From Flavobacterium album (GTDB lineage: Bacteria > Bacteroidota > Bacteroidia > Flavobacteriales > Flavobacteriaceae): 64,000 nucleotides of DNA. The position numbers and the translations under genes were made by a program. Shown here in pieces: positions 1 to 64,000 of this stretch (position 1 is the stretch's first letter; every line of letters starts with the position of its first letter). Under the pieces are notes generated by a model, which did no database searches, had not been told where the DNA came from, and saw only the letters and a program-made list of their open reading frames with translations. The DNA lies in the NCBI RefSeq assembly GCF_003096035.1, contig NZ_CP029186.1, positions 3,919,547 to 3,983,546 of the forward strand. Reading direction: 5' to 3'.

Positions 1-61
1 GCAAGATACAATTTTCATTTATTTTTGTATGGCATTATAACAACGATTTTTAAGAATTAGT

Positions 62-457
62 ATGAGAATCGACAAATATTTGTGGTGCACACGCTACTAC
101 AAAACCCGCAGCCTTGCTACACAGGCGATACAAAAAGGCCACGTTACAGTAAACGGGCAGCAGGCCAAAGCTTCGCGGGACATTTTCCCTTCGGATAAGA
201 TCACTGTGCGCCGTGACCAGATCAATTATATACTCACGGTCCTTGATATACCCAAAAGCCGGGTGGGCCCGAAGCTGGTGGACATTTACCGGAAGGACGA
301 AACCCCGCCGGAGTCTTTTGAGCACCTTGAAATGCTGCGGCTTACAAAAGAGCATTACCGTGCCAAAGGGACAGGAAGGCCCACCAAAAAAGACCGCCGC
401 GACCTTGACGATTATGGCGACGACTTTGACGATGATTTTGAGGCGGATGCCAACTAA
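62..457 (+). CDS. S4-domain RNA-binding protein (Hsp15-like)
   Basis: A 131-residue protein that starts directly with an S4 RNA-binding fold (residues 1-60: MRIDKYLWCTRYYKTR, then GHVTVNG). This is the arrangement of the Hsp15/HslR family, which binds rRNA or stalled 50S subunits. Residues 60-105 are the family's basic extension, and the last 20 residues are a strongly acidic Asp-rich tail (DDYGDDFDDDFEADAN), common in flavobacterial homologues. The ATG at 62 is the first residue of the S4 motif, so the start is secure. It precedes a phosphoribosyltransferase on the same strand by 33 bases and may be cotranscribed. The ribosome-rescue role is inferred from the family. Confidence 0.85.
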   Translation: MRIDKYLWCTRYYKTRSLATQAIQKGHVTVNGQQAKASRDIFPSDKITVRRDQINYILTVLDIPKSRVGPKLVDIYRKDETPPESFEHLEMLRLTKEHYRAKGTGRPTKKDRRDLDDYGDDFDDDFEADAN

Positions 458-490
458 CAACTGCCTTTATCTTTAAACCAATACAACCCA

Positions 491-988
491 ATGAAAAATA
501 TCATACTCACACAACAGGAAATAGCACATAAAACCAGGCGTATTGCCTACCAGATCTATGAGACATTTCCTGATGAGACCGAAGTTGTGCTTGCCGGTAT
601 TGCCAGCAACGGCTACCTTTTCTCCAAAATGATAGCGGCTGAACTGGATAAAATAGCGCCTTTAAAAGTTATCTTGTGTGAAGTGACCGTGAATAAGGAA
701 AAGCCTTTGGAAAAAGTGCAGACCTCCCTCCCACCGGAAGACTATACAAATAAAGCGCTCGTACTGGTAGACGATGTACTGAACAGCGGCACAACATTGA
801 TCTATGGTGTAAAGCATTTTCTTGACGTGCCCCTCAAAAAATTCAAAACCGCTGTACTGGTCGACCGGAACCATAAGCAATATCCCGTAAAAGCCGATTT
901 TAAAGGGCTATCGCTCTCTACATCGTTGCGGGAGCGCGTACAGGTCGTTATCACAGATAACGATCAATATGCTTACCTTGAAGATTAA
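491..988 (+). CDS. Phosphoribosyltransferase family protein (PyrR-like)
   Basis: A 165-residue type I phosphoribosyltransferase. The PRPP-binding loop is clear at residues 92-104 (LVLVDDVLNSGTT), and an upstream GIASNGY segment fits the family's pyrophosphate loop. Length and layout match PyrR/uracil phosphoribosyltransferase-like proteins, which either bind pyr mRNA or salvage uracil. No pyr gene is adjacent, so the substrate cannot be named. Its 3' end overlaps the convergent shikimate kinase gene by four bases. It is probably cytoplasmic and cotranscribed with the S4 protein gene upstream. Confidence 0.8.
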   Translation: MKNIILTQQEIAHKTRRIAYQIYETFPDETEVVLAGIASNGYLFSKMIAAELDKIAPLKVILCEVTVNKEKPLEKVQTSLPPEDYTNKALVLVDDVLNSGTTLIYGVKHFLDVPLKKFKTAVLVDRNHKQYPVKADFKGLSLSTSLRERVQVVITDNDQYAYLED

Positions 989-1500
989 AACAGGCTCATT
1001 ATCTCATTAACTACATCTTCGGGAGATTTGCCATCGGTAACTACCACATGTTTTGCCTGATGGTAATAATAGCTCCTGTCAAAAAGGTGCTTAGCTACAT
1101 ATTCCTGCAGTTCATCGTCCGGCAGCTTTTCGAGAAGGGGCCGTTCCTTGCCCTGATGGCGCAGGCGGTTTACAAGCTCTTCAATCCCTGTTTTCAGGTA
1201 CACCGATACTACATCATCGCGCTGTAAGAATAAATGGTTGTTGGCATAGCAAGGCGTGCCCCCTCCAAGCGAAAGGATAAAGGCATCTTCTTCTGCAAGC
1301 AGTTCTTTGAGGTTGTCATGCTCCAAACGGCGAAATGCGATCTCACCGTCTTGCGAAAAGAGCTGCGGAATGCTTTTACCTGTCTTTTTCTCGATAACCT
1401 CATCAAGATCGAGGACCGGCATACCGGCCGCTTTGCCCAATAAACGGGCGATCGTGGTTTTACCGGAAGCCATATATCCGCATAACAATATCTTTTTCAT
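985..1500 (-). CDS. aroK: Shikimate kinase
   Basis: A 171-residue P-loop kinase that phosphorylates shikimate at the 3-hydroxyl, the fifth step of the chorismate (aromatic amino acid) pathway. Visible motifs are Walker A GYMASGKTT (residues 8-16), the shikimate-binding DLDEVIEKKTGKSI, the GGGTP loop near residue 79 and the arginine-rich lid RHQGKERPLL. Length is normal for AroK. It is a lone gene converging on the phosphoribosyltransferase gene. A weak minus-strand -7-like element (TAAATTTG) lies at 1553-1560. Confidence 0.93.
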   Translation of the reverse strand: MKKILLCGYMASGKTTIARLLGKAAGMPVLDLDEVIEKKTGKSIPQLFSQDGEIAFRRLEHDNLKELLAEEDAFILSLGGGTPCYANNHLFLQRDDVVSVYLKTGIEELVNRLRHQGKERPLLEKLPDDELQEYVAKHLFDRSYYYHQAKHVVVTDGKSPEDVVNEIMSLF

Positions 1501-1573
1501 AGTAATAAGCCCTTATAAATTAAGGCGTTGAACAATTTAATCAAAAAAAACTCAAATTTATAATAATTTAGCT

Positions 1574-1604
1574 TTGAATAATTAATAATACATCCGTATA
1601 TTTG
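1574..1604 (+). promoter_or_regulatory. Flavobacterial housekeeping promoter for the tRNA cluster
   Basis: A TTG at 1574-1576 is followed after 20 bases by TATATTTG at 1597-1604. This fits the flavobacterial consensus TTG-N17..23-TAnnTTTG. It lies about 38 bases before the first tRNA-Lys gene, so it probably drives the tRNA cluster. Confidence 0.8.
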
Positions 1605-1641
1605 CACCCGCATTCAGGGAATGAAATAAGGTACAAATAAT

Positions 1642-1714
1642 GACTCGGTAGCTCAGCCGGTAGAGCACATCACTTTTAATGATGGGGTCCTGGGTTCGAA
1701 TCCCAGCCGGGTCA
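1642..1714 (+). tRNA. tRNA-Lys (anticodon TTT), copy 1
   Basis: A complete cloverleaf can be folded. The acceptor stem GACTCGG pairs with CCGGGTC (one G-U), the anticodon stem is CATCA/TGATG with loop CTTTTAA, and the T arm is CTGGGTTCGAATCCCAG. The anticodon TTT reads AAA/AAG. CCA is not encoded. Copy 2 lies 26 bases downstream and is identical. Confidence 0.97.
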
Positions 1715-1740
1715 CAAAACCTTACATTTCCTAATGCTAC

Positions 1741-1813
1741 GACTCGGTAGCTCAGCCGGTAGAGCACATCACTTTTAATGATGGGGTCCTGGGTTCGAAT
1801 CCCAGCCGGGTCA
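1741..1813 (+). tRNA. tRNA-Lys (anticodon TTT), copy 2
   Basis: The sequence is identical to the preceding tRNA-Lys over all 73 bases, so this is a tandem duplication in one transcription unit. CCA is not encoded. A hairpin with a T-run follows five bases later. Confidence 0.97.
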
Positions 1814-1817
1814 CAAG

Positions 1818-1852
1818 AAGTTAAGCCGCCAAATGCAAGCTTAACTTTTTTT
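1818..1852 (+). terminator. Hairpin after the tRNA-Lys pair
   Basis: The inverted repeat AAGTTAAGC (1818-1826) and GCTTAACTT (1839-1847) is followed by a run of T. It may terminate the tRNA-Lys transcript partially or serve as a processing signal, because tRNA-Leu begins only 16 bases later with no room for its own full promoter. Confidence 0.65.
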
Positions 1853-1867
1853 ATTTAAAGTACTACC

Positions 1868-1949
1868 GGCCACGTGGAGAAATTGGTAGACTCGCCATCT
1901 TGAGGGGGTGGTGCTGCAAGGCGTATGGGTTCGAATCCCATCGTGGTCA
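1868..1949 (+). tRNA. tRNA-Leu (anticodon GAG)
   Basis: A class II tRNA of 82 bases with a long variable arm. The acceptor stem GGCCACG pairs with CGTGGTC (one G-U). The anticodon stem CCATC/GGTGG closes the loop TTGAGGG, giving anticodon GAG, which reads CUC/CUU. The T arm is ATGGGTTCGAATCCCAT. CCA is not encoded. Confidence 0.95.
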
Positions 1950-1954
1950 CAACA

Positions 1955-2008
1955 AATAAACCGTAATAAAATTACCTGAGCAAACTCATAATTTTATTAC
2001 GGTTTATT
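1955..2008. terminator. Perfect 20-bp inverted repeat after the tRNA cluster
   Basis: The left arm (1955-1974) and right arm (1989-2008) are perfect 20-base complements around a 14-base loop. The stem carries one short GC core (ACCGT/ACGGT) in otherwise A/T-rich arms. It probably ends the tRNA transcript. It is longer than a usual intrinsic terminator and has only a weak T-tract. Confidence 0.6.
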
Positions 2009-2342
2009 ATTTCCAAAGCCTTCCTTTCAGTGTGCAGCAGGAAGCCCTGTTTTTGCCACAACAAAATCCGCTATATTCCGTTTTCTTAATCAGGCGAACC
2101 TGATTATAAACCTATTCATTTTACTGTCTTACAAAAAATATACTAATAAAAAATTTTAAGTTAGGGTTTTCAATTATATAACTGTTTATATAATAACTAA
2201 TTATTAAAAAAATAATATATTAGCTTCGTAATAATAATTTGCTAAAAATCAGGATTTCACTTAGTTAATTTTTAAATACAGGTGTTTTGTTGTATGATTT
2301 TTGATTACTATTACCAATAGTAAATATTTTTGAAATGCGGTT
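2009..2342 (+). promoter_or_regulatory. AT-rich intergenic region with promoter for the type IX cargo gene
   Basis: This stretch of about 330 bases is very AT-rich and holds no credible ORF. Near its 3' end a TTG (2301-2303), 21 bases of spacing and TATTTTTG (2325-2332) match the flavobacterial promoter. Transcription should start about 4 bases before the ATG at 2343, giving an almost leaderless mRNA. Nothing else recognisable was seen. Confidence 0.65.
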
Positions 2343-5300
2343 ATGAGTTTTTTCCACACCTTATTCCCTCACGGCTTTAAATATGACTTTTATTTAAGGC
2401 CAGTCGCCATACTATGGTTATTATGCACTGCAATTACCGCAAAAGCCCAACTTCCTGACTTCGACTTCAATGTTGCCTTTACAAACGAAACCTGTCCCGG
2501 CAACGGCACGCTTACGTTTAGTACCGAAAACACAACCCCCGGCGCTACATTTTTATACACCGTTTACCACAATCCCAACCTTGATGTCCCCATTTCTTCT
2601 TCCGCCGATTTACTGGTGGATGGCTTGAGCGCCGGTACATACACCATCATTGCCCTGCAAACGCTCGGCAACCAGACAAGCACCGAACAGGTTGAAGTTA
2701 CGCTAGAAAACCAAATAACACCATTGACGTATACAATCAGTTCTACCACCCATGATTGCATGGTCGGCGGACAGCTTGTAATCACTACGCTAACCGGAAT
2801 CGCCTCACAATATGAGATCATATCCGGGCCGGTAACACGGCCGTTGCAGGATTCAAATGTGTTCGATGCCCTTCCTGCAGGGCAATACAACATTAGGGTT
2901 TTTAATAATTGCGGCCAGGCTGTAGTAACCACCTATACCGTAGTGGCCGATCCTGGGGCACCCGTCGTTTCGCAGCCTATTCTTGAAGATGTGTATAGCG
3001 GCGATTGCGATTCGGTTACGATAACAAATACCCTTACGTATCCTGAAGGTACGGTGATCAGTTATCCTCTTACAGTAACCTATACAATACATCTTCCCGG
3101 CGGGGCGCCGCCACAGGTGGTCACCATGAATTTTGCCGATGGAGCGCCGTCATACCTCGAGTTTGTCAATGAGTTTCCTGCTTTTGCAGGCGAAACCTAT
3201 ACTTACGACCTGGTAGTGACCAACAGCTGCGGCATACAGTATGGCAACAGCGGCATGACTGTCAACCCCGCGCCGGAAATAAGCCATTCGCTTATCCCGC
3301 TGCCCTGCGGTCATTACTATCTTACGCTAGATGTGGCACATTATATGCCGCCTTTTACATTCGATTTTTCAACAGTACCGGCAGGCTTTAACCCCACAGT
3401 ATTTAATGCCGCATACCCCGGACCGTATGCCGAGGGGCCGGTCGCATTTGGCGGGGAGAGCATGCATGTACCGGAAGGTAATTATACCGTTTCGGTAACC
3501 GACGCTTGTGGCAGGACGGGAACGATCTCCTTTACCGTTCAGGAAATAATACCCGAACCTTCAGTAAGCGGAAGGAACAACGGCTGTTTTTCGCTATTCG
3601 GGCGCATCATAGCGAGCGTGACTGACAGAAAGCTGGTTTTTGCCGAAATAACTGCCGCCCCTGCTGACTACACCTTTGCGCTCCCAAGTAATGTATCAAG
3701 CTTTATAAATGGCTCAGGAACACTTATCGTTCCCAACCTGCCATTGGGTTTTTACACTTTGCACCTCATAGACGAATGCGGCACGGAATATACCGTTACC
3801 GCAGAAGTTCCACCGTTCACGGAGCAGGATTTTACCGCTCTTCCCCTCGCAGATTGCCGTGAAGGCATAGGTGCCGTACGGGTTACCAGCGGGAATGGCA
3901 AGCTTACTGCTTTATCAATTACATCTGCCCCTGCCGCATTTGGGCAGACACTTCCTTTTGATGTCTCTGCAAGCATAAGCAGTGCAGGTATTTTTTTCAT
4001 GGACGACCTGCCTGCAGGGAATTATACTTTTAGCGGTACCGATATATGCGGAATACAAAGGACCGTTTCTGCCAATATAACTGGTTATATGCCCATGGGT
4101 GGGGTGCCTTTCACTTTTGAGCCCCATTGCAGCTCTTTTGACATAGCGCTGTTCGACAGTGACACTTCTTCGGGAACACCCGGTTATTGGCTGCAAATGG
4201 AAAACCCTGATGTACCGGGACAATGGGTACATCCCGGGAACGGTACTATTTATCCCGAAGGCACACTGCCGGATAGCAGTAACTCACTTGCGCTCGAAAA
4301 CAACCATACCACTGTTAATTTGCTTTATTTCGGTAAATTCAGGATCGTAAAAGCTTTTGAGACCGTTGGTAACGGTACCTCGTTAAAGATCTGCATTGAG
4401 GTGTTAGGGGAATTCAATTATTATGATGGGGTTAAGATCGAAAACATTTACAATATTTCATGCCTGGAAAATACCGACGATATTTTTGTCGAGGCTACCG
4501 GGCTTGCACCTTTGCATTACCGCATCGAAAAAAAAGACGGCCTGCCGTTCTTCCTGGATAACGGAACTAACAGCGTGTATTCGGGACTCGCTATCGGGTC
4601 TTACCAGTTTGTAGTGGAAGATGCCTGTGGGCATATTGGCCGGAGGACAGAAAACATCAACCTGCTGCCCGAACTCGCACACGCACACGATCCCGGTGGA
4701 ATGCTGGAATGCATACAGCCGGGCCAGCCCGAATTTCTTCCATTTGACCTCTCGTTGCAAAATTCAGGTATCCTCGGGGATCAAAGCCCGAATGCCTATA
4801 CTGTAACCTACCACCTGAGCCAGGAAGATGCCGATGCAGGCATAAATCCGCTGCCGGTACTGTACACAAATACCAGCAACCCGCAAACTATTTATGCCCG
4901 GCTGGTACATAATTTCATAGACATTTGCCATGATGTGGTATCCTTTGGCCTGCAGGTTTCGGAATATCCGCGACTGACCATGGACGAGGAAGAATATGTG
5001 TGCGTTGACGGTGGTTCGGTAACACTTTCCGCCGATCCGGGATATGATACTTATGAATGGTCGACAGGGGAAAATACAAGTTCAATTGTGGTGGAAACGC
5101 CCGGCATTTATACCGTGACTGTCGCAAATGTTTACGATGGTACGGTTTGCGCGACCACAAGGGAAATAACCGTTAACCCTTCAGAAGCTCCCACTGTTTT
5201 GGATATCGAGACCTCCGACTGGACCGACAACCACAACTCAATAACCATCAGAGTAAGCGGGTCGGGCCTGTATGAATATTCGATAGATGGTAATAACTTC

Positions 5301-5657
5301 CAGGATAGCCCGGTTTTCAGCGGGCTCGAAACAGGCGTGTACTTTTTATACATAAGGGATAAAAATGGCTGCGGAATGATCGTGAAGGAATTTTACCTGC
5401 TCAACTATCCTAAATTCTTTACCCCGAACGGCGATGGCATCAATGATACCTGGAGGATACAGTTCTCCATAGTAGAGCCGGGCATGGAAATTTTCATCTT
5501 TGACCGATATGGCAAATTCTTGGCGCAGATTGATCCCACCGGTCGCGGATGGGACGGAATGTACCACGGCAGGCCTCTCCCATCTACCGATTACTGGTTC
5601 CTTGTAAAACGCACTGACGGCAAAGAGCACAGGGGGCATTTTTCTATGATACGATAA
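2343..5657 (+). CDS. Type IX-secreted protein with gliding motility-associated C-terminal domain
   Basis: A 1104-residue exported protein. After a hydrophobic N-terminal signal (about residues 20-36, ending near KAQ), the body is built from roughly 90-residue beta-rich modules. Each module tends to end with a Tyr-containing strand and a (D/N)xCG motif, seen near residues 190, 297, 387, 478, 575, 765 and 1013. The last 80 residues start with FFTPNGDGINDTW, the signature of the gliding motility-associated (CHU_C, type B) sorting domain recognised by the type IX secretion system. It is likely a surface or extracellular protein such as a SprB-like adhesin. The sorting domain is certain and the function of the body is unknown. 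The gene stands alone with its own promoter. Confidence 0.9.
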   Translation: MSFFHTLFPHGFKYDFYLRPVAILWLLCTAITAKAQLPDFDFNVAFTNETCPGNGTLTFSTENTTPGATFLYTVYHNPNLDVPISSSADLLVDGLSAGTYTIIALQTLGNQTSTEQVEVTLENQITPLTYTISSTTHDCMVGGQLVITTLTGIASQYEIISGPVTRPLQDSNVFDALPAGQYNIRVFNNCGQAVVTTYTVVADPGAPVVSQPILEDVYSGDCDSVTITNTLTYPEGTVISYPLTVTYTIHLPGGAPPQVVTMNFADGAPSYLEFVNEFPAFAGETYTYDLVVTNSCGIQYGNSGMTVNPAPEISHSLIPLPCGHYYLTLDVAHYMPPFTFDFSTVPAGFNPTVFNAAYPGPYAEGPVAFGGESMHVPEGNYTVSVTDACGRTGTISFTVQEIIPEPSVSGRNNGCFSLFGRIIASVTDRKLVFAEITAAPADYTFALPSNVSSFINGSGTLIVPNLPLGFYTLHLIDECGTEYTVTAEVPPFTEQDFTALPLADCREGIGAVRVTSGNGKLTALSITSAPAAFGQTLPFDVSASISSAGIFFMDDLPAGNYTFSGTDICGIQRTVSANITGYMPMGGVPFTFEPHCSSFDIALFDSDTSSGTPGYWLQMENPDVPGQWVHPGNGTIYPEGTLPDSSNSLALENNHTTVNLLYFGKFRIVKAFETVGNGTSLKICIEVLGEFNYYDGVKIENIYNISCLENTDDIFVEATGLAPLHYRIEKKDGLPFFLDNGTNSVYSGLAIGSYQFVVEDACGHIGRRTENINLLPELAHAHDPGGMLECIQPGQPEFLPFDLSLQNSGILGDQSPNAYTVTYHLSQEDADAGINPLPVLYTNTSNPQTIYARLVHNFIDICHDVVSFGLQVSEYPRLTMDEEEYVCVDGGSVTLSADPGYDTYEWSTGENTSSIVVETPGIYTVTVANVYDGTVCATTREITVNPSEAPTVLDIETSDWTDNHNSITIRVSGSGLYEYSIDGNNFQDSPVFSGLETGVYFLYIRDKNGCGMIVKEFYLLNYPKFFTPNGDGINDTWRIQFSIVEPGMEIFIFDRYGKFLAQIDPTGRGWDGMYHGRPLPSTDYWFLVKRTDGKEHRGHFSMIR

Positions 5658-5666
5658 TCAATAAAA

Positions 5667-5705
5667 GTTGTGGAATTTCTACACTATTGTGTGGAATTCT
5701 ACAAC
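5667..5705. repeat. Imperfect hairpin after the type IX cargo gene
   Basis: Arms 5667-5684 and 5689-5705 (GTTGTGGAATTTCTACAC and GTGTGGAATTCTACAAC) are imperfect inverted repeats around TATT. There is no T-run. It may be a weak terminator or an mRNA 3'-end stabiliser for the preceding gene. Confidence 0.4.
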
Positions 5706-5827
5706 TGACCTGATTTGAAGGCAAATAAAAATAAGCTAAAAATCAGAGGTTTGATGTAAAAAAGTATGAATCACGCAATTGGTATGATTATTTCATAAGT
5801 AGTAGTAAGCTTGTAAAATACTGTATC

Positions 5828-6130
5828 ATGAAAAGTATAGTGACAGCAATAGCATTTATATCAGCACTGAGTGCAAATGCAGGGCCTGCCCATCATGAAA
5901 CAAATGATATTGCGAAGATTTGGTGTGGATACCGTAAAATTGATATTACCGATGTCCCTATTGCCATTCTGAAACAAATAAGCGATAAATACTATGGCTA
6001 TTCGGTGTCGGGGGCATATACTTCCGAAGAAGGAGAAAACGAATATAAGCTGGTGTTGGTAAATAAAGGCCGGATAGTTATTGCCTATTATAAGCATACC
6101 GGCGATTTTATTAAAGATGAAATGAAATAG
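5828..6130 (+). CDS. Small secreted protein, PepSY-like
   Basis: A 100-residue protein with a clear signal peptide (MKSIVTAIAFISALSANAG, cut near residue 19), so the mature form is about 80 residues and periplasmic or secreted. The mature part has an alpha-beta pattern (VPIAILKQISDKYYGYSVSGAYTS, then EYKLVLVNKGRIVIAYY) resembling the short PepSY-like domains common in Bacteroidota. That assignment is by pattern only. A weak promoter-like TAAGCTTG lies at 5806-5813, and a terminator follows 41 bases after the stop. No functional partner is adjacent. Confidence 0.7.
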   Translation: MKSIVTAIAFISALSANAGPAHHETNDIAKIWCGYRKIDITDVPIAILKQISDKYYGYSVSGAYTSEEGENEYKLVLVNKGRIVIAYYKHTGDFIKDEMK

Positions 6131-6171
6131 AAAAATATATAGTAAGGTGATTGAAGAATTTATTCTTCGGC

Positions 6172-6204
6172 AAAGGAGATGGAAGCATCTCCTTTTGTTT
6201 TTCT
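6172..6204 (+). terminator. Intrinsic terminator
   Basis: The stem AAAGGAGATG (6172-6181) and CATCTCCTTT (6186-6195) has a GAAG tetraloop and is followed by a T-rich tail. It ends the small secreted-protein gene before the response-regulator promoter. Confidence 0.85.
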
Positions 6205-6230
6205 TAACACTTTAAAACTTTCAAAACTAT

Positions 6231-6238
6231 TACATTTG
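6231..6238 (+). promoter_or_regulatory. -7 element for the sigma-54 response regulator gene
   Basis: TACATTTG fits TAnnTTTG exactly and lies 19 bases before the ATG at 6258. No well-spaced TTG is visible upstream. Confidence 0.5.
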
Positions 6239-6257
6239 CAGATATTCCCTTTAGCTG

Positions 6258-7595
6258 ATGACTCCTAAAATCCTTGTTGTTGACGACGATACCGCTTTTT
6301 GCGTAATGCTTAAGACATTCCTTCAAAAAAAAGGATTTGAAGTGGTAAACGCATTTACGGCGCAGGAGGCGGAAGACGCCATAAAAAGCCAGTTTTTCGA
6401 TATTGTCCTTACTGATATACGCCTTCCGGACAGTGACGGCCTGCATATACTCAGGTTGGTAAAAGAAACTGCCATGGACAGCCAGGTAATATTAATGACA
6501 GGCTATACCGATATCAGGACAGCAGTAAATGCCATGAAGCTTGGCGCATTTGAGTATGTAGGCAAGCCCATTAACCCCGACGAGATACTCCATACCATTG
6601 GGTTAGCGCTCAATAAAAAATCCGGTAAGCAGACCCCTCCTTCTGAAAAGAAACAGGCAAAAGCATCCGGGGTACCGTTTGTAAAAGGCATCAGCAGCGA
6701 TTCTGCAAGGCTTCAGGAGCATATTGCCCTTGTAGCCCCTACCAACATGTCGGTGCTTATCATTGGCGACAGTGGTACCGGCAAAGAGCATATCGCCCAC
6801 TCCATCCATTCGCAAAGCAAAAGGGCATCACAGCCTTATATCGCGGTCGATTGTGGCGCGATACCGAAAGAGCTGGCGTCAAGCGAATTCTTTGGGCATA
6901 TAAAAGGCTCTTTTACCGGGGCAATAAACGACAAGACCGGCCATTTTGAAGCAGCTAACGGCGGTACGCTTTTCCTTGACGAAGTAGGCAACCTCAGCTA
7001 TGAAGTGCAGGTACAATTGCTCAGGGCATTGCAGGAACGCAAAATAAAACCCGTAGGCAGCAGCAATGAGATACAGGTAGACATACGGGTTGTGGCAGCT
7101 ACCAATGAAGACCTTGCCGAAGCGGTAAAGCGTGGCGACTTCAGGGAAGACCTGTACCACAGGCTCAACGAATTTTGTATTAAAGTCCCGCGCCTTTCTG
7201 AGCGCAAGCAGGACATCATGATATTTGCCAACCATTTTTTGGCGCAGGCCAATGACGACCTCGAAAAAGATATCGAAGGCTTTGATGAGGAAGTGACCAC
7301 GCTGTTTAAAAATTACAGCTGGCCGGGCAACCTCCGCGAAATGAAAAATATCATCAAGCGCTCGGTATTGCTCGAAAAATCCGCGACGATACATATTGAT
7401 GTACTGCCGCCGGAAATGCAGGAGGCTTCAAAACTGGAAGGCTCACTTTCGGGATATTCAAAAAGCAATGAGGAAGAAGCTATAAGACAGGCGCTCGAAA
7501 AGGCAAATTATAATAAATCTAAAGCTGCGATATTGCTTGATATCGACAGGAAAACACTGTACAATAAACTGAAGTTGTATAATATTGACCTTTAA
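6258..7595 (+). CDS. Sigma-54-dependent response regulator (NtrC/AtoC family)
   Basis: A 445-residue regulator with the full three-part layout. Residues 1-120 are a receiver (DD at 10-11, phospho-acceptor D53, K at 103). Residues 145-385 are a sigma-54-interacting AAA+ domain with Walker A GDSGTGKE (170-177), Walker B TLFLDE (237-242) and the sigma-54 contact loop GSFTGA (217-222). This loop carries Ser in place of the usual Ala of GAFTGA. Residues 405-445 are a Fis-type helix-turn-helix. It should activate sigma-54 promoters when phosphorylated. It converges on a hybrid histidine kinase gene 130 bases away, which is its probable partner. No target genes are evident. Confidence 0.93.
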   Translation: MTPKILVVDDDTAFCVMLKTFLQKKGFEVVNAFTAQEAEDAIKSQFFDIVLTDIRLPDSDGLHILRLVKETAMDSQVILMTGYTDIRTAVNAMKLGAFEYVGKPINPDEILHTIGLALNKKSGKQTPPSEKKQAKASGVPFVKGISSDSARLQEHIALVAPTNMSVLIIGDSGTGKEHIAHSIHSQSKRASQPYIAVDCGAIPKELASSEFFGHIKGSFTGAINDKTGHFEAANGGTLFLDEVGNLSYEVQVQLLRALQERKIKPVGSSNEIQVDIRVVAATNEDLAEAVKRGDFREDLYHRLNEFCIKVPRLSERKQDIMIFANHFLAQANDDLEKDIEGFDEEVTTLFKNYSWPGNLREMKNIIKRSVLLEKSATIHIDVLPPEMQEASKLEGSLSGYSKSNEEEAIRQALEKANYNKSKAAILLDIDRKTLYNKLKLYNIDL

Positions 7596-7724
7596 ATATC
7601 TTTTTAATTTTCACGCAAAGCCGCAAAGGCGCTAAGACTCATGCCGAAACCATATATTTTAAGCCGCAAAGGCATTGCTTTGCAATGTTTTAAGTATGCA
7701 GGGATAGCTCGGTGTTTTTGTAAA

Positions 7725-10136
7725 TCAGGCAACTTCTTTTTCCAGGGCATTGCACAATTCCTGTACTTCCCCGCATATCCTGTTTATGTAGCTTTCCAGT
7801 TCCGGCCAATCCAGCCCGGTGGCCCTGTCTTCAAGAGGCATGAGCAAACCTGCTATAGAATGCACTTCCATTTGCTTTAGCATCGGTATCATCCTGTGGG
7901 CGGTGGTTACAAGCTGCTCTCCGTCTTTCGTTTCCACTGCTTTTAGCAGTTCATCACAATTGGTTTTTGCGCTTTCAATAAAAGTAAGCACAATTGTCCT
8001 GAGGGAATCGGGGTCGTTATTGGTAAAACGCGAAAGGCTTTTAAGGTCATATAGTTTCCCCGAAGAACGCTTCTCTTCAACCGGTGTCTTTTGTACAGGC
8101 AGCTTCTCATCAAAAATTCCGGCCAATAGCTCCAAAAGCTGTTCAAACTGCACCGGTTTCGGATGATGGGCGGTAAACCCCCTGCTTACGAAATCATCAG
8201 CGCTAAGGTCTCTCCTGCCCGAAAGCGCGATTACCGGGAGCGACGCGATAGCAGGGTCCGGATGCTGCCTTATCCTGGCCAGCACTTCAAACCCATCTAC
8301 CGAAGGCATTTGTATATCAGTTAATACGATATCAAAATCGCCTTGTTCAAGTGTTGCTTCCAGAGCCGAGGGATTGATCTCGGTCTTTATTGCGGCAACA
8401 TAAGCCCCCAGCAATTCGCTCATTAGGGTAAGCTGCGTGCTGTCATCATCCACGACAAGAATACGTTTGTTCTTTAAAGCGGGGGGCTCCGGCTTCGATG
8501 CAGGGGCTGCTGTGCCCGGAGTGTCACTTTTACCCGCAATGCATGGTATTGAAATAGTAAATATAGACCCCTGCCCTTCGGCACTTTCAAGCGTTATGGT
8601 GCCGCCAAGCAGTTCGAGTATCTTTTTAGAGATCGTAAGGCCAAGCCCTGTTCCGCCAAACTTCTTTTCGATCCCGGCATGGGCCTGCGTGAACTCCTTA
8701 AATACATCGCTGTGCTTTTCCGGCGCTATACCTATTCCGGTATCCAGTACTGATATCAGTATGTCAAAACCTTCAATTTTGGCTGTAACCTCAACAGAAC
8801 CATCGCCCGTAAACTTTATGGCATTGCTGATAAGATTTGTAAGCACCTGCTTAATGCGGTACGGGTCAGAAATATAATTACGGTCCAGCTTATCATCGAT
8901 ATCCCAGTTGAGCTCGATATTCTTTTTCTGTGCCATGGGCTCCAGTGTCATACACGTCCCTTCAATAACATTTTTCATGTTGAAGACGGAGTTCTCGATA
9001 GCGATACGATTATTTTCCAGCCTTGAAAAATCAAGCAGGTCGTTTACCAGCTTCAGGATATAATCAGCCGACTGCTTGATATTGCCAAGGTACTGCCCTT
9101 GTTTTGGTGTAATTCCCGAATCTTTTATAAGGTCATGAAACCCGACGATGCTCCCCAGCGGTGTCTGCAGGTCGTGCGTAACAGTAGCCATCAGCATGGA
9201 TTTGGTGCGCAATAGCTCTTCATTCTCATGGTTGAGGAGCTCGAGCTGCTTCCTGTAGTTCTGGTTGGTAGTAAGGTCGCGGATGATAACCCAGGCAAAA
9301 ACAATGAGCAGGAAAAGCGTGATCGCCCCTACCCATGTCATTTTTTTTACGGTATCCGATATGGCTGCCTGTGACTGATCGATCCGGGCATAGGACTTTT
9401 CTATGAATTCTTTTTCCACCGAAGCCAGTATCGCCCTCAGCTGGTCGGATATGACACGGTTTTCATCCAACAGCTTTTGCTCTTTACGGTTAAGCACATT
9501 TTTGAGCTTCCTGTCCTTTACCAGCACATTGGTAATTACTTTATCGAAAATTATCGCAAGTGAGTCATTAGAAACCGGGAGCTTACTCAGGGAATCGAGC
9601 ATTTTTGGCGGAAGCGCAGAATAGATGAGCTGCTTGGCTTCGTAGGATCTTGTGGACTTTACGGGCTTGGTTTTATCCCATACGGAATCCCTGGAATTGT
9701 AAATGCGCTCGATAGAAAGGCTCAGGGCATCTTTTTGCCCATACTTCTTGCGGTAAAGGCCTATATCGGTAATGCTCTGCTTTTTTCTCGCCAGCAGCAT
9801 TTGTATCGAGTCGAATTTCGGCACCTGGCTTTCTTCTACATTTGCCTTAATAGCCTCGATATCATTGTTAATGCTGTCAATCAGTTGTTTGTAGCGATTA
9901 TAGTCTTTTTGGGACCCTGTCAGTATAGAGCTTCTGCCAATGGCTTCGGAAGCATAAAGATCGGCAATGGTGTTGCTGATGCGAATGATATTCTTATTGT
10001 CTTCACCGGTTTGTGCCGGTATAGCGATGCGTATGATCTCGCTGTAAAGGAACCACACGGAAAAAACGGCTATGGCAAATAACAGCACATAGCCGGCAAT
10101 GACTTTATATTTAACCGATCTTGGTTTTTGTACCAT
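7725..10136 (-). CDS. Hybrid sensor histidine kinase with receiver and Hpt domains
   Basis: An 803-residue inner-membrane sensor kinase. TM1 is at residues 12-32, a helical periplasmic sensor of about 230 residues follows, and TM2 is at 268-286. The HisKA domain has the phospho-acceptor H321 in VTHDLQTPLGS. The HATPase domain shows the N box NLISNAIKF (434-442) and the DTGIGI and GTGLGL loops. A receiver (553-670) has phospho-acceptor D607, and a C-terminal Hpt domain (about 695-800) has H747 in TTAHRMIP. All relay sites are therefore present in one chain, suggesting His-Asp-His-Asp transfer to a separate regulator, plausibly the convergent NtrC-type protein. The XRE gene lies 65 bases upstream on the same strand. 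Confidence 0.93.
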   Translation of the reverse strand: MVQKPRSVKYKVIAGYVLLFAIAVFSVWFLYSEIIRIAIPAQTGEDNKNIIRISNTIADLYASEAIGRSSILTGSQKDYNRYKQLIDSINNDIEAIKANVEESQVPKFDSIQMLLARKKQSITDIGLYRKKYGQKDALSLSIERIYNSRDSVWDKTKPVKSTRSYEAKQLIYSALPPKMLDSLSKLPVSNDSLAIIFDKVITNVLVKDRKLKNVLNRKEQKLLDENRVISDQLRAILASVEKEFIEKSYARIDQSQAAISDTVKKMTWVGAITLFLLIVFAWVIIRDLTTNQNYRKQLELLNHENEELLRTKSMLMATVTHDLQTPLGSIVGFHDLIKDSGITPKQGQYLGNIKQSADYILKLVNDLLDFSRLENNRIAIENSVFNMKNVIEGTCMTLEPMAQKKNIELNWDIDDKLDRNYISDPYRIKQVLTNLISNAIKFTGDGSVEVTAKIEGFDILISVLDTGIGIAPEKHSDVFKEFTQAHAGIEKKFGGTGLGLTISKKILELLGGTITLESAEGQGSIFTISIPCIAGKSDTPGTAAPASKPEPPALKNKRILVVDDDSTQLTLMSELLGAYVAAIKTEINPSALEATLEQGDFDIVLTDIQMPSVDGFEVLARIRQHPDPAIASLPVIALSGRRDLSADDFVSRGFTAHHPKPVQFEQLLELLAGIFDEKLPVQKTPVEEKRSSGKLYDLKSLSRFTNNDPDSLRTIVLTFIESAKTNCDELLKAVETKDGEQLVTTAHRMIPMLKQMEVHSIAGLLMPLEDRATGLDWPELESYINRICGEVQELCNALEKEVA

Positions 10137-10201
10137 CTTATAAACCCGGGTTTATTATCCTAATAGAACGGTACAGTAAGGTTTTAAGTATGAATTATAG
10201 G

Positions 10202-10531
10202 TTAGCTTCTCACCATCACCCTTAAAAAATTGATCTCGTCTTTCAAATGCTGTATTTCAGATGTAAGGCTTTCCACCAGTATGTCATATACTTCTTTATT
10301 TGAATTACTGAAAACCGCACCGTCCGCACTCATAGGCTCATTAAAAATATATGCGATATTAACATCCAATATACGCACAATTTTCAAAAGCTTCACCACA
10401 TTAAGCCTCCTGTCATCTTTTTCGAGGCGCCCATAGTTGCTTTGGGTTACATCAAGATGAAGAGCCATGGCTTCCTGCGTAATACCTTTCTCTTCCCTCA
10501 GGTTTTTGATTCTCTGTCCGATTACGTTCAT
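10202..10531 (-). CDS. XRE-family transcriptional regulator
   Basis: A 109-residue DNA-binding protein. Residues 5-62 form a Cro/CI-type helix-turn-helix (RIKNLREEKGITQEAMA, then TQSNYGRLEKDDR). Residues 70-109 are a short helical tail that could mediate dimerisation. It is encoded just upstream of the hybrid kinase on the same strand and may be cotranscribed with it, a common arrangement in flavobacteria. The target genes are unknown. Confidence 0.85.
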   Translation of the reverse strand: MNVIGQRIKNLREEKGITQEAMALHLDVTQSNYGRLEKDDRRLNVVKLLKIVRILDVNIAYIFNEPMSADGAVFSNSNKEVYDILVESLTSEIQHLKDEINFLRVMVRS

Positions 10532-10939
10532 TGTAGTAGTTTTTTAGTAAATGTTTTAGCTGCCCCTTTATAAGTAAATAATAACTAATTTGTAAAACTT
10601 TCCTTCGCTTTCAGGTCTGTGTGCCAGACATTAAAATCATTATGATCATTAAGTAGTAAACTGCCTTCTACCACATTTCCTTAAAGCTTTCATTGCATGG
10701 AAAATTCTCTGTTTAGTATTGATTTCAGTATTTTTCATAAATTTAATAAAAGAAACGGACTTATAAATTTAAATGTAATTTTTTCGATATAATGCGCTTT
10801 TTGCCGTTGAAATTCAGGTAAAAATTACATATATAATTATTTTTTAATAGTTAAATTTTAAATTAACATTATCTACGTATATTCTCAAAATACGGTTTTA
10901 AGAATATTAAAAACTATAAAGCGATTTAAAAATTTAGAA
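10532..10939. other. AT-rich intergenic region, no gene seen
   Basis: About 400 bases without a credible ORF. Short palindromes are visible (GTCTG-TGTGC-CAGAC near 10615 and overlapping ATCAT/ATGAT near 10637), possibly operator sites for the XRE regulator transcribed leftward. No exact TAnnTTTG was found for that gene. The stretch from 10740 to 10940 is extremely AT-rich. Confidence 0.5.
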
Positions 10940-10970
10940 TAAATAAAAAACCCACGCTTCTGCGTGGGCC
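10940..10970 (-). terminator. Intrinsic terminator of the acyl-CoA dehydrogenase gene
   Basis: The stem CCCACGC (10951-10957), loop TTCT and GCGTGGG (10962-10968) is bordered at its left by an A-run. On the minus strand this is a GC-rich hairpin followed by Ts. Confidence 0.9.
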
Positions 10971-10975
10971 CTTTA

Positions 10976-12118
10976 TTATTGTGAGATAATTGCTCTCGAA
11001 ATGACGATCTTCTGTATTTCCGATGTCCCTTCATAGATCTGGGTGATCTTGGCATCGCGCATAAACCTCTCTACGTGATATTCTTTTACGTAGCCGTTAC
11101 CGCCATGTATCTGTACGGCTTCAACAGCAGTATCCATAGCTACCTGTGAGGCATATAGCTTCGCCATGGCGCCGCTAAGGTCATAATTCTGGCCGTTGTC
11201 TTTATCCCAGGCCGCTTTCATGCAAAGGTGGCGTGCCGCTTCAATCTGTACGGCCATATCGGCAAGCTTGAAGGCGATAGCCTGGTGGTTGCATATCTCT
11301 GTCCCGAATGCTTTGCGTTCTTTAGAATACTTAAGCGCCAGCTCGTAAGCACCCGCTGCTATACCCAACGCCTGGGATGCAATGCCTATCCTGCCGCCCG
11401 AAAGCGTTTTCATGGCAAACTTAAACCCAAAGCCATCTTCGCCTATCCTGTTTTCCTTAGGTACTTTTACATCGGTGAACATGAGAGAATGCGTGTCGCT
11501 TCCGCGGATGCCCAGCTTTTGCTCTTTAGGCCCTATTTCAAAGCCCGGCATGCCTTTTTCTACGATAAGCGCATTGATGCCTTTGTGCCTTTTATCTGCA
11601 TCAGTCTGCGCTATAACAAGATATACATCGGCTGTGCTTCCATTGGTTATCCAGTTTTTGGTACCGTTCAGCAGATAATGGTCGCCCATATCTATAGCCG
11701 TGGTTTTTTGTGATGTTGCGTCGCTGCCCGCTTCCGGTTCGCTAAGGCAAAAAGCGCCTATGATTTCGCCGGTTGCCAGGCGGGTAAGGTATTTTTGCTT
11801 CTGCTCCTCGCTTCCAAAAGTCTGGAGGCCCCAGCATACAAGCGAGTTATTTACAGACATAACCACTGATGCCGATGCATCTACTTTAGAGATCTCTTCC
11901 ATGGCCAGCACATAAGAAATGGTATCAAGCCCGCTCCCGCCGTACTTAGGATCGACCATCATGCCGAGAAAGCCCAGCTCTCCCATTTTTTTGATCTGCT
12001 CCGTTGGGAACATTTGTTTTTCGTCTCTTTCTATAACGCCCGGGAGCAATTCGGCCTGTGCAAAATCACGTGCCGCTTTCTGGATCATCAGGTGCTCTTC
12101 AGTAAGTTTAAAATCCAT
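10976..12118 (-). CDS. Acyl-CoA dehydrogenase
   Basis: A 380-residue FAD flavoenzyme of the short/medium-chain acyl-CoA dehydrogenase family, catalysing alpha-beta oxidation of fatty acyl-CoA and passing electrons to electron-transfer flavoprotein. Family signatures are CLSEPEAGSDA (residues 128-138), a GRIGIASQ segment near 243, the QIHGGNGYVKEY motif, and catalytic Glu in IYEGTSEIQ near the C-terminus. The short chain suggests a butyryl-CoA-type enzyme, but the substrate cannot be fixed. It is monocistronic with a good promoter and terminator and is divergent from anmK. Confidence 0.93.
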   Translation of the reverse strand: MDFKLTEEHLMIQKAARDFAQAELLPGVIERDEKQMFPTEQIKKMGELGFLGMMVDPKYGGSGLDTISYVLAMEEISKVDASASVVMSVNNSLVCWGLQTFGSEEQKQKYLTRLATGEIIGAFCLSEPEAGSDATSQKTTAIDMGDHYLLNGTKNWITNGSTADVYLVIAQTDADKRHKGINALIVEKGMPGFEIGPKEQKLGIRGSDTHSLMFTDVKVPKENRIGEDGFGFKFAMKTLSGGRIGIASQALGIAAGAYELALKYSKERKAFGTEICNHQAIAFKLADMAVQIEAARHLCMKAAWDKDNGQNYDLSGAMAKLYASQVAMDTAVEAVQIHGGNGYVKEYHVERFMRDAKITQIYEGTSEIQKIVISRAIISQ

Positions 12119-12151
12119 AATTACGCAATTAGTTTTTTATTTTTGTGCGTC

Positions 12152-12182
12152 CAAATGTAATTATTAAATGTGAATTTTTCAA
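12152..12182 (-). promoter_or_regulatory. Promoter of the acyl-CoA dehydrogenase gene
   Basis: On the minus strand, TTG (12182-12180), 20 bases and TACATTTG (12159-12152) match the flavobacterial consensus. This leaves a leader of about 25 bases before the start at 12118. It overlaps the upstream region of anmK. Confidence 0.75.
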
Positions 12183-12205
12183 CACGATTGCCTAATTTTA
12201 GCCCT

Positions 12206-13279
12206 ATGGAAGAAGAAAACTATAACGTTATAGCTGTAATGTCGGGAACTTCGCTCGACGGGGCGGATCTTGCCCATGTTTCACTGGCATATAAAGACGC
12301 AAAATGGGCTTTTAAAATTGCCGAAACCGCAACTGTACCGTATACGGATGAATGGGTCCAAACGCTAAAAGCTGCCGTAGAATTTACTCATGAGCAGCTG
12401 GAGCACCTTAATAAAGAATACACCACATTATTAGCAGGCATCATTAACGGCTTTATCAGGGAGCACGGCCTGGCAAATATAGATGCCATATGTTCGCACG
12501 GACATACCATACAGCACCGTCCGCAGGATGGCTACACACTACAGATAGGTAACCTTCCGGAAATTGCCACACTTACAGGACACAAAGTAATATGCGATTT
12601 CAGGGTACAGGATGTGGAACTGGGCGGGCAGGGTGCACCGTTAGTACCTATAGGCGACAGGCTGTTGTTTGGCCAATACAGGTATTGCCTTAACCTTGGC
12701 GGGTTTTCCAACATCTCTTTTGAAGAAGGACAGGACAGGATTGCCTTTGATATTTGCCCTGTTAATACGGTATTGAACTTTTATGCGAACAGGCTTGGAT
12801 TTGATTATGACGATGGCGGCTCGCTGGCATCCAATGGCAATTGTATACCCGGACTTTTGGAAGCGCTGAACAGCCTGCAATTTTACAGCTTGCCTTATCC
12901 AAAATCGCTTGGTTTTGAATTTGTTAAGGAAATGGTGCTTCCGCTAATGGAAAAATATGATACAGCTCCGGAAGATAAGCTCCGGACCTTCACAGAGCAC
13001 ATCGCATTTCAGATAGCTGAAGTGATAAAACAAAAAGGAGATAAGGGGGAATTGCTGGTAACGGGCGGCGGCGCTTACAATACGCTCCTCATAAACCGAA
13101 TGAAAGCTTTACTGCCGGATACACTTATATATATACCTGACGATACGACCATACAATTTAAGGAGGCGCTTATTTTTGCTCTGCTTGGAGTATTAAAACT
13201 AAGGAATGAGGACAATGTGCTTAGCAGTGTCACAGGCGCCGAAAAAGACCATAGCTCGGGCAGGATATACCTTCCTTAA
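12206..13279 (+). CDS. anmK: Anhydro-N-acetylmuramic acid kinase
   Basis: A 357-residue enzyme that phosphorylates and opens 1,6-anhydro-MurNAc during peptidoglycan recycling. The N-terminus has the family ATP motif VMSGTSLDGADLA, followed by CSHGHTIQHRP, LQIGNLPEIA and the VTGGGAYN segment near residue 300. The ATG at 12206 is chosen because the family begins within a few residues of the VMSGTSLDG strand. An in-frame ATG at 12170 would add 12 atypical residues and lies in the divergent promoter. A near-consensus TAATTTTA at 12193-12200 suggests an almost leaderless transcript. Its end overlaps the convergent response-regulator gene by four bases. Confidence 0.92.
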   Translation: MEEENYNVIAVMSGTSLDGADLAHVSLAYKDAKWAFKIAETATVPYTDEWVQTLKAAVEFTHEQLEHLNKEYTTLLAGIINGFIREHGLANIDAICSHGHTIQHRPQDGYTLQIGNLPEIATLTGHKVICDFRVQDVELGGQGAPLVPIGDRLLFGQYRYCLNLGGFSNISFEEGQDRIAFDICPVNTVLNFYANRLGFDYDDGGSLASNGNCIPGLLEALNSLQFYSLPYPKSLGFEFVKEMVLPLMEKYDTAPEDKLRTFTEHIAFQIAEVIKQKGDKGELLVTGGGAYNTLLINRMKALLPDTLIYIPDDTTIQFKEALIFALLGVLKLRNEDNVLSSVTGAEKDHSSGRIYLP

Positions 13280-13953
13280 AGTATACCCATTTTCTTTATG
13301 GCCTCAATAAGTTCGTGGTCATCTCCTCCCCTGCCCTGAAGCAACATGTTTTTCATGCGTGCTTTCCTTTCTTCAATATCGCTCAGGGAGAGCGGAATAT
13401 AATTAGGGATATTGGCTGTTTGTATCCCTTCGGTGAGGCGCATAAGTATCTGCTTGTCGTAGCTGTCCAGGTTATAATTATCAAATACTTTATCTTTCAG
13501 CGATTTTACTATTTTGCTGCTCAGGTAGGTATTTCCGGAAAAAATGATCTTGAATGCATTGAGAAACTCATCAATGTCTATATCGCTTTTGCAAAGGATC
13601 CCCTGTGGGTTTATTTCTTTTATAAGCCTGTCTATCAACGATGCTTCACTATGCATCGTAAGTATTATTATGACACAGTCCGGCAAAATGTCCCTTATAA
13701 GGATGCCAAGGTCAAGCCCGGAAAAAATATTCTTATCAGCATACGGAGGAAGGCTCAGGTCGAGATAGGCAATATTGAAAGGGTGTCCGGTACTTTGGGC
13801 ATTGGTAATTAAGTTGTAGGCCTGCTCACAATCCAGTGCTTTTGTAAAAATCAGATTATAACCTTCAAAATCTTCATCGGATAATACATTTATATATCCG
13901 TTAACTGTCATGGGGTGGTCATCGACAATTAAAATATTCAAATCCTCGCGCAT
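13276..13953 (-). CDS. Response regulator with atypical C-terminal domain (NarL-like)
   Basis: A 225-residue two-component regulator. The receiver (residues 5-135) has acidic DD at 11-12 and phospho-acceptor D65 in AYLDLSLPP. The switch Thr lies in ILTMHSEA and the conserved Lys in ILCKSD. The remaining 80 residues sit where NarL-type proteins carry a LuxR helix-turn-helix, but the match is weak (LDSYDKQILMRLTEGIQTANIPNYIPLS), so DNA binding is uncertain. It is divergent from the LytTR regulator and near a HisKA_3-type kinase, the class that normally pairs with NarL-type regulators. Confidence 0.85.
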   Translation of the reverse strand: MREDLNILIVDDHPMTVNGYINVLSDEDFEGYNLIFTKALDCEQAYNLITNAQSTGHPFNIAYLDLSLPPYADKNIFSGLDLGILIRDILPDCVIIILTMHSEASLIDRLIKEINPQGILCKSDIDIDEFLNAFKIIFSGNTYLSSKIVKSLKDKVFDNYNLDSYDKQILMRLTEGIQTANIPNYIPLSLSDIEERKARMKNMLLQGRGGDDHELIEAIKKMGIL

Positions 13954-14054
13954 AGAAACTAAAATATCAACAAATTTAACAAAAATACGGTTTGATTATA
14001 AAATCCTAATTTAAAATATATAACTTGCAAAAAATTTTTTTTAACTTTTTTTAA

Positions 14055-14780
14055 GTGCAGTATTCGTACCTCATAGTTGATGACAATGCAACCCATGCAC
14101 AGGAAGCCCTTAGACAGCTCGAAGGATTTCCTGAATATTTCTGTGTGGGTGTGGCAACTAACAGGAATGATGCCGTGAATAAAATCCTGGAACTGCAGCC
14201 CCAAATAGTATTTATTGAAATAAGCCCGGCAAGCAAAAAAAGTGATCTTTCGTTATCTATCATTACAGAGCTGCACCAGTTTATCGATATTCTTCCTTAC
14301 TTTATAGTAAACACTGCCACGCCAAAACATGCTTTTGAAGCTATAAGGGCAGGCGTATCGGATTACCTGCTTAAGCCGCTCAGCCAGTTCGAGCTCAGGA
14401 AAAGCCTGCTTAAGTTCCAAAAAACAAATCCGGCAGCAGCCAATAACACGATTTGTATAAAATCGTATGGGGATTACCAGTTCATATCACTGAACGAGAT
14501 CGTGTACCTGAAGGCCGACAATAATACTACCGACTTCCATTTACAGAATGGCAAAAAGGTCACAGCCTACAAAACGCTCAAGCATTATGAAGCGAGCCTG
14601 CCGTTTTTCTTCTTCAGGGTGCACAACAGTTATATAGTTAACAGCAACTATATCACCAGGATAAACACCGGAAAGTCTTTGTGCTACCTCAATAATAGCG
14701 ACTTGTCCATTTCTTTCTCCAAGACTTTTAAGGATAATATAGATACCATTATCCGTAAGATCGCACCCGAGTATTTATAA
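14055..14780 (+). CDS. LytTR-family response regulator with Glu at the phospho-acceptor site
   Basis: A 241-residue regulator. Residues 3-120 form a receiver with acidic D9-D10 and the Lys of YLLKP, but the phospho-acceptor position in IVFIEIS is Glu55 instead of Asp. Residues 140-238 form a LytTR DNA-binding domain (LNEIVYLKADNNTTDFHL, then FFRVHNSYIVN). The start is GTG at 14055 and an in-frame TAA lies immediately before it. Glu can mimic phospho-Asp, so it may act without phosphorylation; this is inference. It heads a strand containing the small lipoprotein and TPR histidine kinase genes, 183 bases downstream. Confidence 0.88.
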   Translation: MQYSYLIVDDNATHAQEALRQLEGFPEYFCVGVATNRNDAVNKILELQPQIVFIEISPASKKSDLSLSIITELHQFIDILPYFIVNTATPKHAFEAIRAGVSDYLLKPLSQFELRKSLLKFQKTNPAAANNTICIKSYGDYQFISLNEIVYLKADNNTTDFHLQNGKKVTAYKTLKHYEASLPFFFFRVHNSYIVNSNYITRINTGKSLCYLNNSDLSISFSKTFKDNIDTIIRKIAPEYL

Positions 14781-14879
14781 AAATACTTCATTTACCCTTC
14801 AAATCGGTCGAGTTACTCGCATACGGGTATCATTCACTAAACCACCTGTAAATCATAGCAGTTAACGTTTTTTTAGTCC

Positions 14880-14887
14880 TACTTTTG
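14880..14887 (+). promoter_or_regulatory. -7 element before the small lipoprotein gene
   Basis: TACTTTTG matches TAnnTTTG exactly and would give an mRNA leader of about 70 bases for the lipoprotein at 14964. No well-spaced TTG is visible. Confidence 0.45.
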
Positions 14888-14963
14888 CTTCAGAATTAAT
14901 CGCAGAACGGTAATTCAAAAAGCAAAATTTAAATAAAAAACATCTATAAAAAACCTTACTACC

Positions 14964-15134
14964 ATGAAAAAGTTTATACTAACTATCGCTCTTATTGCAA
15001 CACTTGGCGCTACTACTGTTTCTTGTTCAACTGATGACAGCGCACTAACTGATACATCTGCAGACAGCCTTGGGCAACAGCTACCTGGTAATGGCGATGT
15101 AGGCCTTCCAAAACCGACAACTCCGAAGCCATAA
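14964..15134 (+). CDS. Very small lipoprotein (56 residues)
   Basis: A short gene translated by hand. Residues 1-20 are a lipoprotein signal (MKKFILTIALIATLGATTVS) followed by lipobox Cys21. The mature peptide is only 36 residues, acidic at first (CSTDDSALTD) and ending in a Pro/Lys/Thr-rich tail (GLPKPTTPKP). The Ser-Thr-Asp-Asp after Cys resembles the export signal that sends flavobacterial lipoproteins to the cell surface. It lies between a LytTR regulator and a TPR histidine kinase and ends 25 bases before a strong hairpin. No family was recognised. A signal or sensor-ligand role is inferred from position only. Confidence 0.75.
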   Translation: MKKFILTIALIATLGATTVSCSTDDSALTDTSADSLGQQLPGNGDVGLPKPTTPKP

Positions 15135-15159
15135 TTGGCATTTAACATAAAATATATTA

Positions 15160-15196
15160 TTTTTGAGGCAATAGTCGAACACTATTGCCTCAAAAA
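15160..15196 (+). terminator. Perfect hairpin between the small lipoprotein and kinase genes
   Basis: Arms 15160-15175 and 15181-15196 are perfect 16-base complements around the loop CGAAC. The right arm ends AAAAA and is followed by TTTT. The downstream kinase starts on TTG at 15199, two bases after the stem. It could terminate transcription, attenuate, or hide the kinase start site. Confidence 0.8.
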
Positions 15197-15198
15197 TT

Positions 15199-17238
15199 TT
15201 GAATAAGTACCTATTATATATACTTATCCCGGCTCTCTGCCTCACCTTTTTTTCCTGCGAAAAATCTTCGGGGGGTAAAAGCAAATCCCAAAATACGATT
15301 GAAAAGCTTTTTGATGAGGGCGAGAATACCAATACCGACCAAAAAGTAAGAGAATCCAGAATTGATTCTGCCTACACCTTATTTTCCAACAATGACAACG
15401 ATTCTATAACGCGGTTTTTCTACCGCAGGGCAACCGTTGCTTACTACGACCTTAATAAATATGACAAGTCCCTGCGGACAAGCCATAAAGTATACGACAT
15501 GGGCACCGAGGCAAAAGATTCGGTAACCATGGCCAAAGCCTCTTACTTTTCGGGTCTATCCCATTCGGAAAAAGGGAACAATGACAGCGCCTTTTATTAT
15601 TACGGGCAGGCAGAAAGGCTTTTTCTTGATATTAATGACTCCAGCCTTTTAGGGGAGATAGGATTATATAAAGCCTACATTTATTATAACATAGGGGAAT
15701 ATGTGCAGTGCGAAAGCCAGGCTATCAAAGCCCTGCGATTGCTGGAGGCAAAAAACAGCACTATAGATATCTATAAATGCAACAACCTCATAGGGAGTGC
15801 GCTGTTAGGCGAAGGCAATTTTACGGAAGCTATCAAATATTACCGGGCAGCTTTGGGATTGCTTGAAAACCTCAGGAAAGAAGGTTACCCTGACAATATT
15901 ATATCCAACTACAAAGCATACTGTTACAATAATATGGGCCGGGTATATATAAAGCAGAAAGATTACGATGACGCCATCCGCATCTACGAAGAGGCTTTTC
16001 CTGAAATTGACCAACGAATCATAGAGCCTGCGCTTTATGCCATGATGATAAATAACCTGGCGTATGTAAGATTCAAATCCGGGAACAATGCCGGCCTTCC
16101 TGATATGTTCTACCGCTCATTGCACATAAGGGACAGTATCGGGGACCGTTCGGGCGTTGTGGCCAGCAACCTGAGCCTGGGGGAATACTTTGCGAGCCGC
16201 CGCGATACTGCCCGTGCGATAATGTACCTGAAATTTGCTTATGATGGTGCCCGCAAAATAAAAAGTACCGACGATATACTTACCACCACTAAAATGTTAT
16301 CGGATATTGACCGTAAAGACGGCCCTTTTTATGCCGACCAATATATCCAGGTGAGCGAGGCATTGCAGGAAACCGCTAAAGCCAACAGGGGTAAGTTTGC
16401 CAGGATAGAATATGAAACCGACAAGCTACAGAACGAGAAAGAGGCCCTCGACCGGAAAAACAACTATATAATGGGTGCATCGGTAATTGTATTGCTGTTC
16501 GTCGCGGCCATATTCATAATATATTACCTGAATTCCCGGAACAAGGAACTTTTGCTTATACAGGAACAGCAAAAAGCAAGCGAGGAAATTTACCAGCTTA
16601 TGTTTGAGCAGCAGTCCAATATCGAATCGGCCCGTACCGAAGAAAAAACGCGTATCGCCATGGAACTCCACGACGGCATACTCAACAACATCTATGCTGT
16701 CCGGCTAAACCTTGAGTTCATCAATAAAAAGGCCGATGAAGAATCTGTAATAAAGCGAAAGGAATACATTAAGGAACTGCAGAACGTGGAAAGTGAGATA
16801 CGCGCTGTATCGCACGACCTTAGCCGCAATGATATCTTTAACCAGGGACAGGATTTTGGCACCATATTGAAATTCATGATAACCTCCCAGAAGAATAACT
16901 TCAATACGGGCTTCGATGCGGAGATTGACCCTACAATAGACTGGGATGCCATGAACAACACCTTTAAGATAAATATTTACAGGATCGTGCAGGAGGCATT
17001 GCAAAACATCAATAAATATTCGCAGGCCGAAAATGCCGGCGTAGAGATAATGCAGCAGGGCAACAACCTGAACATACTCGTTACAGATGACGGCATAGGG
17101 TTCGAACCTGAAAAAGCGAAAGGCGGTATCGGGCTGCGCAACCTGCGTAAACGGGCCGACTCGCTGAAGGGCATACTGAACATCACCTCGCAGCCTGGCA
17201 AAGGCGCATCCATTGAAGTAATATTCCCGTTAGTATAA
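15199..17238 (+). CDS. TPR-containing lipoprotein sensor histidine kinase (HisKA_3)
   Basis: A 679-residue sensor kinase. The N-terminus is a lipoprotein-type signal with Cys20 (LCLTFFSC). Residues 50-400 are TPR-like helical repeats (GNFTEAIKYYRAAL, KDYDDAIRIYEEAF) outside the inner membrane, TM is at 423-444, and a coiled coil follows. HisKA_3 has H491 in MELHDGILNN, and a HATPase has DDGIGFEPE and GIGLRNL near the C-terminus. The start is TTG at 15199: an in-frame stop lies at 15172-15174, no ATG or GTG lies between, and the next Met is residue 101. HisKA_3 kinases usually pair with NarL-type regulators, such as the one at 13276-13953. The ligand is unknown; the upstream small lipoprotein is a candidate. 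Confidence 0.9.
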   Translation: MNKYLLYILIPALCLTFFSCEKSSGGKSKSQNTIEKLFDEGENTNTDQKVRESRIDSAYTLFSNNDNDSITRFFYRRATVAYYDLNKYDKSLRTSHKVYDMGTEAKDSVTMAKASYFSGLSHSEKGNNDSAFYYYGQAERLFLDINDSSLLGEIGLYKAYIYYNIGEYVQCESQAIKALRLLEAKNSTIDIYKCNNLIGSALLGEGNFTEAIKYYRAALGLLENLRKEGYPDNIISNYKAYCYNNMGRVYIKQKDYDDAIRIYEEAFPEIDQRIIEPALYAMMINNLAYVRFKSGNNAGLPDMFYRSLHIRDSIGDRSGVVASNLSLGEYFASRRDTARAIMYLKFAYDGARKIKSTDDILTTTKMLSDIDRKDGPFYADQYIQVSEALQETAKANRGKFARIEYETDKLQNEKEALDRKNNYIMGASVIVLLFVAAIFIIYYLNSRNKELLLIQEQQKASEEIYQLMFEQQSNIESARTEEKTRIAMELHDGILNNIYAVRLNLEFINKKADEESVIKRKEYIKELQNVESEIRAVSHDLSRNDIFNQGQDFGTILKFMITSQKNNFNTGFDAEIDPTIDWDAMNNTFKINIYRIVQEALQNINKYSQAENAGVEIMQQGNNLNILVTDDGIGFEPEKAKGGIGLRNLRKRADSLKGILNITSQPGKGASIEVIFPLV

Positions 17239-17274
17239 AAATAAAAAATACGGAATTCTCATAAATTTGTTTTA

Positions 17275-17282
17275 TATATTTG
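17275..17282 (+). promoter_or_regulatory. -7 element of the glutamate dehydrogenase gene
   Basis: TATATTTG matches TAnnTTTG and lies 26 bases before the ATG at 17308. Confidence 0.6.
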
Positions 17283-17307
17283 TGCCGATTTATAAAAACA
17301 CAACTAA

Positions 17308-18534
17308 ATGAAAGATTTACTAAGTAAATTCGAAAATAAACAACCTGAAATAATATTCAACTGGAAAGATACCGAAACCGAGGCTGAAGGCTGGACAGTG
17401 ATCAATTCACTTCGCGGTGGCGCTGCCGGCGGTGGTACCAGGATGCGCAAAGGCCTTGACATGAACGAGGTGCTTTCGCTGGCCAAAACCATGGAAGTAA
17501 AATTTTCGGTTTCCGGCCCTGCAATAGGGGGCGCAAAATCGGGAATTAACTTTGACCCGAACGACCCACGCAAAAAAGGCGTGCTGCAAAGATGGTACAA
17601 AGCCGTATCCCCATTACTGAAAAGCTATTACGGAACCGGCGGCGACCTTAATGTAGACGAGATACACGAGGTGATACCAATGACAGAGGAGTGTGGCGTA
17701 TGGCATCCGCAGGAAGGTGTTTTCAACGGGCATTTTAAGCCAAGCGAAGCGGACAAGATAAACAGGATAGGCCAGCTGCGCCAGGGTGTTGTGAAGGTTA
17801 TCGAGAACCCTGCCTTCTCCCCTGACGTGAACAGGAAATATACGGTGGCAGACATGATTACCGGATATGGCGTTGCTGAGGCAGTACGTCATTTTTACAA
17901 CATTTACGGAGGTGACGTTAAAGGCAAAAAAGCCATTGTACAGGGCTTTGGTAACGTAGGTTCTGCGGCGGCATTCTACCTTGCTGAGATGGGCGCTAAA
18001 GTAGTGGGCATCATCGACCGTGACGGCGGGCTTATCAATAAAGAAGGCTTTACTTTTGAAGAGATCAAGCAACTGTTCCTTAATAAGGACGGCAACAAAC
18101 TTGTGGCTGACAATATGATCCCGTTTGAGCAGATCAATGCGGAAATATGGAATATAGGCGCGGAAATATTTACGCCATGTGCCGCTTCGAGATTGGTTAC
18201 CAAAGAGCAGATAGACAGCATGATCGCTTCGGGCCTTGAGGTGATATCTTGTGGCGCCAACGTGCCTTTTGCCGATAAAGAAATATTCTTCGGCCCGATC
18301 ATGGAAACTACCGACAGCAAAGTAAGCCTTATCCCTGATTTCATTTCAAACTGCGGTATGGCAAGGGTATTTGCTTATTTCATGGAGAAAAAAGTAAGCA
18401 TGACCGATGATGCGATATTCAATGACGCGTCAACAATAATCGGCAATGCGATACAAAAAGTACATGCACAAAACAGCAGCAAAACAGGCATTAGTGCTAC
18501 GGCATTTGAAATTGCCTTAAAGCAACTGGTGTAA
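17308..18534 (+). CDS. Glu/Leu/Phe/Val dehydrogenase
   Basis: A 408-residue NAD(P)-dependent amino-acid dehydrogenase, interconverting an amino acid and its 2-oxo acid with ammonia. Motifs are GGAAGGGTRMRKG (residues 32-44), catalytic Lys in GPAIGGAKSGINF (near 75), the TGGDLNVDE segment, and the Rossmann site VQGFGNVGSAAAFYLAEMGA near 220. The length suits the short Glu/Leu/Phe/Val branch. Glutamate or leucine cannot be chosen from sequence alone. It has its own promoter and a strong terminator. Confidence 0.92.
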   Translation: MKDLLSKFENKQPEIIFNWKDTETEAEGWTVINSLRGGAAGGGTRMRKGLDMNEVLSLAKTMEVKFSVSGPAIGGAKSGINFDPNDPRKKGVLQRWYKAVSPLLKSYYGTGGDLNVDEIHEVIPMTEECGVWHPQEGVFNGHFKPSEADKINRIGQLRQGVVKVIENPAFSPDVNRKYTVADMITGYGVAEAVRHFYNIYGGDVKGKKAIVQGFGNVGSAAAFYLAEMGAKVVGIIDRDGGLINKEGFTFEEIKQLFLNKDGNKLVADNMIPFEQINAEIWNIGAEIFTPCAASRLVTKEQIDSMIASGLEVISCGANVPFADKEIFFGPIMETTDSKVSLIPDFISNCGMARVFAYFMEKKVSMTDDAIFNDASTIIGNAIQKVHAQNSSKTGISATAFEIALKQLV

Positions 18535-18558
18535 ACCCAAAATAAATTATACTTTTAT

Positions 18559-18586
18559 AATGGCAGGCGATCCCTGCCATTTTTTA
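18559..18586 (+). terminator. Intrinsic terminator of the glutamate dehydrogenase gene
   Basis: The stem AATGGCAGG (18559-18567), loop CGATC and CCTGCCATT (18573-18581) is followed by a T-run. The folC start codon lies only about 10 bases after the stem. Confidence 0.9.
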
Positions 18587-18590
18587 ATAT

Positions 18591-19805
18591 ATGGACTATA
18601 AAGAAACCGTTGAATGGATGTTTGGCCGCCTGCCCATGTACCAGATGCAGGGCGCTTCGGCCTATAAAAAAGACCTTACCAACACCCTGCTGCTGGCAGA
18701 TCATCTTGGCAACCCGGAAAAGAAGATTACGGCCATACACGTGGCGGGAACCAATGGCAAAGGCTCCACATCGAACATGCTGGCCTCCATACTACAGGAA
18801 GCAGGCTACAAGACCGGCCTGTATACCTCGCCGCACCTGAAGGATTTCAGGGAACGGATTAAGATCAACGGTCAGGACATACCGGAGAGCTTTGTAATTG
18901 GTTTTATAGAAAGGAACAAGCCTTTTTTTGAAGAGCAGGAACTCAGCTTTTTTGAGATGACCGTAGGCCTTGCCTTCGATTATTTCGTGGCGGAACAGGT
19001 AGACATAGCAGTGATTGAAGTAGGCATGGGCGGCAGGCTCGATTCTACCAACATCATTACGCCGCTGGTATCTGTTATTACCAACATCGGAATGGACCAT
19101 ATGCAATTCCTTGGGAATACATTACAGGAGATTGCGATGGAAAAAGCAGGGATCATCAAGCCCGGCATACCGGTAGTCATTGGTGAGTATACACCTGAGA
19201 CCAGGCCTGTATTTTTAGCGAAAGCGAAGGCGTGCTCCTCCCCTGTCTTCTTTGCTTCAGATGAAGTAACCGGCGACTATCCGTCCGACCTTGTTGGCGA
19301 TTACCAAAATTACAACAAAAAAACGGTTCTAAAAACCATTGAAATACTACAGGAGCGATTCCCGGTAACACAAAAAAACATCAGCGAAGGCTTGCTTCAT
19401 GTGTCAAAAAATACAGGATTCGCAGGCAGGTGGCAGCAGGTGCATACTAATCCTACAGCCATAGCCGATACTGCCCATAACAGCCACGGCCTTAAGATCG
19501 TGATGGCACAGCTTCAAAAGCAAAAATTCGGTGCCCTGCACATCGTTCTTGGTGTGGTGAATGACAAAGACCTGGCCGATATCCTCCCGCTATTCCCGAA
19601 AAATGCCACCTATTATTTTTGTAAGCCCATTGTACCCCGCGGACTCGACGCAAAACTTTTGCAGGGAGCGGCAACAGGCTACGGACTGAATGGCAATGTA
19701 TATAATTCGGTTACAAGCGCTTATGAGGATGCGCTGGCAAATGCATCTGCAAACGACTTCATTTACATTGGCGGGAGCACTTTTGTAGTAGCAGAAATTT
19801 TATGA
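18591..19805 (+). CDS. folC: Folylpolyglutamate synthase / dihydrofolate synthase
   Basis: A 404-residue Mur-ligase-type ATPase that adds glutamate to dihydropteroate and folates. Motifs are the P-loop HVAGTNGKGSTSNMLASIL (residues 49-67), YTSPHL with FRERIKING, the MGGRLDSTN motif near 145, and the C-terminal DTAHNSHG (near 290). The length is normal for the bifunctional enzyme. It is separated from the dehydrogenase by a terminator, so it needs a promoter overlapping that terminator or readthrough. tRNA-Val follows. Confidence 0.93.
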   Translation: MDYKETVEWMFGRLPMYQMQGASAYKKDLTNTLLLADHLGNPEKKITAIHVAGTNGKGSTSNMLASILQEAGYKTGLYTSPHLKDFRERIKINGQDIPESFVIGFIERNKPFFEEQELSFFEMTVGLAFDYFVAEQVDIAVIEVGMGGRLDSTNIITPLVSVITNIGMDHMQFLGNTLQEIAMEKAGIIKPGIPVVIGEYTPETRPVFLAKAKACSSPVFFASDEVTGDYPSDLVGDYQNYNKKTVLKTIEILQERFPVTQKNISEGLLHVSKNTGFAGRWQQVHTNPTAIADTAHNSHGLKIVMAQLQKQKFGALHIVLGVVNDKDLADILPLFPKNATYYFCKPIVPRGLDAKLLQGAATGYGLNGNVYNSVTSAYEDALANASANDFIYIGGSTFVVAEIL

Positions 19806-19821
19806 TTTTTTACTTTAATGT

Positions 19822-19851
19822 TTGCAAATATCAAAAAACACCCTATATTTG
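19822..19851 (+). promoter_or_regulatory. Promoter of tRNA-Val
   Basis: TTG at 19822-19824, 19 bases, then TATATTTG at 19844-19851. This is a close consensus match 37 bases before the tRNA. Confidence 0.85.
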
Positions 19852-19888
19852 CACTCGCAATACGGAACAAGATTGCAAAACATATTGG

Positions 19889-19963
19889 GGGCGATTAGCT
19901 CAGCTGGTTCAGAGCATCTCGTTTACACCGAGAGGGTCGGGGGTTCGAATCCCTCATCGCCCA
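19889..19963 (+). tRNA. tRNA-Val (anticodon TAC)
   Basis: The acceptor stem GGGCGAT pairs perfectly with ATCGCCC. The anticodon stem TCTCG/CGAGA closes the loop TTTACAC, giving anticodon TAC (reads GUA/GUG). The T arm is GGGGGTTCGAATCCCTC. CCA is not encoded. Confidence 0.97.
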
Positions 19964-19965
19964 CA

Positions 19966-20038
19966 GATTTAAAAACTCTTCAGGAAACTGAAGAGTTTTT
20001 TGTTTTTATGAGCTTTTGGTATTGATTCTTTTTAATCT
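19966..20038. repeat. Direct repeat copy A, including the tRNA-Val terminator
   Basis: This stretch begins three bases after the tRNA-Val 3' end. It recurs at 21028-21099 in the same orientation with about four in five bases identical by eye. The two copies bracket the disrupted trypsin-like gene. Confidence 0.7.
19972..20003. terminator. Terminator of tRNA-Val
   Basis: AAAACTCTTCAG (19972-19983), a GAAA tetraloop and CTGAAGAGTTTT (19988-19999) are followed by TT-G-TTTTT. It is probably bidirectional. Confidence 0.9.
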
Positions 20039-20168
20039 TATTTTAGTTTAGTCAAAATACTCGTCTTTGTAAGTTGTAAACGGCTAAATTGGGGGATGTT
20101 AATTGCTAGACCAAATACAGCCGAATAAATATGAAAGAACTAAATAAAAAAGAATAAATTAAACTATT

Positions 20169-20912
20169 ATGGGCACAGAAAATTTACTTGAAGATTTGGT
20201 TAACCATGTTGTATCATCGACACTACATGTCGTTATGATCGATCCAAAAACTCTTATGCCTAAATGTGCCGGTAGCGGATGTTTTATCATATATAAAGAA
20301 CGTCCGTTTTTTATTTCAGTTCAACACGTAACAGATAAAGAAGGGTTACAGGCGGTTATTGATAAAGGAACAGGAAATGAGACTGGGACAGACGTGTTTC
20401 CTGTCCTGCTCTAAACTATATTGGTGAAATTGATATTAATCAATTGGACATCAGTAAACCTGTAATTGAGCAGACAAAAATGTTAGATGTTTGTTATGCT
20501 GAAATGAAAGAAGATATCGTCATTTATCAAAAAGAATTATGGTTTAATAAAATACATGTAAAAGCTGATAATAAACGATTGCTATTTACCGATTTGACTT
20601 ATATTCCCAATACAGATGAAAAAATACTGTTTCTATGGTAGAATACGTGCAGCCACATACCAAAATGAATTAATTCAAACGGATAAATTATTTTTGGGTT
20701 TAGAATATGACTGTAAAGTTGGACCATTTGAGCGTTTTATTTTGCAAGATGTTATACAAGAACATAACCATATTGATTTTATTGGGACCAGTGGAGCACC
20801 GATTATTTCGGAAACCGGAGAACCAGTTGCATTTGTTGCTCACGGATATACAGGCGAAAAATATATTTATGCTTTCTCGGATAGAGAAATAAAAAGATAT
20901 CTGGATATATAA
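20169..20912 (+). pseudogene. Trypsin-like serine protease, disrupted by two frameshifts
   Basis: Three consecutive ORF pieces (20169-20414, 20444-20641, 20616-20912) read as one protein of about 245 residues. The first piece carries FISVQHV, which fits the catalytic His region of S1-type proteases. The last carries GTSGAP with the nucleophile Ser. The reading frame shifts between about 20395 and 20440, and again at an A6 run near 20621-20626. Sequencing error, decay or programmed shifting are all possible, though two shifts favour decay. The DNA is AT-richer than its neighbours and sits behind tRNA-Val between direct repeats, suggesting acquired sequence. There is no signal peptide, so the product would be cytoplasmic. 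Confidence 0.7.
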
Positions 20913-21265
20913 TATATATTGACATGCACCCTAATGAATAAAATTAACCATGATTTATATGTTTTGTATATATCTAAATCATTTGTAATTTCAATTCAGA
21001 ATCAAATAAACAATAAACTCGTCTAATGATTTATAACTCTCCAGGAAACTGAGGAGTTTTTTTGTTTTATGAACTTTCGGAAGTGATCCGTATTAATCCC
21101 TATTTCTGCACTTCCCGCAAATGGAATAATAAAATAAAGACATTTTAAATTCTCCAAAAATTATTTGTGCAGTCCTTTTTTTTGTAGTATTGTAAAATAC
21201 CTAGTTCATTCATTCTTTACTATTATCAGGTTTGCATTATTTAGCTGCCATTTAATAACATCGCG
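20913..21265. other. Intergenic region holding direct repeat copy B
   Basis: About 350 AT-rich bases without a gene. Copy B of the tRNA-Val downstream repeat lies at 21028-21099 and ends in a T-run terminator-like hairpin. No consensus promoter for the hydrolase at 21266 could be picked. Confidence 0.6.
21028..21099. repeat. Direct repeat copy B with terminator-like hairpin
   Basis: A diverged copy of 19966-20038. It keeps the core AACTCTCCAG-GAAA-CTGAGGAGTT plus T-run, with one C-A mismatch and one G-U pair in the stem, and the following ATGAACTTTCGG segment. It lacks the tRNA itself. Confidence 0.7.
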
Positions 21266-22423
21266 ATGATAAAAAAAATATTTATATTACTGTTTCTTTT
21301 CAATTTGCTGCCTGCAACGTTGTCTGCACAAAATTATGAGAGATACAAGAAGCTGACCGACAGTACAATAGTATCTAAATACCTCGGATACGACAAAAAG
21401 ATATCGGTGTTAGTACCAATAGAGTGGCAAAAGGATTTAAAAAACAAATTTCCCCTGATTATTATATTCGATAAGCAGAATAAAAGAAGCCATAATTACA
21501 TCATTAATACAGTTGATTACCTGACAAGTAATGAGCAGATGCCATCCTCTGTAATAATTAGTGTAGCATCCGAACAGCGTTATCGTTACCTGGAAACACA
21601 GTATAAAATTTCTGATTCGAGCGGACTTGCTGCAGAGAATGAAAAATTCATATTTGATGAACTTATCCCGATTGCCGAAAAAAAATATAAAACTAATGCC
21701 CTAAGAATATTAATCGGCCATTCGAGATATGGGTACTTTACCACTTCACTATTCAAATCCAGGATTAACGATTTGACCGGCGTTATTGCTATGAGTCCGT
21801 TTTTTGTACAGAAAAATATTAATCTAACGGACTCAATAAGCAAATTAAACAATCCTTCCCACTCCAGGAAATATTTCCGTTTCGCAATTGGAAATGATTT
21901 TCCGGAGGATTTCAGCATGATGGAATCAGGTTTGGGGAAGCGTACTCCCAACGCCTTGCTGGATATAAAAGGATACCGCTTTAAAGAAGCCGCCCATAAT
22001 GTTACACCCGGTTTATTGATAAGCACATCGCTCTATGAAATATTCGAGGAATGGTCCAATATCCAGGCGCAATATTCTTCGGTTAAGCAAAACGATTTAA
22101 ACTGCAAAGCTACCCTTGAGAAACAAATAACCTCGTGCTATGGAACAGGTGTTAACTTTTCAATTGGTGTACTCAATGGGAAGGGATGGCATTTTTTCAA
22201 TGAAAAACAATATGACAAGGCAGTTCAGGCGTGGCAAATATTGATGGCTGCTTATCCAAATTTTTCCGAAGGTTATCTATACATAATTGAGGCCCAAATT
22301 CAACTGAAAAAAAATTATGATAAAACAGTTCAAGATTTCAGGGATTCATTGGCTGCTTCAGGATTTTACACAGAGCAGGAAAAGAAAGACTTACTAATTG
22401 AATTACAGGAATTGATAAAATAA
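21266..22423 (+). CDS. Secreted alpha/beta-hydrolase (putative esterase)
   Basis: A 385-residue protein with a signal peptide (residues 1-21, cut at LSAQ). Residues 35-260 resemble the esterase D/IroE-like family of alpha/beta-hydrolases: strand FPLIIIFD near 62, then the nucleophile elbow GHSRYG (near 152) and a candidate acid/His region around AHNVTPG. The C-terminal 100 residues are helical with a TPR-like pair (YDKAVQAWQILMAAYPNFSEGY). The substrate is unknown. It lies 27 bases upstream of another hydrolase on the same strand, so the two are likely cotranscribed. Confidence 0.82.
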   Translation: MIKKIFILLFLFNLLPATLSAQNYERYKKLTDSTIVSKYLGYDKKISVLVPIEWQKDLKNKFPLIIIFDKQNKRSHNYIINTVDYLTSNEQMPSSVIISVASEQRYRYLETQYKISDSSGLAAENEKFIFDELIPIAEKKYKTNALRILIGHSRYGYFTTSLFKSRINDLTGVIAMSPFFVQKNINLTDSISKLNNPSHSRKYFRFAIGNDFPEDFSMMESGLGKRTPNALLDIKGYRFKEAAHNVTPGLLISTSLYEIFEEWSNIQAQYSSVKQNDLNCKATLEKQITSCYGTGVNFSIGVLNGKGWHFFNEKQYDKAVQAWQILMAAYPNFSEGYLYIIEAQIQLKKNYDKTVQDFRDSLAASGFYTEQEKKDLLIELQELIK

Positions 22424-22450
22424 TAGGCTGATAACAATCATACATATCAA

Positions 22451-23350
22451 ATGGATTTAAACTTATTTTCTAAAGCATTGCTTTGGTTATTACTGGTAAC
22501 CTTACCGGAAACCGCATTTTCCCAATCAGCCGACTTTACCATTAAGGATGTAAAATTTGAAAGCCAGGGCATCACTCTTGCGGGCTCAGTTTTAACGCCT
22601 AAAAAACCCGTTGCGGCAGTTGTAATTGTTCACGGCTCTGATCCTGTAAAAAGAGAACTGGAGTTTGCAAAACGCCTTGCGAAAGAAGGCATTGCTGTAT
22701 TAACATATGATAAACGCGGCGTTGGAGAATCCGTTGGTGTGTATGTCGGGCCGTCTGTTGGCACCAATAATATAGATGCTGCCAATCTTGATTTATTAGC
22801 TCAGGATGCATCAGCAGCAGTTAGTGTGCTTCGAACTAATTTGAAAGATAAGAAAATACCAATTGGCCTGGCAGGCTTCAGCCAGGCAGGATGGATCATA
22901 CCAATTGCTGCGGGTAAAAACCCACTAATAGCATTTATGGTTCTGTTTAGCTGCCCTACGATTACCACCCTGGAACAACTCAGGTTTCAGTTTTACACTA
23001 ATGGAAATAATAGTTTTTGGGAAAATCATACAGATGAAGATGCCCGCGAACATACTAAAAATGACCCGGACAGGTACCAGTTCGCTGCAACTGACCCAAA
23101 AATTTCGCTTAATACCCTGTCAATTCCGGGACTTTGGCTTTATGGTGAAAAAGATATACAGATCCCGGTAAAATTATGTATAGAGCAGCTAAATACATTG
23201 AAAGCAAAAGGCAAACCTTTCGAATATACTTTGTTCCCGGCATTAGGACACAATACTTCTTCTGAGACTATTATAGAGCCCGTTGCTATTTCAATTCAAT
23301 GGATAAAACAAAAAGCTTTGGAGATTAAGAAGGTGAAAGTATCCCAATAA
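22451..23350 (+). CDS. Secreted alpha/beta-hydrolase (dienelactone-hydrolase-like)
   Basis: A 299-residue enzyme with a signal peptide (cut near AFSQ at residue 25). The fold begins with VKFESQGITLAGSVLTP. VIVHGSDPV (near 58-66) is the oxyanion strand, GFSQAGW (near 141) is the nucleophile Ser elbow, LYGEKDIQIP carries the acid residue, and GHNTSS carries the His. These are the marks of the periplasmic peptidase/esterase-like hydrolases frequent in Bacteroidota. It is in an apparent operon with the preceding esterase. The substrate is unknown. Confidence 0.85.
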   Translation: MDLNLFSKALLWLLLVTLPETAFSQSADFTIKDVKFESQGITLAGSVLTPKKPVAAVVIVHGSDPVKRELEFAKRLAKEGIAVLTYDKRGVGESVGVYVGPSVGTNNIDAANLDLLAQDASAAVSVLRTNLKDKKIPIGLAGFSQAGWIIPIAAGKNPLIAFMVLFSCPTITTLEQLRFQFYTNGNNSFWENHTDEDAREHTKNDPDRYQFAATDPKISLNTLSIPGLWLYGEKDIQIPVKLCIEQLNTLKAKGKPFEYTLFPALGHNTSSETIIEPVAISIQWIKQKALEIKKVKVSQ

Positions 23351-23416
23351 CCACCAGTTTCATTTCATCCTGAAAACCTTTCAAAATGGGAGGCGGTTAT
23401 GTTTAGCCCAGGCTCT

Positions 23417-24787
23417 TTATTCAATCAGTTCGACCAACAAAGAGCATGCCCCGCCAACATAGGTGGTATTTGTATCTGAAACTGTAGGACGTACGGATAT
23501 TTTCTGGTAAGCGTTGCAATTCACCATGACCGTTTTTTCTATGGTGGTAAGGCTATTGTTTGACAATCTTTCTACCGAATAGCTTCCGGGAACAGAGGTG
23601 GAGTAATCCAGATAGAGCATAAAGCCTGCATTTAATGCTGAGCCCCCCGATTTAGTGAGTCCGAGAGTGTAGGTTATCCTGTAGATACCGGCTTTCGGCA
23701 GCGTTATCCCATCTGTTTCAACGGTAACTCCATTGGAAACCGTTGCTGTAGGAAGGCTCACATTAGTATACTGGTTAAGGGCCTGTCCGCTTCCGGAATA
23801 ATAAATTTGTCCATATACTTTAGTTGCTTTTTGCCAGGACGCCTTGCCTGCAGCATCGCTGGTAAGCACATACCCGTTTGCCTGCGTTCCGTCCGTAAGC
23901 TTGAATGTCCCATTCACATGTAGGCGGGTGTCGGGGGTATTGGTACCGATACCCACTTTATTATCCGCGTTCGACGAGCTCCCTAAAATGACCGAATTTG
24001 CCTGTGTTGCTGTTGCCTGGAAACCAATAGCCGTGGCATTTTGACCGGAAGCCGAAGCTTCGGTCCCAAAAGCTCCTGCCTGATAGGCCGTTGCAGCCGC
24101 ACCATATCCTACAGCTGACGTATTATTTTGCGTGGCGGAGGAATTCATTCCAATAGCCAGTGACTGATATCCTGTGGCAGAAGCAGAATAACCGCCTGCA
24201 AAGGCATTATTGGACGAAGCCGTTGAGCCATATCCTATGGCTGAAGAGCGGTATCCCCCCGCATTCGATGAAATGCCCAGTGCCATCGCTTCTGTGTTCA
24301 CTGCAGAGGTTGCCCCGCTTCCTATAGCGATACCTTTGGTGTCATTGGCTAAAGCGTTTATCCCTAACGAAATGCCGCCCCCGGGATGGAGTTTGCCCAT
24401 GAGCAGGTTGTTCACTTTAATGGTGAAGGGGTTATAATTAAGGGTTCCTATAAAATTCCCGGATCCGGCGGTATTCCCCGCAACACCCCATGAAGGGCCT
24501 GTCACGGCAGATGCAAGGAGTGGTTTCCAGCTGCTGTCCCAGTAATAAAACCCGGGGAGCACATCGTTTTGGGAAACAGTATTGTACACCAGCAGGCCGG
24601 CAGCAGGCGAAGGCACCGTAACTGCGTCTGTGGTAGACACCAGGGAAACACGCGGGATAAGCAGCCCTTTGGAAGAGCTTTTTAGTTCCAGCACCGCAGA
24701 AGCGTTCGGCGTGATTGTACCAATACCTACCTGTGCATAAAGGCCTGAGAACAATAAGCAAAAAACGAACGTTATAACAGATTTCAT
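23417..24787 (-). CDS. YadA-head-like surface protein with C1q-like C-terminus
   Basis: A 456-residue secreted protein. The signal peptide (MKSVITFVFCLLFSGLYAQ) is followed by the Bacteroidota motif VGIGTITPNASAVLELKSSSKGLLIPR. Residues 145-275 are about nine imperfect 14-residue repeats of trimeric adhesin head type (AIGYGSTASSNNAFAGG, AIGMNSSATQNNTSAVG), which normally fold as a left-handed beta-roll. A short linker (VGIGTNTPDTRLHVNG) leads to a jelly-roll-like C-terminal domain of about 130 residues. There is no YadA membrane anchor, and no type IX domain was recognised. It is probably an exposed structural or adhesive protein. Confidence 0.8.
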   Translation of the reverse strand: MKSVITFVFCLLFSGLYAQVGIGTITPNASAVLELKSSSKGLLIPRVSLVSTTDAVTVPSPAAGLLVYNTVSQNDVLPGFYYWDSSWKPLLASAVTGPSWGVAGNTAGSGNFIGTLNYNPFTIKVNNLLMGKLHPGGGISLGINALANDTKGIAIGSGATSAVNTEAMALGISSNAGGYRSSAIGYGSTASSNNAFAGGYSASATGYQSLAIGMNSSATQNNTSAVGYGAAATAYQAGAFGTEASASGQNATAIGFQATATQANSVILGSSSNADNKVGIGTNTPDTRLHVNGTFKLTDGTQANGYVLTSDAAGKASWQKATKVYGQIYYSGSGQALNQYTNVSLPTATVSNGVTVETDGITLPKAGIYRITYTLGLTKSGGSALNAGFMLYLDYSTSVPGSYSVERLSNNSLTTIEKTVMVNCNAYQKISVRPTVSDTNTTYVGGACSLLVELIE

Positions 24788-25113
24788 ATAATATGTTTAC
24801 ATTAATAAATTACCGGAGGGGGCCGGGCATACAGAAGCAGGGGGCAGCCTGCGTGGCAAAACTATTATATGCGGTAAAACTATCCACACCAGAAGTAACA
24901 ACAGGCGGGAATGCGGTAACAAATGAATGTATTTGAATATATAGCGGCGGGCTAATCCTATACTACTTTTAAAATAGACGCGAATCTAACATTAGCAGAA
25001 ATTTAATCCCGCATAAATGACGGTGAATATTGCAATAGTATTGGGAGTAATTGTATTGGCTGCAATACACTATATAAAGATTGCTGTCAGCCATTCCGGG
25101 ATGGGCTGCTGCC
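24788..25113. other. Intergenic region between two minus-strand surface-protein genes
   Basis: About 330 bases without a credible gene. On the minus strand TAGTTTTG (24864-24857) fits the -7 consensus and probably serves the YadA-like gene. An ORF at 25017 on the plus strand runs through the next terminator and is not believed. Confidence 0.5.
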
Positions 25114-25145
25114 AAAGAAAAACGCCATTGACTTGCAATGGCGTT
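25114..25145 (-). terminator. Terminator of the secreted endonuclease-family gene
   Basis: AACGCCATTG (25121-25130), loop ACTTG and CAATGGCGTT (25136-25145), with an A-rich left flank that becomes the T-tract on the minus strand. Confidence 0.85.
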
Positions 25146-25167
25146 TGGTATATTTTAGCGTATCAGC

Positions 25168-26847
25168 TTATTCTTTCACAAACTTTGCATTCCTGTTGCC
25201 GATCTTCAAAATATAGACACCGGAAGGCAGTGCACTAACATTAACAGAGCTGCTGTTGTTTAATTTTTCATGAACTATCAGCCTGCCGGTAAGGTCATAA
25301 ATAGCTGTATTGGTATCTTCTAATGTACCCTGAACAGCGATATTCAGTTCGCTTTTCACAGGGTTGGGGAAAATTGTCCACGAACTTACGGCATAATCAC
25401 CATGCTCCGGATTAGAAAGTGTTGAGAACTGGAACCTTGCGCTCATAGGCAAATGGTCGGATGTAGTACTGTAATAACCGGCAATGGTTTGGGGTACACT
25501 TATTTCCTGTGCGGCGCTGTCCGTTACATAATTGCCTATCAGTTCATTGGAGATAATAATATTCTCAATAATCGGGTGAATTCCCCAGTCGGTATCGGCA
25601 TCAACAATATCCTTGCTTATGCCGGTATAATTGGTAGTATCATCCATAAAATTCTTATATGGTGAAATGCTGCAATTGCAATTGTTGCTCGAAGTCCCGA
25701 TGAGATAGTCATTAAAATCGCCAATTACTATCAAATTCTTAGTATTGTAAGCGCTTCCGTCAAGTATTCCTTTTAGCCCTTCAGCGGCTCCTTTCCTGCG
25801 GGTGTAGCTCTCGCCATTATCGTTATTATCTTCTGCTTTGGCATGGATGTTTATAAGCGAAACCGGAATTAATGTGGTGCCCGCAACAAGCTTTACATTA
25901 TAAAGCACCGGAAAGCGGCCGTTTGTCCAGTTATACGAATAGGTATTGCCCTGCGAGCCATTCCCGTTGCTTAACTCCAAAGAATTGACAAGCTGCACTT
26001 TTGATTTTTTGTAAATAATACCCTGCCTCTGGTTGCAGTCGCCTGTATTGGAAGGCACAATGGCTCCACCCCACTCATTTCCTAATAGCGTAAGCAATGT
26101 AGCGATAGAAGGCTGCGAAGATGTATTGATAACTTCCTGGATACAGTAAATATCCGAGTCCATAGTGATCATTGCCGCGGCAACGTTGTTGATCTGCTGG
26201 GTTTCGTTAGTTGGGCCAAATTGCGTGCATCCGAGCCATTCGGTATTCCAGTTCGTTATTTTGAAAACAGCAGTGTTTGGGTCTTCGCCTGTGACTTTCA
26301 CGTTCTTTATTTCCCATGTGGCGCTTTGGGATGCACTGCTCTTATAGCGGAAAGCAATACGTGAGTTGGCCGATTTTGCCGCCGCAGGGATAACAAGCCC
26401 GCCTGACGATACATAATCCCAGGCGTTTGCTATACTTTGGTTGAGCCCAAGGTCTACCCATTGCGTGGTGGCAGGGTTGCCGGTATAATTGGCCGTTGCA
26501 AATGCTTCATACCATCCCTGGTCGAGGCCGGCATTGACCAGCGCTCCCGGGCCGCGTGTATGGCTGAAGGAGAGCTGTGCGTTGTTCGCCTGCAAAAGGT
26601 TCATAGGTGAGCTGATAAGCCAGTCTTCATTTGCAAAGCTCTGCCCTCCTGAATACCCGCTGCACACCGCGCCATATTGCGCACTGAAATTCCATGTTTG
26701 CGTACCCGTTACGCTCACAGCTGTAAACGTATTAAAGCTTTGCTGTGTCAATAATGTCTCGTCAAGTATCGTGGTTTGCGCATTCAGCTTGCTAAAGCCA
26801 AAGCAAAGGCATGCCAGCACAATAATAAGTCGGTTGAATTTTTGCAT
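25168..26847 (-). CDS. Secreted endonuclease/exonuclease/phosphatase-family protein with type IX sorting domain
   Basis: A 559-residue protein exported by the type IX system. The signal peptide ends near SKLNAQ (residue 24). Residues 30-195 are a beta-sandwich resembling cleaved-adhesin domains. Residues 200-485 are an EEP domain with ITNWNTEWLG, the QEV metal Glu, NIHAKA, GDFNDY and the terminal SDHLPM. The last 75 residues (TIFPNPVKSELNI, then LPSGVYILKI) form a type A sorting domain. The start at 26847 is used because it begins the signal peptide; the promoter at 26900-26931 excludes the in-frame codon at 26934. The role may be nucleic acid or phosphate scavenging, by inference. Confidence 0.9.
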   Translation of the reverse strand: MQKFNRLIIVLACLCFGFSKLNAQTTILDETLLTQQSFNTFTAVSVTGTQTWNFSAQYGAVCSGYSGGQSFANEDWLISSPMNLLQANNAQLSFSHTRGPGALVNAGLDQGWYEAFATANYTGNPATTQWVDLGLNQSIANAWDYVSSGGLVIPAAAKSANSRIAFRYKSSASQSATWEIKNVKVTGEDPNTAVFKITNWNTEWLGCTQFGPTNETQQINNVAAAMITMDSDIYCIQEVINTSSQPSIATLLTLLGNEWGGAIVPSNTGDCNQRQGIIYKKSKVQLVNSLELSNGNGSQGNTYSYNWTNGRFPVLYNVKLVAGTTLIPVSLINIHAKAEDNNDNGESYTRRKGAAEGLKGILDGSAYNTKNLIVIGDFNDYLIGTSSNNCNCSISPYKNFMDDTTNYTGISKDIVDADTDWGIHPIIENIIISNELIGNYVTDSAAQEISVPQTIAGYYSTTSDHLPMSARFQFSTLSNPEHGDYAVSSWTIFPNPVKSELNIAVQGTLEDTNTAIYDLTGRLIVHEKLNNSSSVNVSALPSGVYILKIGNRNAKFVKE

Positions 26848-27173
26848 ATGTAAATAAGGGTATCGTTCGTTCAAAAATGATTCTGTTAATAATTTCCGGC
26901 AAATATATACGAAATTGGGTAAATGCCTCAACAATATTATAGTACACCAGCATCACCAGCCGGAAGTTATAGTATTGGCACAAAAAAGCACTTCTTTAAA
27001 ATCCTTTTCCTTTATATTGAAAACCCTGAAATCCTTAATAATTGCTAGCATTTTCATTCGTATGAGAATCAAAATGACGGTAGTATCAACGGCTTATAAT
27101 GTATATTATAAAAAGGTTAATTTATTTTGAAGTCAAAATTTAAGCTGAACCCATATCAAACCAACCAACAACC
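26848..27173. other. Intergenic region between two minus-strand genes
   Basis: About 325 bases. The left end carries the leader and promoter of the secreted nuclease-like gene. The rest is AT-rich, with no ORF of coding character, no clear terminator for the pseudouridine synthase gene and no repeat family recognised. Confidence 0.5.
26900..26931 (-). promoter_or_regulatory. Promoter of the secreted endonuclease-family gene
   Basis: On the minus strand, TTG (26931-26929), 21 bases and TATATTTG (26907-26900). The leader would be about 45 bases. The position settles the gene start at 26847. Confidence 0.8.
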
Positions 27174-28859
27174 TTAAAACTCCTCACTCACCTCAAACTT
27201 CATCATCTCGCCTGTTACCGGATGGATGAATTCAAGATACGCCGCATGCAGGTGCAGCCTGTCCGCAGCCGTCCCGTAGAGGTTATCGCCAACAATAGGC
27301 GCGTTCAGTCCGTCTTCGTGCGCGGCATGCATACGGAGCTGGTGCGTGCGGCCTGTAAGCGGCCAGAAATGGACTTTGGTAGTCCTTTCTTTCCGTTCGA
27401 TGACTTTCCATTTTGTTATGGCCTTTTTACCGAATTCGAAGCAAACCAGCTGCCTTGGCCTGTTATCCAGGTCGCCCCGCAACGGAAGGTTTATCTCCCC
27501 TCCCTCTTCTTTTATTACTTTTGAAAGCAATGCAGTGTATCGCTTGGTTACGGTTCTTTTCAGGAATTGCTTCTGGATATCCTTATGGGCTTCCTTCGTT
27601 TTCGCCACCACCAAAAGCCCCGATGTTGCCATATCCAGCCTGTGGATGATAAGCGGCTCGATAGTAACGAACGCTGCTTTCAATCTTGAATATACCGAAT
27701 CATAGATGTTGATACCGGGAACAGAAAGCAGCTCGGCAGGCTTGTTTACGATCACAAAGCTATCATCTTCATAAATGATATCCAGCTCTTTACCTTCGCC
27801 CGGATTGTTCAAAAGCGGGTCTTCGTCTACTTCCATACCTTCCAGCATGTGGGCCAGGATAGGCTTGCATTTCCCGGTACACGCCGGATAGAACTGCTTG
27901 TGCTGCCTGATCTCGGACTTTGGAGGCGCACCCCACCAGAATTCTGCCATGGCAATGGGCCTATAACCATTCAGGAAGGCATGCTGCAACAGCTTGGGTG
28001 TCGCGCACTCCCCGGCGGCGGCAGGCGGTTTGCCAAAAACGGTATCGCTGAAAATCGCCTGCAGGCTTTTCTTTTTGTTGTGTATGTTCAGGAATTCGTA
28101 TTGCTCAAAAAGCTGTTGTTGCAACGCTGCCGACTTTTCTTTACGTTCCTTTTTAAGGGCATCGATCTGTCCGTCCAATTCGGCCAGGGCAGACCGCGCT
28201 TCGTCCAGGCGTTGCTCCCAATACCTTGCAAGGAGCCGGGACTGGTGCCTGTCGTTCAGGCTATGGCGTACCAGATAGGCTTCCAGCCGTGCAAAATGCT
28301 TTTCGCTGAGTAGTTTCCGCTGCTCTTCCCTAAGTTCTTTACGTTCGGCTTTACTGCGCTTTAGTTTGTCTTTAAGGGCAGCGGTTTCCTTTATGGATTC
28401 AGAAGATAACTGTTCAAACTCCCGCTTAAGGGCAATATAATGTTCGTCAGTCTCTATTTCCTTTACCTTATCATTGATGGTGTTGAGGATGTTTTGCTCT
28501 TTAAGGAAGAAGCTGTTCTCGATCAGCATATCGAACACCGGCGGCACAAAACGTGAATGCTCATTAGTCCCGGCCAACTTTCCGGAAAAAGCAGATAAAT
28601 AGCCGAGTTTTCCTTTCTTATCCTCTATTACCAGCACACCAAACATTTTCCCGATAACAAGCCCCTGACCATTTTCTGAAAGCCCGAAATTATGGTCCAG
28701 GTCCGCATCGCTTTCCAGATAGTCCTGTAATTCTTTCGCTGCGATATTTGCTAACGGATGCGGTTCGTAAAAAAAAGGAAAGGTAAACCGTTCCGGCAGC
28801 GCTATCCCTTGTATGGCACTGTCAGAAAAATAGGAAATATAATTTTGGCTGCTATCCAA
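27174..28859 (-). CDS. RluA-family pseudouridine synthase with long N-terminal extension
   Basis: A 561-residue protein. Residues 345-555 form an RluA-type RNA pseudouridine synthase, with DDSFVIVNKPAELLSVPG and the catalytic HRLDMATSGLLVVAK (Asp essential), then LPLRGD and GRTHQLRMH. The first 340 residues are family-specific: an N-terminal segment (FPFFYEPHPLA), a charged coiled coil (residues 120-260) and two Cys in FYPACTGKCKP. Initiation is at TTG (28859), since the codon before it is an in-frame TAG and the next Met is residue 72. It modifies uridine in rRNA or tRNA; the site is not predictable from sequence. Confidence 0.9.
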   Translation of the reverse strand: MDSSQNYISYFSDSAIQGIALPERFTFPFFYEPHPLANIAAKELQDYLESDADLDHNFGLSENGQGLVIGKMFGVLVIEDKKGKLGYLSAFSGKLAGTNEHSRFVPPVFDMLIENSFFLKEQNILNTINDKVKEIETDEHYIALKREFEQLSSESIKETAALKDKLKRSKAERKELREEQRKLLSEKHFARLEAYLVRHSLNDRHQSRLLARYWEQRLDEARSALAELDGQIDALKKERKEKSAALQQQLFEQYEFLNIHNKKKSLQAIFSDTVFGKPPAAAGECATPKLLQHAFLNGYRPIAMAEFWWGAPPKSEIRQHKQFYPACTGKCKPILAHMLEGMEVDEDPLLNNPGEGKELDIIYEDDSFVIVNKPAELLSVPGINIYDSVYSRLKAAFVTIEPLIIHRLDMATSGLLVVAKTKEAHKDIQKQFLKRTVTKRYTALLSKVIKEEGGEINLPLRGDLDNRPRQLVCFEFGKKAITKWKVIERKERTTKVHFWPLTGRTHQLRMHAAHEDGLNAPIVGDNLYGTAADRLHLHAAYLEFIHPVTGEMMKFEVSEEF

Positions 28860-28931
28860 CTAATTTTTTTTCGCGAAAATAATGCAATATTCGCTTAGTG
28901 CAGACGCCAAAGCAATTTTAACGCAATGTTT

Positions 28932-28962
28932 TTGGAAGCCTTGCCATGATAGCTTATTTTTG
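28932..28962 (+). promoter_or_regulatory. Promoter of the DUF6642-like gene
   Basis: TTG at 28932-28934, 20 bases, TATTTTTG at 28955-28962, 11 bases before the ATG at 28974. Nearly leaderless. Confidence 0.8.
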
Positions 28963-28973
28963 AGTACTACATT

Positions 28974-29531
28974 ATGGATGATAAATTTATATTCTGCCTC
29001 GAAGCAGTCCCCGATACAGAAACAGGTACTATCACAGAAACCGTCAGGAATTTAGAACAACTGGCTTTCGAACAGGGCATTGACAGCATTTACAAAACAT
29101 GCGATACCATCGAGGGGCTGGAGGAAAGCCTGAACGCATTGCTGTATAATGACCATAACTTCAGGAATTATGAGATCATTTACCTGGTGATGCAGGGCGA
29201 AGGCAATACCATCTGCCTCAACGATTATTACTACAGCCTCGAGGAAATTGCCGAAATTTTTGAAGGAAGGATGAGAGGGAAGATCGTGCATTTCGCCAAC
29301 GCCAAGGTTTTGGACCTGACAAGTGAGGAAGCCCAATATTTTTTAGACATTACCGGGGCAAAAGCTGTATCGGGATACGGTACGATATTCGACACGATTA
29401 CCAGCAGTAACCTCGACAAGGCTTTCTTCAGCCTGTTTGAAGATGAGGACAATGTGGTGGAGATCGTAAAAGAGCTTCATGAAAAGCATTATGCGCTCTG
29501 CAGGCTGCTCGATTTCCGGTTGTACTATTAA
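28974..29531 (+). CDS. Conserved protein of unknown function (DUF6642-like)
   Basis: A 185-residue soluble acidic protein. It starts MDDKFIFCLEAVPD and contains a run of predicted alternating strands and helices (YEIIYLVMQGEGNTICLND, then KIVHFANAKVL and FLDITGAKAVSGYGTIF), reminiscent of a CHAT-like or caspase-like Rossmannoid fold. The order looks like that of the family labelled DUF6642, but this is from memory. No His-Cys dyad could be assigned. It has its own good promoter and is divergent from the pseudouridine synthase gene. Function is unknown. Confidence 0.75.
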   Translation: MDDKFIFCLEAVPDTETGTITETVRNLEQLAFEQGIDSIYKTCDTIEGLEESLNALLYNDHNFRNYEIIYLVMQGEGNTICLNDYYYSLEEIAEIFEGRMRGKIVHFANAKVLDLTSEEAQYFLDITGAKAVSGYGTIFDTITSSNLDKAFFSLFEDEDNVVEIVKELHEKHYALCRLLDFRLYY

Positions 29532-29565
29532 ATTCATACGGTTTTTCTCATCTTTTAAGATGCTT

Positions 29566-29600
29566 TTGGTAATTCTTTCTTTTTATTTAAATTATATTTG
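29566..29600 (+). promoter_or_regulatory. Promoter of the AI-2E transporter gene
   Basis: TATATTTG at 29593-29600 with TTG at 29566-29568 (spacing 24, slightly long). The TTG codon at 29602 lies right behind the -7 element and cannot be in the transcript, so the ATG at 29626 is the start. Confidence 0.65.
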
Positions 29601-29625
29601 ATTGAACCCACCAAGGATCCTTACT

Positions 29626-30741
29626 ATGAGACAAACTGTACAATTCCCTTTTTACGCAAAATTAGCCCTATCGCTATTTATAGTCATTGCTATTACCGCT
29701 ATTCTTTATATTGGGCAGTCGGTTATCATACCGCTGCTGATGGCTTTGCTGTTTGCGATCCTGCTCCGCCCGGTTGCTAACTTTATGCAGACAAAAATGC
29801 GGCTGCCCCACGTGATCGCCTGCCTGCTAACGGTCATATTGTTCGTTTTCTTCTTTGCCGTGATCTTTTACTTTATATCCGTCCAGATCATTGATATGGC
29901 CAACGACTGGAATACCATGAAGGCCAATCTGATGCATCATTACCATAACCTGCAGGAATATGTAAGGGACAATTTTAACCTCAACAAGACCGATCAGGAA
30001 AAGCTAATTGAAAAAGCCGCCGATGGCTCGCTTGATTCAGGCAAACAGATCGTGGGAACTACGCTGCTATCTTTTTCCGACACCATGATGAACATGGTAC
30101 TCGTGCAGGTATACATATTCCTTATACTGCTCTACAGGACACACTTTATTAAATTCCTCTGCAAATTATTTGACCAAAAACACCACCAGACGCTGCAGGA
30201 AATTCTCGGCACCATAAAGGTTTCGGTGCAAAGCTATATTGTTGGGCTGCTCATTGAGTTTGTCATCGTGTCTGTGCTTACCGCCATCGGGCTAATGATC
30301 ATCGGGGTAAAATACGCCATCCTTCTTGGGGTCATAACAGGGCTGCTCAACCTCATACCTTATATTGGCATCCTAATCGCCGGAGTGCTCACAATAATAG
30401 CCTCTCTCACAGGAACTGCCGATACTTCTATCATCATTGGCATCATTGTGGTAAACGTTGTGGTACAGCTGATCGACAATAACCTGCTTGTACCGATGAT
30501 CGTAAGCTCGAAAGTAGAGATCAATGCGATAGCCTCCATTGTGGGGATCATCATTGGGGGAATGCTGGGCGGCATTTCGGGCATGTTCCTGGCCATACCG
30601 CTGATGGCCATCATGAAAGTTATTTTCGACAGGATCGATGCCGTTGAGCCGTGGGGTTATTTATTAGGCGACGACCTGCCCCGTACGTTCAAATGGCGTA
30701 AAAAGAGGAAACCGCAACCTACCGATGCCCCGGAGGCGTAA
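29626..30741 (+). CDS. AI-2E family transporter
   Basis: A 371-residue polytopic membrane protein of the AI-2E/YdiK-PerM family. It has hydrophobic spans in the first 90 residues (LALSLFIVIAITAILYIG, PLLMALLFAILLRP), a soluble middle segment with long amphipathic helices, and a C-terminal bundle containing the family motif GVKYAILLGVITGLLNLIPYIG and GGISGMFLAIPLMAIMKV. Some relatives export autoinducer-2 and others are Na+/H+ antiporters, so the substrate is open. The start at 29626 is fixed by the promoter. Confidence 0.9.
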   Translation: MRQTVQFPFYAKLALSLFIVIAITAILYIGQSVIIPLLMALLFAILLRPVANFMQTKMRLPHVIACLLTVILFVFFFAVIFYFISVQIIDMANDWNTMKANLMHHYHNLQEYVRDNFNLNKTDQEKLIEKAADGSLDSGKQIVGTTLLSFSDTMMNMVLVQVYIFLILLYRTHFIKFLCKLFDQKHHQTLQEILGTIKVSVQSYIVGLLIEFVIVSVLTAIGLMIIGVKYAILLGVITGLLNLIPYIGILIAGVLTIIASLTGTADTSIIIGIIVVNVVVQLIDNNLLVPMIVSSKVEINAIASIVGIIIGGMLGGISGMFLAIPLMAIMKVIFDRIDAVEPWGYLLGDDLPRTFKWRKKRKPQPTDAPEA

Positions 30742-30825
30742 ATGTGAAAATTACCCTAATAATTAAGGCTTTAAATATACTGTAACATTTTATCGCCGTA
30801 AATTAGTCTCACTAAGTATTTGACC

Positions 30826-31254
30826 ATGGAAATGACAGAGCAGCTTTTCTGGCTATTCGTACTGGCAATCCCAATATCCTGCGTGGCTTGGACGGTCACA
30901 CATGAAGAGATATTCAGGGAGCCTCGGGAATATTGCGTGGGACGGAGCAAAAACGGGCGCAGCATGTTCGAACGGAAATTCTTTTACCTTTTCACCTGCG
31001 AATATTGCTTCAGCCATTATATCACGATTATTTTTATTGCAATGAGCGGCTTTCATTTGCTGCTTGATGACTGGCGGGGCTATATCATTGCGGGCTTTGC
31101 GCTGGTTTTTGTGGCCAATGCCTACATGAGCGCCTTTGCATTGCTGCGCCAGGCCATCAAAAAGGAAAAGACTGAGATAAAGGTAATGCAAAAAAGCGTC
31201 GACACTGAGGAAAGCATCGCGGAGTTGTATAAAGGCGACAATGAGATACGATAA
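30826..31254 (+). CDS. Small membrane protein of unknown function
   Basis: A 142-residue protein with a first hydrophobic span (residues 7-26, LFWLFVLAIPISCVAWTV). A short charged part containing two cysteines follows (FTCEYCFSHY), then two further spans (about 65-110). The C-terminus is charged and probably cytoplasmic. The CxxC-like CEYC and nearby His resemble membrane proteins that sense or bind a metal, but no family was recognised. The ATG at 30826 is preferred to the in-frame TTG at 30820. It is followed by a terminator. Confidence 0.75.
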   Translation: MEMTEQLFWLFVLAIPISCVAWTVTHEEIFREPREYCVGRSKNGRSMFERKFFYLFTCEYCFSHYITIIFIAMSGFHLLLDDWRGYIIAGFALVFVANAYMSAFALLRQAIKKEKTEIKVMQKSVDTEESIAELYKGDNEIR

Positions 31255-31317
31255 ATCATTCCTGTAAAACTGCTGTTATCCGGCCGGTTACCCTCTCCTC
31301 CATCCATGCAGGGAAAT

Positions 31318-31346
31318 AAAAAATCCCTCCGACGGGAAGGATTTTT
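31318..31346 (+). terminator. Terminator after the small membrane-protein gene
   Basis: An AAAAATCC/GGATTTTT stem (31319-31326 and 31339-31346) around a 12-base loop, with poly-A and poly-T flanks. Confidence 0.75.
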
Positions 31347-31403
31347 ATTCAATAAAACTCATTTTTTATCTTTAAACCGGAAAGTTTTACAACTTTACCT
31401 AAA

Positions 31404-31430
31404 CAAAAACTCCCCGCTATTGCGGGGAGC
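31404..31430 (-). terminator. Terminator of rpsT
   Basis: CTCCCCGC (31410-31417), TATT loop, GCGGGGAG (31422-31429), with an A-rich left flank giving a T-tract on the minus strand. Confidence 0.9.
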
Positions 31431-31455
31431 TTGTATACTATCGTGTGGCTTCTGA

Positions 31456-31707
31456 TTAAAGAGCCGCTACGTGCCTTGTAAGTTTTGATTTAAGGTTTGA
31501 AGCCTTATTAGCGTGAATGATATTCTTCTTCGCCAGTTTGTCAATCATAGAGATAACAGAAGAAAGTTTCTCTGAAGCCTCACTCTTATCAGTAGCCATA
31601 CGTATTGCTTTGATAGCGTTACGTGTAGTTTTATGCTGATACCTGTTCAACACCCTTTTCTTCTCGTTTGTCCTTATTCTCTTTAATGCTGACTTATGAT
31701 TTGCCAT
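31456..31707 (-). CDS. rpsT: 30S ribosomal protein S20
   Basis: An 83-residue, strongly basic protein beginning MANHKSALKRIRTNEKKR and containing KAIRMATDKSEA and the C-terminal KSKLTRHVAAL, the bS20 family pattern. It binds 16S rRNA early in 30S assembly. On the minus strand it lies 37 bases downstream of two tRNA-Glu genes with no separate promoter seen, so it may be expressed with them. A strong terminator follows. Confidence 0.97.
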   Translation of the reverse strand: MANHKSALKRIRTNEKKRVLNRYQHKTTRNAIKAIRMATDKSEASEKLSSVISMIDKLAKKNIIHANKASNLKSKLTRHVAAL

Positions 31708-31744
31708 TTTTTCTTAACTTAATCTCGTTATTAACTTTTTATTG

Positions 31745-31816
31745 TAGTCCGTAGGGGAATCGAACCCCTGTTACCAGGATGAAAACCTGGCGTCCTAACC
31801 CCTAGACGAACGGACC
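31745..31816 (-). tRNA. tRNA-Glu (anticodon TTC), copy 1
   Basis: Reading the minus strand: acceptor GGTCCGT pairs with ACGGACT, anticodon loop TTTTCAT gives TTC, and the T arm is GGGGTTCGATTCCCC. 72 bases, CCA not encoded. Confidence 0.96.
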
Positions 31817-31836
31817 ATTGTCCTCTTTGAAATTTG

Positions 31837-31908
31837 TAGCCCGTAGGGGAATCGAACCCCTCTTGCCAGAATGAAAATCTGAAGTCCTAACCGATAGACG
31901 AACGGGCC
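31837..31908 (-). tRNA. tRNA-Glu (anticodon TTC), copy 2
   Basis: Minus strand: acceptor GGCCCGT pairs with ACGGGCT, anticodon loop TTTTCAT. It differs from the other tRNA-Glu in the acceptor, D and anticodon stems, so the pair has diverged. First gene of the tRNA-Glu/tRNA-Glu/rpsT unit. Confidence 0.95.
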
Positions 31909-31931
31909 ATTTTGTTTCTCTAATGCGGATG

Positions 31932-31961
31932 CAAAAATACAACTATTTTTTATTTTCGCAA
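31932..31961 (-). promoter_or_regulatory. Promoter of the tRNA-Glu pair (and perhaps rpsT)
   Basis: Minus strand TTG (31961-31959), 19 bases, TATTTTTG (31939-31932). It lies 24 bases before the first tRNA-Glu. Confidence 0.8.
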
Positions 31962-31988
31962 GAGGTAAACAAAAAAATATTTAAAATT

Positions 31989-33461
31989 TTAGTAGGCTCT
32001 TGCAAACAGCACCCTGCCTTTAGACGGAGCCCCTGTAAATACACAGCTTCCCGCCTCTTCTTTCCTGTCTAAAGGAATGCAGCGGATAGTTGCTTTGGTA
32101 AGGTCTTTTATCTTTTCTTCAGTCTCCGGTGTGCCGTCCCAATGGGCAGAAACGAAACCGGCCTTATTCTCAAGAACTTCCTTAAACTCTTCAAACGAAT
32201 TTACTTCGGTGATATGTTCTTCCCTGTAAGCCAACGCTTTGGTAAACATATCTTTCTGCATCTCCTCAAGAAGGTCGCTGATATGGCTTACAATGTCGGC
32301 GCTCAATATTGTTTCTTTGGTTAGCGTATCCCTCCTGGCTACTTCAAAAGTACCGTTGGCAAGGTCGTTCGGCCCGATAGCGATACGCACCGGCACGCCT
32401 TTAAGCTCATACTCATTAAACTTCCATCCCGGCTTGTGCGTGGTCCTGTCGTCATATTTTACCGATATGCCCAGCTTCCTTAGGCGGGCCATCAGTTGTT
32501 TTGCTTCTTCGGATATGGCAGCAAGCTGCTCATCGCCTTTATATATAGGAACGATAATTACCTGTATTGGCGCCAGGTTAGGAGGCAGCACCAGTCCGTT
32601 ATCGTCGGAGTGCGTCATTACAAGCGCACCCATCAGGCGGGTAGAAACACCCCATGAGGTAGCCCACACATATTCCTGCTTGCCTTCCTGGTTGGCGAAT
32701 TTCACATCGAATGCCTTGGCAAAGTTCTGCCCGAGGAAGTGCGATGTGCCTGCCTGCAGGGCTTTTCCGTCCTGCATAAGCGCCTCGATACAATAGGTCT
32801 CAATAGCGCCGGCAAAACGCTCGTTGGCGCTCTTTACGCCTTTTATCACCGGTATTGCCATGAAGTTTTCGGCAAAGTCGGCATATACGTTCATCATTTG
32901 TTCTGCTTCGGCTATGGCCTCAGTTTGGGTAGCGTGTGCGGTATGTCCTTCCTGCCAAAGAAACTCAGCAGTGCGAAGGAATAGCCTTGTACGCATTTCC
33001 CAGCGTACCACGTTGGCCCACTGGTTTACGAGTATCGGCAGGTCGCGATACGATTGTATCCAGCCCCTGTAGGTATCCCATATTATAGTTTCCGATGTCG
33101 GCCTCACGATAAGCTCTTCCTCAAGCTTGGCATCAGGGTCGACCTCGATCTTTCCATCCTCGCCTGTTTTTAGCCTGTAATGAGTAACTACGGCGCACTC
33201 TTTTGCAAAGCCATCTACGTGGCTTGCCTCCTTGCTGAAGTAGGACTTGGGTATGAACAGCGGGAAATAAGCATTCTGGTGGCCTGTTTCCTTAAACATC
33301 CTGTCCAGCTCTGCCTGCATTTTTTCCCAGATCGCATAGCCATACGGCTTGATCACCATGCATCCCCTAACTCCCGAATTTTCGGCAAGGTCTGCTTTTA
33401 CCACCAGTTCATTATACCACTTGGAATAATCTTCTGCGCGCTTCGTTAAATTCTTACTCAT
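31989..33461 (-). CDS. proS: Prolyl-tRNA synthetase
   Basis: A 490-residue class II synthetase of the archaeal/eukaryotic-like (short, no editing insertion) type usual in Bacteroidota. Visible are [17 protein letters not shown], motif 2 [21 protein letters not shown], the HTAHAT segment, motif 3 [18 protein letters not shown] and a C-terminal anticodon-binding domain with a terminal RAY. It charges tRNA-Pro with proline. A near-consensus -7 (AATATTTG) overlaps 33477-33484 on the minus strand. Divergent from the Gly-rich lipoprotein gene. Confidence 0.96.
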
Positions 33462-33525
33462 TTTTAATAATTTGGCACAAATATTGTTTTATCTTTATAG
33501 AAAGAAATCGTCTGGCAAAACTAAC

Positions 33526-33533
33526 TATTTTTG
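33526..33533 (+). promoter_or_regulatory. -7 element of the Gly/Tyr-rich lipoprotein gene
   Basis: TATTTTTG matches TAnnTTTG and lies 31 bases before the ATG at 33565. No TTG is correctly spaced. Confidence 0.5.
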
Positions 33534-33564
33534 TACAGTCCAACAATAAAAAAAATGCAGAGAT

Positions 33565-34677
33565 ATGAAAACTGATTACACTAAACTACGGTCACTCTCC
33601 CTCTACTCTATATTGGGAGTCCTTGGCATGGCGGTTACGTCATGCAGCTCCTATAATACCGCTTCTTCTACCGATAACGACGGCATATATGGCAATGTGC
33701 CCCGCAACGAAAAGAACGAGCCGGTATATACTTATAACGATGGCAACGTGAGCCAATACAAAGACGGCGCTGTTACCGGACAGAACAGCAACGGCTACTC
33801 TACTTATTTCAATTCCCTGCAGGACCAGTACCCTGTAGTTACCGATGTTGACGGCTACAGCTCTTATGATAACGATACCATTGCAGTAGCCCAATCCTAT
33901 AATTCAAATGCCGGCTGGGGCGAAGACCCAAATAATGTTACCGTAAATGTTTACGGAGGCAACGGTTATGGCTATGGAGGCTATGGCTGGGGCGGTTATG
34001 GTGGCTGGGGCTATCCTTACTATGGCGGCTGGGGCTGGGGCCTTGGCTACGGTTGGGGAGGCTACTACGGCGGCTGGGGCTGGGGGCTTGGCTACGGTTA
34101 CGTAGGCTGGGGACTTGGTTATGGCTGGGGTGGTTACGGCGGATGGGGCGGCTACTACGGTGGCTGGGGATACCCTTACTACGGCGGCTATTACGGAAAC
34201 CATTACCACCATTATAACAACAACTATGGTTACGGCAGGTCTACAGGATATTACCTGGGTGGCCGCAATAGCGGTGTAAACGGCAGGTATGCACAAGGCA
34301 GGAGAAGCACTACAAGCATAAACAACGGCAGGTCGGCTTACTCATCTTCACGAGGCAGCTCTGTGGCAGGAAGGGCACCAAGGTTTACCAACAGCAATAC
34401 TAGCCGCGGCAATAACGGCATCGTAAGGTCCAGGGGCGATGTACAATACAACAACTCAGGACGAAACAGCTCTTACAGCAATTCTTCAAGGAATAGCGGC
34501 AACAACAGCTATACACCATCACGAAGCTACAGCGCCCCATCGAGGAGCGGCGGTAACTTCAGCACTCCATCAAGAAGCAGTGGCGGCTTTAGCGGCGGCG
34601 GAAGATCCGGCGGCTTTGGCGGAGGCGGTGGCGGTGGCTCACGCGGCGGTGGCGGAGGCGGCGGACGCAGAGGCTAA
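33565..34677 (+). CDS. Gly/Tyr/Trp-rich lipoprotein of unknown function
   Basis: A 370-residue lipoprotein. The signal ends in the lipobox GMAVTSC (Cys about residue 28), followed by CSSYNTASSTDNDG. Residues 130-225 are low-complexity with repeated GYG/GWG/PYYGGW units and a His-rich end (YHHYNNNYGYG). Residues 230-370 are Ser/Arg/Asn-rich and end in a poly-Gly/Arg tail (GGGGGGGSRGGGGGGGRR). It may be outer-membrane or surface associated. Flavobacteria often carry such a gene next to proS, but no function is known to me. A hairpin follows. Confidence 0.75.
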   Translation: MKTDYTKLRSLSLYSILGVLGMAVTSCSSYNTASSTDNDGIYGNVPRNEKNEPVYTYNDGNVSQYKDGAVTGQNSNGYSTYFNSLQDQYPVVTDVDGYSSYDNDTIAVAQSYNSNAGWGEDPNNVTVNVYGGNGYGYGGYGWGGYGGWGYPYYGGWGWGLGYGWGGYYGGWGWGLGYGYVGWGLGYGWGGYGGWGGYYGGWGYPYYGGYYGNHYHHYNNNYGYGRSTGYYLGGRNSGVNGRYAQGRRSTTSINNGRSAYSSSRGSSVAGRAPRFTNSNTSRGNNGIVRSRGDVQYNNSGRNSSYSNSSRNSGNNSYTPSRSYSAPSRSGGNFSTPSRSSGGFSGGGRSGGFGGGGGGGSRGGGGGGGRRG

Positions 34678-34687
34678 TACAAAATAA

Positions 34688-34721
34688 ACCCCATGTTGAT
34701 TTACGTAAATCGGCATGGGGT
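34688..34721. terminator. Long hairpin between the lipoprotein and OmpP1-like genes
   Basis: ACCCCATG (34688-34695) pairs with CATGGGGT (34714-34721). Inside, two G-U pairs and GATTTAC/GTAAATC extend the stem to about 17 pairs. A bidirectional terminator is likely, although the T-tract is short (ATCTTAAT). Confidence 0.7.
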
Positions 34722-34741
34722 ATCTTAATACAATACACATC

Positions 34742-36265
34742 ATGAAAAGAATCATATTTTCTGCTGCAGCTTTTTTTGCAGTAGTGGCAACCTATGCCCA
34801 ACAGGATCTTAATACCGCTGCCGATGCAGTGCGCTATTCCTCAGACAATTTAACGGGTACTGCGCGCTTCAGGGCCATGAGCGGCGCTTTTGGCGCTGTG
34901 GGCGGCGATGTTTCGGCAATGGGGGTTAACCCTGCCGGATCGGCTATTTTCAATTACAATTCCGGTACTGCTTCGGGATCAAGCTATAATGTTAACAACA
35001 GCGCGGATTACTTTGGGACTAAGACCGTAAAGAATAGCAACAACTTCGACCTTAACCAGGTGGGTGCCGTTTTCGTTTTCAGCAATGCTGCCGAAGGCGC
35101 GTTCATGAATAAGTTTACCTTGGGCTTTAATTATGAGAATACCAACAGCTATTACAATAAGATCGATGCACAGGGCACAAACCCAACGAATTCCATTGAC
35201 AGGTATTTTTTGCGCTACGCGAACGGTATAGGCAGCGAAGGCGGCATAACGCTTAACACCCTTAACAATGCTTATTACGATGAATTGAGCTTCATCGACC
35301 AGCAGGCTTACCTTGGCTACAATGCCTACATCTTCAATCCTGTTACGCAGGACGATAACAATACCGCGTATACCAGCAACATTCCCGCCAGTGGAAATTA
35401 TTTCCAGAAGAACTCCTTATCTACAAGGGGCTATAACGGCAAGATGGCGCTTAACTTCGCCACACAGCTCAAACAAAGGTTTTACCTGGGAGCAAATATC
35501 AATTTCCATTTTACCGATTATGTAAAGACCACCAGCTTTTATGAGGATACAAACAATCCGTCATCAACCGGCCTGCAGGCGGTACGTTTCAATAACGAGC
35601 GTTATACCTATGGCGGCGGCTTCTCTTTGAACCTGGGAGGCATTGTAAAGATTACCGAACAGCTTAGAGCGGGTATTGCTTACGAGTCGCCTACATGGTA
35701 CAGGCTACAGGATGAGATAACCCAAAGCATATCGTCTTTTTGCCCTGAATGCGACGCTAATGGCAGTAGCGATACAGTTACCACAGATCCGGGCATAACA
35801 TTCGTGTTTGACAACTACACTATAAAAACACCATCAAAATGGACCGGCAGCCTTGCGTATGTATTTGGAAAAAACGGCCTTGTAAGCGTGGATTATTCCC
35901 TGAAAGATTACAGCAAGACCGAGTACCGGAATGCCCGCTACCAGGCTATCAATACCGAACTTACCAGTAGCCTTACCATGGCCGGGGAACTTCGGATAGG
36001 TGCTGAGTACCGTATTAAAAAATTCAGCCTAAGGGGCGGTTACCGTTACATGGAGAGCCCTTATAAAAACGGAACTACTATTGGCGCACTAACCGGCTAT
36101 ACGGGCGGCCTTGGCTTTTCTTTCCCCGCCTCGAGGCTGGACCTTGCGTATTCGTGGTACCAACGTAAAATGGATTCACCATTGCTTACCGCAGGATTTA
36201 CCGATGCTGCCAGGGTAACCACAACCAATAACAACATCACGCTTTCGTATACGATAGACTTATAG
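34742..36265 (+). CDS. OmpP1/FadL-family outer membrane transport protein
   Basis: A 507-residue outer-membrane beta-barrel. The signal peptide MKRIIFSAAAFFAVVATYAQQ leads to the family's N-terminal hatch region (LTGTARFRAMSGAFGAVGGDVSAMGVNPAGSAIF), then alternating aromatic strands and a terminal ITLSYTIDL strand. Relatives import long-chain fatty acids or other hydrophobic compounds (FadL, TodX). The ATG at 34742 is chosen because it starts the signal peptide; an upstream in-frame ATG at 34715 lies in the preceding hairpin. A terminator follows 20 bases after the stop. Confidence 0.9.
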   Translation: MKRIIFSAAAFFAVVATYAQQDLNTAADAVRYSSDNLTGTARFRAMSGAFGAVGGDVSAMGVNPAGSAIFNYNSGTASGSSYNVNNSADYFGTKTVKNSNNFDLNQVGAVFVFSNAAEGAFMNKFTLGFNYENTNSYYNKIDAQGTNPTNSIDRYFLRYANGIGSEGGITLNTLNNAYYDELSFIDQQAYLGYNAYIFNPVTQDDNNTAYTSNIPASGNYFQKNSLSTRGYNGKMALNFATQLKQRFYLGANINFHFTDYVKTTSFYEDTNNPSSTGLQAVRFNNERYTYGGGFSLNLGGIVKITEQLRAGIAYESPTWYRLQDEITQSISSFCPECDANGSSDTVTTDPGITFVFDNYTIKTPSKWTGSLAYVFGKNGLVSVDYSLKDYSKTEYRNARYQAINTELTSSLTMAGELRIGAEYRIKKFSLRGGYRYMESPYKNGTTIGALTGYTGGLGFSFPASRLDLAYSWYQRKMDSPLLTAGFTDAARVTTTNNNITLSYTIDL

Positions 36266-36284
36266 TTTTCATCTTGCTATATTT

Positions 36285-36317
36285 TAAAAAGCCATCTTTT
36301 TTAAGGATGGCTTTTTT
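36285..36317. terminator. Terminator of the OmpP1-like gene
   Basis: AAAAAGCCATC (36286-36296) and GATGGCTTTTTT (36306-36317) around a TTTTTTAAG loop. Strong and bidirectional. Confidence 0.9.
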
Positions 36318-36447
36318 GTTTGAAGGTCAGATGTCCGAAGTCGGATGATATACGCCGGAAAATAGTATCGTTTTATGTTCTTCTATCGTTTATCAAAGGA
36401 GATGGAGCCAGGACGTTTCATTACTTTTATAATAATTAGAGGTTGTT

Positions 36448-36705
36448 AAGCCCTTTCAGGGCTTTTAACCGACATCCACGCCTTTCCCCGGGCGATGCCC
36501 GGGGCTAATTTGTATAACCCCTTTGGGGTTGAAAAACGGGGGTACTCTCTTGTCCTAAAATAGGTTTACATCAAAGTAAATAATAGGGAAAAGACATACG
36601 GCTTCATGTATAAATCTTTGCTTAACCCCAACGGGGTTTGATGCTATAGCCTCGGGCATCGCCCGGGGAGTTAAAACAGGCCAATAAAAAAAGCCCTGTA
36701 GGGGC
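36448..36705. repeat. Composite inverted repeat made of three small palindromes
   Basis: The left half has AAGCCCT-AGGGCTT (36448-36464), CCCCGGGCGATGCCCGGGG (36486-36504) and AACCCC-GGGGTT (36516-36530). The right half has the same three kinds in reverse order: AACCCC-GGGGTT (36624-36639), CCTCGGGCATCGCCCGGGG (36650-36668) and AAGCCCTGTAGGGGC (36691-36705). The whole can fold into one long cruciform. Confidence 0.8.
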
Positions 36706-36737
36706 GATACAAATGAACTACTCCCGCATGAGTGAAG

Positions 36738-36830
36738 CTCGCGTGAGGGATAGAGCCGGTATCCTGCGGAGGAACGAAGCAGATATAGGCGAAAGCCCGA
36801 CGGCGTAGGCACGGAGCCGGCACGCCATAG
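36738..36830 (+). ncRNA. Probable structured RNA or REP-like element (possibly the Flavo-1 motif)
   Basis: GCGTG (36741-36745) pairs with CACGC (36821-36825). Between them lie GGATA/TATCC (36748-36752 and 36760-36764), a GGC-GAAA-GCC tetraloop hairpin (36788-36797) and CGGC/GCCG (36801-36804 and 36816-36819). The pattern GCGTGAGGGATAG...TATCCT...GAAAGCCCG...CACGCC recurs in flavobacterial genomes in my memory and may be the Rfam Flavo-1 class. That name was not checked. The strand is assumed. Confidence 0.4.
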
Positions 36831-36855
36831 AAAAGATTTTTAGACTGTTGGTTCC

Positions 36856-36915
36856 AACCTTGCAGGTATAATCTAATTTTCCAGACCTACAAGGTTAAAA
36901 GAAAACCTTGCAGGT
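36856..36915. repeat. Short intergenic repeats AACCTTGCAGGT
   Basis: Two direct copies of AACCTTGCAGGT (36856-36867 and 36904-36915) with an inverted near-copy ACCTACAAGGTT (36885-36896) between them. They can form alternative hairpins upstream of rimO. Confidence 0.75.
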
Positions 36916-36975
36916 CTTTCGTAACTGTAACCGTAAACTTTACCATTTAAAACCTGATACTATCAATAAAATGAT

Positions 36976-36983
36976 TAATTTTG
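36976..36983 (+). promoter_or_regulatory. -7 element of rimO
   Basis: TAATTTTG fits TAnnTTTG and lies 19 bases before the ATG at 37003. Confidence 0.55.
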
Positions 36984-37002
36984 CACTCCAATTTTCAATT
37001 AC

Positions 37003-38334
37003 ATGAGAACCAAATCGTTAAAGAAGAATAAGATCAATGTAATCACGCTTGGATGCTCCAAGAATGTATACGACAGCGAAGTGCTGATGGGCCAGCTGCG
37101 TGCCAGCGGTAAAGATGTAACCCACGAAGCCCCGGCGCATGAGGAAGGGAACATCATCGTGATAAACACCTGCGGTTTCATTGACAATGCAAAGGAAGAG
37201 TCGGTTAACATGATACTGAACTATGTAGACAAAAAAGAGCAGGGTATTGTAGATAAGGTTTTTGTAACCGGATGCCTGTCTGAGCGCTACAAGCCGGACC
37301 TTATTAAGGAGATACCGAATGTAGACCAATATTTCGGGACGACTGAGCTACCGGGACTGCTGAAAGCCCTGGGCGCCGACTATAAGCACGAACTGCTTGG
37401 CGAACGCCTTACCACTACCCCGAAAAATTATGCTTACCTAAAGATTGCCGAGGGCTGCGACCGCCCGTGCAGTTTTTGTGCGATACCGCTAATGAGAGGC
37501 AAGCACGTTTCTCAACCTATTGAAAAACTGGTGAAAGAAGCGGAAGGCCTTGCCCGCAACGGTGTGAAAGAACTGATACTTATTGCACAGGACCTTACCT
37601 ATTACGGTCTTGATCTTTATAAAAAACGCAACCTTGCCGAACTGCTTGAAAACCTTGTGAAGGTAGAAGGTATCGAGTGGATCAGGCTGCATTATGCGTT
37701 CCCTTCCGGTTTCCCCATGGATGTGCTGGAGCTGATGAACCGCGAGCCTAAGATCTGCAATTACATCGATATCCCATTACAGCACATCAGCGACAGTGTA
37801 CTGAAGTCGATGCGCCGCGGTACAACACAGGAAAAAACTACGAAGCTACTAAAAGAATTCAGGCAGACTGTTCCTGGAATGGCGATACGGACTACCCTTA
37901 TCGTAGGCTATCCGGGTGAAACGGAAGAAGATTTCCAGATATTGAAAAACTGGGTGGAAGAGATGCGTTTTGAGCGCCTGGGCTGTTTTGCCTATTCACA
38001 TGAAGAGAATACCCACGCCTACCTTTTGGAAGACGATGTGCCTGCCGAAGTGAAGCAGCAACGTGCCAACGAGATCATGGAACTGCAGTCGCAAATATCT
38101 TGGGAACTGAACCAGGAGAAGATCGGGCAGACTTTCCGCTGCATTATCGACAGGAAAGAAGGTGGCCACTTTGTAGGCCGCACCGAATTCGACAGTCCCG
38201 ATGTGGATAACGAGGTATTGATCGACGCATCGCTTGCTTATCTTAAGACAGGCGAATTTGTAAACATAAAAATTACCGATGCCACAGAGTTCGATCTTTA
38301 CGGCATTCCGGCCGATATAAAAATTGAGGCATAA
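37003..38334 (+). CDS. rimO: Ribosomal protein S12 methylthiotransferase
   Basis: A 443-residue radical SAM enzyme that methylthiolates an Asp of ribosomal protein S12. The N-terminal UPF0004 domain begins VITLGCSKNVYDSEVLMGQL and has further cluster cysteines (NTCGF, GCLSERY). The radical SAM motif is EGCDRPCSFCAIP (about residues 146-158), followed by the MRGKHVSQP stretch that distinguishes RimO from MiaB. A C-terminal TRAM domain binds RNA. A terminator follows directly. Confidence 0.95.
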   Translation: MRTKSLKKNKINVITLGCSKNVYDSEVLMGQLRASGKDVTHEAPAHEEGNIIVINTCGFIDNAKEESVNMILNYVDKKEQGIVDKVFVTGCLSERYKPDLIKEIPNVDQYFGTTELPGLLKALGADYKHELLGERLTTTPKNYAYLKIAEGCDRPCSFCAIPLMRGKHVSQPIEKLVKEAEGLARNGVKELILIAQDLTYYGLDLYKKRNLAELLENLVKVEGIEWIRLHYAFPSGFPMDVLELMNREPKICNYIDIPLQHISDSVLKSMRRGTTQEKTTKLLKEFRQTVPGMAIRTTLIVGYPGETEEDFQILKNWVEEMRFERLGCFAYSHEENTHAYLLEDDVPAEVKQQRANEIMELQSQISWELNQEKIGQTFRCIIDRKEGGHFVGRTEFDSPDVDNEVLIDASLAYLKTGEFVNIKITDATEFDLYGIPADIKIEA

Positions 38335-38340
38335 TATTTG

Positions 38341-38369
38341 AAAGCTAAAGGTATACTTTAGCTTTTTTT
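38341..38369 (+). terminator. Terminator of rimO
   Basis: AAAGCTAAAG (38341-38350), loop GTATA, CTTTAGCTTT (38356-38365) and a T-run. Confidence 0.9.
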
Positions 38370-38397
38370 ATTAAGTTTGATAAAATATTACCAGGTT

Positions 38398-38796
38398 ATG
38401 AAATTCAGGGCATCTTATATCGTATTCCTTTTTGTATTCTTTATATCCGCTGCGGCATCGGCACAGGTTGACCGTACCATTGCTCCTCAACAGTACAAAA
38501 GGGCTAACCCTAATAAAAATAAGAGCAAAGCCAGTACCGATTTCGTTGAAAGGTCTGTAGTTTACCTGACATCAACACTAAAGCTGGATGATTTCCAGGC
38601 AGCAGCAATACGGGATATCCTTGAGCAGGAGCGCGACCATATTACATCTCTTAACACCATTCAGGGCATTACAACAGATGAACGAAGGGATATGGCCGTA
38701 GATATATCCAACAGGATATACAAGCAGGTGCTTCCATTATTATCGAAAGACCAAGCCGAAAAATACACCAAGATGGAGGAATCCAAGAAATTCTGA
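38398..38796 (+). CDS. Secreted helical protein of unknown function
   Basis: A 132-residue protein with a signal peptide cut near ASAQ (residue 23). The mature part is all-helical and charged (LKLDDFQAAAIRDILEQERDHITSL, then SNRIYKQVLPLLSKDQAEKYTKM). The hairpin-like helices and QxAA-type pattern recall periplasmic Spy/CpxP-like proteins, but no LTxxQ motif is clear. The ATG at 38398 begins the signal peptide; an in-frame start at 38377 lies closer to the rimO terminator. It converges on the radical SAM gene with two bases between them. Confidence 0.78.
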   Translation: MKFRASYIVFLFVFFISAAASAQVDRTIAPQQYKRANPNKNKSKASTDFVERSVVYLTSTLKLDDFQAAAIRDILEQERDHITSLNTIQGITTDERRDMAVDISNRIYKQVLPLLSKDQAEKYTKMEESKKF

Positions 38797-38798
38797 CA

Positions 38799-41066
38799 CT
38801 ACAAAACAAGCAGCCCGAATTCCCTTAAGGTATTCACAGGCTTGCTGTACCAAAACAGCTCAAAATCTTCCATAACGCTTTCGTAGCTTTGCTTTGCCTG
38901 CGCGAAAGTCACCACCGTATTGTTTTTTGAAGCTGCTTTCCCGAGGAAATCCATTAGCCATTCCGCATTTTCTTTGGAAACCTGGATAGAGAAACTTTCT
39001 TTCTTATCGTGGAATGTCAATGTCGCCATTTCGAAGGACTGCCCTTTTTTGTTTTTGGTAAAATAAGAAACCGAGGGCTTCCCCCCTGTCCAGACCAATT
39101 TGGCGGTCGGTTTTATATTTAAATTATCTTCTTCCTGCAAAACGCTGTATATGTAATCGTCAGCAACTTTCGTTCGCGGCACTTTAAATTCGAACCAATC
39201 CTGTAGCGGATAGTCGAAACAAATACCATGCATATAATTGAACAGCGACTTCTTTAATCCAAAACTGAACTTGTCATGGTTGGCACCGCTGTTATCAATA
39301 TGCACAATGTCGTTATTGGCAAAGCTGCCCACAATATCGCTTTCTTTCACCACACTGAATTTCTCAGGATACATACCCACGGGGCTGTGTGCTGTCATGG
39401 CGAATTGGTGCCAGAACCCCGACTGCAATATCCCGGTTTCGAACATCTGGCGCACCATTTCGAGCGAGTCGATGGTTTCCTGTGCAGTTTGTGTAGGGAA
39501 GCCATACATGAGGTAGGCATGTACCATGATACCGGCTTCGGTAAAGTTGCGGGTCACACGGGCCACCTGCGCAACGGTCACGCCTTTTTGTATCAGTTCG
39601 AGCAAGCGGTCGGATGCTACCTCCAGCCCACCGGAAACCGCAATACATCCCGAGGCTTTCAATAACCGGCACAAGTCGGCAGTGAAGCTCTTCTCGAAGC
39701 GGATATTAGTCCACCACGTTACAGCGAGGTTGCGGCGCAAGATCACCAACGCTACTTCGCGCATTAATGCCGGTGGCGCTGCCTCATCGACAAAGTGGAA
39801 GCCGTTCTGCCCGGTTTGGGCGATGAGCACTTCCATCCTGTCTACAAGCAGCTTTGCCGCAACAGGCTCATATATCTTTATATAGTCGAGTGAAATATCG
39901 CAAAAGGTACATTTGCCCCAATAGCAGCCGTGCGCCATGGTGAGCTTGTTCCACCGTCCGTCGCTCCACATGCGGTGCATAGGGTTTACGATCTCGATGA
40001 CCGAAATATAATCGTCCAAAAGCAGGTCAGAATAATCCGGTGTGCCAACCTCTGACTGCTTATAATCTTTAAAGCCGGAATTGTCAATGTATTTAATTTG
40101 GCCATCAACAAGTGCGAAAGTACGTTTCAGCTGGCTGATATCCCTTTTGCCGTCAATATGCTCAATAAGGCATTCGATGGGAGCTTCGCCATCGTCGAGT
40201 GTAATGAAATCGAAGAACTCCATAACCCGCACATCCGAAAGGGAGCGTAGTTCCGTATTAGGAAAACCGCCGCCCATGGCGACCTTTACACCCGGAAAAT
40301 GCTGCTTTATATATTGGGCACTGCGGAAAGCCGCATACAAGTTACCCGGGAACGGAACGGAAAAGCACACCAGCTGCGGGTTAAGCTCCAGCATTCTTTC
40401 CTGCAGCAGGCCAATCAGGAGCCTGTCGATATATGTATAAGGCTGTTGCAGGCTTTCGTACAGCTCATCGAATGAATTGGCCGAACGCCCGAGCCTTTCG
40501 GCATAGCGACTAAAGCCAAAATGCGGGTCGATACACTCCACGATCAGGTCGGAAACATCTTCGAGGTACAGCGTAGCAAGGTGCTTGGCCTTATCCTGCG
40601 TACCCATGCTACCAAAAGCCCAGTCCAGTTCTTCCAACTGTGCAAAGCGGGAAGCTTCGGGCAGGAAATCCTCGCTACAGATAAGATGTGCCAATGTTGG
40701 ATTCTTCCCCTGCAAAAAGAGCATGACAGGGTTAATGGTTTTGAGGTAGTCGTTTTTGAGGGCAAGGATGCGTTGGGAGTTGGGAGAAAATGGTTCCGGG
40801 TTCCGCGTTTGGAGTTCCGGGTTTGGAGTTCCGCGTTCCTCACGTTTGGAATTTGCGATTTGTAATTTGGAATTTATTTCAATTTCCTTAAACAGATCGG
40901 TCAATCCCTGTTTTGAGAACAGCTTTAAAATAACCTCGATACCAAGGTCGGCCTGAAAGGACGCAATCCCTTTGGTATTGAGGAAACCCTTCAGGTAGGC
41001 CGTTGCCGGATAGGGCGTGTTGAGCTGTGTGAAAGGCGGCGTTATTAAAAAGGCTTTGGTGTTCAA
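38799..41066 (-). CDS. B12-binding-type radical SAM protein
   Basis: A 755-residue protein. The N-terminus (KAFLITPPFTQLNTPYPATAYLKGFL) and residues 225-300 resemble a cobalamin-binding Rossmann domain (VAMGGGFPNTE), and the radical SAM core starts near 375. The cluster Cys spacing is C381-x4-C386-x2-C389 (CYWGKCTFC) instead of the usual C-x3-C-x2-C. VSGGLEVASDRLL and LMYGFPTQT are further core segments. Such proteins methylate or rearrange unactivated carbons; the substrate is unknown. Residues 65-98 are low-complexity and look like an in-frame repeat insertion. A minus-strand -7 element (TACCTTTG) lies at 41092-41085. Confidence 0.85.
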   Translation of the reverse strand: MNTKAFLITPPFTQLNTPYPATAYLKGFLNTKGIASFQADLGIEVILKLFSKQGLTDLFKEIEINSKLQIANSKREERGTPNPELQTRNPEPFSPNSQRILALKNDYLKTINPVMLFLQGKNPTLAHLICSEDFLPEASRFAQLEELDWAFGSMGTQDKAKHLATLYLEDVSDLIVECIDPHFGFSRYAERLGRSANSFDELYESLQQPYTYIDRLLIGLLQERMLELNPQLVCFSVPFPGNLYAAFRSAQYIKQHFPGVKVAMGGGFPNTELRSLSDVRVMEFFDFITLDDGEAPIECLIEHIDGKRDISQLKRTFALVDGQIKYIDNSGFKDYKQSEVGTPDYSDLLLDDYISVIEIVNPMHRMWSDGRWNKLTMAHGCYWGKCTFCDISLDYIKIYEPVAAKLLVDRMEVLIAQTGQNGFHFVDEAAPPALMREVALVILRRNLAVTWWTNIRFEKSFTADLCRLLKASGCIAVSGGLEVASDRLLELIQKGVTVAQVARVTRNFTEAGIMVHAYLMYGFPTQTAQETIDSLEMVRQMFETGILQSGFWHQFAMTAHSPVGMYPEKFSVVKESDIVGSFANNDIVHIDNSGANHDKFSFGLKKSLFNYMHGICFDYPLQDWFEFKVPRTKVADDYIYSVLQEEDNLNIKPTAKLVWTGGKPSVSYFTKNKKGQSFEMATLTFHDKKESFSIQVSKENAEWLMDFLGKAASKNNTVVTFAQAKQSYESVMEDFELFWYSKPVNTLREFGLLVL
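40773..40874. repeat. Repeat-like low-complexity stretch within the radical SAM gene
   Basis: About 100 bases on the plus strand alternate GGAGTTCCGGGTTTGGAGTTC-type units and TTTGGAATTTGCGATTTG-type units. On the coding strand they read as AACTCCAAAC- and AAATTCCAAAT-type units, like intergenic repeats seen in Bacteroidota. The coded peptide (KLQIANSKREERGTPNPELQ and following) has no domain character. Its length keeps the reading frame. Confidence 0.6.
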
Positions 41067-41153
41067 AACAATGGATTAAGAGTGCAAAGGTAGGAGATAT
41101 TTTCGGGATTGGGAAGTGAGGGGAATTTGGTATATTTACAGTAAAAATATCTT

Positions 41154-41939
41154 ATGAAAAATATAGAACTGATAGAGGAATTACAGAATAAGATATCGAC
41201 AATTTACTTAAAAGAACAACTGTTCCCATTGAGAGGCGAAAATGATTCATATGAAATCGACAACAAACCAATTCTTATTTGGCATGGTGATGTAACAAGG
41301 CATTGTTGGTGTCATTATAAAGCTCATTTTAATTTTGACGATAACATTGATGAACTTCTCTATTCTTCAGACGAAATTGTGTACTTCACTGCTCATCTAT
41401 ATTTATATCGTCCATATATTAGTACACCTTTGAGAGACGCATATTCTATTGAGGGAAAAATGATATATCCCGCTTTATATAACTTACCTCGAAAAAGATA
41501 TGATATGTATATTGGAATTGTATTTGAAAAAATATATAATTATTGGGATAGAATAGGAGATTTAATTGCTGCATTTTTTCCACATTTATTCAAGGGTAAT
41601 ATATACCTTAATACGACAATCAAAGGTCTAAAAGACAAATATAATGGAAATGAGAATTTTGAATGGTTATTGAATTTTGTAAATAATGAATATTCGGATT
41701 TTAATACTCAAAGGATTAATATTGTTCACTACACTTCCCACAATACGTCAACTAAGTCCCAACAATTAAGACAAGTTACGGATTACAACGAAACAAAACT
41801 GTTGTCAGAAAAAATTTTAAATTTTCCTGATTATTTTAAGGAAATGAACGAATTAGCAAAAACAGGATTTATAAAAACCAGGCGATTTTTAGATGACGTA
41901 AATAAAGTAGAAAATTATAAATGTCCAGATTTAAGCTAA
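41154..41939 (+). CDS. Putative HEPN-domain protein (Cthe_2314-like)
   Basis: A 261-residue protein, AT-richer than its neighbours, with many aromatic residues. A helical segment, YDMYIGIVFEKIYNYWDRIG (residues 116-135), is followed by R187-x4-H192 in QRINIVHYTS, which fits the Rx4-6H catalytic motif of HEPN RNases. The order resembles the Cthe_2314-type HEPN family as I remember it. HEPN proteins are often RNases in defence or toxin systems, but no nucleotidyltransferase or antitoxin gene is adjacent. Its composition suggests horizontal transfer. Confidence in the family is moderate. Confidence 0.5.
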   Translation: MKNIELIEELQNKISTIYLKEQLFPLRGENDSYEIDNKPILIWHGDVTRHCWCHYKAHFNFDDNIDELLYSSDEIVYFTAHLYLYRPYISTPLRDAYSIEGKMIYPALYNLPRKRYDMYIGIVFEKIYNYWDRIGDLIAAFFPHLFKGNIYLNTTIKGLKDKYNGNENFEWLLNFVNNEYSDFNTQRINIVHYTSHNTSTKSQQLRQVTDYNETKLLSEKILNFPDYFKEMNELAKTGFIKTRRFLDDVNKVENYKCPDLS

Positions 41940-42000
41940 CAAACATTTAATGTAACTCTTTTCTATGCTTTTTCCGTAATTTTACACAAAACAAATTACA

Positions 42001-43590
42001 ATGCCATCAGACTGTATCAGCTTCCAGGACTCAGGATATTTTACCCCGCTAATCGTTGATTACCTTAACCAAAAAGATAACCTGAAGCCGCTGTACAACC
42101 GCTTCCCTACCCTTGAGAATTTTAAATTACAGCTCGAAGAAAAGCAGCAAAATTACAATGCGGATTTCCGCAAGGTACTGGCAGGCTCTTTGCTGAGACA
42201 GTACAAAGACGTTGACGCTTCTGAACTTACCCTTGAAAATATTCAGCTTTTAAAAAGCGAAAACACTTTTACCATAACCACCGGCCACCAGCTGAACCTT
42301 TTTACCGGCCCGCTGTATTTCCTTTATAAAATAGTATCGACAATCAATCTGGCAAAGGAGCTGAAGGCTGCTTATCCGGCTTATAATTTTGTGCCTGTTT
42401 ACTGGATGGCGACAGAAGACCATGATTTTGAAGAGATCAATTACTTTACTTTTAAAGATAAAAAAATAAAATGGCCGCGTGAAAGCACCGGGCCTGTAGG
42501 AAGGCTGTCAACCGATGGGCTTGATGCCGTACTGGAGGTTTTTTCAAAAGAATTAGGCCCCGGCAATAATGCGGACTATTTGAGATCGCTATTTAAAAAA
42601 GCCTACCTGGAGCATAACAATCTTGCGGCTGCAACACGTTACCTGGCAAATGAAATTTTCAAAGAGAAAGGACTGGTAATAATTGATGCTGATAATCCTG
42701 AACTGAAAAAGCTTTTCATTCCGTATGTAAAAGAAGAATTGCTCAATCAGATTTCTCATCATAAAGTTGCCGAAACTTCAGGGCTGCTGAAGGATTATAA
42801 CATCCAGGTAAACCCACGGGAGATCAACCTGTTTTATATTGAGGACAACATCAGGGAACGTATAATTTTACAGGACGGCACTTACTTCATCAACAATACG
42901 CAACTTCAGTTTACCGAAACGGAACTGCTAAGCCTGCTTGAAAGCAATCCTGAAAAATTCAGCCCGAACGTGATCATGCGCCCGCTCTACCAGGAAGTGA
43001 TACTGCCCAACCTTTGCTACATTGGCGGTGGCGGCGAAATTGCCTACTGGTTGGAACTAAAGTCTTTCTTTGAAGCTTCGAATGTAACTTTGCCAATTCT
43101 TCTATTACGTAACTCTGTATTACTGGCTACCCAAAAACAGTCTGAGAAGCTGGACAAGCTGGGACTGACATGGGCTGATATGTTCTCTAAACAGCAGGAT
43201 CTGGTGAACCACAAAGTTCAGGGCTTCTCTGAATTTCAATTGGATTTTTCTGAACAGAAAGAATTCCTGAAAAAGCAATTCGAAAAACTGGCTGCAATGG
43301 CAGCTAAAACCGATGCCTCTTTTACCGGCGCTGTAAAGGCTCAGGAAAGCAAACAATTGCAAGGACTCGAAAACCTTGAAAAACGCCTGCTGAAGGCCGA
43401 AAAACGCAGGCATGCTGACGAACTGGAACGTATAACCCAATTACAGAATGAGCTTTTCCCCGGCAATAGCCTGCAGGAGCGCAAAGCCAACTTCTCAGAA
43501 TTTTACCTGGAATTTGACAGGAAGCTGCTGGAGGAATTATTCAGGCAGCTAAAGCCTTTGGAACAGGAGTTTAACGTGGTGGTGCTTTAA
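42001..43590 (+). CDS. bshC: Bacillithiol biosynthesis cysteine-adding enzyme
   Basis: A 529-residue protein that adds Cys to GlcN-malate, the last step of bacillithiol (a low-molecular-weight thiol) synthesis. Family features are the start DCISFQDSGYF, GHQLNLFTGPLYFLYKI (near 95-111), WMATEDHDFEEIN (near 137-149), the CYIGGGGEIAYWLELKSFF segment near 340 and the C-terminal coiled coil with a terminal NVVVL. Full length. No other bsh gene is in the window. Confidence 0.95.
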   Translation: MPSDCISFQDSGYFTPLIVDYLNQKDNLKPLYNRFPTLENFKLQLEEKQQNYNADFRKVLAGSLLRQYKDVDASELTLENIQLLKSENTFTITTGHQLNLFTGPLYFLYKIVSTINLAKELKAAYPAYNFVPVYWMATEDHDFEEINYFTFKDKKIKWPRESTGPVGRLSTDGLDAVLEVFSKELGPGNNADYLRSLFKKAYLEHNNLAAATRYLANEIFKEKGLVIIDADNPELKKLFIPYVKEELLNQISHHKVAETSGLLKDYNIQVNPREINLFYIEDNIRERIILQDGTYFINNTQLQFTETELLSLLESNPEKFSPNVIMRPLYQEVILPNLCYIGGGGEIAYWLELKSFFEASNVTLPILLLRNSVLLATQKQSEKLDKLGLTWADMFSKQQDLVNHKVQGFSEFQLDFSEQKEFLKKQFEKLAAMAAKTDASFTGAVKAQESKQLQGLENLEKRLLKAEKRRHADELERITQLQNELFPGNSLQERKANFSEFYLEFDRKLLEELFRQLKPLEQEFNVVVL

Positions 43591-43626
43591 TATTTTTTGT
43601 ACATTTATGGAAATAAATTATACGCC

Positions 43627-43857
43627 ATGGACATTACAAAAGAAAAAGAGCGCCTGAAAATCGCTATAGATAAGGTTGAGGATCCAGAGATACTCGATAA
43701 AATAAGTGCTATAATATCTGATTCCGAACCCAGCATGATGACGGGTGAGCAATTATCCGTTGTAAGAGAGCGTAGGGAACAATACTTAAAAAACCCTTCC
43801 GATTGTGTTTCATTAGAAGAATTTAAAGCTATAGTAAAACAGAAGTATGGCTTTTAA
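43627..43857 (+). CDS. Antitoxin of a ParE/RelE-type module
   Basis: A 76-residue acidic protein (MDITKEKERLKIAIDKVEDPEIL, then SMMTGEQLSVVRERREQYLKNP and SLEEFKAIVKQKYGF). The helical, charged layout and its position directly before a ParE-type toxin identify it as the antitoxin. The C-terminal SLEEFKAIV region resembles the toxin-binding tail of similar antitoxins. The ATG at 43627 is chosen over an in-frame start at 43597 that adds atypical residues. It overlaps the toxin gene by 11 bases, consistent with translational coupling. Confidence 0.8.
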   Translation: MDITKEKERLKIAIDKVEDPEILDKISAIISDSEPSMMTGEQLSVVRERREQYLKNPSDCVSLEEFKAIVKQKYGF

Positions 43858-44134
43858 GGTCATTTTCAGTCCCGCGGCTTTGACAGACATTTTTGATGCG
43901 ATGGAATGGTACGAAGAACAACAGGAAAATCTGGGCAACCGGTTTTATGAAGATGTTATTTCAACTTTAGAATATACCGTTACACATCCGCATTCCTTTA
44001 GTAAAAAGAAAGACAATTTCAGGGAGCTTGCGTTGCCAACATTTCCATACGTAATCATCTATGAAATCTTTGACGACATAGTAACTATAGCCGCTGTTTT
44101 CCACACTTCGCAAAATCCCCGAAAGAAACCATAA
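43847..44134 (+). CDS. ParE/RelE-family toxin
   Basis: A 95-residue protein of the RelE/ParE superfamily: FKVIFSPAALTDIFDAMEWYEEQ at the start, the helix GNRFYEDVISTLEYTVTHPH, the LPTFPYVIIYEI strand and the final AAVFHTSQNPRKK. ParE relatives poison DNA gyrase and RelE relatives cut mRNA on the ribosome; sequence alone does not settle which. It is the second gene of a two-gene type II toxin-antitoxin operon inserted between bshC and ndk. Confidence 0.9.
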   Translation: MAFKVIFSPAALTDIFDAMEWYEEQQENLGNRFYEDVISTLEYTVTHPHSFSKKKDNFRELALPTFPYVIIYEIFDDIVTIAAVFHTSQNPRKKP

Positions 44135-44142
44135 AAATGCTA

Positions 44143-44171
44143 TTGATTTGATGTAAAAACTACTATTTTTG
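44143..44171 (+). promoter_or_regulatory. Promoter of ndk
   Basis: TTG at 44143-44145, 18 bases, TATTTTTG at 44164-44171, 19 bases before the ATG. Confidence 0.8.
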
Positions 44172-44190
44172 CACCAAATTTAAAAAGACT

Positions 44191-44610
44191 ATGGCTACTA
44201 ACAGGACATTTACAATGATCAAGCCGGATGGTGTTGAAAACGGACACATCGGTGGTATTTTATCTATGATAACTGAAGCAGGCTTCAGGATCGTATCTCT
44301 TAAACTTACACAACTTACAAAAGCAGATGCTGAGGCATTTTATGCTGTGCACAGTGCAAGGCCTTTCTATGGTGAATTGGTAGAATTCATGAGCAGGGGC
44401 CCTATCGTTGCTGCTATCCTTGAAAAAGAAAATGCTGTGGAGGAATTCAGGACGCTAATAGGATCTACAAATCCTGCTGACGCTGCTGAAGGTACTATCC
44501 GTAAAAAATATGCAAAATCTGTGGGCGAGAATGCCGTTCACGGTTCTGACAGCGATGAGAATGCCGCTATCGAAAGCGCTTTCCATTTTGCAGGCAGGGA
44601 GCAGTTCTAA
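44191..44610 (+). CDS. ndk: Nucleoside diphosphate kinase
   Basis: A 139-residue enzyme that moves the gamma-phosphate between nucleoside di- and triphosphates. It begins [17 protein letters not shown] (active-site Lys) and carries the signature [15 protein letters not shown], with the phospho-histidine in this segment. Length and motifs are typical. It has its own promoter and terminator. Confidence 0.97.
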
Positions 44611-44636
44611 TACAGGACAAGCAAACACACTATATG

Positions 44637-44667
44637 AAAAATGCCGCTTTTTGAGCGGCATTTTTTT
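44637..44667. terminator. Bidirectional terminator between ndk and the DUF721 gene
   Basis: AAAAATGCCGCT (44637-44648), loop TTTTG, AGCGGCATTTTT (44654-44665) and further Ts. It is shared by the convergent genes. Confidence 0.93.
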
Positions 44668-44670
44668 GTT

Positions 44671-44967
44671 TTATCGTAATACAACGGTTGTAACCACTTC
44701 ACGCTTCAGTTCCTCGTTGATCATTTTTACGATCTTTTCCTTGCCATAGCTCAGTTCCTCACGAAGTACCGCCGAAGTTAGTTCTACATACAGCGTTGTA
44801 CCCTTGAGCATTATTTCGCGGGTATAATTATTCACGCCATTGCCCATAAGGTTCTTCCAGGCCTCGCGCACGTCTATTTTATCCATCCCCGGCTGCAGCC
44901 TGTTCACATTCATAAATTCCTTCAGCACGTCGCCTATCGAATTCTCTCCATTAAGTCGCTTTGCCAT
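44671..44967 (-). CDS. DUF721-domain protein (DciA-like)
   Basis: A 98-residue protein with the DUF721 pattern: an N-terminal helix (IGDVLKEFMNVNRLQPGMDKIDVREAWKNLMG), then strands (GTTLYVELTSAVLREELSYGKEKIV). Related DciA proteins load the replicative helicase; that role is by family only. Its first base overlaps the last base of the upstream lipoprotein gene (ATG and stop share 44967), so translation is probably coupled. Confidence 0.88.
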   Translation of the reverse strand: MAKRLNGENSIGDVLKEFMNVNRLQPGMDKIDVREAWKNLMGNGVNNYTREIMLKGTTLYVELTSAVLREELSYGKEKIVKMINEELKREVVTTVVLR

Positions 44968-45380
44968 TATTTTACTGTAAAAGGTTCTGCCCGTTTATAA
45001 TGATATTCCATGTCGTGGTTGTTTTTCACAACAAGTTCTTTATCGTCCAATGAGATTATTTCTTCATTCCATTTAGCAAATTCGGTCGAATATTTTATGA
45101 ATGTCTTCCCGTCTTTTTCGGTTATATTGATTTTTTCCGAAACATCATTTGCCAAATACTTGCCATCAAATTGCGGCATTACTTTTTTACGGAAGCCTTC
45201 CTTACCCTTCAGCTCGAAATAATCAATAGTCGGGTTTACCTTATAATCTTTTTGTGAACCATCCGGCATCACGACCTCCTGTATTTCCCAGTAGCCATTA
45301 AGGTATTTCAAATTATCTTCTGATACCTTACCACACGAAACCGCAGCCATAAAAACCAACAGTAGTACAAACTTTTTCAT
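44967..45380 (-). CDS. Lipocalin-like lipoprotein
   Basis: A 137-residue lipoprotein with signal MKKFVLLLVFMAAVSC (Cys16 lipobox). The mature part is a beta-rich fold (NGYWEIQEVVMPDG, VNPTIDYFELKG, KINITEKDGKTFIKYSTEF) like the lipocalin-type proteins of Bacteroidota. The start at 45380 begins the signal sequence; ORF starts at 45386 and 45419 would add residues before the positive charges. Cotranscribed with the DUF721 gene. Confidence 0.8.
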   Translation of the reverse strand: MKKFVLLLVFMAAVSCGKVSEDNLKYLNGYWEIQEVVMPDGSQKDYKVNPTIDYFELKGKEGFRKKVMPQFDGKYLANDVSEKINITEKDGKTFIKYSTEFAKWNEEIISLDDKELVVKNNHDMEYHYKRAEPFTVK

Positions 45381-45483
45381 TATCATAAATTGAAGCGTAA
45401 AATTACTCAATATTTGCATGATGACCCGAAACCAATTAAACTATTTCATACATTTAAAGTCTTACAGAAAAAACTGATATAAT

Positions 45484-46566
45484 ATGAAAAATATCTGGCT
45501 CTTTACATTGTCACTATTCCTTGCAGCGTGCTCTCATTCCGACAGCGAAACCCCGATGGAAAATCCTGATACCGAAACGATGTATTTTCCCGAAAACAAT
45601 TCGGATACATGGGAAACGAAAGATATTTCTACCTTAGAATGGAATCAGGCTGCCGTACAGCCATTATTGACTTATCTTGAAGAAAAGCACAGCCGCTCGT
45701 TCATGATACTGGTAAACGGCCGTATCGTCATGGAAGAATATTTCAATGGCCATACTGCTACAACCCCATGGTATTGGGCCAGTGCAGGAAAAACTTTAAC
45801 CGCAACAATGACGGGGATTGCGGAGCAGGAAGGTTTTTTAAGCATCGATGATAAGGTTTCCGACTATCTCGGTACCGGGTGGACGAGCGAGCCATTAGCC
45901 AAGGAAAACCTTATAACCAACCGCCACCTGCTCACCATGACCTCCGGGCTTGATGATGCTAATGGTGATGATGTTTCGCCGGCGAACCTGCAATATAAAG
46001 CCGATGCCGGTACGCGTTGGGCCTACCACAATGTATATGTGAAGCTTCAGGATGTGATTGCAGAAGCTACAGGGCAGTCATGGAATAATTATTTTACGGC
46101 CAAATTGAAAACGCCTATAGGAATGACAGGCACCTGGCTGGCCAGCGGAGATGGTGATGACCTTAGCGTGTATTGGAGCACTACCCGCAGCATGGCGCGT
46201 TTTGGCCTGCTGGCACTCAACAATGGCAAATGGAAAGACCAGCAGATCATCAACTCTGCTTACTTTACGGCCATGACAACGCCTTCCCAAAGCATTAACA
46301 AATCGTACGGTTACCTGTGGTGGCTCAATGGTAAGGAAAGCTACCACATGCCGCAGACACAAATCCAGTTCAACGGGGCGCTTATACCTACAGGGCCATC
46401 GGATATGTTTATGGCATTAGGCAAGAACGACCAGAAAATTTATGTGATACCTTCTAAAAAGATGGTGGTGATCCGTATGGGCGATGCTGCCGATGATGTG
46501 AACTGGGCATTATCCGATTTTGATAAAGACCTATGGGAGAAGATAAGCGCGGTTATCGGAAATTAA
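45484..46566 (+). CDS. Serine hydrolase of the class C beta-lactamase/penicillin-binding fold
   Basis: A 360-residue lipoprotein (LFLAACSH at the start, Cys16). The catalytic motif SxxK is SAGK (ASAGKTLTATMTG, near residue 100) and YxN is YHN (WAYHNVYVK, near 181). GLDDANGDD and LWWLNGKESY are further family parts. Such serine hydrolases act as esterases, D-aminopeptidases or beta-lactamases; a periplasmic esterase/DD-peptidase role is most general. The last 14 bases overlap the end of the convergent membrane-protein gene. Confidence 0.88.
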   Translation: MKNIWLFTLSLFLAACSHSDSETPMENPDTETMYFPENNSDTWETKDISTLEWNQAAVQPLLTYLEEKHSRSFMILVNGRIVMEEYFNGHTATTPWYWASAGKTLTATMTGIAEQEGFLSIDDKVSDYLGTGWTSEPLAKENLITNRHLLTMTSGLDDANGDDVSPANLQYKADAGTRWAYHNVYVKLQDVIAEATGQSWNNYFTAKLKTPIGMTGTWLASGDGDDLSVYWSTTRSMARFGLLALNNGKWKDQQIINSAYFTAMTTPSQSINKSYGYLWWLNGKESYHMPQTQIQFNGALIPTGPSDMFMALGKNDQKIYVIPSKKMVVIRMGDAADDVNWALSDFDKDLWEKISAVIGN

Positions 46567-46873
46567 TAAAGTAATCGTGTATAGCAGAGGTAAAATATGA
46601 TCCTGCAGATAAAATCAGGATTGAAAGTACCGCAATTGGTAAGAAGAGTTTTTTGGTAGCCAGATAAAAGACATTTAAAAGAACTACAAAAACATAGATT
46701 GCGACCATGGCAATAGTAAAATTCCGGATCCCATTTAAAAGGGAGTCCGGAATTAAAGGATTGCTTAAATTAAGATCAGATTGAAAATATCGTACCGAGA
46801 CTATAATTGCCTGCAATAAGCTGATAGCAAGTATAACAATGGATATTATCTTTCTGTCCTGAAATTTATTCAT
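46553..46873 (-). CDS. Small integral membrane protein of unknown function
   Basis: A 106-residue protein with three predicted membrane spans (IISIVILAISLLQAIIVSV, FTIAMVAIYVFVVLLNVFY, LPIAVLSILILSAGSYF). Its ATG follows the ftsY stop with no gap, so it is the last gene of the ftsY transcript. No family recognised. Confidence 0.75.
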   Translation of the reverse strand: MNKFQDRKIISIVILAISLLQAIIVSVRYFQSDLNLSNPLIPDSLLNGIRNFTIAMVAIYVFVVLLNVFYLATKKLFLPIAVLSILILSAGSYFTSAIHDYFINFR

Positions 46874-47827
46874 TTACTTAAAAAACGAATCAACGAATTC
46901 ATATTTATTGAATACCTGAAGGTCTTCTATCCCCTCACCAACGCCTATATATTTTACAGGTATCCGGAACTGGTCGGATATGCCTATTACCACACCTCCT
47001 TTAGCGGTACCGTCGAGCTTGGTTACAGCAAGGGAGGTCACCTCTGTAGCGGCAGTAAACTGCTTTGCCTGCTCAAAGGCGTTCTGCCCGGTTGAGCCAT
47101 CAAGTACCAGCAATACATCATGCGGGGCATCTTCCACCACTTTCTGCATTACGCGCTTCACTTTGGTAAGTTCGTTCATGAGGTTCACCTTATTGTGAAG
47201 ACGGCCTGCAGTATCTATTATAACTACATCGGCGTTCTGGCTCACGGCGCTTTGTAACGTATCAAAGGCTACTGAAGCCGGGTCGCTGCCCATCTGCTGC
47301 CTTACGATAGGCACACCTACCCTGTCGGCCCAGATCTGGAGCTGGTCTATTGCCGCCGCCCTGAAGGTATCAGCCGCACCAAGTACCACACTATAGCCGG
47401 ATTTCTTCAGCTGGTAAGCCAGTTTGCCTATCGTAGTTGTCTTGCCAACGCCATTCACGCCGACAACCATCAATACGTATGGCTTTTTATTGGCAGGTAC
47501 TTCAAATTCGGTAGCCTCGCCTGAGTTGGTTTCCGAAAGAAGGGAAGCGATCTCCTCGCGCAATATCTTGTTGAGCTCGTCGGTGCCCAGATATTTGTCG
47601 CGCGAAACACGTTCTTCTATACGCTCAATGATCTTAAGAGTAGTATTAACGCCAACATCTGATGATACAAGGATTTCCTCAAGGTTATCCAAGACTTCGT
47701 CATCCACCTTCGATTTTCCCGCAATAGCCTTGGACAGCTTAGAAAAGAAGGTAGTTTTTGTTTTTTCGAGGCCCTTATCCAGCGTTTCCTTCTTTTCGGA
47801 AGAAAATATTTTTTTAAAAAAATTCAT
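46874..47827 (-). CDS. ftsY: Signal recognition particle receptor
   Basis: A 317-residue SRP GTPase that receives ribosome-nascent chains at the membrane. The N-terminal N domain is followed by the G domain, with GVNGVGKTTTIGKLA (P-loop, near 118-132), DTFRAAAIDQL, DTAGRLHNK, TKLDGTAKGG and GVGEGIEDLQVF. The acidic membrane-binding A domain is nearly absent, which is common in Bacteroidota. It follows the rpmB-rpmG-DUF4295 genes after a terminator. Confidence 0.96.
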   Translation of the reverse strand: MNFFKKIFSSEKKETLDKGLEKTKTTFFSKLSKAIAGKSKVDDEVLDNLEEILVSSDVGVNTTLKIIERIEERVSRDKYLGTDELNKILREEIASLLSETNSGEATEFEVPANKKPYVLMVVGVNGVGKTTTIGKLAYQLKKSGYSVVLGAADTFRAAAIDQLQIWADRVGVPIVRQQMGSDPASVAFDTLQSAVSQNADVVIIDTAGRLHNKVNLMNELTKVKRVMQKVVEDAPHDVLLVLDGSTGQNAFEQAKQFTAATEVTSLAVTKLDGTAKGGVVIGISDQFRIPVKYIGVGEGIEDLQVFNKYEFVDSFFK

Positions 47828-47869
47828 AGTTGCAAATAGTCAGGTTTTCGGCGGTAAATATAGAAAATA

Positions 47870-47903
47870 AAAAAGCTACTTTCTTTAACCGAAAGTAGCT
47901 TTT
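47870..47903 (-). terminator. Terminator of the rpmB-rpmG-DUF4295 operon
   Basis: AAAAGCTACTTTC (47871-47883), loop TTTAACC, GAAAGTAGCTTTT (47891-47903), with flanking A and T runs. ftsY starts 43 bases beyond it, so readthrough or its own promoter is needed. Confidence 0.85.
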
Positions 47904-47922
47904 CTATATATTGTAAAGGATA

Positions 47923-48075
47923 TTATTTCTTCTTAAGAAATGCATCCACCTCTTCAGGAGTCATAACGCTCTCAACAAAAGTATAAGCACCTGTTTTAGG
48001 CGATTTTACCATCTTGATAGCCTTAGTTAACCTCTTTGAAGCTGTTTGTAACGTTGCTACGGTTTTCTTTGCCAT
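47923..48075 (-). CDS. DUF4295-family small basic protein
   Basis: A 50-residue protein read by hand: it starts MAKKTVATLQTASKRLTKAI and ends with EEVDAFLKKK. Small Lys-rich proteins annotated DUF4295 are a constant companion of rpmB and rpmG in flavobacteria, which suggests a ribosome-associated role, but its function is unknown. It is followed by a strong terminator. Confidence 0.9.
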   Translation of the reverse strand: MAKKTVATLQTASKRLTKAIKMVKSPKTGAYTFVESVMTPEEVDAFLKKK

Positions 48076-48085
48076 GACTCTCTAA

Positions 48086-48268
48086 TTATTTAATTTCTTT
48101 GTGTACAGTCACACGTTTAAGGATAGGGTTGAATTTTTTGATCTCAAGCCTGTCCGGAGTGTTCTTTTTGTTTTTGGTAGTAATGTACCTTGAAGTACCC
48201 GGAACACCAGAAGTCTTGTGCTCAGTACATTCTAAAATTACCTGGATCCTGTTGCCTTTCTTTGCCAT
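48086..48268 (-). CDS. rpmG: 50S ribosomal protein L33
   Basis: A 60-residue bL33 protein ([18 protein letters not shown], then [20 protein letters not shown] and KRVTVHKE). The paired zinc-binding Cys motifs are absent and only a single Cys remains, so it is the zinc-independent form. In operon with rpmB and the DUF4295 gene. Confidence 0.97.
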
Positions 48269-48294
48269 CTTGCTATATATTTATAAGGTAAGGA

Positions 48295-48531
48295 TTATTT
48301 TATAAACCCATTAGCTTTAGCTTCTTTCAAAACCGCAGCAATACCATTTTTATTAATTGTTTTGATAGTAGAAGCAGCTACCCTAAGAGTTATCCACCTG
48401 TCTTCTTCAGGAAGATAAAAACGCTTCTTCACTAAGTTTACACTAAATTTCCTTTTAGTTTTGTTCATAGCGTGGGAAACATTATTTCCTACCATCGCTT
48501 TTTTACCTGTAAGGGCACAAACTCTTGACAT
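48295..48531 (-). CDS. rpmB: 50S ribosomal protein L28
   Basis: A 78-residue bL28 protein ([20 protein letters not shown], then [21 protein letters not shown]). First gene of the rpmB-rpmG-DUF4295 operon. Length and pattern are typical for Bacteroidota. Confidence 0.97.
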
Positions 48532-48610
48532 TATTTCTCGCTTTTATATCGTTATTCAAAATCAGGGTGCAAAGAAACAAAAAATAAAAGTATTAACCAA
48601 ACACAATCAA

Positions 48611-49858
48611 TCAGTTTTTTAAAATTTCCTGATAAATCTTTTCAAGCCCTTTGTTTGAAGCCCTTTCGATCACTTTTTCGCGTGGCTGGCCCAGTTCATA
48701 TTTCTCGCTATAAACTTTTTGCGGCGTTGCAAAAGCGATGTAAACTGTGCCTAAACCTGCATCGGAATCGCCTTTCGATGGCCCTGCATTCCCGGTCGTG
48801 GCAATGGCATAATCGGTACCGAATATCTTCTTTGCGCCAGCTGCCATAGCTTCGGCAACCTCCGCACTCACCACAGAATACTTGTCGATAATTTCCTGCG
48901 GAACACCCAGCACGGCAACTTTTGAATCCGTAGAATACGTCACTGCCGATCCTTTAAAATACGCCGATGCACCCGCTACAGATGTTAGCAGCTGGGCGAT
49001 CCTGCCCCCTGTACAGCTTTCTGCCGTGGCTATTGTTTTGCCTTTTTCGGCCAAAAGCCTTCCCAATACCACTTCGATGGTATCTTCTTCGTCATAACCT
49101 ACTATTATATCGTCTATCAGCACCTTAAGCTTTTCCGTTTCGGCAGCGATACGGTCCCTGAGCATTGCCTCATCGGTACCCCTCGCAGTCATCCTGAGCC
49201 TTACGCGGCCGGGGTGCGGGAGATAAGCCAGCTTTATGAATTCCGGCAGGTTGTTCTCCCAGTCCTCAATGCGCTCGGCAATATGGCTTTCGCCCTGTCC
49301 GTAGGTTAAAATTGTTTTATGGATGATGTAAGGCCTCTCAAATTGCTTCACCAGGCGCGGCACTACCTCATTTTCAATCAGGTATTTCATTTCATATGGT
49401 ACACCGGGCAGCGAGACAAAAACGGCATTGCCTTTTTCCAACCACATGCCCGGGGCGGTCCCTACAGCATTATGGAGCACCGTGCTTTTTGAAGGTACGA
49501 GCGCCTGGTCCCTGTTTACCTGAGATGTCGGCCTTCCTGTTACCCTTTCGAACAATTCGACCACATGCGCTTCCACAGCTTCATTTCGCACCATGTGATC
49601 GTCAAAATATTCGCAGAGGGTTGTTTTTGTAATATCATCTTTTGTGGGGCCGAGGCCGCCGGTAATGATAACCACATCTACGCGGTTCTGCAAAAAAGCA
49701 AGCGTGCTGAGGATGTGCATCCGGTCATCGCTTATAGACAGCATTTCATGTACACCGATGCCGATCTTATCCAGCGCCTTTGCAATAAAACCCGAATTGG
49801 TATCGGTAATCTGCCCTATAAGGATCTCATCGCCTACAGTAACTATTGCTGCTTTCAT
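48611..49858 (-). CDS. cinA: CinA-family nicotinamide-nucleotide amidohydrolase-related protein
   Basis: A 415-residue two-domain protein. The N-terminal part resembles molybdopterin-binding MoaB/MogA folds ([22 protein letters not shown], then [14 protein letters not shown]). The C-terminal 160 residues form the CinA/PncC domain ([21 protein letters not shown], then [15 protein letters not shown]), which deamidates NMN in nucleotide salvage. The ATG overlaps the preceding Hpt gene by four bases. Confidence 0.93.
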
Positions 49859-50202
49859 GATAGTTCGTAATCTTTTTTTATCTCTTTGAGGGTAAGGCTC
49901 ACCAGCTCCTTAAGGCTTTCTACAACCTCCCTGATTTCCCTTCTCTTGCCTTTTTGCCTTGTCCAGTTTTCAATTGCTATCACATCTTCGTAGGCGAGAT
50001 CCATACCCAGCAGGTCAAGCGTGGGCTTAATCTTATGGGCTGCATGGTATACCCTCTCATAATCCTTATCCTCAAAGCCTTTCCTGATGTTCTTAATTTC
50101 AATTGGAACTTCTTCGGTAAACAGCACAACGATCTGCCTGGCAAATTCCAGGTCGTTGTCCGAGATCGCATATACTTTTGATAAATTGTAGTTCAGTGCC
50201 AT
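49855..50202 (-). CDS. Histidine phosphotransfer (Hpt) domain protein
   Basis: A 115-residue Hpt protein. The four-helix pattern includes [24 protein letters not shown] and the phosphorylatable His in [15 protein letters not shown] (about residue 57). It has no kinase or receiver, so it must take phosphate from a hybrid kinase encoded elsewhere. It shares one base with the FAH gene upstream and overlaps cinA downstream, placing it in the exonuclease-FAH-Hpt-cinA operon. Confidence 0.88.
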
Positions 50203-50813
50203 TATTTTACCTGTACCTTAAATAATTTCCTGCCTTCCAGAAAGCCTTCCAAAACATCACCGGGACTCACCTTTGCAACACCTTCGGGTGTCCCGGTAAA
50301 AATAACATCACCCGTACGGAGCGTGAAGTACTGCGACACATACGCAATTATCTCATCTATCTTCCAAAGCATGTGCTGTGTATTTCCCTGCTGCACTACG
50401 GCGCTGTTATTGGTTAACTCGAAACTGATATTGTCTAATGCACCAAATTCCGATTTAGGTACAAAATCCCCTATTACCGCCGACCCGTCAAATGCTTTTG
50501 CCTTCTCCCACGGCAGGCCTTTTTCTTTCAGTTTCGCCTGCAAATCGCGGGCGGTAAAGTCGATACCGAGGCCTATTTCGTCATAATATTTATGTGCAAA
50601 TTTCGCATCGATGTATTTACCTACTTTATTGATCTTTACCAAAACCTCAACTTCATGGTGTACATCATTGCTGAATTCCGGAATCACGAAAGGGAACTGC
50701 TTTTGCACCACAGCCGTGTCGGGCTTCAGGAAAATAACAGGCTCTTCGGGCCTTTCATTTTGCAGCTCTTCAATGTGTTTGGCGTAGTTCCTGCCAATGC
50801 AGATGATTTTCAT
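50202..50813 (-). CDS. Fumarylacetoacetate hydrolase family protein
   Basis: A 203-residue FAH-fold protein. It has CIGRNYAKHIEEL at the N-terminus, then HHEVEVLVKINKVGKYI with the metal-binding Glu, the AFDGSAVIGDF segment, and the final TGTPEGVAKVSPGDVL. Members hydrolyse or decarboxylate beta-keto acids such as acylpyruvates or oxaloacetate. The substrate is unknown. In an operon with the exonuclease gene, 12 bases downstream of it. Confidence 0.9.
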   Translation of the reverse strand: MKIICIGRNYAKHIEELQNERPEEPVIFLKPDTAVVQKQFPFVIPEFSNDVHHEVEVLVKINKVGKYIDAKFAHKYYDEIGLGIDFTARDLQAKLKEKGLPWEKAKAFDGSAVIGDFVPKSEFGALDNISFELTNNSAVVQQGNTQHMLWKIDEIIAYVSQYFTLRTGDVIFTGTPEGVAKVSPGDVLEGFLEGRKLFKVQVK

Positions 50814-50825
50814 ATCCTGCTGTAT

Positions 50826-51602
50826 TTAAGCCAATTTATTATTTAATTTCCGGAGTTTGATAGCCGTTAAGACTTTTTTAGTATAAAGCGGGAAATCGGC
50901 ATTCTGTATCCAGCCATAATAGCCCGGCTCCTGCTCCAGCACCTTTTCTACCTTGGCGCCTTTATGCTTCCCGAAGGTAAATATCTCGTCGCCATCCTTG
51001 TCTTTTACAATAAACCCTGCAAAATCGACATTTACCTTACGGGTCGTATATTCCGACAGTGACCTTATATCATTCTCAAGATCATCATAACGGTCCAGCT
51101 GCGATTTGAGTATCTCATACGTAGCGTTGGTATCCGCCTCTGCACTGTGTGCATTTTCCAGTACCTGCCCGCAATAGAATTTATAAGCCGCACTTAGGGT
51201 ACGCTCTTCTTTTTTATGGAAAATCGTCTGCACGTCTACCGAAACCCTGCCCTTCATATCAAAGTCTACATCTGCCCTCAGCAATTCTTCGGCAAGAAGC
51301 GGAATGTCAAACCGGTCTGAATTATACCCCCCGAGATCAGAATCTTTTATCATATTATATATAGTATGGGCAAGTTCCTTAAATATAGGCTCATTGGCCA
51401 CTTTCTCATCGGTTATACCGTGAAAAGCAATTGTTTGAGGTGGTATCGGCCTTTCCGGGTTTACCAGCCAGGTGCGGCTTTCCTTGTTCCCGTTAGGATA
51501 TACTTTCAATATTGATATTTCAACGATACGGTCCTTGCAGATATCAGTACCGGTGGTTTCCAGGTCAAAAAAACAAATCGGCCTGTGCAGTTTAAGTTCC
51601 AT
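50826..51602 (-). CDS. 3'-5' exonuclease of the DEDDh (DnaQ) family
   Basis: A 258-residue protein. The N-terminal exonuclease domain carries Exo I (FFDLETTGTD), Exo II (YNSDRFDIPLL) and Exo III (HSAEADTNAT), so all the DEDDh residues are present. A C-terminal 70-residue extension (FTFGKHKGAKVEKVLEQEPGYYGWIQNADF) is a typical nucleic-acid-associated add-on. It could act in proofreading or repair. First gene of a four-gene operon. Confidence 0.9.
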   Translation of the reverse strand: MELKLHRPICFFDLETTGTDICKDRIVEISILKVYPNGNKESRTWLVNPERPIPPQTIAFHGITDEKVANEPIFKELAHTIYNMIKDSDLGGYNSDRFDIPLLAEELLRADVDFDMKGRVSVDVQTIFHKKEERTLSAAYKFYCGQVLENAHSAEADTNATYEILKSQLDRYDDLENDIRSLSEYTTRKVNVDFAGFIVKDKDGDEIFTFGKHKGAKVEKVLEQEPGYYGWIQNADFPLYTKKVLTAIKLRKLNNKLA

Positions 51603-51706
51603 ATATAAAAATTAGGGAAACAAAGATAAGGGTAGAAAATCAGAAAAAGCACAACAAGCCATCTTTTCTTTGCTTTACAGTATTAAGTATAAATAATAGA
51701 TATCAG

Positions 51707-52378
51707 CTACGGGCAATCCCATTTAAAGCCGGCATTGGCATAGCGTTTCTTACGGTAGTCGAAATGCCACCACTCACTGGAAAGCGGCGTAAAACCCGCT
51801 TTCATCATTATAGTACGCAGCAGTCTCCTGTTCTTTTTCCCAACCTTCGAAACGCCTTCGTTGTCGTAATGTGATATTTCGGAGAAGTCGTCAAACGTGC
51901 CGCCCATGTCCAGCAGGGTGCCATTCTCATCGGCCAGGGTAATATCTATAGCTGCGCCGCGGTTGTGGTTAGAGCCTTTCCCTGGCGGGGCCACATACTG
52001 CGGGTCGTTCACAATCTCATACATTGTTTTTTGGAAGCTGTAGGGCCGGTAGCAATCATACAGCACCAGCCTGAGGTTTTTATCTTTTGCGATAGCATTG
52101 GCCGTAGCAAGCGCTTCGGCCACTTCTGGGCGCAGGAAGCAGCGGGCACAAGGATAAATCTTTGTATGCATGAAGTTGGCGGTATCGGCGTAAGCCATAT
52201 GGTTGATCATCCCCGACGCCTCGAAATCGACCTCAGCCCAAAGCGGGTTAACCGAATCCAGGGCTGTTGAAGCGATGCGGTTTTGGGCATGGAAATTTAT
52301 ACCGGTTGGCCTCATAGCGCCGGCGGAGCACAATAATACTATAAGTCCTAAAAGCAATATATTTTTTACGATCTTCAT
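51707..52378 (-). CDS. D-alanyl-D-alanine dipeptidase (VanX/DdpX-like, M15)
   Basis: A 223-residue exported zinc dipeptidase. A signal peptide (MKIVKNILLLGLIVLLCSAG) is followed by the M15D core. The first metal ligands are in SNHNRGAAIDI (His and Asp), the catalytic Glu and last His are in SEWWHFDY, and YPCARCFLRPEVAEAL and YDCYRPYSFQKTMY are also family motifs. It cleaves D-Ala-D-Ala. No van gene is nearby, so peptidoglycan turnover is likelier than vancomycin resistance. The start at 52378 begins the signal peptide. Confidence 0.9.
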   Translation of the reverse strand: MKIVKNILLLGLIVLLCSAGAMRPTGINFHAQNRIASTALDSVNPLWAEVDFEASGMINHMAYADTANFMHTKIYPCARCFLRPEVAEALATANAIAKDKNLRLVLYDCYRPYSFQKTMYEIVNDPQYVAPPGKGSNHNRGAAIDITLADENGTLLDMGGTFDDFSEISHYDNEGVSKVGKKNRRLLRTIMMKAGFTPLSSEWWHFDYRKKRYANAGFKWDCP

Positions 52379-52423
52379 GCGGTACAGGTTAATAGGACAA
52401 AGATAGGCAAACCAGATGAGCAC

Positions 52424-52639
52424 TTAATCCTCATAGCCACAAACGGTCTTGCCCTGCTTTTGCGCTTCCGACAGCGTAACTTTTTCTATTTCGGCCTTGC
52501 AATTGGACAGCCCCCTGCAGTCTTTAGTAAAGTGATAGCGTTTCGCACCTTTGCTCTGGCAGATATACACTTCTTTCTCAACTGTGTTTGTAAAAGAAGT
52601 GAGGCAGGCAAATAGTATCAGGAGTACCGTTTTTTTCAT
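52424..52639 (-). CDS. Small secreted Cys-containing protein
   Basis: A 71-residue protein. The signal peptide (MKKTVLLILFACLTSFTNT) leaves a mature part with VYICQSKGAKRYHFTKDCRGLSNC and a final GKTVCGYED, giving four cysteines that may form disulfides or bind metal. No name is assigned; similar short proteins occur in Bacteroidota. Its last bases lie 45 bases from the dipeptidase gene start. Confidence 0.8.
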   Translation of the reverse strand: MKKTVLLILFACLTSFTNTVEKEVYICQSKGAKRYHFTKDCRGLSNCKAEIEKVTLSEAQKQGKTVCGYED

Positions 52640-52643
52640 GATG

Positions 52644-53474
52644 TTAATCTTTTATGCCTTCAGCCTTAGCTATTTTATCCCACGCTTTCCTTGTCATCAC
52701 AAAGAGCTGGTTTTTATCACAGTCCCAAATCGATACGTTATTTTTCGAAATTACATAATGCTGCTTCCAATTGGCATACGGCCCATACAGCATTAGTGTG
52801 CAAATATCGGTTGCTGTAATAAGGTCACCCGTACTTTCCTGGTGGTTATGCATTGTGGTAATCTCTTCCTCCTGTTTAGAATTATATTCTATGGGAATTA
52901 TGTTCTTATGCAATGCTTTCTTCGATTTTATATTATTCTTTTTATCGAATTCAATAAGGTAATCGTTACCGAAAACCACCACACCTCCTACGCTCGGGCC
53001 GGTAAGCACATATACTTTCTTTGTGTTTTTTAGGATTACGGGTATAAAATTGAGGCTGGTATTATTATAGTGTTTAAATAATATCGTATCATTTACACTT
53101 TCTTCCCTGGCTTTTTGGCGTATGGTGTAAAGGTCTTTTTCGTTCGGGGTAAGTTTCCTTGATGTAGTATTTACATCAGCTGCTTCTGCTACAAAGCTGT
53201 CATCAAAAGTCAATGCACCCAGCACATTGGGCTCCTGTTCCCTGTCAAAAAAAATACAGGTATGCTTCCCGTCTGCCGAATAGGAAAAGTAGCCTCCTAT
53301 ATTTTCTTTCTTTTCGGGAAACTTTTCCAAAAAGAGGTCGGTACCAAGCCATGATGCCCTCTCAGAATTATACAATAGCCATGCTTCGGCAAGCACCTGT
53401 TCTTCCTCTTTAGTTTGGGAGAATAAAGGTAATGAAAGCAAAGCAAGGACGATAAGTAGAAGTGTCTTTTTCAT
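52644..53474 (-). CDS. Secreted protein of unknown function
   Basis: A 276-residue protein with a signal peptide (MKKTLLLIVLALLSLPLFSQ). The mature part has mixed strand/helix with motifs such as AWLLYNSERASWLGTDLF, GYFSYSADGKHTCIFFDRE and MLYGPYANWKQHYVISKNN. No family recognised. The start at 53474 is confirmed by the -7 element TATATTTG on the minus strand at 53500-53493. Four bases separate it from the small Cys-containing gene downstream, so the two are likely cotranscribed. Confidence 0.78.
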   Translation of the reverse strand: MKKTLLLIVLALLSLPLFSQTKEEEQVLAEAWLLYNSERASWLGTDLFLEKFPEKKENIGGYFSYSADGKHTCIFFDREQEPNVLGALTFDDSFVAEAADVNTTSRKLTPNEKDLYTIRQKAREESVNDTILFKHYNNTSLNFIPVILKNTKKVYVLTGPSVGGVVVFGNDYLIEFDKKNNIKSKKALHKNIIPIEYNSKQEEEITTMHNHQESTGDLITATDICTLMLYGPYANWKQHYVISKNNVSIWDCDKNQLFVMTRKAWDKIAKAEGIKD

Positions 53475-53492
53475 ATCCGGTTTATATTGAAC

Positions 53493-53535
53493 CAAATATA
53501 TAAAAAAGCCGGGAGATATAACCCCCGGCTTTTAC
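53493..53535 (-). terminator. Terminator of the 53561 gene overlapping the next promoter
   Basis: AAAAGCCGGG (53504-53513) and CCCGGCTTTT (53524-53533) form the stem, with A/T runs on both sides. The -7 element TATATTTG (minus strand, 53500-53493) of the following gene starts within the T-tract, so the end of one gene and the start of the next are packed together. Confidence 0.85.
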
Positions 53536-53560
53536 ACCTGCAAAATATGCAGTCTCGGTA

Positions 53561-53860
53561 TTAAACGGTAATATCGGTATCCGTATCAGGCTCGGCGTAG
53601 CGGCTCATCGGATGATTATCCTGGGCGTCATGGCCTTCCAGCTTTACAATCTTGTTGTAAAGGCCAAGTAATAAGAAAGGAGCCGCCCACTGCCCTACGA
53701 ATAGCGCGGTGTGGCTTTTGCCGAAGCATTTAAGGGTTGCCGAAACACCCATTGAGCCTAACGCAGCCCAAAGGAAAATGTCGGATGGAAGTTTTGATGT
53801 CTGGTTCTCGATAGCCTTTGCTACCCTGCCTTCTGAATGGTCGTTTTTCGTGATTGCCAT
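53561..53860 (-). CDS. Small membrane protein of unknown function
   Basis: A 99-residue protein with two hydrophobic spans (IFLWAALGSMGVSATLKCF, then TALFVGQWAAPFLLLGLYN) and a charged, acidic tail ending in DTDTDITV. Such two-span proteins next to the cell envelope genes are common in flavobacteria. No family known to me. Confidence 0.7.
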   Translation of the reverse strand: MAITKNDHSEGRVAKAIENQTSKLPSDIFLWAALGSMGVSATLKCFGKSHTALFVGQWAAPFLLLGLYNKIVKLEGHDAQDNHPMSRYAEPDTDTDITV

Positions 53861-54012
53861 AATAATAGATTTAGAATTAATACTTTATAATCGGATGAAG
53901 TGTAAAGGTACCGGCATTGCCGTTAAGCAATGTATAGCGTAGTGTTAATTACTCCCAAGGTTACGTTAAACTTGAAAAACCCTTACTATCTTTACGTTTT
54001 AATCAACATTTC

Positions 54013-54630
54013 ATGAAAACACTATTTGCTTTATGCGGACTGCTGTTCCTGCTGGCGGGCTGCAATTCGGCTTCGTCCGGCACTACCGCACCGCAATCGT
54101 TCAGCGCCACTTCCGGGAAAGGCCTTGCCATCGGCACCATAACTTTTGAAGGGGATACGCCTGCCAATGATATTTACCGCTTTTTCTACGGGCCAACATC
54201 AGGCGACAAAAAATTCATCAGGCGCAATGCCGGTAAAATAATGATGAAAGCCGGAAGGGAGAACGGCAGGAATTTTACAGGCGACTTTAACAACAGCAAG
54301 ACCTATCTTTTTGTCATTGAGGCCGAACCGGGCAGTTATGCTTTTACCCAATACAACCACCTCGACCATATCGGGCCGATGGGCAGCCTGACAAGCAGCC
54401 GGAAATTTGCCATTCCGTTCGAAATAAAAAAAGGGGAAATTGCCTATATAGGCGAACTTAATTATAAGGATAAAGCCGAGGCCGGAACACCTAAAATTTT
54501 CGTTTCCGGCGCTTTCGAACGCGACATGGCCGAATTTAGGAAGAAATTTCCGGGTATCGACTGGAGCGCTACTCAGGACAAAACTGTAAAATCGGGCGAT
54601 AAAGGAAATGGCATGGTCGAGTTCCTGTAA
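54013..54630 (+). CDS. Lipoprotein of unknown function
   Basis: A 205-residue lipoprotein, with the lipobox LLAGCNS (Cys17). The mature part is beta-rich (GLAIGTITFEGDTPANDIYRF, SYAFTQYNHLDHIGPMG, FAIPFEIKKGEIAYIGEL) and ends in a charged helix (AEFRKKFPGIDW). The GxIxYIGEL type strand resembles small Bacteroidota lipoproteins of unknown function. A weak -7 element (TATCTTTA) lies about 15 bases upstream of the ATG. Confidence 0.78.
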   Translation: MKTLFALCGLLFLLAGCNSASSGTTAPQSFSATSGKGLAIGTITFEGDTPANDIYRFFYGPTSGDKKFIRRNAGKIMMKAGRENGRNFTGDFNNSKTYLFVIEAEPGSYAFTQYNHLDHIGPMGSLTSSRKFAIPFEIKKGEIAYIGELNYKDKAEAGTPKIFVSGAFERDMAEFRKKFPGIDWSATQDKTVKSGDKGNGMVEFL

Positions 54631-54785
54631 GAATTCCAAGTCGTTTTAATAATTTTAACAAGAATTTATATATTAATACAAACAAATTAGTCTTGTAGTG
54701 TTAAAATATTAACTTTTAACACTTTTTATTGCGATTTTACCAAAGCCTATTCTTACATTTATATCAACTAAACTTAAATAGGCTT

Positions 54786-55019
54786 ATGGAAAAAATTACT
54801 TACGACGGAATGAGGAATTTTATTATCGAAAGAGAGCTGACTGACAGCGTAGCGTTATCGCTTCATCCTGACAGCTTTGACGATCTGGTAATGGATTATC
54901 TTGACATTAATGGCAACCAGATCGAGCGCCCTTTTGAAATCCTTGGCATTGAAATCCTCCAGGACAATACAGGAAACGTTCCGAAAAATCTGGTGCAGGT
55001 CCTTGACATGGTCGGATAA
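54786..55019 (+). CDS. Small soluble protein, paralogue 1
   Basis: A 77-residue protein sharing its whole length with the next gene: DGMRNFIIExELTDSV, LHPxSFDxLxxDY, then IERPFEILGIEI and VPKN. No signal peptide or known family. The ATG at 54786 is chosen because the paralogy starts there; the upstream frame to 54729 has no match. A terminator follows. Confidence 0.8.
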   Translation: MEKITYDGMRNFIIERELTDSVALSLHPDSFDDLVMDYLDINGNQIERPFEILGIEILQDNTGNVPKNLVQVLDMVG

Positions 55020-55050
55020 GCAATTCACTCATCTTACACAAATTATCAAA

Positions 55051-55084
55051 GATCCCGTTCATGCAACCGAACGGGATTTTTTAT
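55051..55084 (+). terminator. Terminator between the two paralogues
   Basis: ATCCCGTTC (55052-55060), loop ATGCAACC, GAACGGGAT (55069-55077) and a T-run. Confidence 0.9.
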
Positions 55085-55181
55085 TGGGCAATTTTGTAAG
55101 TATTCCGGACAATTGCATAACACGCCATAGGGATATTTTCGCCTGCTTGCACTATTATTTTCAACAACAAAAACAATAGCT

Positions 55182-55412
55182 ATGCACAGCAGCTTAATGA
55201 ACTTTGACGGGATGCGGAATTTTATTATTGAGAATGAATTGACGGATAGTGTGGTGATTGCCCTGCACCCGGAAAGCTTTGATACTTTGGCCCTGGATTA
55301 CATCAGGATACACGAGACTATAGAGCGGCCTTTTGAGATCCTGGGCATTGAAATAGTGGAAGACACTACGAATACAGTGCCGAAAAACCATTTCCGGATT
55401 ATTGAATTATAA
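55182..55412 (+). CDS. Small soluble protein, paralogue 2
   Basis: A 76-residue copy of the gene at 54786, about 60 percent identical over the common part (DGMRNFIIE, ELTDSV, LHPESFD, then IERPFEILGIEIVEDTT). Two Met codons (residues 1 and 6) are possible starts. The function is unknown. It is followed directly by a MITE-like element, which may have been inserted after its 3' end. Confidence 0.8.
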   Translation: MHSSLMNFDGMRNFIIENELTDSVVIALHPESFDTLALDYIRIHETIERPFEILGIEIVEDTTNTVPKNHFRIIEL

Positions 55413-55423
55413 AAGGTTATATT

Positions 55424-55625
55424 ACTAAGAAACTGTCTGATTTTAAAAAATCAATATTTAACCACATAGGGACATAGCTTTAAAGAGAAATTGTAAAGCT
55501 AATTAAGTAACACAGAGCACGAAGCTTCGCTTCACTATGTGCAAATATGTTTCCTTCAGCAACAATTAGTCACTATGAAGCCTATGTATTTATGTGGTTA
55601 ATTAAAAATTGGACAGTTACTAAGA
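55424..55625. mobile_element. MITE-like inverted-repeat element with 7-bp direct repeats
   Basis: The element 55431-55618 starts with AACTGTC and ends with GACAGTT, and its inner arms also pair (TTAACCACATAGGGACATAG at 55458-55477 against CTATGTATTTATGTGGTTAA at 55582-55601). It is flanked by ACTAAGA at 55424-55430 and 55619-55625, which looks like a target-site duplication. It encodes no transposase. The inner stretch matches the 'ACCACATAG' intergenic family of flavobacteria as I recall it. Confidence 0.6.
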
Positions 55626-55646
55626 ACCCTGCCTCGTGGCAGGGTT
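55625..55646. terminator. Hairpin downstream of hisS
   Basis: AACCCTGCC (55625-55633), loop TCGT, GGCAGGGTT (55638-55646). The T-rich side faces the hisS stop codon, and on the minus strand the tail (TTCTTAGTAAC) is only partly T-rich. The MITE-like element starts right behind it, so the original tail may have been lost. Confidence 0.6.
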
Positions 55647-55649
55647 TCT

Positions 55650-57074
55650 TTATTTTATCTTTTCGGCAAGCTCTTCGATTGATATATTTTCCTGAGTACC
55701 CGTTGATAGGTTTTTCAGCGTAAAGCGCCCTGCCTCCATCTCTGCATCGCCTGCCAGTACAGCGAATGGTATACCCCGCTTGTCGGCATGCTGGAACTGC
55801 TTTCCTATCTTGGCCGCATCAGGATACATTTCTACCTTAATGCCTGTTTGACGCAATTTATTTACAGCTTTCATGGCATATAATGCTTCTTTGTTGCCAA
55901 AGTTGATGAACAGCGCCCTGGTAGCCTCAGTAACTGTAGCGGGGAAAAGCCCAAGCTCTTCCAGCACAAGGTAGATCCTGTCCAGCCCGAACGATATGCC
56001 CACGCCGCTCATGTTCTTCAATCCGAAAATGCCCGTAAGGTCGTCATATCTTCCGCCGCCGCCAATCGATCCCATAGCTACTTCTTTCGGTGCGGTGACC
56101 TCGAATATAGCGCCTGTATAATAGTTGAGTCCGCGTGCCAGCGTTACATCAAGGTCCAGTTCGCTTTTGCCAAGCCCGATCTCTATTACATTTTCGCAAA
56201 TGAAACGCAGCTCTTCAACACCTTTAAGCCCTTCTTCCGAAGAAGCTAAAAGTTCGGCCAGCTTATCCAGCTTTTCGTTTATTGTACCTGTGAAATTGAA
56301 CAGTGGCTGCACTTTTTCGATAGCATCGGCTGTGATTCCTTTTTCAAGCATCTCTTTTTTCACACCATCCTCGCCGATTTTATCCAGCTTATCCAGTGCC
56401 ACCGTGAAGTCGATGAGCCTGTCTTTCGCGCCAATCACTTCAGCAATTCCCGAAAGGACTTTACGGTTGTTTATTTTGATGACCGCCCCGTTTAACCCAA
56501 GGGTTGTGAACACACTATCATATAACTGCACCAGTTCTACTTCCTGCCACAGTGAGGTTGACCCCACCACATCGGCATCACACTGGTAAAACTCGCGGAA
56601 ACGGCCTTTCTGCGGGCGGTCGGCGCGCCATACCGGCTGTATCTGGTAGCGTTTGAAGGGGAATTCTATCTCATTCTGGTGCTGTACCACATAGCGCGCG
56701 AAAGGAACGGTAAGGTCGTAGCGGAGGGCTTTCTCAGAGATCCTTCCGGTAAATTTATTCAGTTCGACCAGTTGTTCCGTAGTAATAGTTTCCGAAGAAT
56801 TTACCAACAACTCCTCCAATGATGCCGGCAGCTCGATTTTCTTTTTATCGAAAAAGAAATTACCCGAGTTCAGTATCTTGAAAATAAGCCTGTCGCCTTC
56901 CTCACCATATTTTCCCATAAGGGTTTCGGAATTCTCAAACGTAGGCGTTTCAATTGGCTGGTAACCAAAAGTCTCGAAATGGTGCTTGATCGCCGACATA
57001 ATATATTGACGCTTAGCCACCTCTGAGGGTGAGAAATCTCTTGTACCTTTTGGAATACCCGGTTTTGTTGCCAT
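55650..57074 (-). CDS. hisS: Histidyl-tRNA synthetase
   Basis: A 474-residue class II synthetase. It has [13 protein letters not shown] at the N-terminus (motif 1 context), motif 2 with [22 protein letters not shown], the His-specific [14 protein letters not shown] and [12 protein letters not shown], and motif 3 with [13 protein letters not shown]-terminal anticodon-binding domain follows. The start at 57074 ([13 protein letters not shown]) is preferred to 57098. A -7 element (TATATTTG, minus strand, 57103-57096) precedes it. Confidence 0.96.
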
Positions 57075-57110
57075 TTTATCGAATTTACGTTTTTGCAAAT
57101 ATACGTAGGG

Positions 57111-57210
57111 GATTTCAGATTTCAGATTTAGATTTCAGATTCCACTCAAACCTTTAAATTGTGCGTAATCTTAGACGGCAAGAGTGAAGCTCAATCTGAA
57201 ATCTGAAATA
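57111..57210. repeat. GATTTCA-type direct and inverted repeats upstream of hisS
   Basis: The left block (57111-57141) repeats GATTTCAGATT-type units, and the right block (57193-57210) is the complement (AATCTGAAATCTGAAATA). They can pair across 50 bases. It lies in the divergent hisS/permease region. Confidence 0.75.
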
Positions 57211-57243
57211 ATTACGTACATTAGTGCCTTAAAACAGCATCCT

Positions 57244-58485
57244 ATGTTCAGCCTGATAGGGGAGAATACCAAAATAGCGTTTGATTCTATAAGGAGCCAG
57301 AAGCTCCGCACCTCACTAACCGTGCTGATCATCGGCATCGGGATCTTTGCACTTGTGGGCATACTCGCCGCAGTGGCTGTACTGAAGAGCAGCATCATGG
57401 GGAATTTTTCATCCATGGGGGCTAATACCTTCTCCATATCCCGCTACGATTTCTCTCAGCAGATAGACAACGATAATACTACAAAGGTAAACCCAATCAT
57501 CAGCTATCCGCAGGCAAAGGAATTCCAGGAAAAATACAACTACCCTTCTGCTGCTACGTCACTTTCCTTTACGGCGGCCAGTAATGCCGAGGTAAAGTAC
57601 GAGGACAAAAAAACCGACCCTGAGATCACGATAGTAGGGGCCGACGAGAACTTCCTGCCCAACTCCGGGCTTGAAACTACCAAAGGGCGGAATTTCAACA
57701 ATTTTGATATCAGCAATAATAATTATGTATGCATTGTAGGTTCCGATTTTGAGAAAGGCCTGTTTAAGGACATGAACCCGATAGACAAAACTGTGTCCGT
57801 AAGGGGCGCAAGGTTTAAGGTTATCGGCGTGCTTAAAGAAAAAGGCTCGACCTTCGGCAGCCGCCAGGACCTGAGGCTCATCATCCCCATACAGGTGGCG
57901 CGCTCGCTTTTTACCGCACCGAGGATCGACTACGAAGTAAAGGTCATGATAGCGAATGGCGACATGCTCTCTTCTGCGGTGGATGAGGCCGAACTTACCA
58001 TGCGCCGCGTACGCAGGCTTAACCCGGTTGAAGATGACGATTTCGGGATAGAACGCAGCGACGAGCTTTTAAGGAAGATGATCGAAGAGCTGTCGTTCCT
58101 GGGTAAATCGGCTTGGATCATTGGTATTATAACTATTTTCGGGTCTTCAATAGCATTAATGAACATCATGCTTGTTTCGGTAACCGAAAGGACCCGCGAG
58201 ATCGGTGTACGAAAATCATTGGGCGCTACCAAAATGACCATCGCGATGCAGTTCTTTACCGAAACGCTTATCATCAGCCTTATGGGCGGGCTTATCGGCA
58301 TCATTCTTGGGCTGCTTGTCGGCGGTGTCGGGGTGTCATTATTACTGAATATCACATTCCCCATGCCATGGGAAGCGATTATATGGGCACTGGTCACCGT
58401 AATACTGGTAACGCTGGCATCGGGACTGGCTCCTGCAGTAAAGGCCGCCGGACTGGATCCTGTTGAGGCACTGCGGTATGAGTAA
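57244..58485 (+). CDS. MacB-like ABC transporter permease
   Basis: A 413-residue inner membrane protein. One N-terminal TM (LTVLIIGIGIFALVGILAAVAVL) is followed by a periplasmic MacB_PCD domain of about 230 residues. Three C-terminal TMs form the FtsX domain (WIIGIITIFGSSIALMNIMLVSV; ERTREIGVRKSLGATK; SLMGGLIGIILGLLVGG). Such permeases work with an ATPase in lipoprotein sorting or export of small molecules; the ATPase is not adjacent. The ATG at 57244 is chosen because residues before it (to 57184) are coded by the repeat. Confidence 0.9.
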   Translation: MFSLIGENTKIAFDSIRSQKLRTSLTVLIIGIGIFALVGILAAVAVLKSSIMGNFSSMGANTFSISRYDFSQQIDNDNTTKVNPIISYPQAKEFQEKYNYPSAATSLSFTAASNAEVKYEDKKTDPEITIVGADENFLPNSGLETTKGRNFNNFDISNNNYVCIVGSDFEKGLFKDMNPIDKTVSVRGARFKVIGVLKEKGSTFGSRQDLRLIIPIQVARSLFTAPRIDYEVKVMIANGDMLSSAVDEAELTMRRVRRLNPVEDDDFGIERSDELLRKMIEELSFLGKSAWIIGIITIFGSSIALMNIMLVSVTERTREIGVRKSLGATKMTIAMQFFTETLIISLMGGLIGIILGLLVGGVGVSLLLNITFPMPWEAIIWALVTVILVTLASGLAPAVKAAGLDPVEALRYE

Positions 58486-58522
58486 TGGTTTGCAGTCGCA
58501 AAACAATGTTATGAAGTTTACG

Positions 58523-58635
58523 GATTTCCCCTCCTTTGGAGGGGTGGCTGAAAGCCGAGGTGGTTTTCTATTTATTTTTAATTTATAAACTAACCACCCC
58601 GCCCTTTGGGCATCCCTCCAAAGGAGGGGAATCCA
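58523..58635. repeat. Palindromic repeat overlapping the 3' end of prmC
   Basis: GGATTTCCCCTCCTTTGGAGG (58523-58543) pairs with CCTCCAAAGGAGGGGAATCC (58616-58635). Between them, GAGGTGGTTT pairs with AACCACCCC. The prmC stop codon and the last dozen codons lie in it. It is a member of a 'CTCCTTTGGAG' repeat class. Confidence 0.75.
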
Positions 58636-59476
58636 GGAATGCTGCAACCATCCGGTCATTCCCGTAAATATCTTTTTTCAATTCAACATCTTTAAATCCA
58701 TAATTTTCCAGCATTTCAGCCGTTTCGTTGCCAAGGTATTGATTGATCTCAAAATAGAGCCTGCCGTTTTCAGGAAGATTACTTTTGGCAAGGAGCGCTA
58801 TTTTGCGGTAAAACAAAAGCGGGTCGGAATCTTTTACGAATAAAGCCAGGTGAGGTTCATATTCCAGCACATTTGCCTTTATTTCTGCCTTTTCAAGCTC
58901 ACGCACATACGGCGGATTGGAAACAATGATATCAAAAGTATCAGGAAGTGATGCTGCCTCCAGTATGTCCTGAAGGATAAAATTCACAGTAATATCATTA
59001 GCTGCTGCATTCTTTTCGGCTACAGCCAATGCTTTTTCCGAAACATCAATAGCAAAAACTTCGGCATCAGGAAGGTTTTTGGCCAGCGATATTGCTATGC
59101 AGCCACTGCCGGCACCAATGTCGAGTATCTTTATTTTTCCCTTGTGTTTACTTTCCTTAACGATCCATTCTACCAGTTCTTCCGTTTCCGGTCGGGGGAT
59201 TAGGGTGTTTTCATTCACCTCGAATTCCAGTCCGTAAAAATGCGCTTTGCCAAATATATATTGTATCGGCTTTTGCTTTTCCAGCAGCTGAAGCACATTG
59301 TCCCACTGCGCGATTTCACCGGCATCCAAAACAGCTTCGGGGTTCATGGCAAGGTCGATGCGCTTCCAGCCCTTCAGCCGTTCGAGCGCAATATTGAAAA
59401 AGCTTTCCGCCTCGACAGCATCGTATAGCGGGGTCAATTTTTCAAGAAAGGAAGTACGGTAGTCTTTTAGTTTCAT
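58583..59476 (-). CDS. prmC: Peptide chain release factor N5-glutamine methyltransferase
   Basis: A 297-residue SAM-dependent methyltransferase acting on the Gln of the GGQ motif in release factors. It has an N-terminal helical domain, then ILDIGAGSGCIAISLA (SAM-binding, near 115), FAIDVSEKAL, and the catalytic IVSNPPYVRE (near 185). The C-terminal tail SPPLEGCPKGGVVSL is encoded by the palindromic repeat and is not part of the family. Native length would be about 282. Confidence 0.92.
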   Translation of the reverse strand: MKLKDYRTSFLEKLTPLYDAVEAESFFNIALERLKGWKRIDLAMNPEAVLDAGEIAQWDNVLQLLEKQKPIQYIFGKAHFYGLEFEVNENTLIPRPETEELVEWIVKESKHKGKIKILDIGAGSGCIAISLAKNLPDAEVFAIDVSEKALAVAEKNAAANDITVNFILQDILEAASLPDTFDIIVSNPPYVRELEKAEIKANVLEYEPHLALFVKDSDPLLFYRKIALLAKSNLPENGRLYFEINQYLGNETAEMLENYGFKDVELKKDIYGNDRMVAAFLDSPPLEGCPKGGVVSL

Positions 59477-59494
59477 TTTTTATTAGTTTCAAGG

Positions 59495-59600
59495 GGGCCT
59501 CACCCCAGCCCTCTCCAAAGGAGAGGGAGTAGCTACACTCTTGCCCATTATTACATCCCCTTGTCTATTCCGGCTTCTCCCCCTTCGGGGGTAGGGGGGC
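59495..59600. repeat. Palindromic repeat between prmC and the acetyltransferase gene
   Basis: CCCTCTCCAAAGGAGAGGG (59510-59528) is a hairpin. CCCCCTTCGGGGG followed by TAGGGGGGCTAAC (59580-59601) belongs to the same class as the element at 63345. It codes for the tail of the GNAT protein. Confidence 0.7.
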
Positions 59601-60071
59601 TAACATCCACACCGGGCAGGATGTGTGGCCGGTATTGCCCATTGGTGCATCTATATAATTAAAGCCACTTTTCAGGTAGAGTTTCTGGGCGGCTTCCATG
59701 TAGGGCATCGTCTCGAGGTAGCATTGGGCAAACCCGAAATCTGTTGCCGCCTGCAGGCATTTAGCCATCATTTGGGTGCCAATGCCTAGTCCGCGTGCTT
59801 CATTGAGAAAGTACATCTTCTGGAGTTCGCAGGTGTCTGCAGGGCCGTTATCTAACGGTGCTATTCCGGCCCCACCCATAATCCTACCGTCTTTTTCTAC
59901 AACAAGATAAACAGAATTGGGACTGCTATACGTTTCGAACATACAGTCGAGTGAGGCATCGGCATAAGCGGTACCTACTTTTGGCACGTTGTGTTCAATA
60001 AGCACATCGCGTATTACTTTCGCGACAGCGGGATTGTCTTCCTTTTCAATTTTCCTGATGGTAATGCTCAT
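59565..60071 (-). CDS. GNAT-family N-acetyltransferase
   Basis: A 168-residue protein with the acetyl-CoA motif ARGLGIGTQMMAKCLQ (near 95-110). Strands VYLVVEKDGRIMGGAGIAPL and a later CYLETMPYMEAAQKLYLKSGF follow the family layout. The substrate is unknown. The C-terminal tail (MLAPLPPKGEKPE) is coded by a palindromic repeat. It is divergent from ribD. Confidence 0.88.
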   Translation of the reverse strand: MSITIRKIEKEDNPAVAKVIRDVLIEHNVPKVGTAYADASLDCMFETYSSPNSVYLVVEKDGRIMGGAGIAPLDNGPADTCELQKMYFLNEARGLGIGTQMMAKCLQAATDFGFAQCYLETMPYMEAAQKLYLKSGFNYIDAPMGNTGHTSCPVWMLAPLPPKGEKPE

Positions 60072-60103
60072 AGTGCAAATTTAATCATTTTGGCAATGCA
60101 GGG

Positions 60104-60135
60104 AAACTTTGAAACTTTGTAACTTTGAGACTTTG
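60104..60135 (+). repeat. Four 8-bp tandem units resembling -7 promoter elements
   Basis: AAACTTTG, AAACTTTG, TAACTTTG and AGACTTTG follow each other without a gap, 13 bases before the ribD ATG. The third unit is an exact TAnnTTTG. Confidence 0.8.
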
Positions 60136-60147
60136 CAACTCAATAAA

Positions 60148-61239
60148 ATGACCCACGAAATCTACATGCAGCGCTGCCTTGACCTGGCCCAAAACGGATT
60201 GCAGGCAGCAATGCCCAATCCTTCTGTTGGCGCCGTACTGGTGCATAACGGCAGGATCATTGGTGAAGGCCATACCTCTCCGTATGGCGGCCCGCATGGC
60301 GAAGTAAACTGTATCAACTCGGTTACCGAAGCAGATCGACACCTCATTCCCGAAGCCACACTGTATGTAAGCCTTGAGCCCTGCAGTCATTATGGTAAAA
60401 CACCGCCGTGCTGCGACCTTATCATCCATAACCATATAAAGGACATTGTTGTAGGGACTATGGATCCTAATGAAAAAGTCGCGGGCAATGGCATAAGAAA
60501 GCTTCGCGAAGCCGGAAAAAATGTGACCGTAGGAGTGCTTGAAAAAGAATGCCGCGAATTCAACCGCCGGTTTTTTACCTTTCATGAAAAGCAAAGGCCG
60601 TATATCATTTTAAAATGGGCGGAGAGCGCGGATGGGTTTTTAAGCCCGCTAAACAGATCGTTGGATAATTCGACTGTTGGATCATTAGAAGATAAAAAAC
60701 CGGTATGGATCACCAATGTGTATTCCCGCCAGTTGGTGCACAAATGGCGCAGTGAGGAAATGGCAATACTTGTCGGTACACAAACCGTCCTCGACGATAA
60801 CCCGCAGCTTGATGTGCGCGATTGGAACGGGCCAAATCCTGTGCGTATTGTTCTCGACAGGACTGGTAAGGTCTCTGATCATCATTTTGTTAAAAATCAA
60901 AAAATAAAGTCAATTATCTTGACAGAAAAAGCTGGTTTCCCTAACTTAGATAACCTGCTTTACGAACAGGTGCCTTTTGACGAAAACTTCCCGCACACCA
61001 TTGCTGCCCTATTACACAGGCATAACCTGCTATCGGTAATTGTTGAAGGGGGCCGCCAAACCTTACAAACCTTCATTGATGCAGGGCTGTGGGACGAAGC
61101 AAGGGTTTTTAAGGGGATAACTGTTTTTGGCGATGGGATAAAAGCGCCCGATTTCAACGGGGAACCTGTAACGTGGCAGAAAATACAGAATGACGAACTT
61201 TTAATTTTCAGGAATTATGGTCAACGCGATAATATTTGA
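60148..61239 (+). CDS. ribD: Bifunctional riboflavin biosynthesis deaminase/reductase
   Basis: A 363-residue enzyme. The N-terminal deaminase has zinc ligands in HGEVNCI and PCSHYGKTPPC (near 50-90). The C-terminal reductase shows ILKWAESADGF, and WRSEEMAILVGTQTVLDDNPQL and VEGGRQTLQTF. It deaminates and then reduces the pyrimidine intermediate of riboflavin synthesis. The start at 60148 (MTHEIYMQRCLDLA) is the family's start; residues coded from 60109 come from the 8-bp tandem repeat. Its end overlaps the next gene by 23 bases. Confidence 0.95.
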   Translation: MTHEIYMQRCLDLAQNGLQAAMPNPSVGAVLVHNGRIIGEGHTSPYGGPHGEVNCINSVTEADRHLIPEATLYVSLEPCSHYGKTPPCCDLIIHNHIKDIVVGTMDPNEKVAGNGIRKLREAGKNVTVGVLEKECREFNRRFFTFHEKQRPYIILKWAESADGFLSPLNRSLDNSTVGSLEDKKPVWITNVYSRQLVHKWRSEEMAILVGTQTVLDDNPQLDVRDWNGPNPVRIVLDRTGKVSDHHFVKNQKIKSIILTEKAGFPNLDNLLYEQVPFDENFPHTIAALLHRHNLLSVIVEGGRQTLQTFIDAGLWDEARVFKGITVFGDGIKAPDFNGEPVTWQKIQNDELLIFRNYGQRDNI

Positions 61240-61828
61240 TTTTGGTGATGTATTTTTGAATAAGGATGGTGATGCCAAAAGGAAAGCTTTTGCCGACCTT
61301 GGCCTGACCCAATGGAACGACACCCTGGAGAAGCTGGAAGGAAAACTGGAAACCGGAAAAATTGATGAAGAAGGTTTCCTACGGGGCATACAGCCGCATA
61401 CTGATAACGCTTCCTTACAACAAATAAAAGACGCATGGAACCTGGGTATTGCCGACTTCCCGCTGTACCGCCTGGAATTCCTGCAAAAGCTGGCTGCCAA
61501 CTACCGCCTGTTCCTCCTCAGCAACACAGACCCCATCCACATGGAAAAATTCGAGCAGGAGGCCGGGGCTTCGTTCTACAGCGATTTTTATCAGTGCTTC
61601 GAAAAGATCTATTTCTCACACGAGATAGGCTACCGTAAGCCGCATGCCGAGGCTTTTAACTACCTTACCAACAACCATGACATACAGCCGAAACGGGCAC
61701 TTTTTGTAGATGATAAAAAATTCAATACCGATGCTGCTGAAATGCTTGGCTTCCGGGTGTGGAACCTGCAGGTAGGCGAAGATGATGTGGTAGATATGTT
61801 TGAAAAGAAAATTATTGATCCAGACTAG
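61217..61828 (+). CDS. HAD-superfamily hydrolase (subfamily IA)
   Basis: A 203-residue phosphatase-like protein. The N-terminal motif is IIFDFGDVF with the nucleophile Asp but no second Asp in the usual DxD position (FDFGDV form, as in YihX-type proteins). Motif II is LLSNTDP, the Lys is in GYRKPHAEAF and the acidic motif is ALFVDDKKFN. A sugar-phosphate or nucleotide phosphatase is likely, substrate unknown. It overlaps ribD, so the two are cotranscribed. Confidence 0.88.
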   Translation: MVNAIIFDFGDVFLNKDGDAKRKAFADLGLTQWNDTLEKLEGKLETGKIDEEGFLRGIQPHTDNASLQQIKDAWNLGIADFPLYRLEFLQKLAANYRLFLLSNTDPIHMEKFEQEAGASFYSDFYQCFEKIYFSHEIGYRKPHAEAFNYLTNNHDIQPKRALFVDDKKFNTDAAEMLGFRVWNLQVGEDDVVDMFEKKIIDPD

Positions 61829-61887
61829 GTGTAGCATTATTTCAGATTCAGCATTTGGATTGAGAGTAGTCTTGAAATACGAATAAA

Positions 61888-62682
61888 TTATTTGACAATG
61901 GCTTTTAACTCCTGAAAATGAGAAAATCTATTCTCATCTGCGCTGGTACCTGCAAACTCTGTCTTGTAACATTCAAAACAAATTTTAGCAATACCAATTA
62001 TTTTTTTATTCTTTTTAAATAAAAAAATATCCCTAAAAGTTGGTTCGCAAGTTGTAGTAAACGAAAGTGGCGTATCCTCTTTAAATATCCCCCTTAATTT
62101 AGAATTAAGTACCGTATCTAATGGATGAATCTCAAATTTTGTCTGGCTCAATTTCGCCTCAATCGATTTATCAAAGTGGCTACCTTCGTGCCATCCATAC
62201 ACATGGTCTAATGTAATTGAATCAATCTTACCAATAGCTTCGCCTTTATCTTTCTTATCCCAGATTTCCCTGATCACATTATCTTTTATCTGATAATGTA
62301 TTACTTCATCAAAATTGAAGTAATACTTCGCAGAACTTCCTTCACACCCAAATAGCATCGTGCCTACGACCAGCAGTAAAATTACTACTGCTACTACAGT
62401 CAAATACATCTTATTTACTTTCTTATTGACTTCAGGGCCATACATACCTATCGTATCAGTAGAAGCTGCAACACTTTTACGTTTTAGTACAATATCAACC
62501 TGCTGCCTGTAGGCATCAGGAAGGAAATAACGGATATCGCTCCCCAAAGTCGACTGGTTGTCATCAACATGGAATGGTACAGCTTCATCTACCAATGCAG
62601 CTTCGAAAACAATCTTATCCCTTAGGCTTACCCAAAGCTTAAAATGCGGCCCCTCTTTTATATAAAAAGTATCTGAACTCAT
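61888..62682 (-). CDS. Single-pass membrane protein of unknown function
   Basis: A 264-residue protein with a soluble N-terminal part (residues 1-88), one TM (MYLTVVAVVILLLVVGTMLFG near 92-112) and a 150-residue C-terminal part beginning CEGSSAKYYFNFDEVIHYQI. Topology cannot be fixed. No family was recognised. It ends 60 bases from the HAD gene and is divergent from yigZ. Confidence 0.75.
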   Translation of the reverse strand: MSSDTFYIKEGPHFKLWVSLRDKIVFEAALVDEAVPFHVDDNQSTLGSDIRYFLPDAYRQQVDIVLKRKSVAASTDTIGMYGPEVNKKVNKMYLTVVAVVILLLVVGTMLFGCEGSSAKYYFNFDEVIHYQIKDNVIREIWDKKDKGEAIGKIDSITLDHVYGWHEGSHFDKSIEAKLSQTKFEIHPLDTVLNSKLRGIFKEDTPLSFTTTCEPTFRDIFLFKKNKKIIGIAKICFECYKTEFAGTSADENRFSHFQELKAIVK

Positions 62683-62737
62683 AGTACGTTCTTTCTACAA
62701 GTATAATCATTTTTCTGCCTCAAACTGAAAACTTTCT

Positions 62738-62745
62738 TACCTTTG
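62738..62745 (+). promoter_or_regulatory. -7 element of the YigZ-family gene
   Basis: TACCTTTG fits TAnnTTTG and ends 7 bases before the ATG at 62752, so the mRNA would be leaderless. This rules out the in-frame TTG at 62743. Confidence 0.6.
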
Positions 62746-62751
62746 GCGCCC

Positions 62752-63354
62752 ATGGAAAACGACACCTATAAAACGCTCGCAGCGCCTTCGGAAGAAACGC
62801 TTTACAAGGAAAAGAACAGCAAGTTCTTCGGGCTGGCATTCCCTGTAGGCAGCGAGGAAGAAGTGAAAGTGATCCTTGAGGAAGTGAAAAAACGGCACAA
62901 CTCCGCGCGGCACTGGTGCTATGCATTCCAGTTAGGTACCGATAAAATATACTACCGCGCGAATGACGATGGGGAACCTTCCAATTCGGCAGGTATGCCG
63001 ATCTACGGGCAGATACAATCCTTTGGCGTGACCAATGTGCTTGTTATTGTAGTGCGGTACTTCGGCGGGATAAAGCTGGGCGTGGGCGGACTTATCTCTG
63101 CTTACAGGACAAGTGCACAAATGGCCCTCGAAGCTTCGGATATTGTAGAAAAAACGATCGATGTCCATTATACGGTAAAGTTCGGCTACAAGGATATGAA
63201 CAAAGTGATGCGCATGATTAAAGAGAAAAATCTCGATATCGTTTCGCAAAAAATGGAAATGGATTGCGAGATCGTAATCAGCACACGCAAAAAAAATGCA
63301 GCATCAGTTGAAGCAGCATTTGGTAATTTGTATGAAGTTATACTAGCCCCCTAA
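62752..63354 (+). CDS. YigZ/IMPACT-family protein
   Basis: A 200-residue protein of the YigZ/IMPACT family. It has KNSKFFGLAFPVGSEEEV at the start, then RHWCYAFQLG, DDGEPSNSAGMPIYGQI and VIVVRYFGGIKLGVGGL, which are all family motifs. Relatives are linked to translation control, but the bacterial role is not settled. The last two codons and the stop (GCC CCC TAA) are supplied by the palindromic repeat at 63345-63424. Confidence 0.92.
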   Translation: MENDTYKTLAAPSEETLYKEKNSKFFGLAFPVGSEEEVKVILEEVKKRHNSARHWCYAFQLGTDKIYYRANDDGEPSNSAGMPIYGQIQSFGVTNVLVIVVRYFGGIKLGVGGLISAYRTSAQMALEASDIVEKTIDVHYTVKFGYKDMNKVMRMIKEKNLDIVSQKMEMDCEIVISTRKKNAASVEAAFGNLYEVILAP

Positions 63355-63424
63355 CCCCGAAGGGGCAACTCCACTCGGACGATTTAGCAACCGTGGTAAT
63401 TCCCCCTTCGGGGGTTAGGGGGCT
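63345..63424. repeat. Palindromic repeat that supplies both stop codons of convergent genes
   Basis: AGCCCCCTAACCCCGAAGGGG (63345-63365) and CCCCTTCGGGGGTTAGGGGGCT (63403-63424) are inverted copies around 37 bases. GCCCCCTAA in the left arm ends the YigZ gene and the same sequence on the minus strand ends the thioesterase gene. Related to the element near 59580. Confidence 0.85.
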
Positions 63425-63813
63425 ATTTTCTCAAGCACATAATCCGGTGGAGAAACAGGCCGTCCGGTCTGCATATTTACGAACACCAAAATAGAGTTGC
63501 CCGTTGTTAATAACTCGTCCTTTTCGTTGTAGATTTCGTAGTCGAATTCTATCTTGACAGACGTTAAATTTTTCATAATTGTACGCACCCTCAGCAGGTC
63601 GTCATAACGGGCTGGTTTTTTATAATTCATGGTTAAGGAAACAACAGGAAGCATGATGCCGTCCTTCTCCATATCAGCATAGCTAACTCCCAGACTACGA
63701 AGCCATTCCACCCTTCCCATTTCAAAATATTGTGCATAATTTCCATGATAAACAACCCCCATCTGGTCGGTCTCAGCATACCTGACACGTACATTAAATT
63801 CGTGAAATTTCAT
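63415..63813 (-). CDS. Acyl-CoA thioesterase (YbgC/4-hydroxybenzoyl-CoA thioesterase family)
   Basis: A 132-residue hotdog-fold thioesterase. It has VRYAETDQMGVVYHGNYAQYF near residue 10 with the catalytic Asp, then GRVEWLRSLGVSY and the RYDDLLRVRTIM strands. It hydrolyses short-chain or aromatic acyl-CoA. The last three residues (IAP) and the stop codon lie in the palindromic repeat. No promoter was identified in the AT-rich stretch upstream. Confidence 0.9.
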   Translation of the reverse strand: MKFHEFNVRVRYAETDQMGVVYHGNYAQYFEMGRVEWLRSLGVSYADMEKDGIMLPVVSLTMNYKKPARYDDLLRVRTIMKNLTSVKIEFDYEIYNEKDELLTTGNSILVFVNMQTGRPVSPPDYVLEKIAP

Positions 63814-64000
63814 ATTTCTTAATTGTTAATTTTCTATTAAAAAAAACTAAACTATGCTTACAATATTTTTTTATTAAAATCAATATGGAAACAATTTTTT
63901 TTACAATTTTTTGTTATCATATTTGTTCTCCCGAACCGGAACGAAATTCATTCTTTCCATTTTGTAAGACAACCTTTAATAAACGACTAATATTCACTGT
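63814..64000. other. AT-rich end of the window, no gene seen
   Basis: 187 bases of very AT-rich DNA. No DnaA box (TTATNCACA) was found by eye. It holds no complete ORF. From memory, flavobacterial dnaA genes can lie next to such a thioesterase gene, so the window may end near the origin. Confidence 0.4.

Follow-up and report, generated by a model that had tools for sequence, protein, structure and literature searches.

A small lipoprotein encoded before a TPR histidine kinase in Flavobacterium album as a candidate peptide-signal precursor

Background

Does a 56-residue lipoprotein encoded directly before a TPR histidine kinase carry the peptide to which that kinase responds? The question arises from a 64,000-nucleotide stretch of the Flavobacterium album genome (NZ_CP029186.1, positions 3,919,547 to 3,983,546; hereafter the window), in which a sequence-only reading had noted a NarL-like regulator, a LytTR regulator, the small lipoprotein and the kinase side by side, and had proposed from their positions that the lipoprotein or its tail is the kinase's ligand. 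All four ORFs lie where that reading had placed them (Table 1), three on the plus strand and the NarL-like gene divergent from them on the minus strand. We consider it quite probable that the lipoprotein bears a peptide that serves the adjacent kinase as ligand, a proposal that now draws support from the pairing of such genes in relatives, the selection acting on them, precursors with repeated peptides, clade-wise co-variation and an upstream repeat array.

Table 1. Features of the locus, in window coordinates
Feature	Coordinates	Strand	Remarks
NarL-like response regulator, 225 aa	13276..13953	-	phospho-acceptor Asp present
LytTR DNA-binding regulator with pseudo-receiver	14055..14780	+	GTG start; Glu55 at the Asp position
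Triple direct repeat, putative LytTR operator	14788..14850	+	cores at 14793, 14814 and 14835, 21 bp apart
TACTTTTG, putative -7 box of the lipoprotein promoter	14880..14887	+	fits TAnnTTTG
56-aa lipoprotein, proposed precursor/carrier of a peptide ligand	14964..15134	+	lipidated Cys21
C-terminal tail GNGDVGLPKPTTPKP, residues 42-56, proposed ligand segment	15087..15131	+	
TATTTTTG, possible -7 box of a separate kinase promoter, at the hairpin edge	15158..15165	+	fits TAnnTTTG
17-bp hairpin in the lipoprotein-kinase gap	15159..15197	+	-22.1 kcal/mol, z -5.6
Sensor kinase, 679 aa	15199..17238	+	TTG start; lipobox Cys20; TPR ~50-415; TM ~423-444; HisKA_3; HATPase

Genomic setting and the sensor kinase

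Matches across 398 genomes of the genus yielded 20 loci, 15 of which are syntenic with the window. In the syntenic window-clade loci the interval from AnmK to FolC contained no called gene beyond those named here; at one of them (L071), the sole such case, small ORFs lie at the place expected for GDH. An Rfam scan of the window returned tRNAs only. This content of the interval bears on the reading that the precursors are antimicrobial peptides, which the kinase senses so as to control their production or immunity. Sil-type quorum sensing offers a precedent, in that a bacteriocin of Streptococcus anginosus is placed under such control in the available text of PMC9298176. The AnmK-FolC interval of the syntenic window-clade loci has no exporter, modification or immunity gene, and we regard a bacteriocin-type system as improbable.

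Pfam detected TPR, HisKA_3 and HATPase domains in the kinase, which has the TPR, TM, HisKA_3 and HATPase layout of TPR-containing HisKA_3 sensor kinases. Its lipobox cysteine is invariant in all 24 aligned kinases and, together with the hydrophobic helix, implies that the TPR domain should be extracytoplasmic, like the lipoprotein. In profile searches the TPR domain matched RapI (4.4e-10), RapH (8.5e-10) and NprR (5dbk, 1.1e-9; 4gpk, 7.3e-9), and a Foldseek search with its model recovered Rap entries from rank 22 and NprR at rank 43. Among bacterial receptors, the folds of Rap and NprR (RapI, RapH, RapF, NprR) come closest in these profile and model comparisons; the top matches overall, LGN/Pins and designed TPRs, score above them, so that the match supports the fold class only.

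The lipoprotein gene and its constrained tail

The small ORF encodes a lipoprotein with the lipobox TVSC and, as had been proposed, a mature form of 36 residues. Its CSTDD start had been likened to the surface-export signal of flavobacterial lipoproteins. All 16 window-clade lipoproteins share the pattern CSxDDS, and the available text of PMC5080379 gives the F. johnsoniae export consensus after Cys+1 as SDDFE, which is similar to the window-clade pattern and not identical with it.

The sequence-only reading had named two findings that would speak against it, a lack of coding signal across strains and loss of the ORF in relatives that keep the kinase; neither is borne out. As to the first, dN/dS lies between 0.08 and 0.28 in ten close pairs, which indicates purifying selection (one further pair of the eleven compared, L070/L069, was saturated at silent sites and set aside), and the 56-codon ORF is a genuine gene. 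By region, pN/pS over all eleven pairs is 0.19 for the tail, 0.27 for the signal peptide and 0.39 for the spacer; constraint on the lipoprotein is strongest in its C-terminal tail. The small protein matched no Pfam or NCBIfam family. A SecD/F-GG match to one repeat precursor was taken as a chance effect of low complexity, and precomputed PF26811 tags on three homologues were not reproduced by our local Pfam scan.

Conservation of the precursor-kinase pair

As to the second finding, the lipoprotein gene precedes eight of the nine distinct window-clade kinases found by kinase search, and the ninth has 129 nt upstream before its contig ends. The pairing extends well beyond this clade. Under a common rule, a small secreted ORF stands before 60 of 86 kinases as against 5 of 166 control genes, a comparison in which small ORFs inside larger ones were dropped, a limit of 150 nt applied and 20 of the loci had been chosen via the lipoprotein. 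Three counts were made without the filter on nested ORFs. They gave an upstream small ORF in 43/69 and 72/85 cases, and in the third a small ORF with a signal stands before 110 of 148 distinct kinase-chosen TPR kinases, its end no more than 170 nt away (the limit also used for 72/85). Kinases with identical last 300 residues were removed from the distinct counts, and the named and unnamed kinase sets overlap in genomes. The rule is crude (ATG start, K/R near the N-terminus, a hydrophobic stretch, 35-130 aa): it overlooks some precursors, such as L090, and admits false ones, such as L106 and the overlapping ORF picked at L096. The collection of 125 precursors used below derives from 163 distinct kinases, including the 20 loci reached by lipoprotein similarity, among them L080, included since it adjoins a kinase match.

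For the other 38 of the 148 kinase-chosen kinases no precursor was detected. One of these, L004, is 41-42% identical to the window kinase; we had considered it decayed and dropped this view, since its ORF is intact (670 aa) and the counted stop lies where the match ends. Eight related kinases (L243-L250) from two further families of the order had no credible precursor before them, the one small ORF encountered (L248, 116 residues) being judged spurious. Several genomes carry two or three pairs with differing tails (G004, G006, G008, G013, G030).

These observations dispose of the reading as a spurious ORF or chance neighbour, for which the lack of a Pfam or NCBIfam match might speak: conservation, purifying selection, synteny and the pairing counts together refute it, and we give it practically no weight.

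Tandem-repeat precursors

In sister systems the secreted precursor contains two to six copies of a peptide. A short peptide is repeated in 34 of the 125 precursors as against 35 of 3267 control small ORFs, and in 30 of the 34 the protein ends where a repeat unit ends. Adjacent copies show a pN/pS of 0.063 (41 arrays), with silent drift and the protein sequence kept; pN is somewhat lowered here because copies were found via an exact shared core, and the windows accepted had mismatches at no more than 40% of positions. In another set of repeat units the copies were exact by construction. There are also loci in which differing scaffolds bear the same or a similar tail (L015, L017, L023, L149, L158, L161, L220). 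In public records, several of the repeat precursors carry the annotation 3-oxoacyl-ACP reductase.

The repeat class bears on how the tail would act. The lipoprotein might be an uncleaved partner that stays tethered in the periplasm as a regulator, such as an inhibitor or a reporter of envelope stress, and binds the TPR kinase of its own cell via the tail, with neither release nor cell-to-cell signaling. The lipidation signal of the window clade and the common extracytoplasmic side of lipoprotein and sensor favor such a partner, and co-variation of tail and TPR domain (see below) is compatible with either mode. The repeat class, however, is mostly free of a lipobox and multiplies identical units, which fits the release of several ligands better. 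We therefore hold an uncleaved partner to be possible and rather doubtful; it overlaps with the peptide-carrier explanation that we prefer, where release stays optional.

Co-variation of tail and TPR domain

We compared tail distances with TPR distances, given kinase distances, by partial Mantel tests. Tail and TPR domain are linked in the window clade (r 0.37, p 0.007, n=17), where the tail tracks the TPR rather than the kinase domain, and in the repeat clade (r 0.31, p 0.001, n=51), where the tail follows the kinase domain too (r 0.20, p 0.002). The type-2 systems were borderline (p 0.076). Over all clades (120 pairs) the rank-based test gave no tail-TPR link (r 0.013, p 0.29) and a tail-kinase link (r 0.19, p 0.001), and the linear version gave a positive tail-TPR link. 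The co-variation anticipated by the sequence-only reading is thus seen within the window and repeat clades, is marginal in type-2 systems and fails in the rank test across clades.

AlphaFold2 models of natural in-frame read-through chains gave a block mean of 58 for the tail core GDIALPRPTT and values of 42 and 51 for blocks of the last repeat copy; the tail core and last repeat copy are the precursor stretches outside the segments with pLDDT < 50, the rise is small and was obtained with an artificial chain in which the signal peptide of the kinase is still present.

Regulators, upstream repeats and the intergenic hairpin

The receiver of the NarL-like protein falls narrowly below the Pfam cut-off (29.7 vs 30.2 bits), and its phospho-acceptor Asp is retained in all 151 NarL-type homologues of the sampled loci; this regulator is the likely phosphotransfer partner of the kinase. 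Pfam recognized both a receiver and a LytTR domain in the second regulator, whose homologues in these loci have a residue other than Asp at the acceptor position in 93 of 97 cases (Asp in three, a gap in one). Given this absence of the acceptor, canonical phosphorylation of the LytTR protein is unlikely, and we set that role aside.

Between the LytTR and lipoprotein genes lies the triple direct repeat. A clade-A matrix of 14 sites, the window array among them, scores it at 84, the next-best window site reaching -2.6; with a repeat-clade matrix built without it, the array ranks first and second (14788, 14809) at negative scores (-8.5, -12.1). Cores spaced 21 bp apart occurred 51 times as against 0.6 in shuffles, and the triple repeat stands upstream of 42 of 125 precursors and of none in shuffles. 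This putative operator precedes 37 of 74 LytTR-linked precursors as against 5 of 51 others. Downstream of it, the TACTTTTG box, which fits the -7 consensus TAnnTTTG, is conserved in an alignment of 17 upstream regions.

In the gap before the kinase, the TATTTTTG stretch recurs in most of the window-clade gaps listed. The hairpin there scores as terminator-like on the minus strand only, and may act as a terminator or tune expression. Strong hairpins (z <= -3, mononucleotide shuffles) occur in 73 of 124 precursor-kinase gaps; a hairpin followed by a plus-strand T run is seen in 5 of 18 window-clade gaps as against 61 of 107 others.

The array and the hairpin that separates precursor from kinase would also suit an output gene, that is, a surface protein targeted by the LytTR regulator that sits beside the kinase by chance and whose tail serves some other purpose. 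Such a gene would hardly be expected to precede kinases at loci whose surroundings yielded no LytTR gene (L076-L080; 51 precursors), nor its tail to track the TPR and not the kinase domain in the window clade, and we judge this reading unlikely.

Proposed signaling scheme

We propose that the exported lipoprotein carries a short peptide at its C-terminus and that this peptide is the ligand of the neighboring kinase. Export would take the lipoprotein out of the cytoplasm, perhaps to the cell surface, and the tail GNGDVGLPKPTTPKP would be released by a protease or presented tethered. If the lipoprotein is at the surface and the TPR domain anchored in the inner membrane, the tail could act only after release or from within the periplasm; a released peptide might pass between cells. 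The tail may dock in the superhelical groove of the TPR domain and change kinase activity, upward or downward. The phosphoryl group would most likely pass to the NarL-like regulator, which retains its Asp. The LytTR protein, with a receiver lacking the Asp, could bind the 21-bp repeat array and drive lipoprotein transcription. Sister systems would follow the same design, with two to six peptide copies per secreted precursor.

The precursor-kinase relatives, some with up to six peptide copies, point to a so far undescribed family of peptide signals that helical-repeat kinases would read. Somewhat more speculatively, we favor the view that Flavobacteriaceae use a large, diversified peptide-pheromone language, in which lipoprotein-tethered or secreted precursors with one to six C-terminal peptide copies would each have their own extracytoplasmic TPR histidine kinase, multiple pairs would work as channels of their own and precursor output would be set by a LytTR protein that cannot be phosphorylated. 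Bacteroidota are one of the major bacterial phyla in soil, water and the gut, and to our knowledge no peptide pheromone with a dedicated kinase has been described for them; the matches listed in our search of the open-access literature contained no description of such a system. That the precursors are tiny and poorly annotated may explain this oversight. As the repeats spell out candidate peptides, the idea is directly testable with synthetic peptides in flavobacteria.

Comparison with known peptide-signaling systems

The RRNPP(A) systems of Firmicutes (Rap, NprR, PlcR, PrgX, Rgg) likewise have a TPR superhelix, here a candidate peptide receptor that shares the Rap/NprR fold class only, and a small exported precursor encoded beside it. 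In Phr precursors the active peptide lies at the C-terminal end. RRNPP(A) receptors lack a kinase or TM of their own and, in the abstracts consulted, are cytoplasmic and require peptide import, whereas the TPR domain here, in a Gram-negative genus, is predicted to be extracytoplasmic and is fused to a membrane histidine kinase (Cys20 lipobox, helix ~423-444, HisKA_3/HATPase).

With Agr, ComCDE and Sil the locus shares a peptide precursor, a sensor kinase and a LytTR regulator, as well as a LytTR-type direct-repeat array, here a putative operator, before the precursor. AgrC and ComD are polytopic kinases, whereas this one is a HisKA_3 kinase that has a TPR sensor and a single TM helix. Of the two regulators, the LytTR protein has no phospho-acceptor Asp in its receiver and the NarL-type one keeps it, and in the window clade neither AgrB nor an exporter or protease gene lies between AnmK and FolC. 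The yeast alpha-factor precursor, which is secreted and holds several identical peptide copies, resembles the repeat precursors in manner of working only, its sequences, receptor and processing machinery being unrelated. Enterococcal sex pheromones also tie a signal to a lipoprotein precursor; they derive from its cleaved signal peptide, whereas in the present lipoprotein it is the C-terminal tail that is conserved.

Organization of the locus and topology of the kinase

The genome is a single contig of 3.98 Mb, of which the window forms the terminal 64 kb, and the four ORFs of the sequence-only reading, namely the two regulators, the 56-residue lipoprotein and the TPR kinase, were confirmed at their coordinates. 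The kinase displays a lipobox whose Cys20 is invariant in all 24 aligned kinases, followed by TPR repeats, a single hydrophobic helix (~423-444) and a HisKA_3/HATPase core. Given this order of elements, we take its TPR domain to share the extracytoplasmic side with the lipoprotein. Under a longest-ORF rule TTG is called as the start codon in 98 of 125 kinases, and such starts could hold kinase levels low; the TTG of the window kinase (15199) sits one base past a hairpin. This hairpin, which separates the lipoprotein and kinase genes and may or may not serve as a terminator, is strong but has no T run on the plus strand. A counterpart of the window's hybrid histidine kinase, 53-69% identical, occupies the matching position in 9 of 15 syntenic loci; among the loci without one, L064 ends at a contig edge. 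A small secreted ORF (MKSIVTAIAFISALSANAGPAHHETND...) also comes just before a further regulator gene of the window (MTPKILVVDDD...).

Features of the locus and of the neighboring window
Feature	Coordinates	Strand	Remark
AnmK	12170-13279	+	first gene in map order
NarL-like regulator	13276-13953	-	
LytTR regulator	14055-14780	+	
Putative LytTR-type repeat array	14788-14850		clade-A matrix score 84; that matrix contains the array
56-aa lipoprotein	14964-15134	+	
Hairpin	15159-15197		
TPR kinase	15199-17238	+	
GDH	17308-18534	+	
Hybrid histidine kinase	7725-10136		
Other regulator gene	6258-7595		

Conservation of the lipoprotein and generality of the pairing

A search with the lipoprotein across 398 genomes of the genus located 19 sites at E < 5e-4, one of them in the window itself; weak matches to signal peptides were far commoner (299 of the 398 genomes at E <= 1). 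The gene order of the window is kept in 15 of the 20 fetched loci. When approached from the kinase side, the lipoprotein is present with 8 of the 9 distinct kinases of the window clade (at least 45% identity), the contig of the ninth having just 129 nt upstream. The 56-codon ORF likewise bears a coding signal, with dN/dS of 0.08-0.28 in ten close pairs; pN/pS is lowest in the C-terminal tail (0.19), compared with 0.27 for the signal peptide and 0.39 for the spacer. In all 16 window-clade lipoproteins CSxDDS and the tail residues Gly44, Pro49 and Pro51 are invariant, and the middle is unconserved except for Ala33.

The pairing itself recurs in other genomes: over the union of our sets, a small signal-bearing ORF lies directly upstream of 110 of 148 distinct kinases. 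For kinases chosen by kinase similarity alone, such an ORF is directly upstream in 43 of 69 and, in a named set chosen in the same way, in 72 of 85; three of this set have <350 nt of upstream sequence. A common rule applied to kinases and controls returned 60 of 86 kinases, including loci chosen through the lipoprotein, versus 5 of 166 control genes. Beyond this genus but within the family, 11 of 12 fetched kinases (12 genomes fetched from the 16 with a match) have the upstream ORF, and no credible precursor was seen before 8 kinases from two other families of the order. Locus L004 encodes an intact 670-aa kinase, 41-42% identical to that of the window, with no precursor detectable upstream. 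Five further fetched loci (L076-L080) combine a similar lipoprotein with a TPR kinase of another, shorter kind (25-26% identical), followed by a regulator-sized gene (222-223 aa) that matches the window NarL in 3 of 5.

Repeat-bearing and multiple precursors

Most precursors of the largest clade carry a signal peptide but lack a lipobox, and many bear tandem repeats, such as LVGTQSTGGNKKVD x3 (locus L007), IIGGNATGGNMKLD x6 (L010), LTGGASVGGNKKID x4 (L166, F. rhamnosiphilum), EIGGGNADRRS x6 (L168) and CDDCAHDSDDRET x6 (L228, another genus of the family); the paired cysteines of the last could form disulfides or be modified. Exact internal repeats of at least 7 residues are found in 34 of 125 precursors versus 35 of the 3267 remaining small ORFs in these loci, and in 30 of these 34 the protein end coincides with a unit end to within three residues. 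Adjacent copies differ with pS 0.29 and pN 0.018 (41 arrays). Two or three precursors with different scaffolds and the same or a similar tail occur in L015, L017, L023, L149, L158, L161 and L220. Three of these loci (L149, L158, L220) hold consecutive triplets: two similar lipoproteins ending in DP(V/I)IIPKKD and one non-lipoprotein ending in (N/S)PILI(V/I)KND. What the precursors share is a short peptide close to or at their C-terminal end. In public records the name 3-oxoacyl-ACP reductase or general stress protein YciG is given to repeat precursors, and cytochrome C551 to some lipoproteins of the window type; these names are probably annotation errors.

Co-variation of tail and TPR domain, and structural evidence

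The co-variation of tail and TPR domain proposed for examination in the sequence-only reading held within the window and repeat clades and in a linear test over 120 pairs, and failed in the rank-based test over the same number. In the linear test, tail-TPR distance given kinase-domain distance gave r 0.29 (p 0.0005), and tail-kinase given TPR 0.04 (p 0.07). Rank-based tail-TPR values given the kinase domain were r 0.37 (p 0.007, n 17) in the window clade, 0.31 (p 0.001, n 51) in the repeat clade and 0.21 (p 0.076, n 13) in type 2, a further kinase group. Over 120 pairs from all clades the rank-based value was 0.013 (p 0.29), and there it was the kinase domain that the tail tracked (0.19, p 0.001); within the repeat clade the tail tracks both domains (kinase 0.20, p 0.002). 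Signal-peptide distance tracks the kinase domain over all pairs and within the repeat clade and type 2. In the window clade it tracks neither domain, and the linear all-pairs test alone links it, weakly, to the TPR (0.07, p 0.04). As Mantel tests leave some shared ancestry in, we would regard this co-variation as supporting evidence, short of proof.

A kinase profile searched against the PDB found the Rap phosphatases and NprR by sequence, with designed TPRs, LGN-type proteins and kinesin light chains ranked ahead of them. Foldseek with a window-type model placed LGN/Pins first; Rap-pheromone entries began at rank 22, and NprR came 43rd. AlphaFold2 was run on natural sequences translated in frame from the precursor through the gap into the kinase, with Gly for each stop codon, and the precursor part stayed below pLDDT 50 save for one stretch per chain: residues 22-31 (GDIALPRPTT) of the window-type L061 chain (block mean 58 vs 33-39 around), and the last repeat copy (residues 66-77) of the repeat-type L147 chain (blocks 42 and 51; earlier copies 21-29). 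At low confidence and in an artificial chain, this pattern would fit the docking of one tail.

Regulation

T(T/C)AC(T/C) cores in the region before the precursor form 51 pairs at a spacing of exactly 21 bp, compared with 0.6 after dinucleotide shuffling. Triple arrays occur in 42 of 125 upstream regions versus none in shuffles, and in 37 of 74 LytTR-linked precursors versus 5 of 51 others. A repeat-clade matrix, built without the window array, also ranks that array first in the window. A canonical LytTR operator consists of direct repeats of 9 bp with a spacing of 10-13 bp, and RcoM and CoxC are known cases of triple repeats (PMC11347149).

The window LytTR receiver has Glu55 at the Asp position, and the phospho-acceptor Asp is missing in 93 of 97 LytTR homologues of the fetched loci (79 Glu); 3 of the remainder keep it and 1 has a gap. 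The Asp is kept by all 151 NarL-type regulators of the loci. Judged by these residues, the LytTR regulator is a pseudo-receiver, and the kinase probably signals through NarL, since NarL keeps the Asp that LytTR receivers mostly lack. For the LytTR protein, constitutive activity or another mode of regulation is possible, and classical autoinduction via LytTR is not supported by the receiver residues. Five lines of F. johnsoniae that had coevolved with Burkholderia thailandensis each carried a mutation in either FJOH_RS09515 (LyTR) or FJOH_RS09520 (histidine kinase), as listed in Table 2 of PMC10197871; these two genes may or may not be a further pair of the present family.

Relation to known systems

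The proposal that the lipoprotein or its cleaved tail is the ligand of the adjoining kinase, drawn originally from position, is supported and widened to a family of peptide-precursor/TPR-kinase pairs. Among the matches listed in the open-access literature, the body of papers covered here, we found no description of such a precursor/TPR-kinase system. The pairs would work like a peptide pheromone system, with a peptide that may be released and may act between cells; on their defining features, they fall outside both the RRNPP family and the Agr/Com families.
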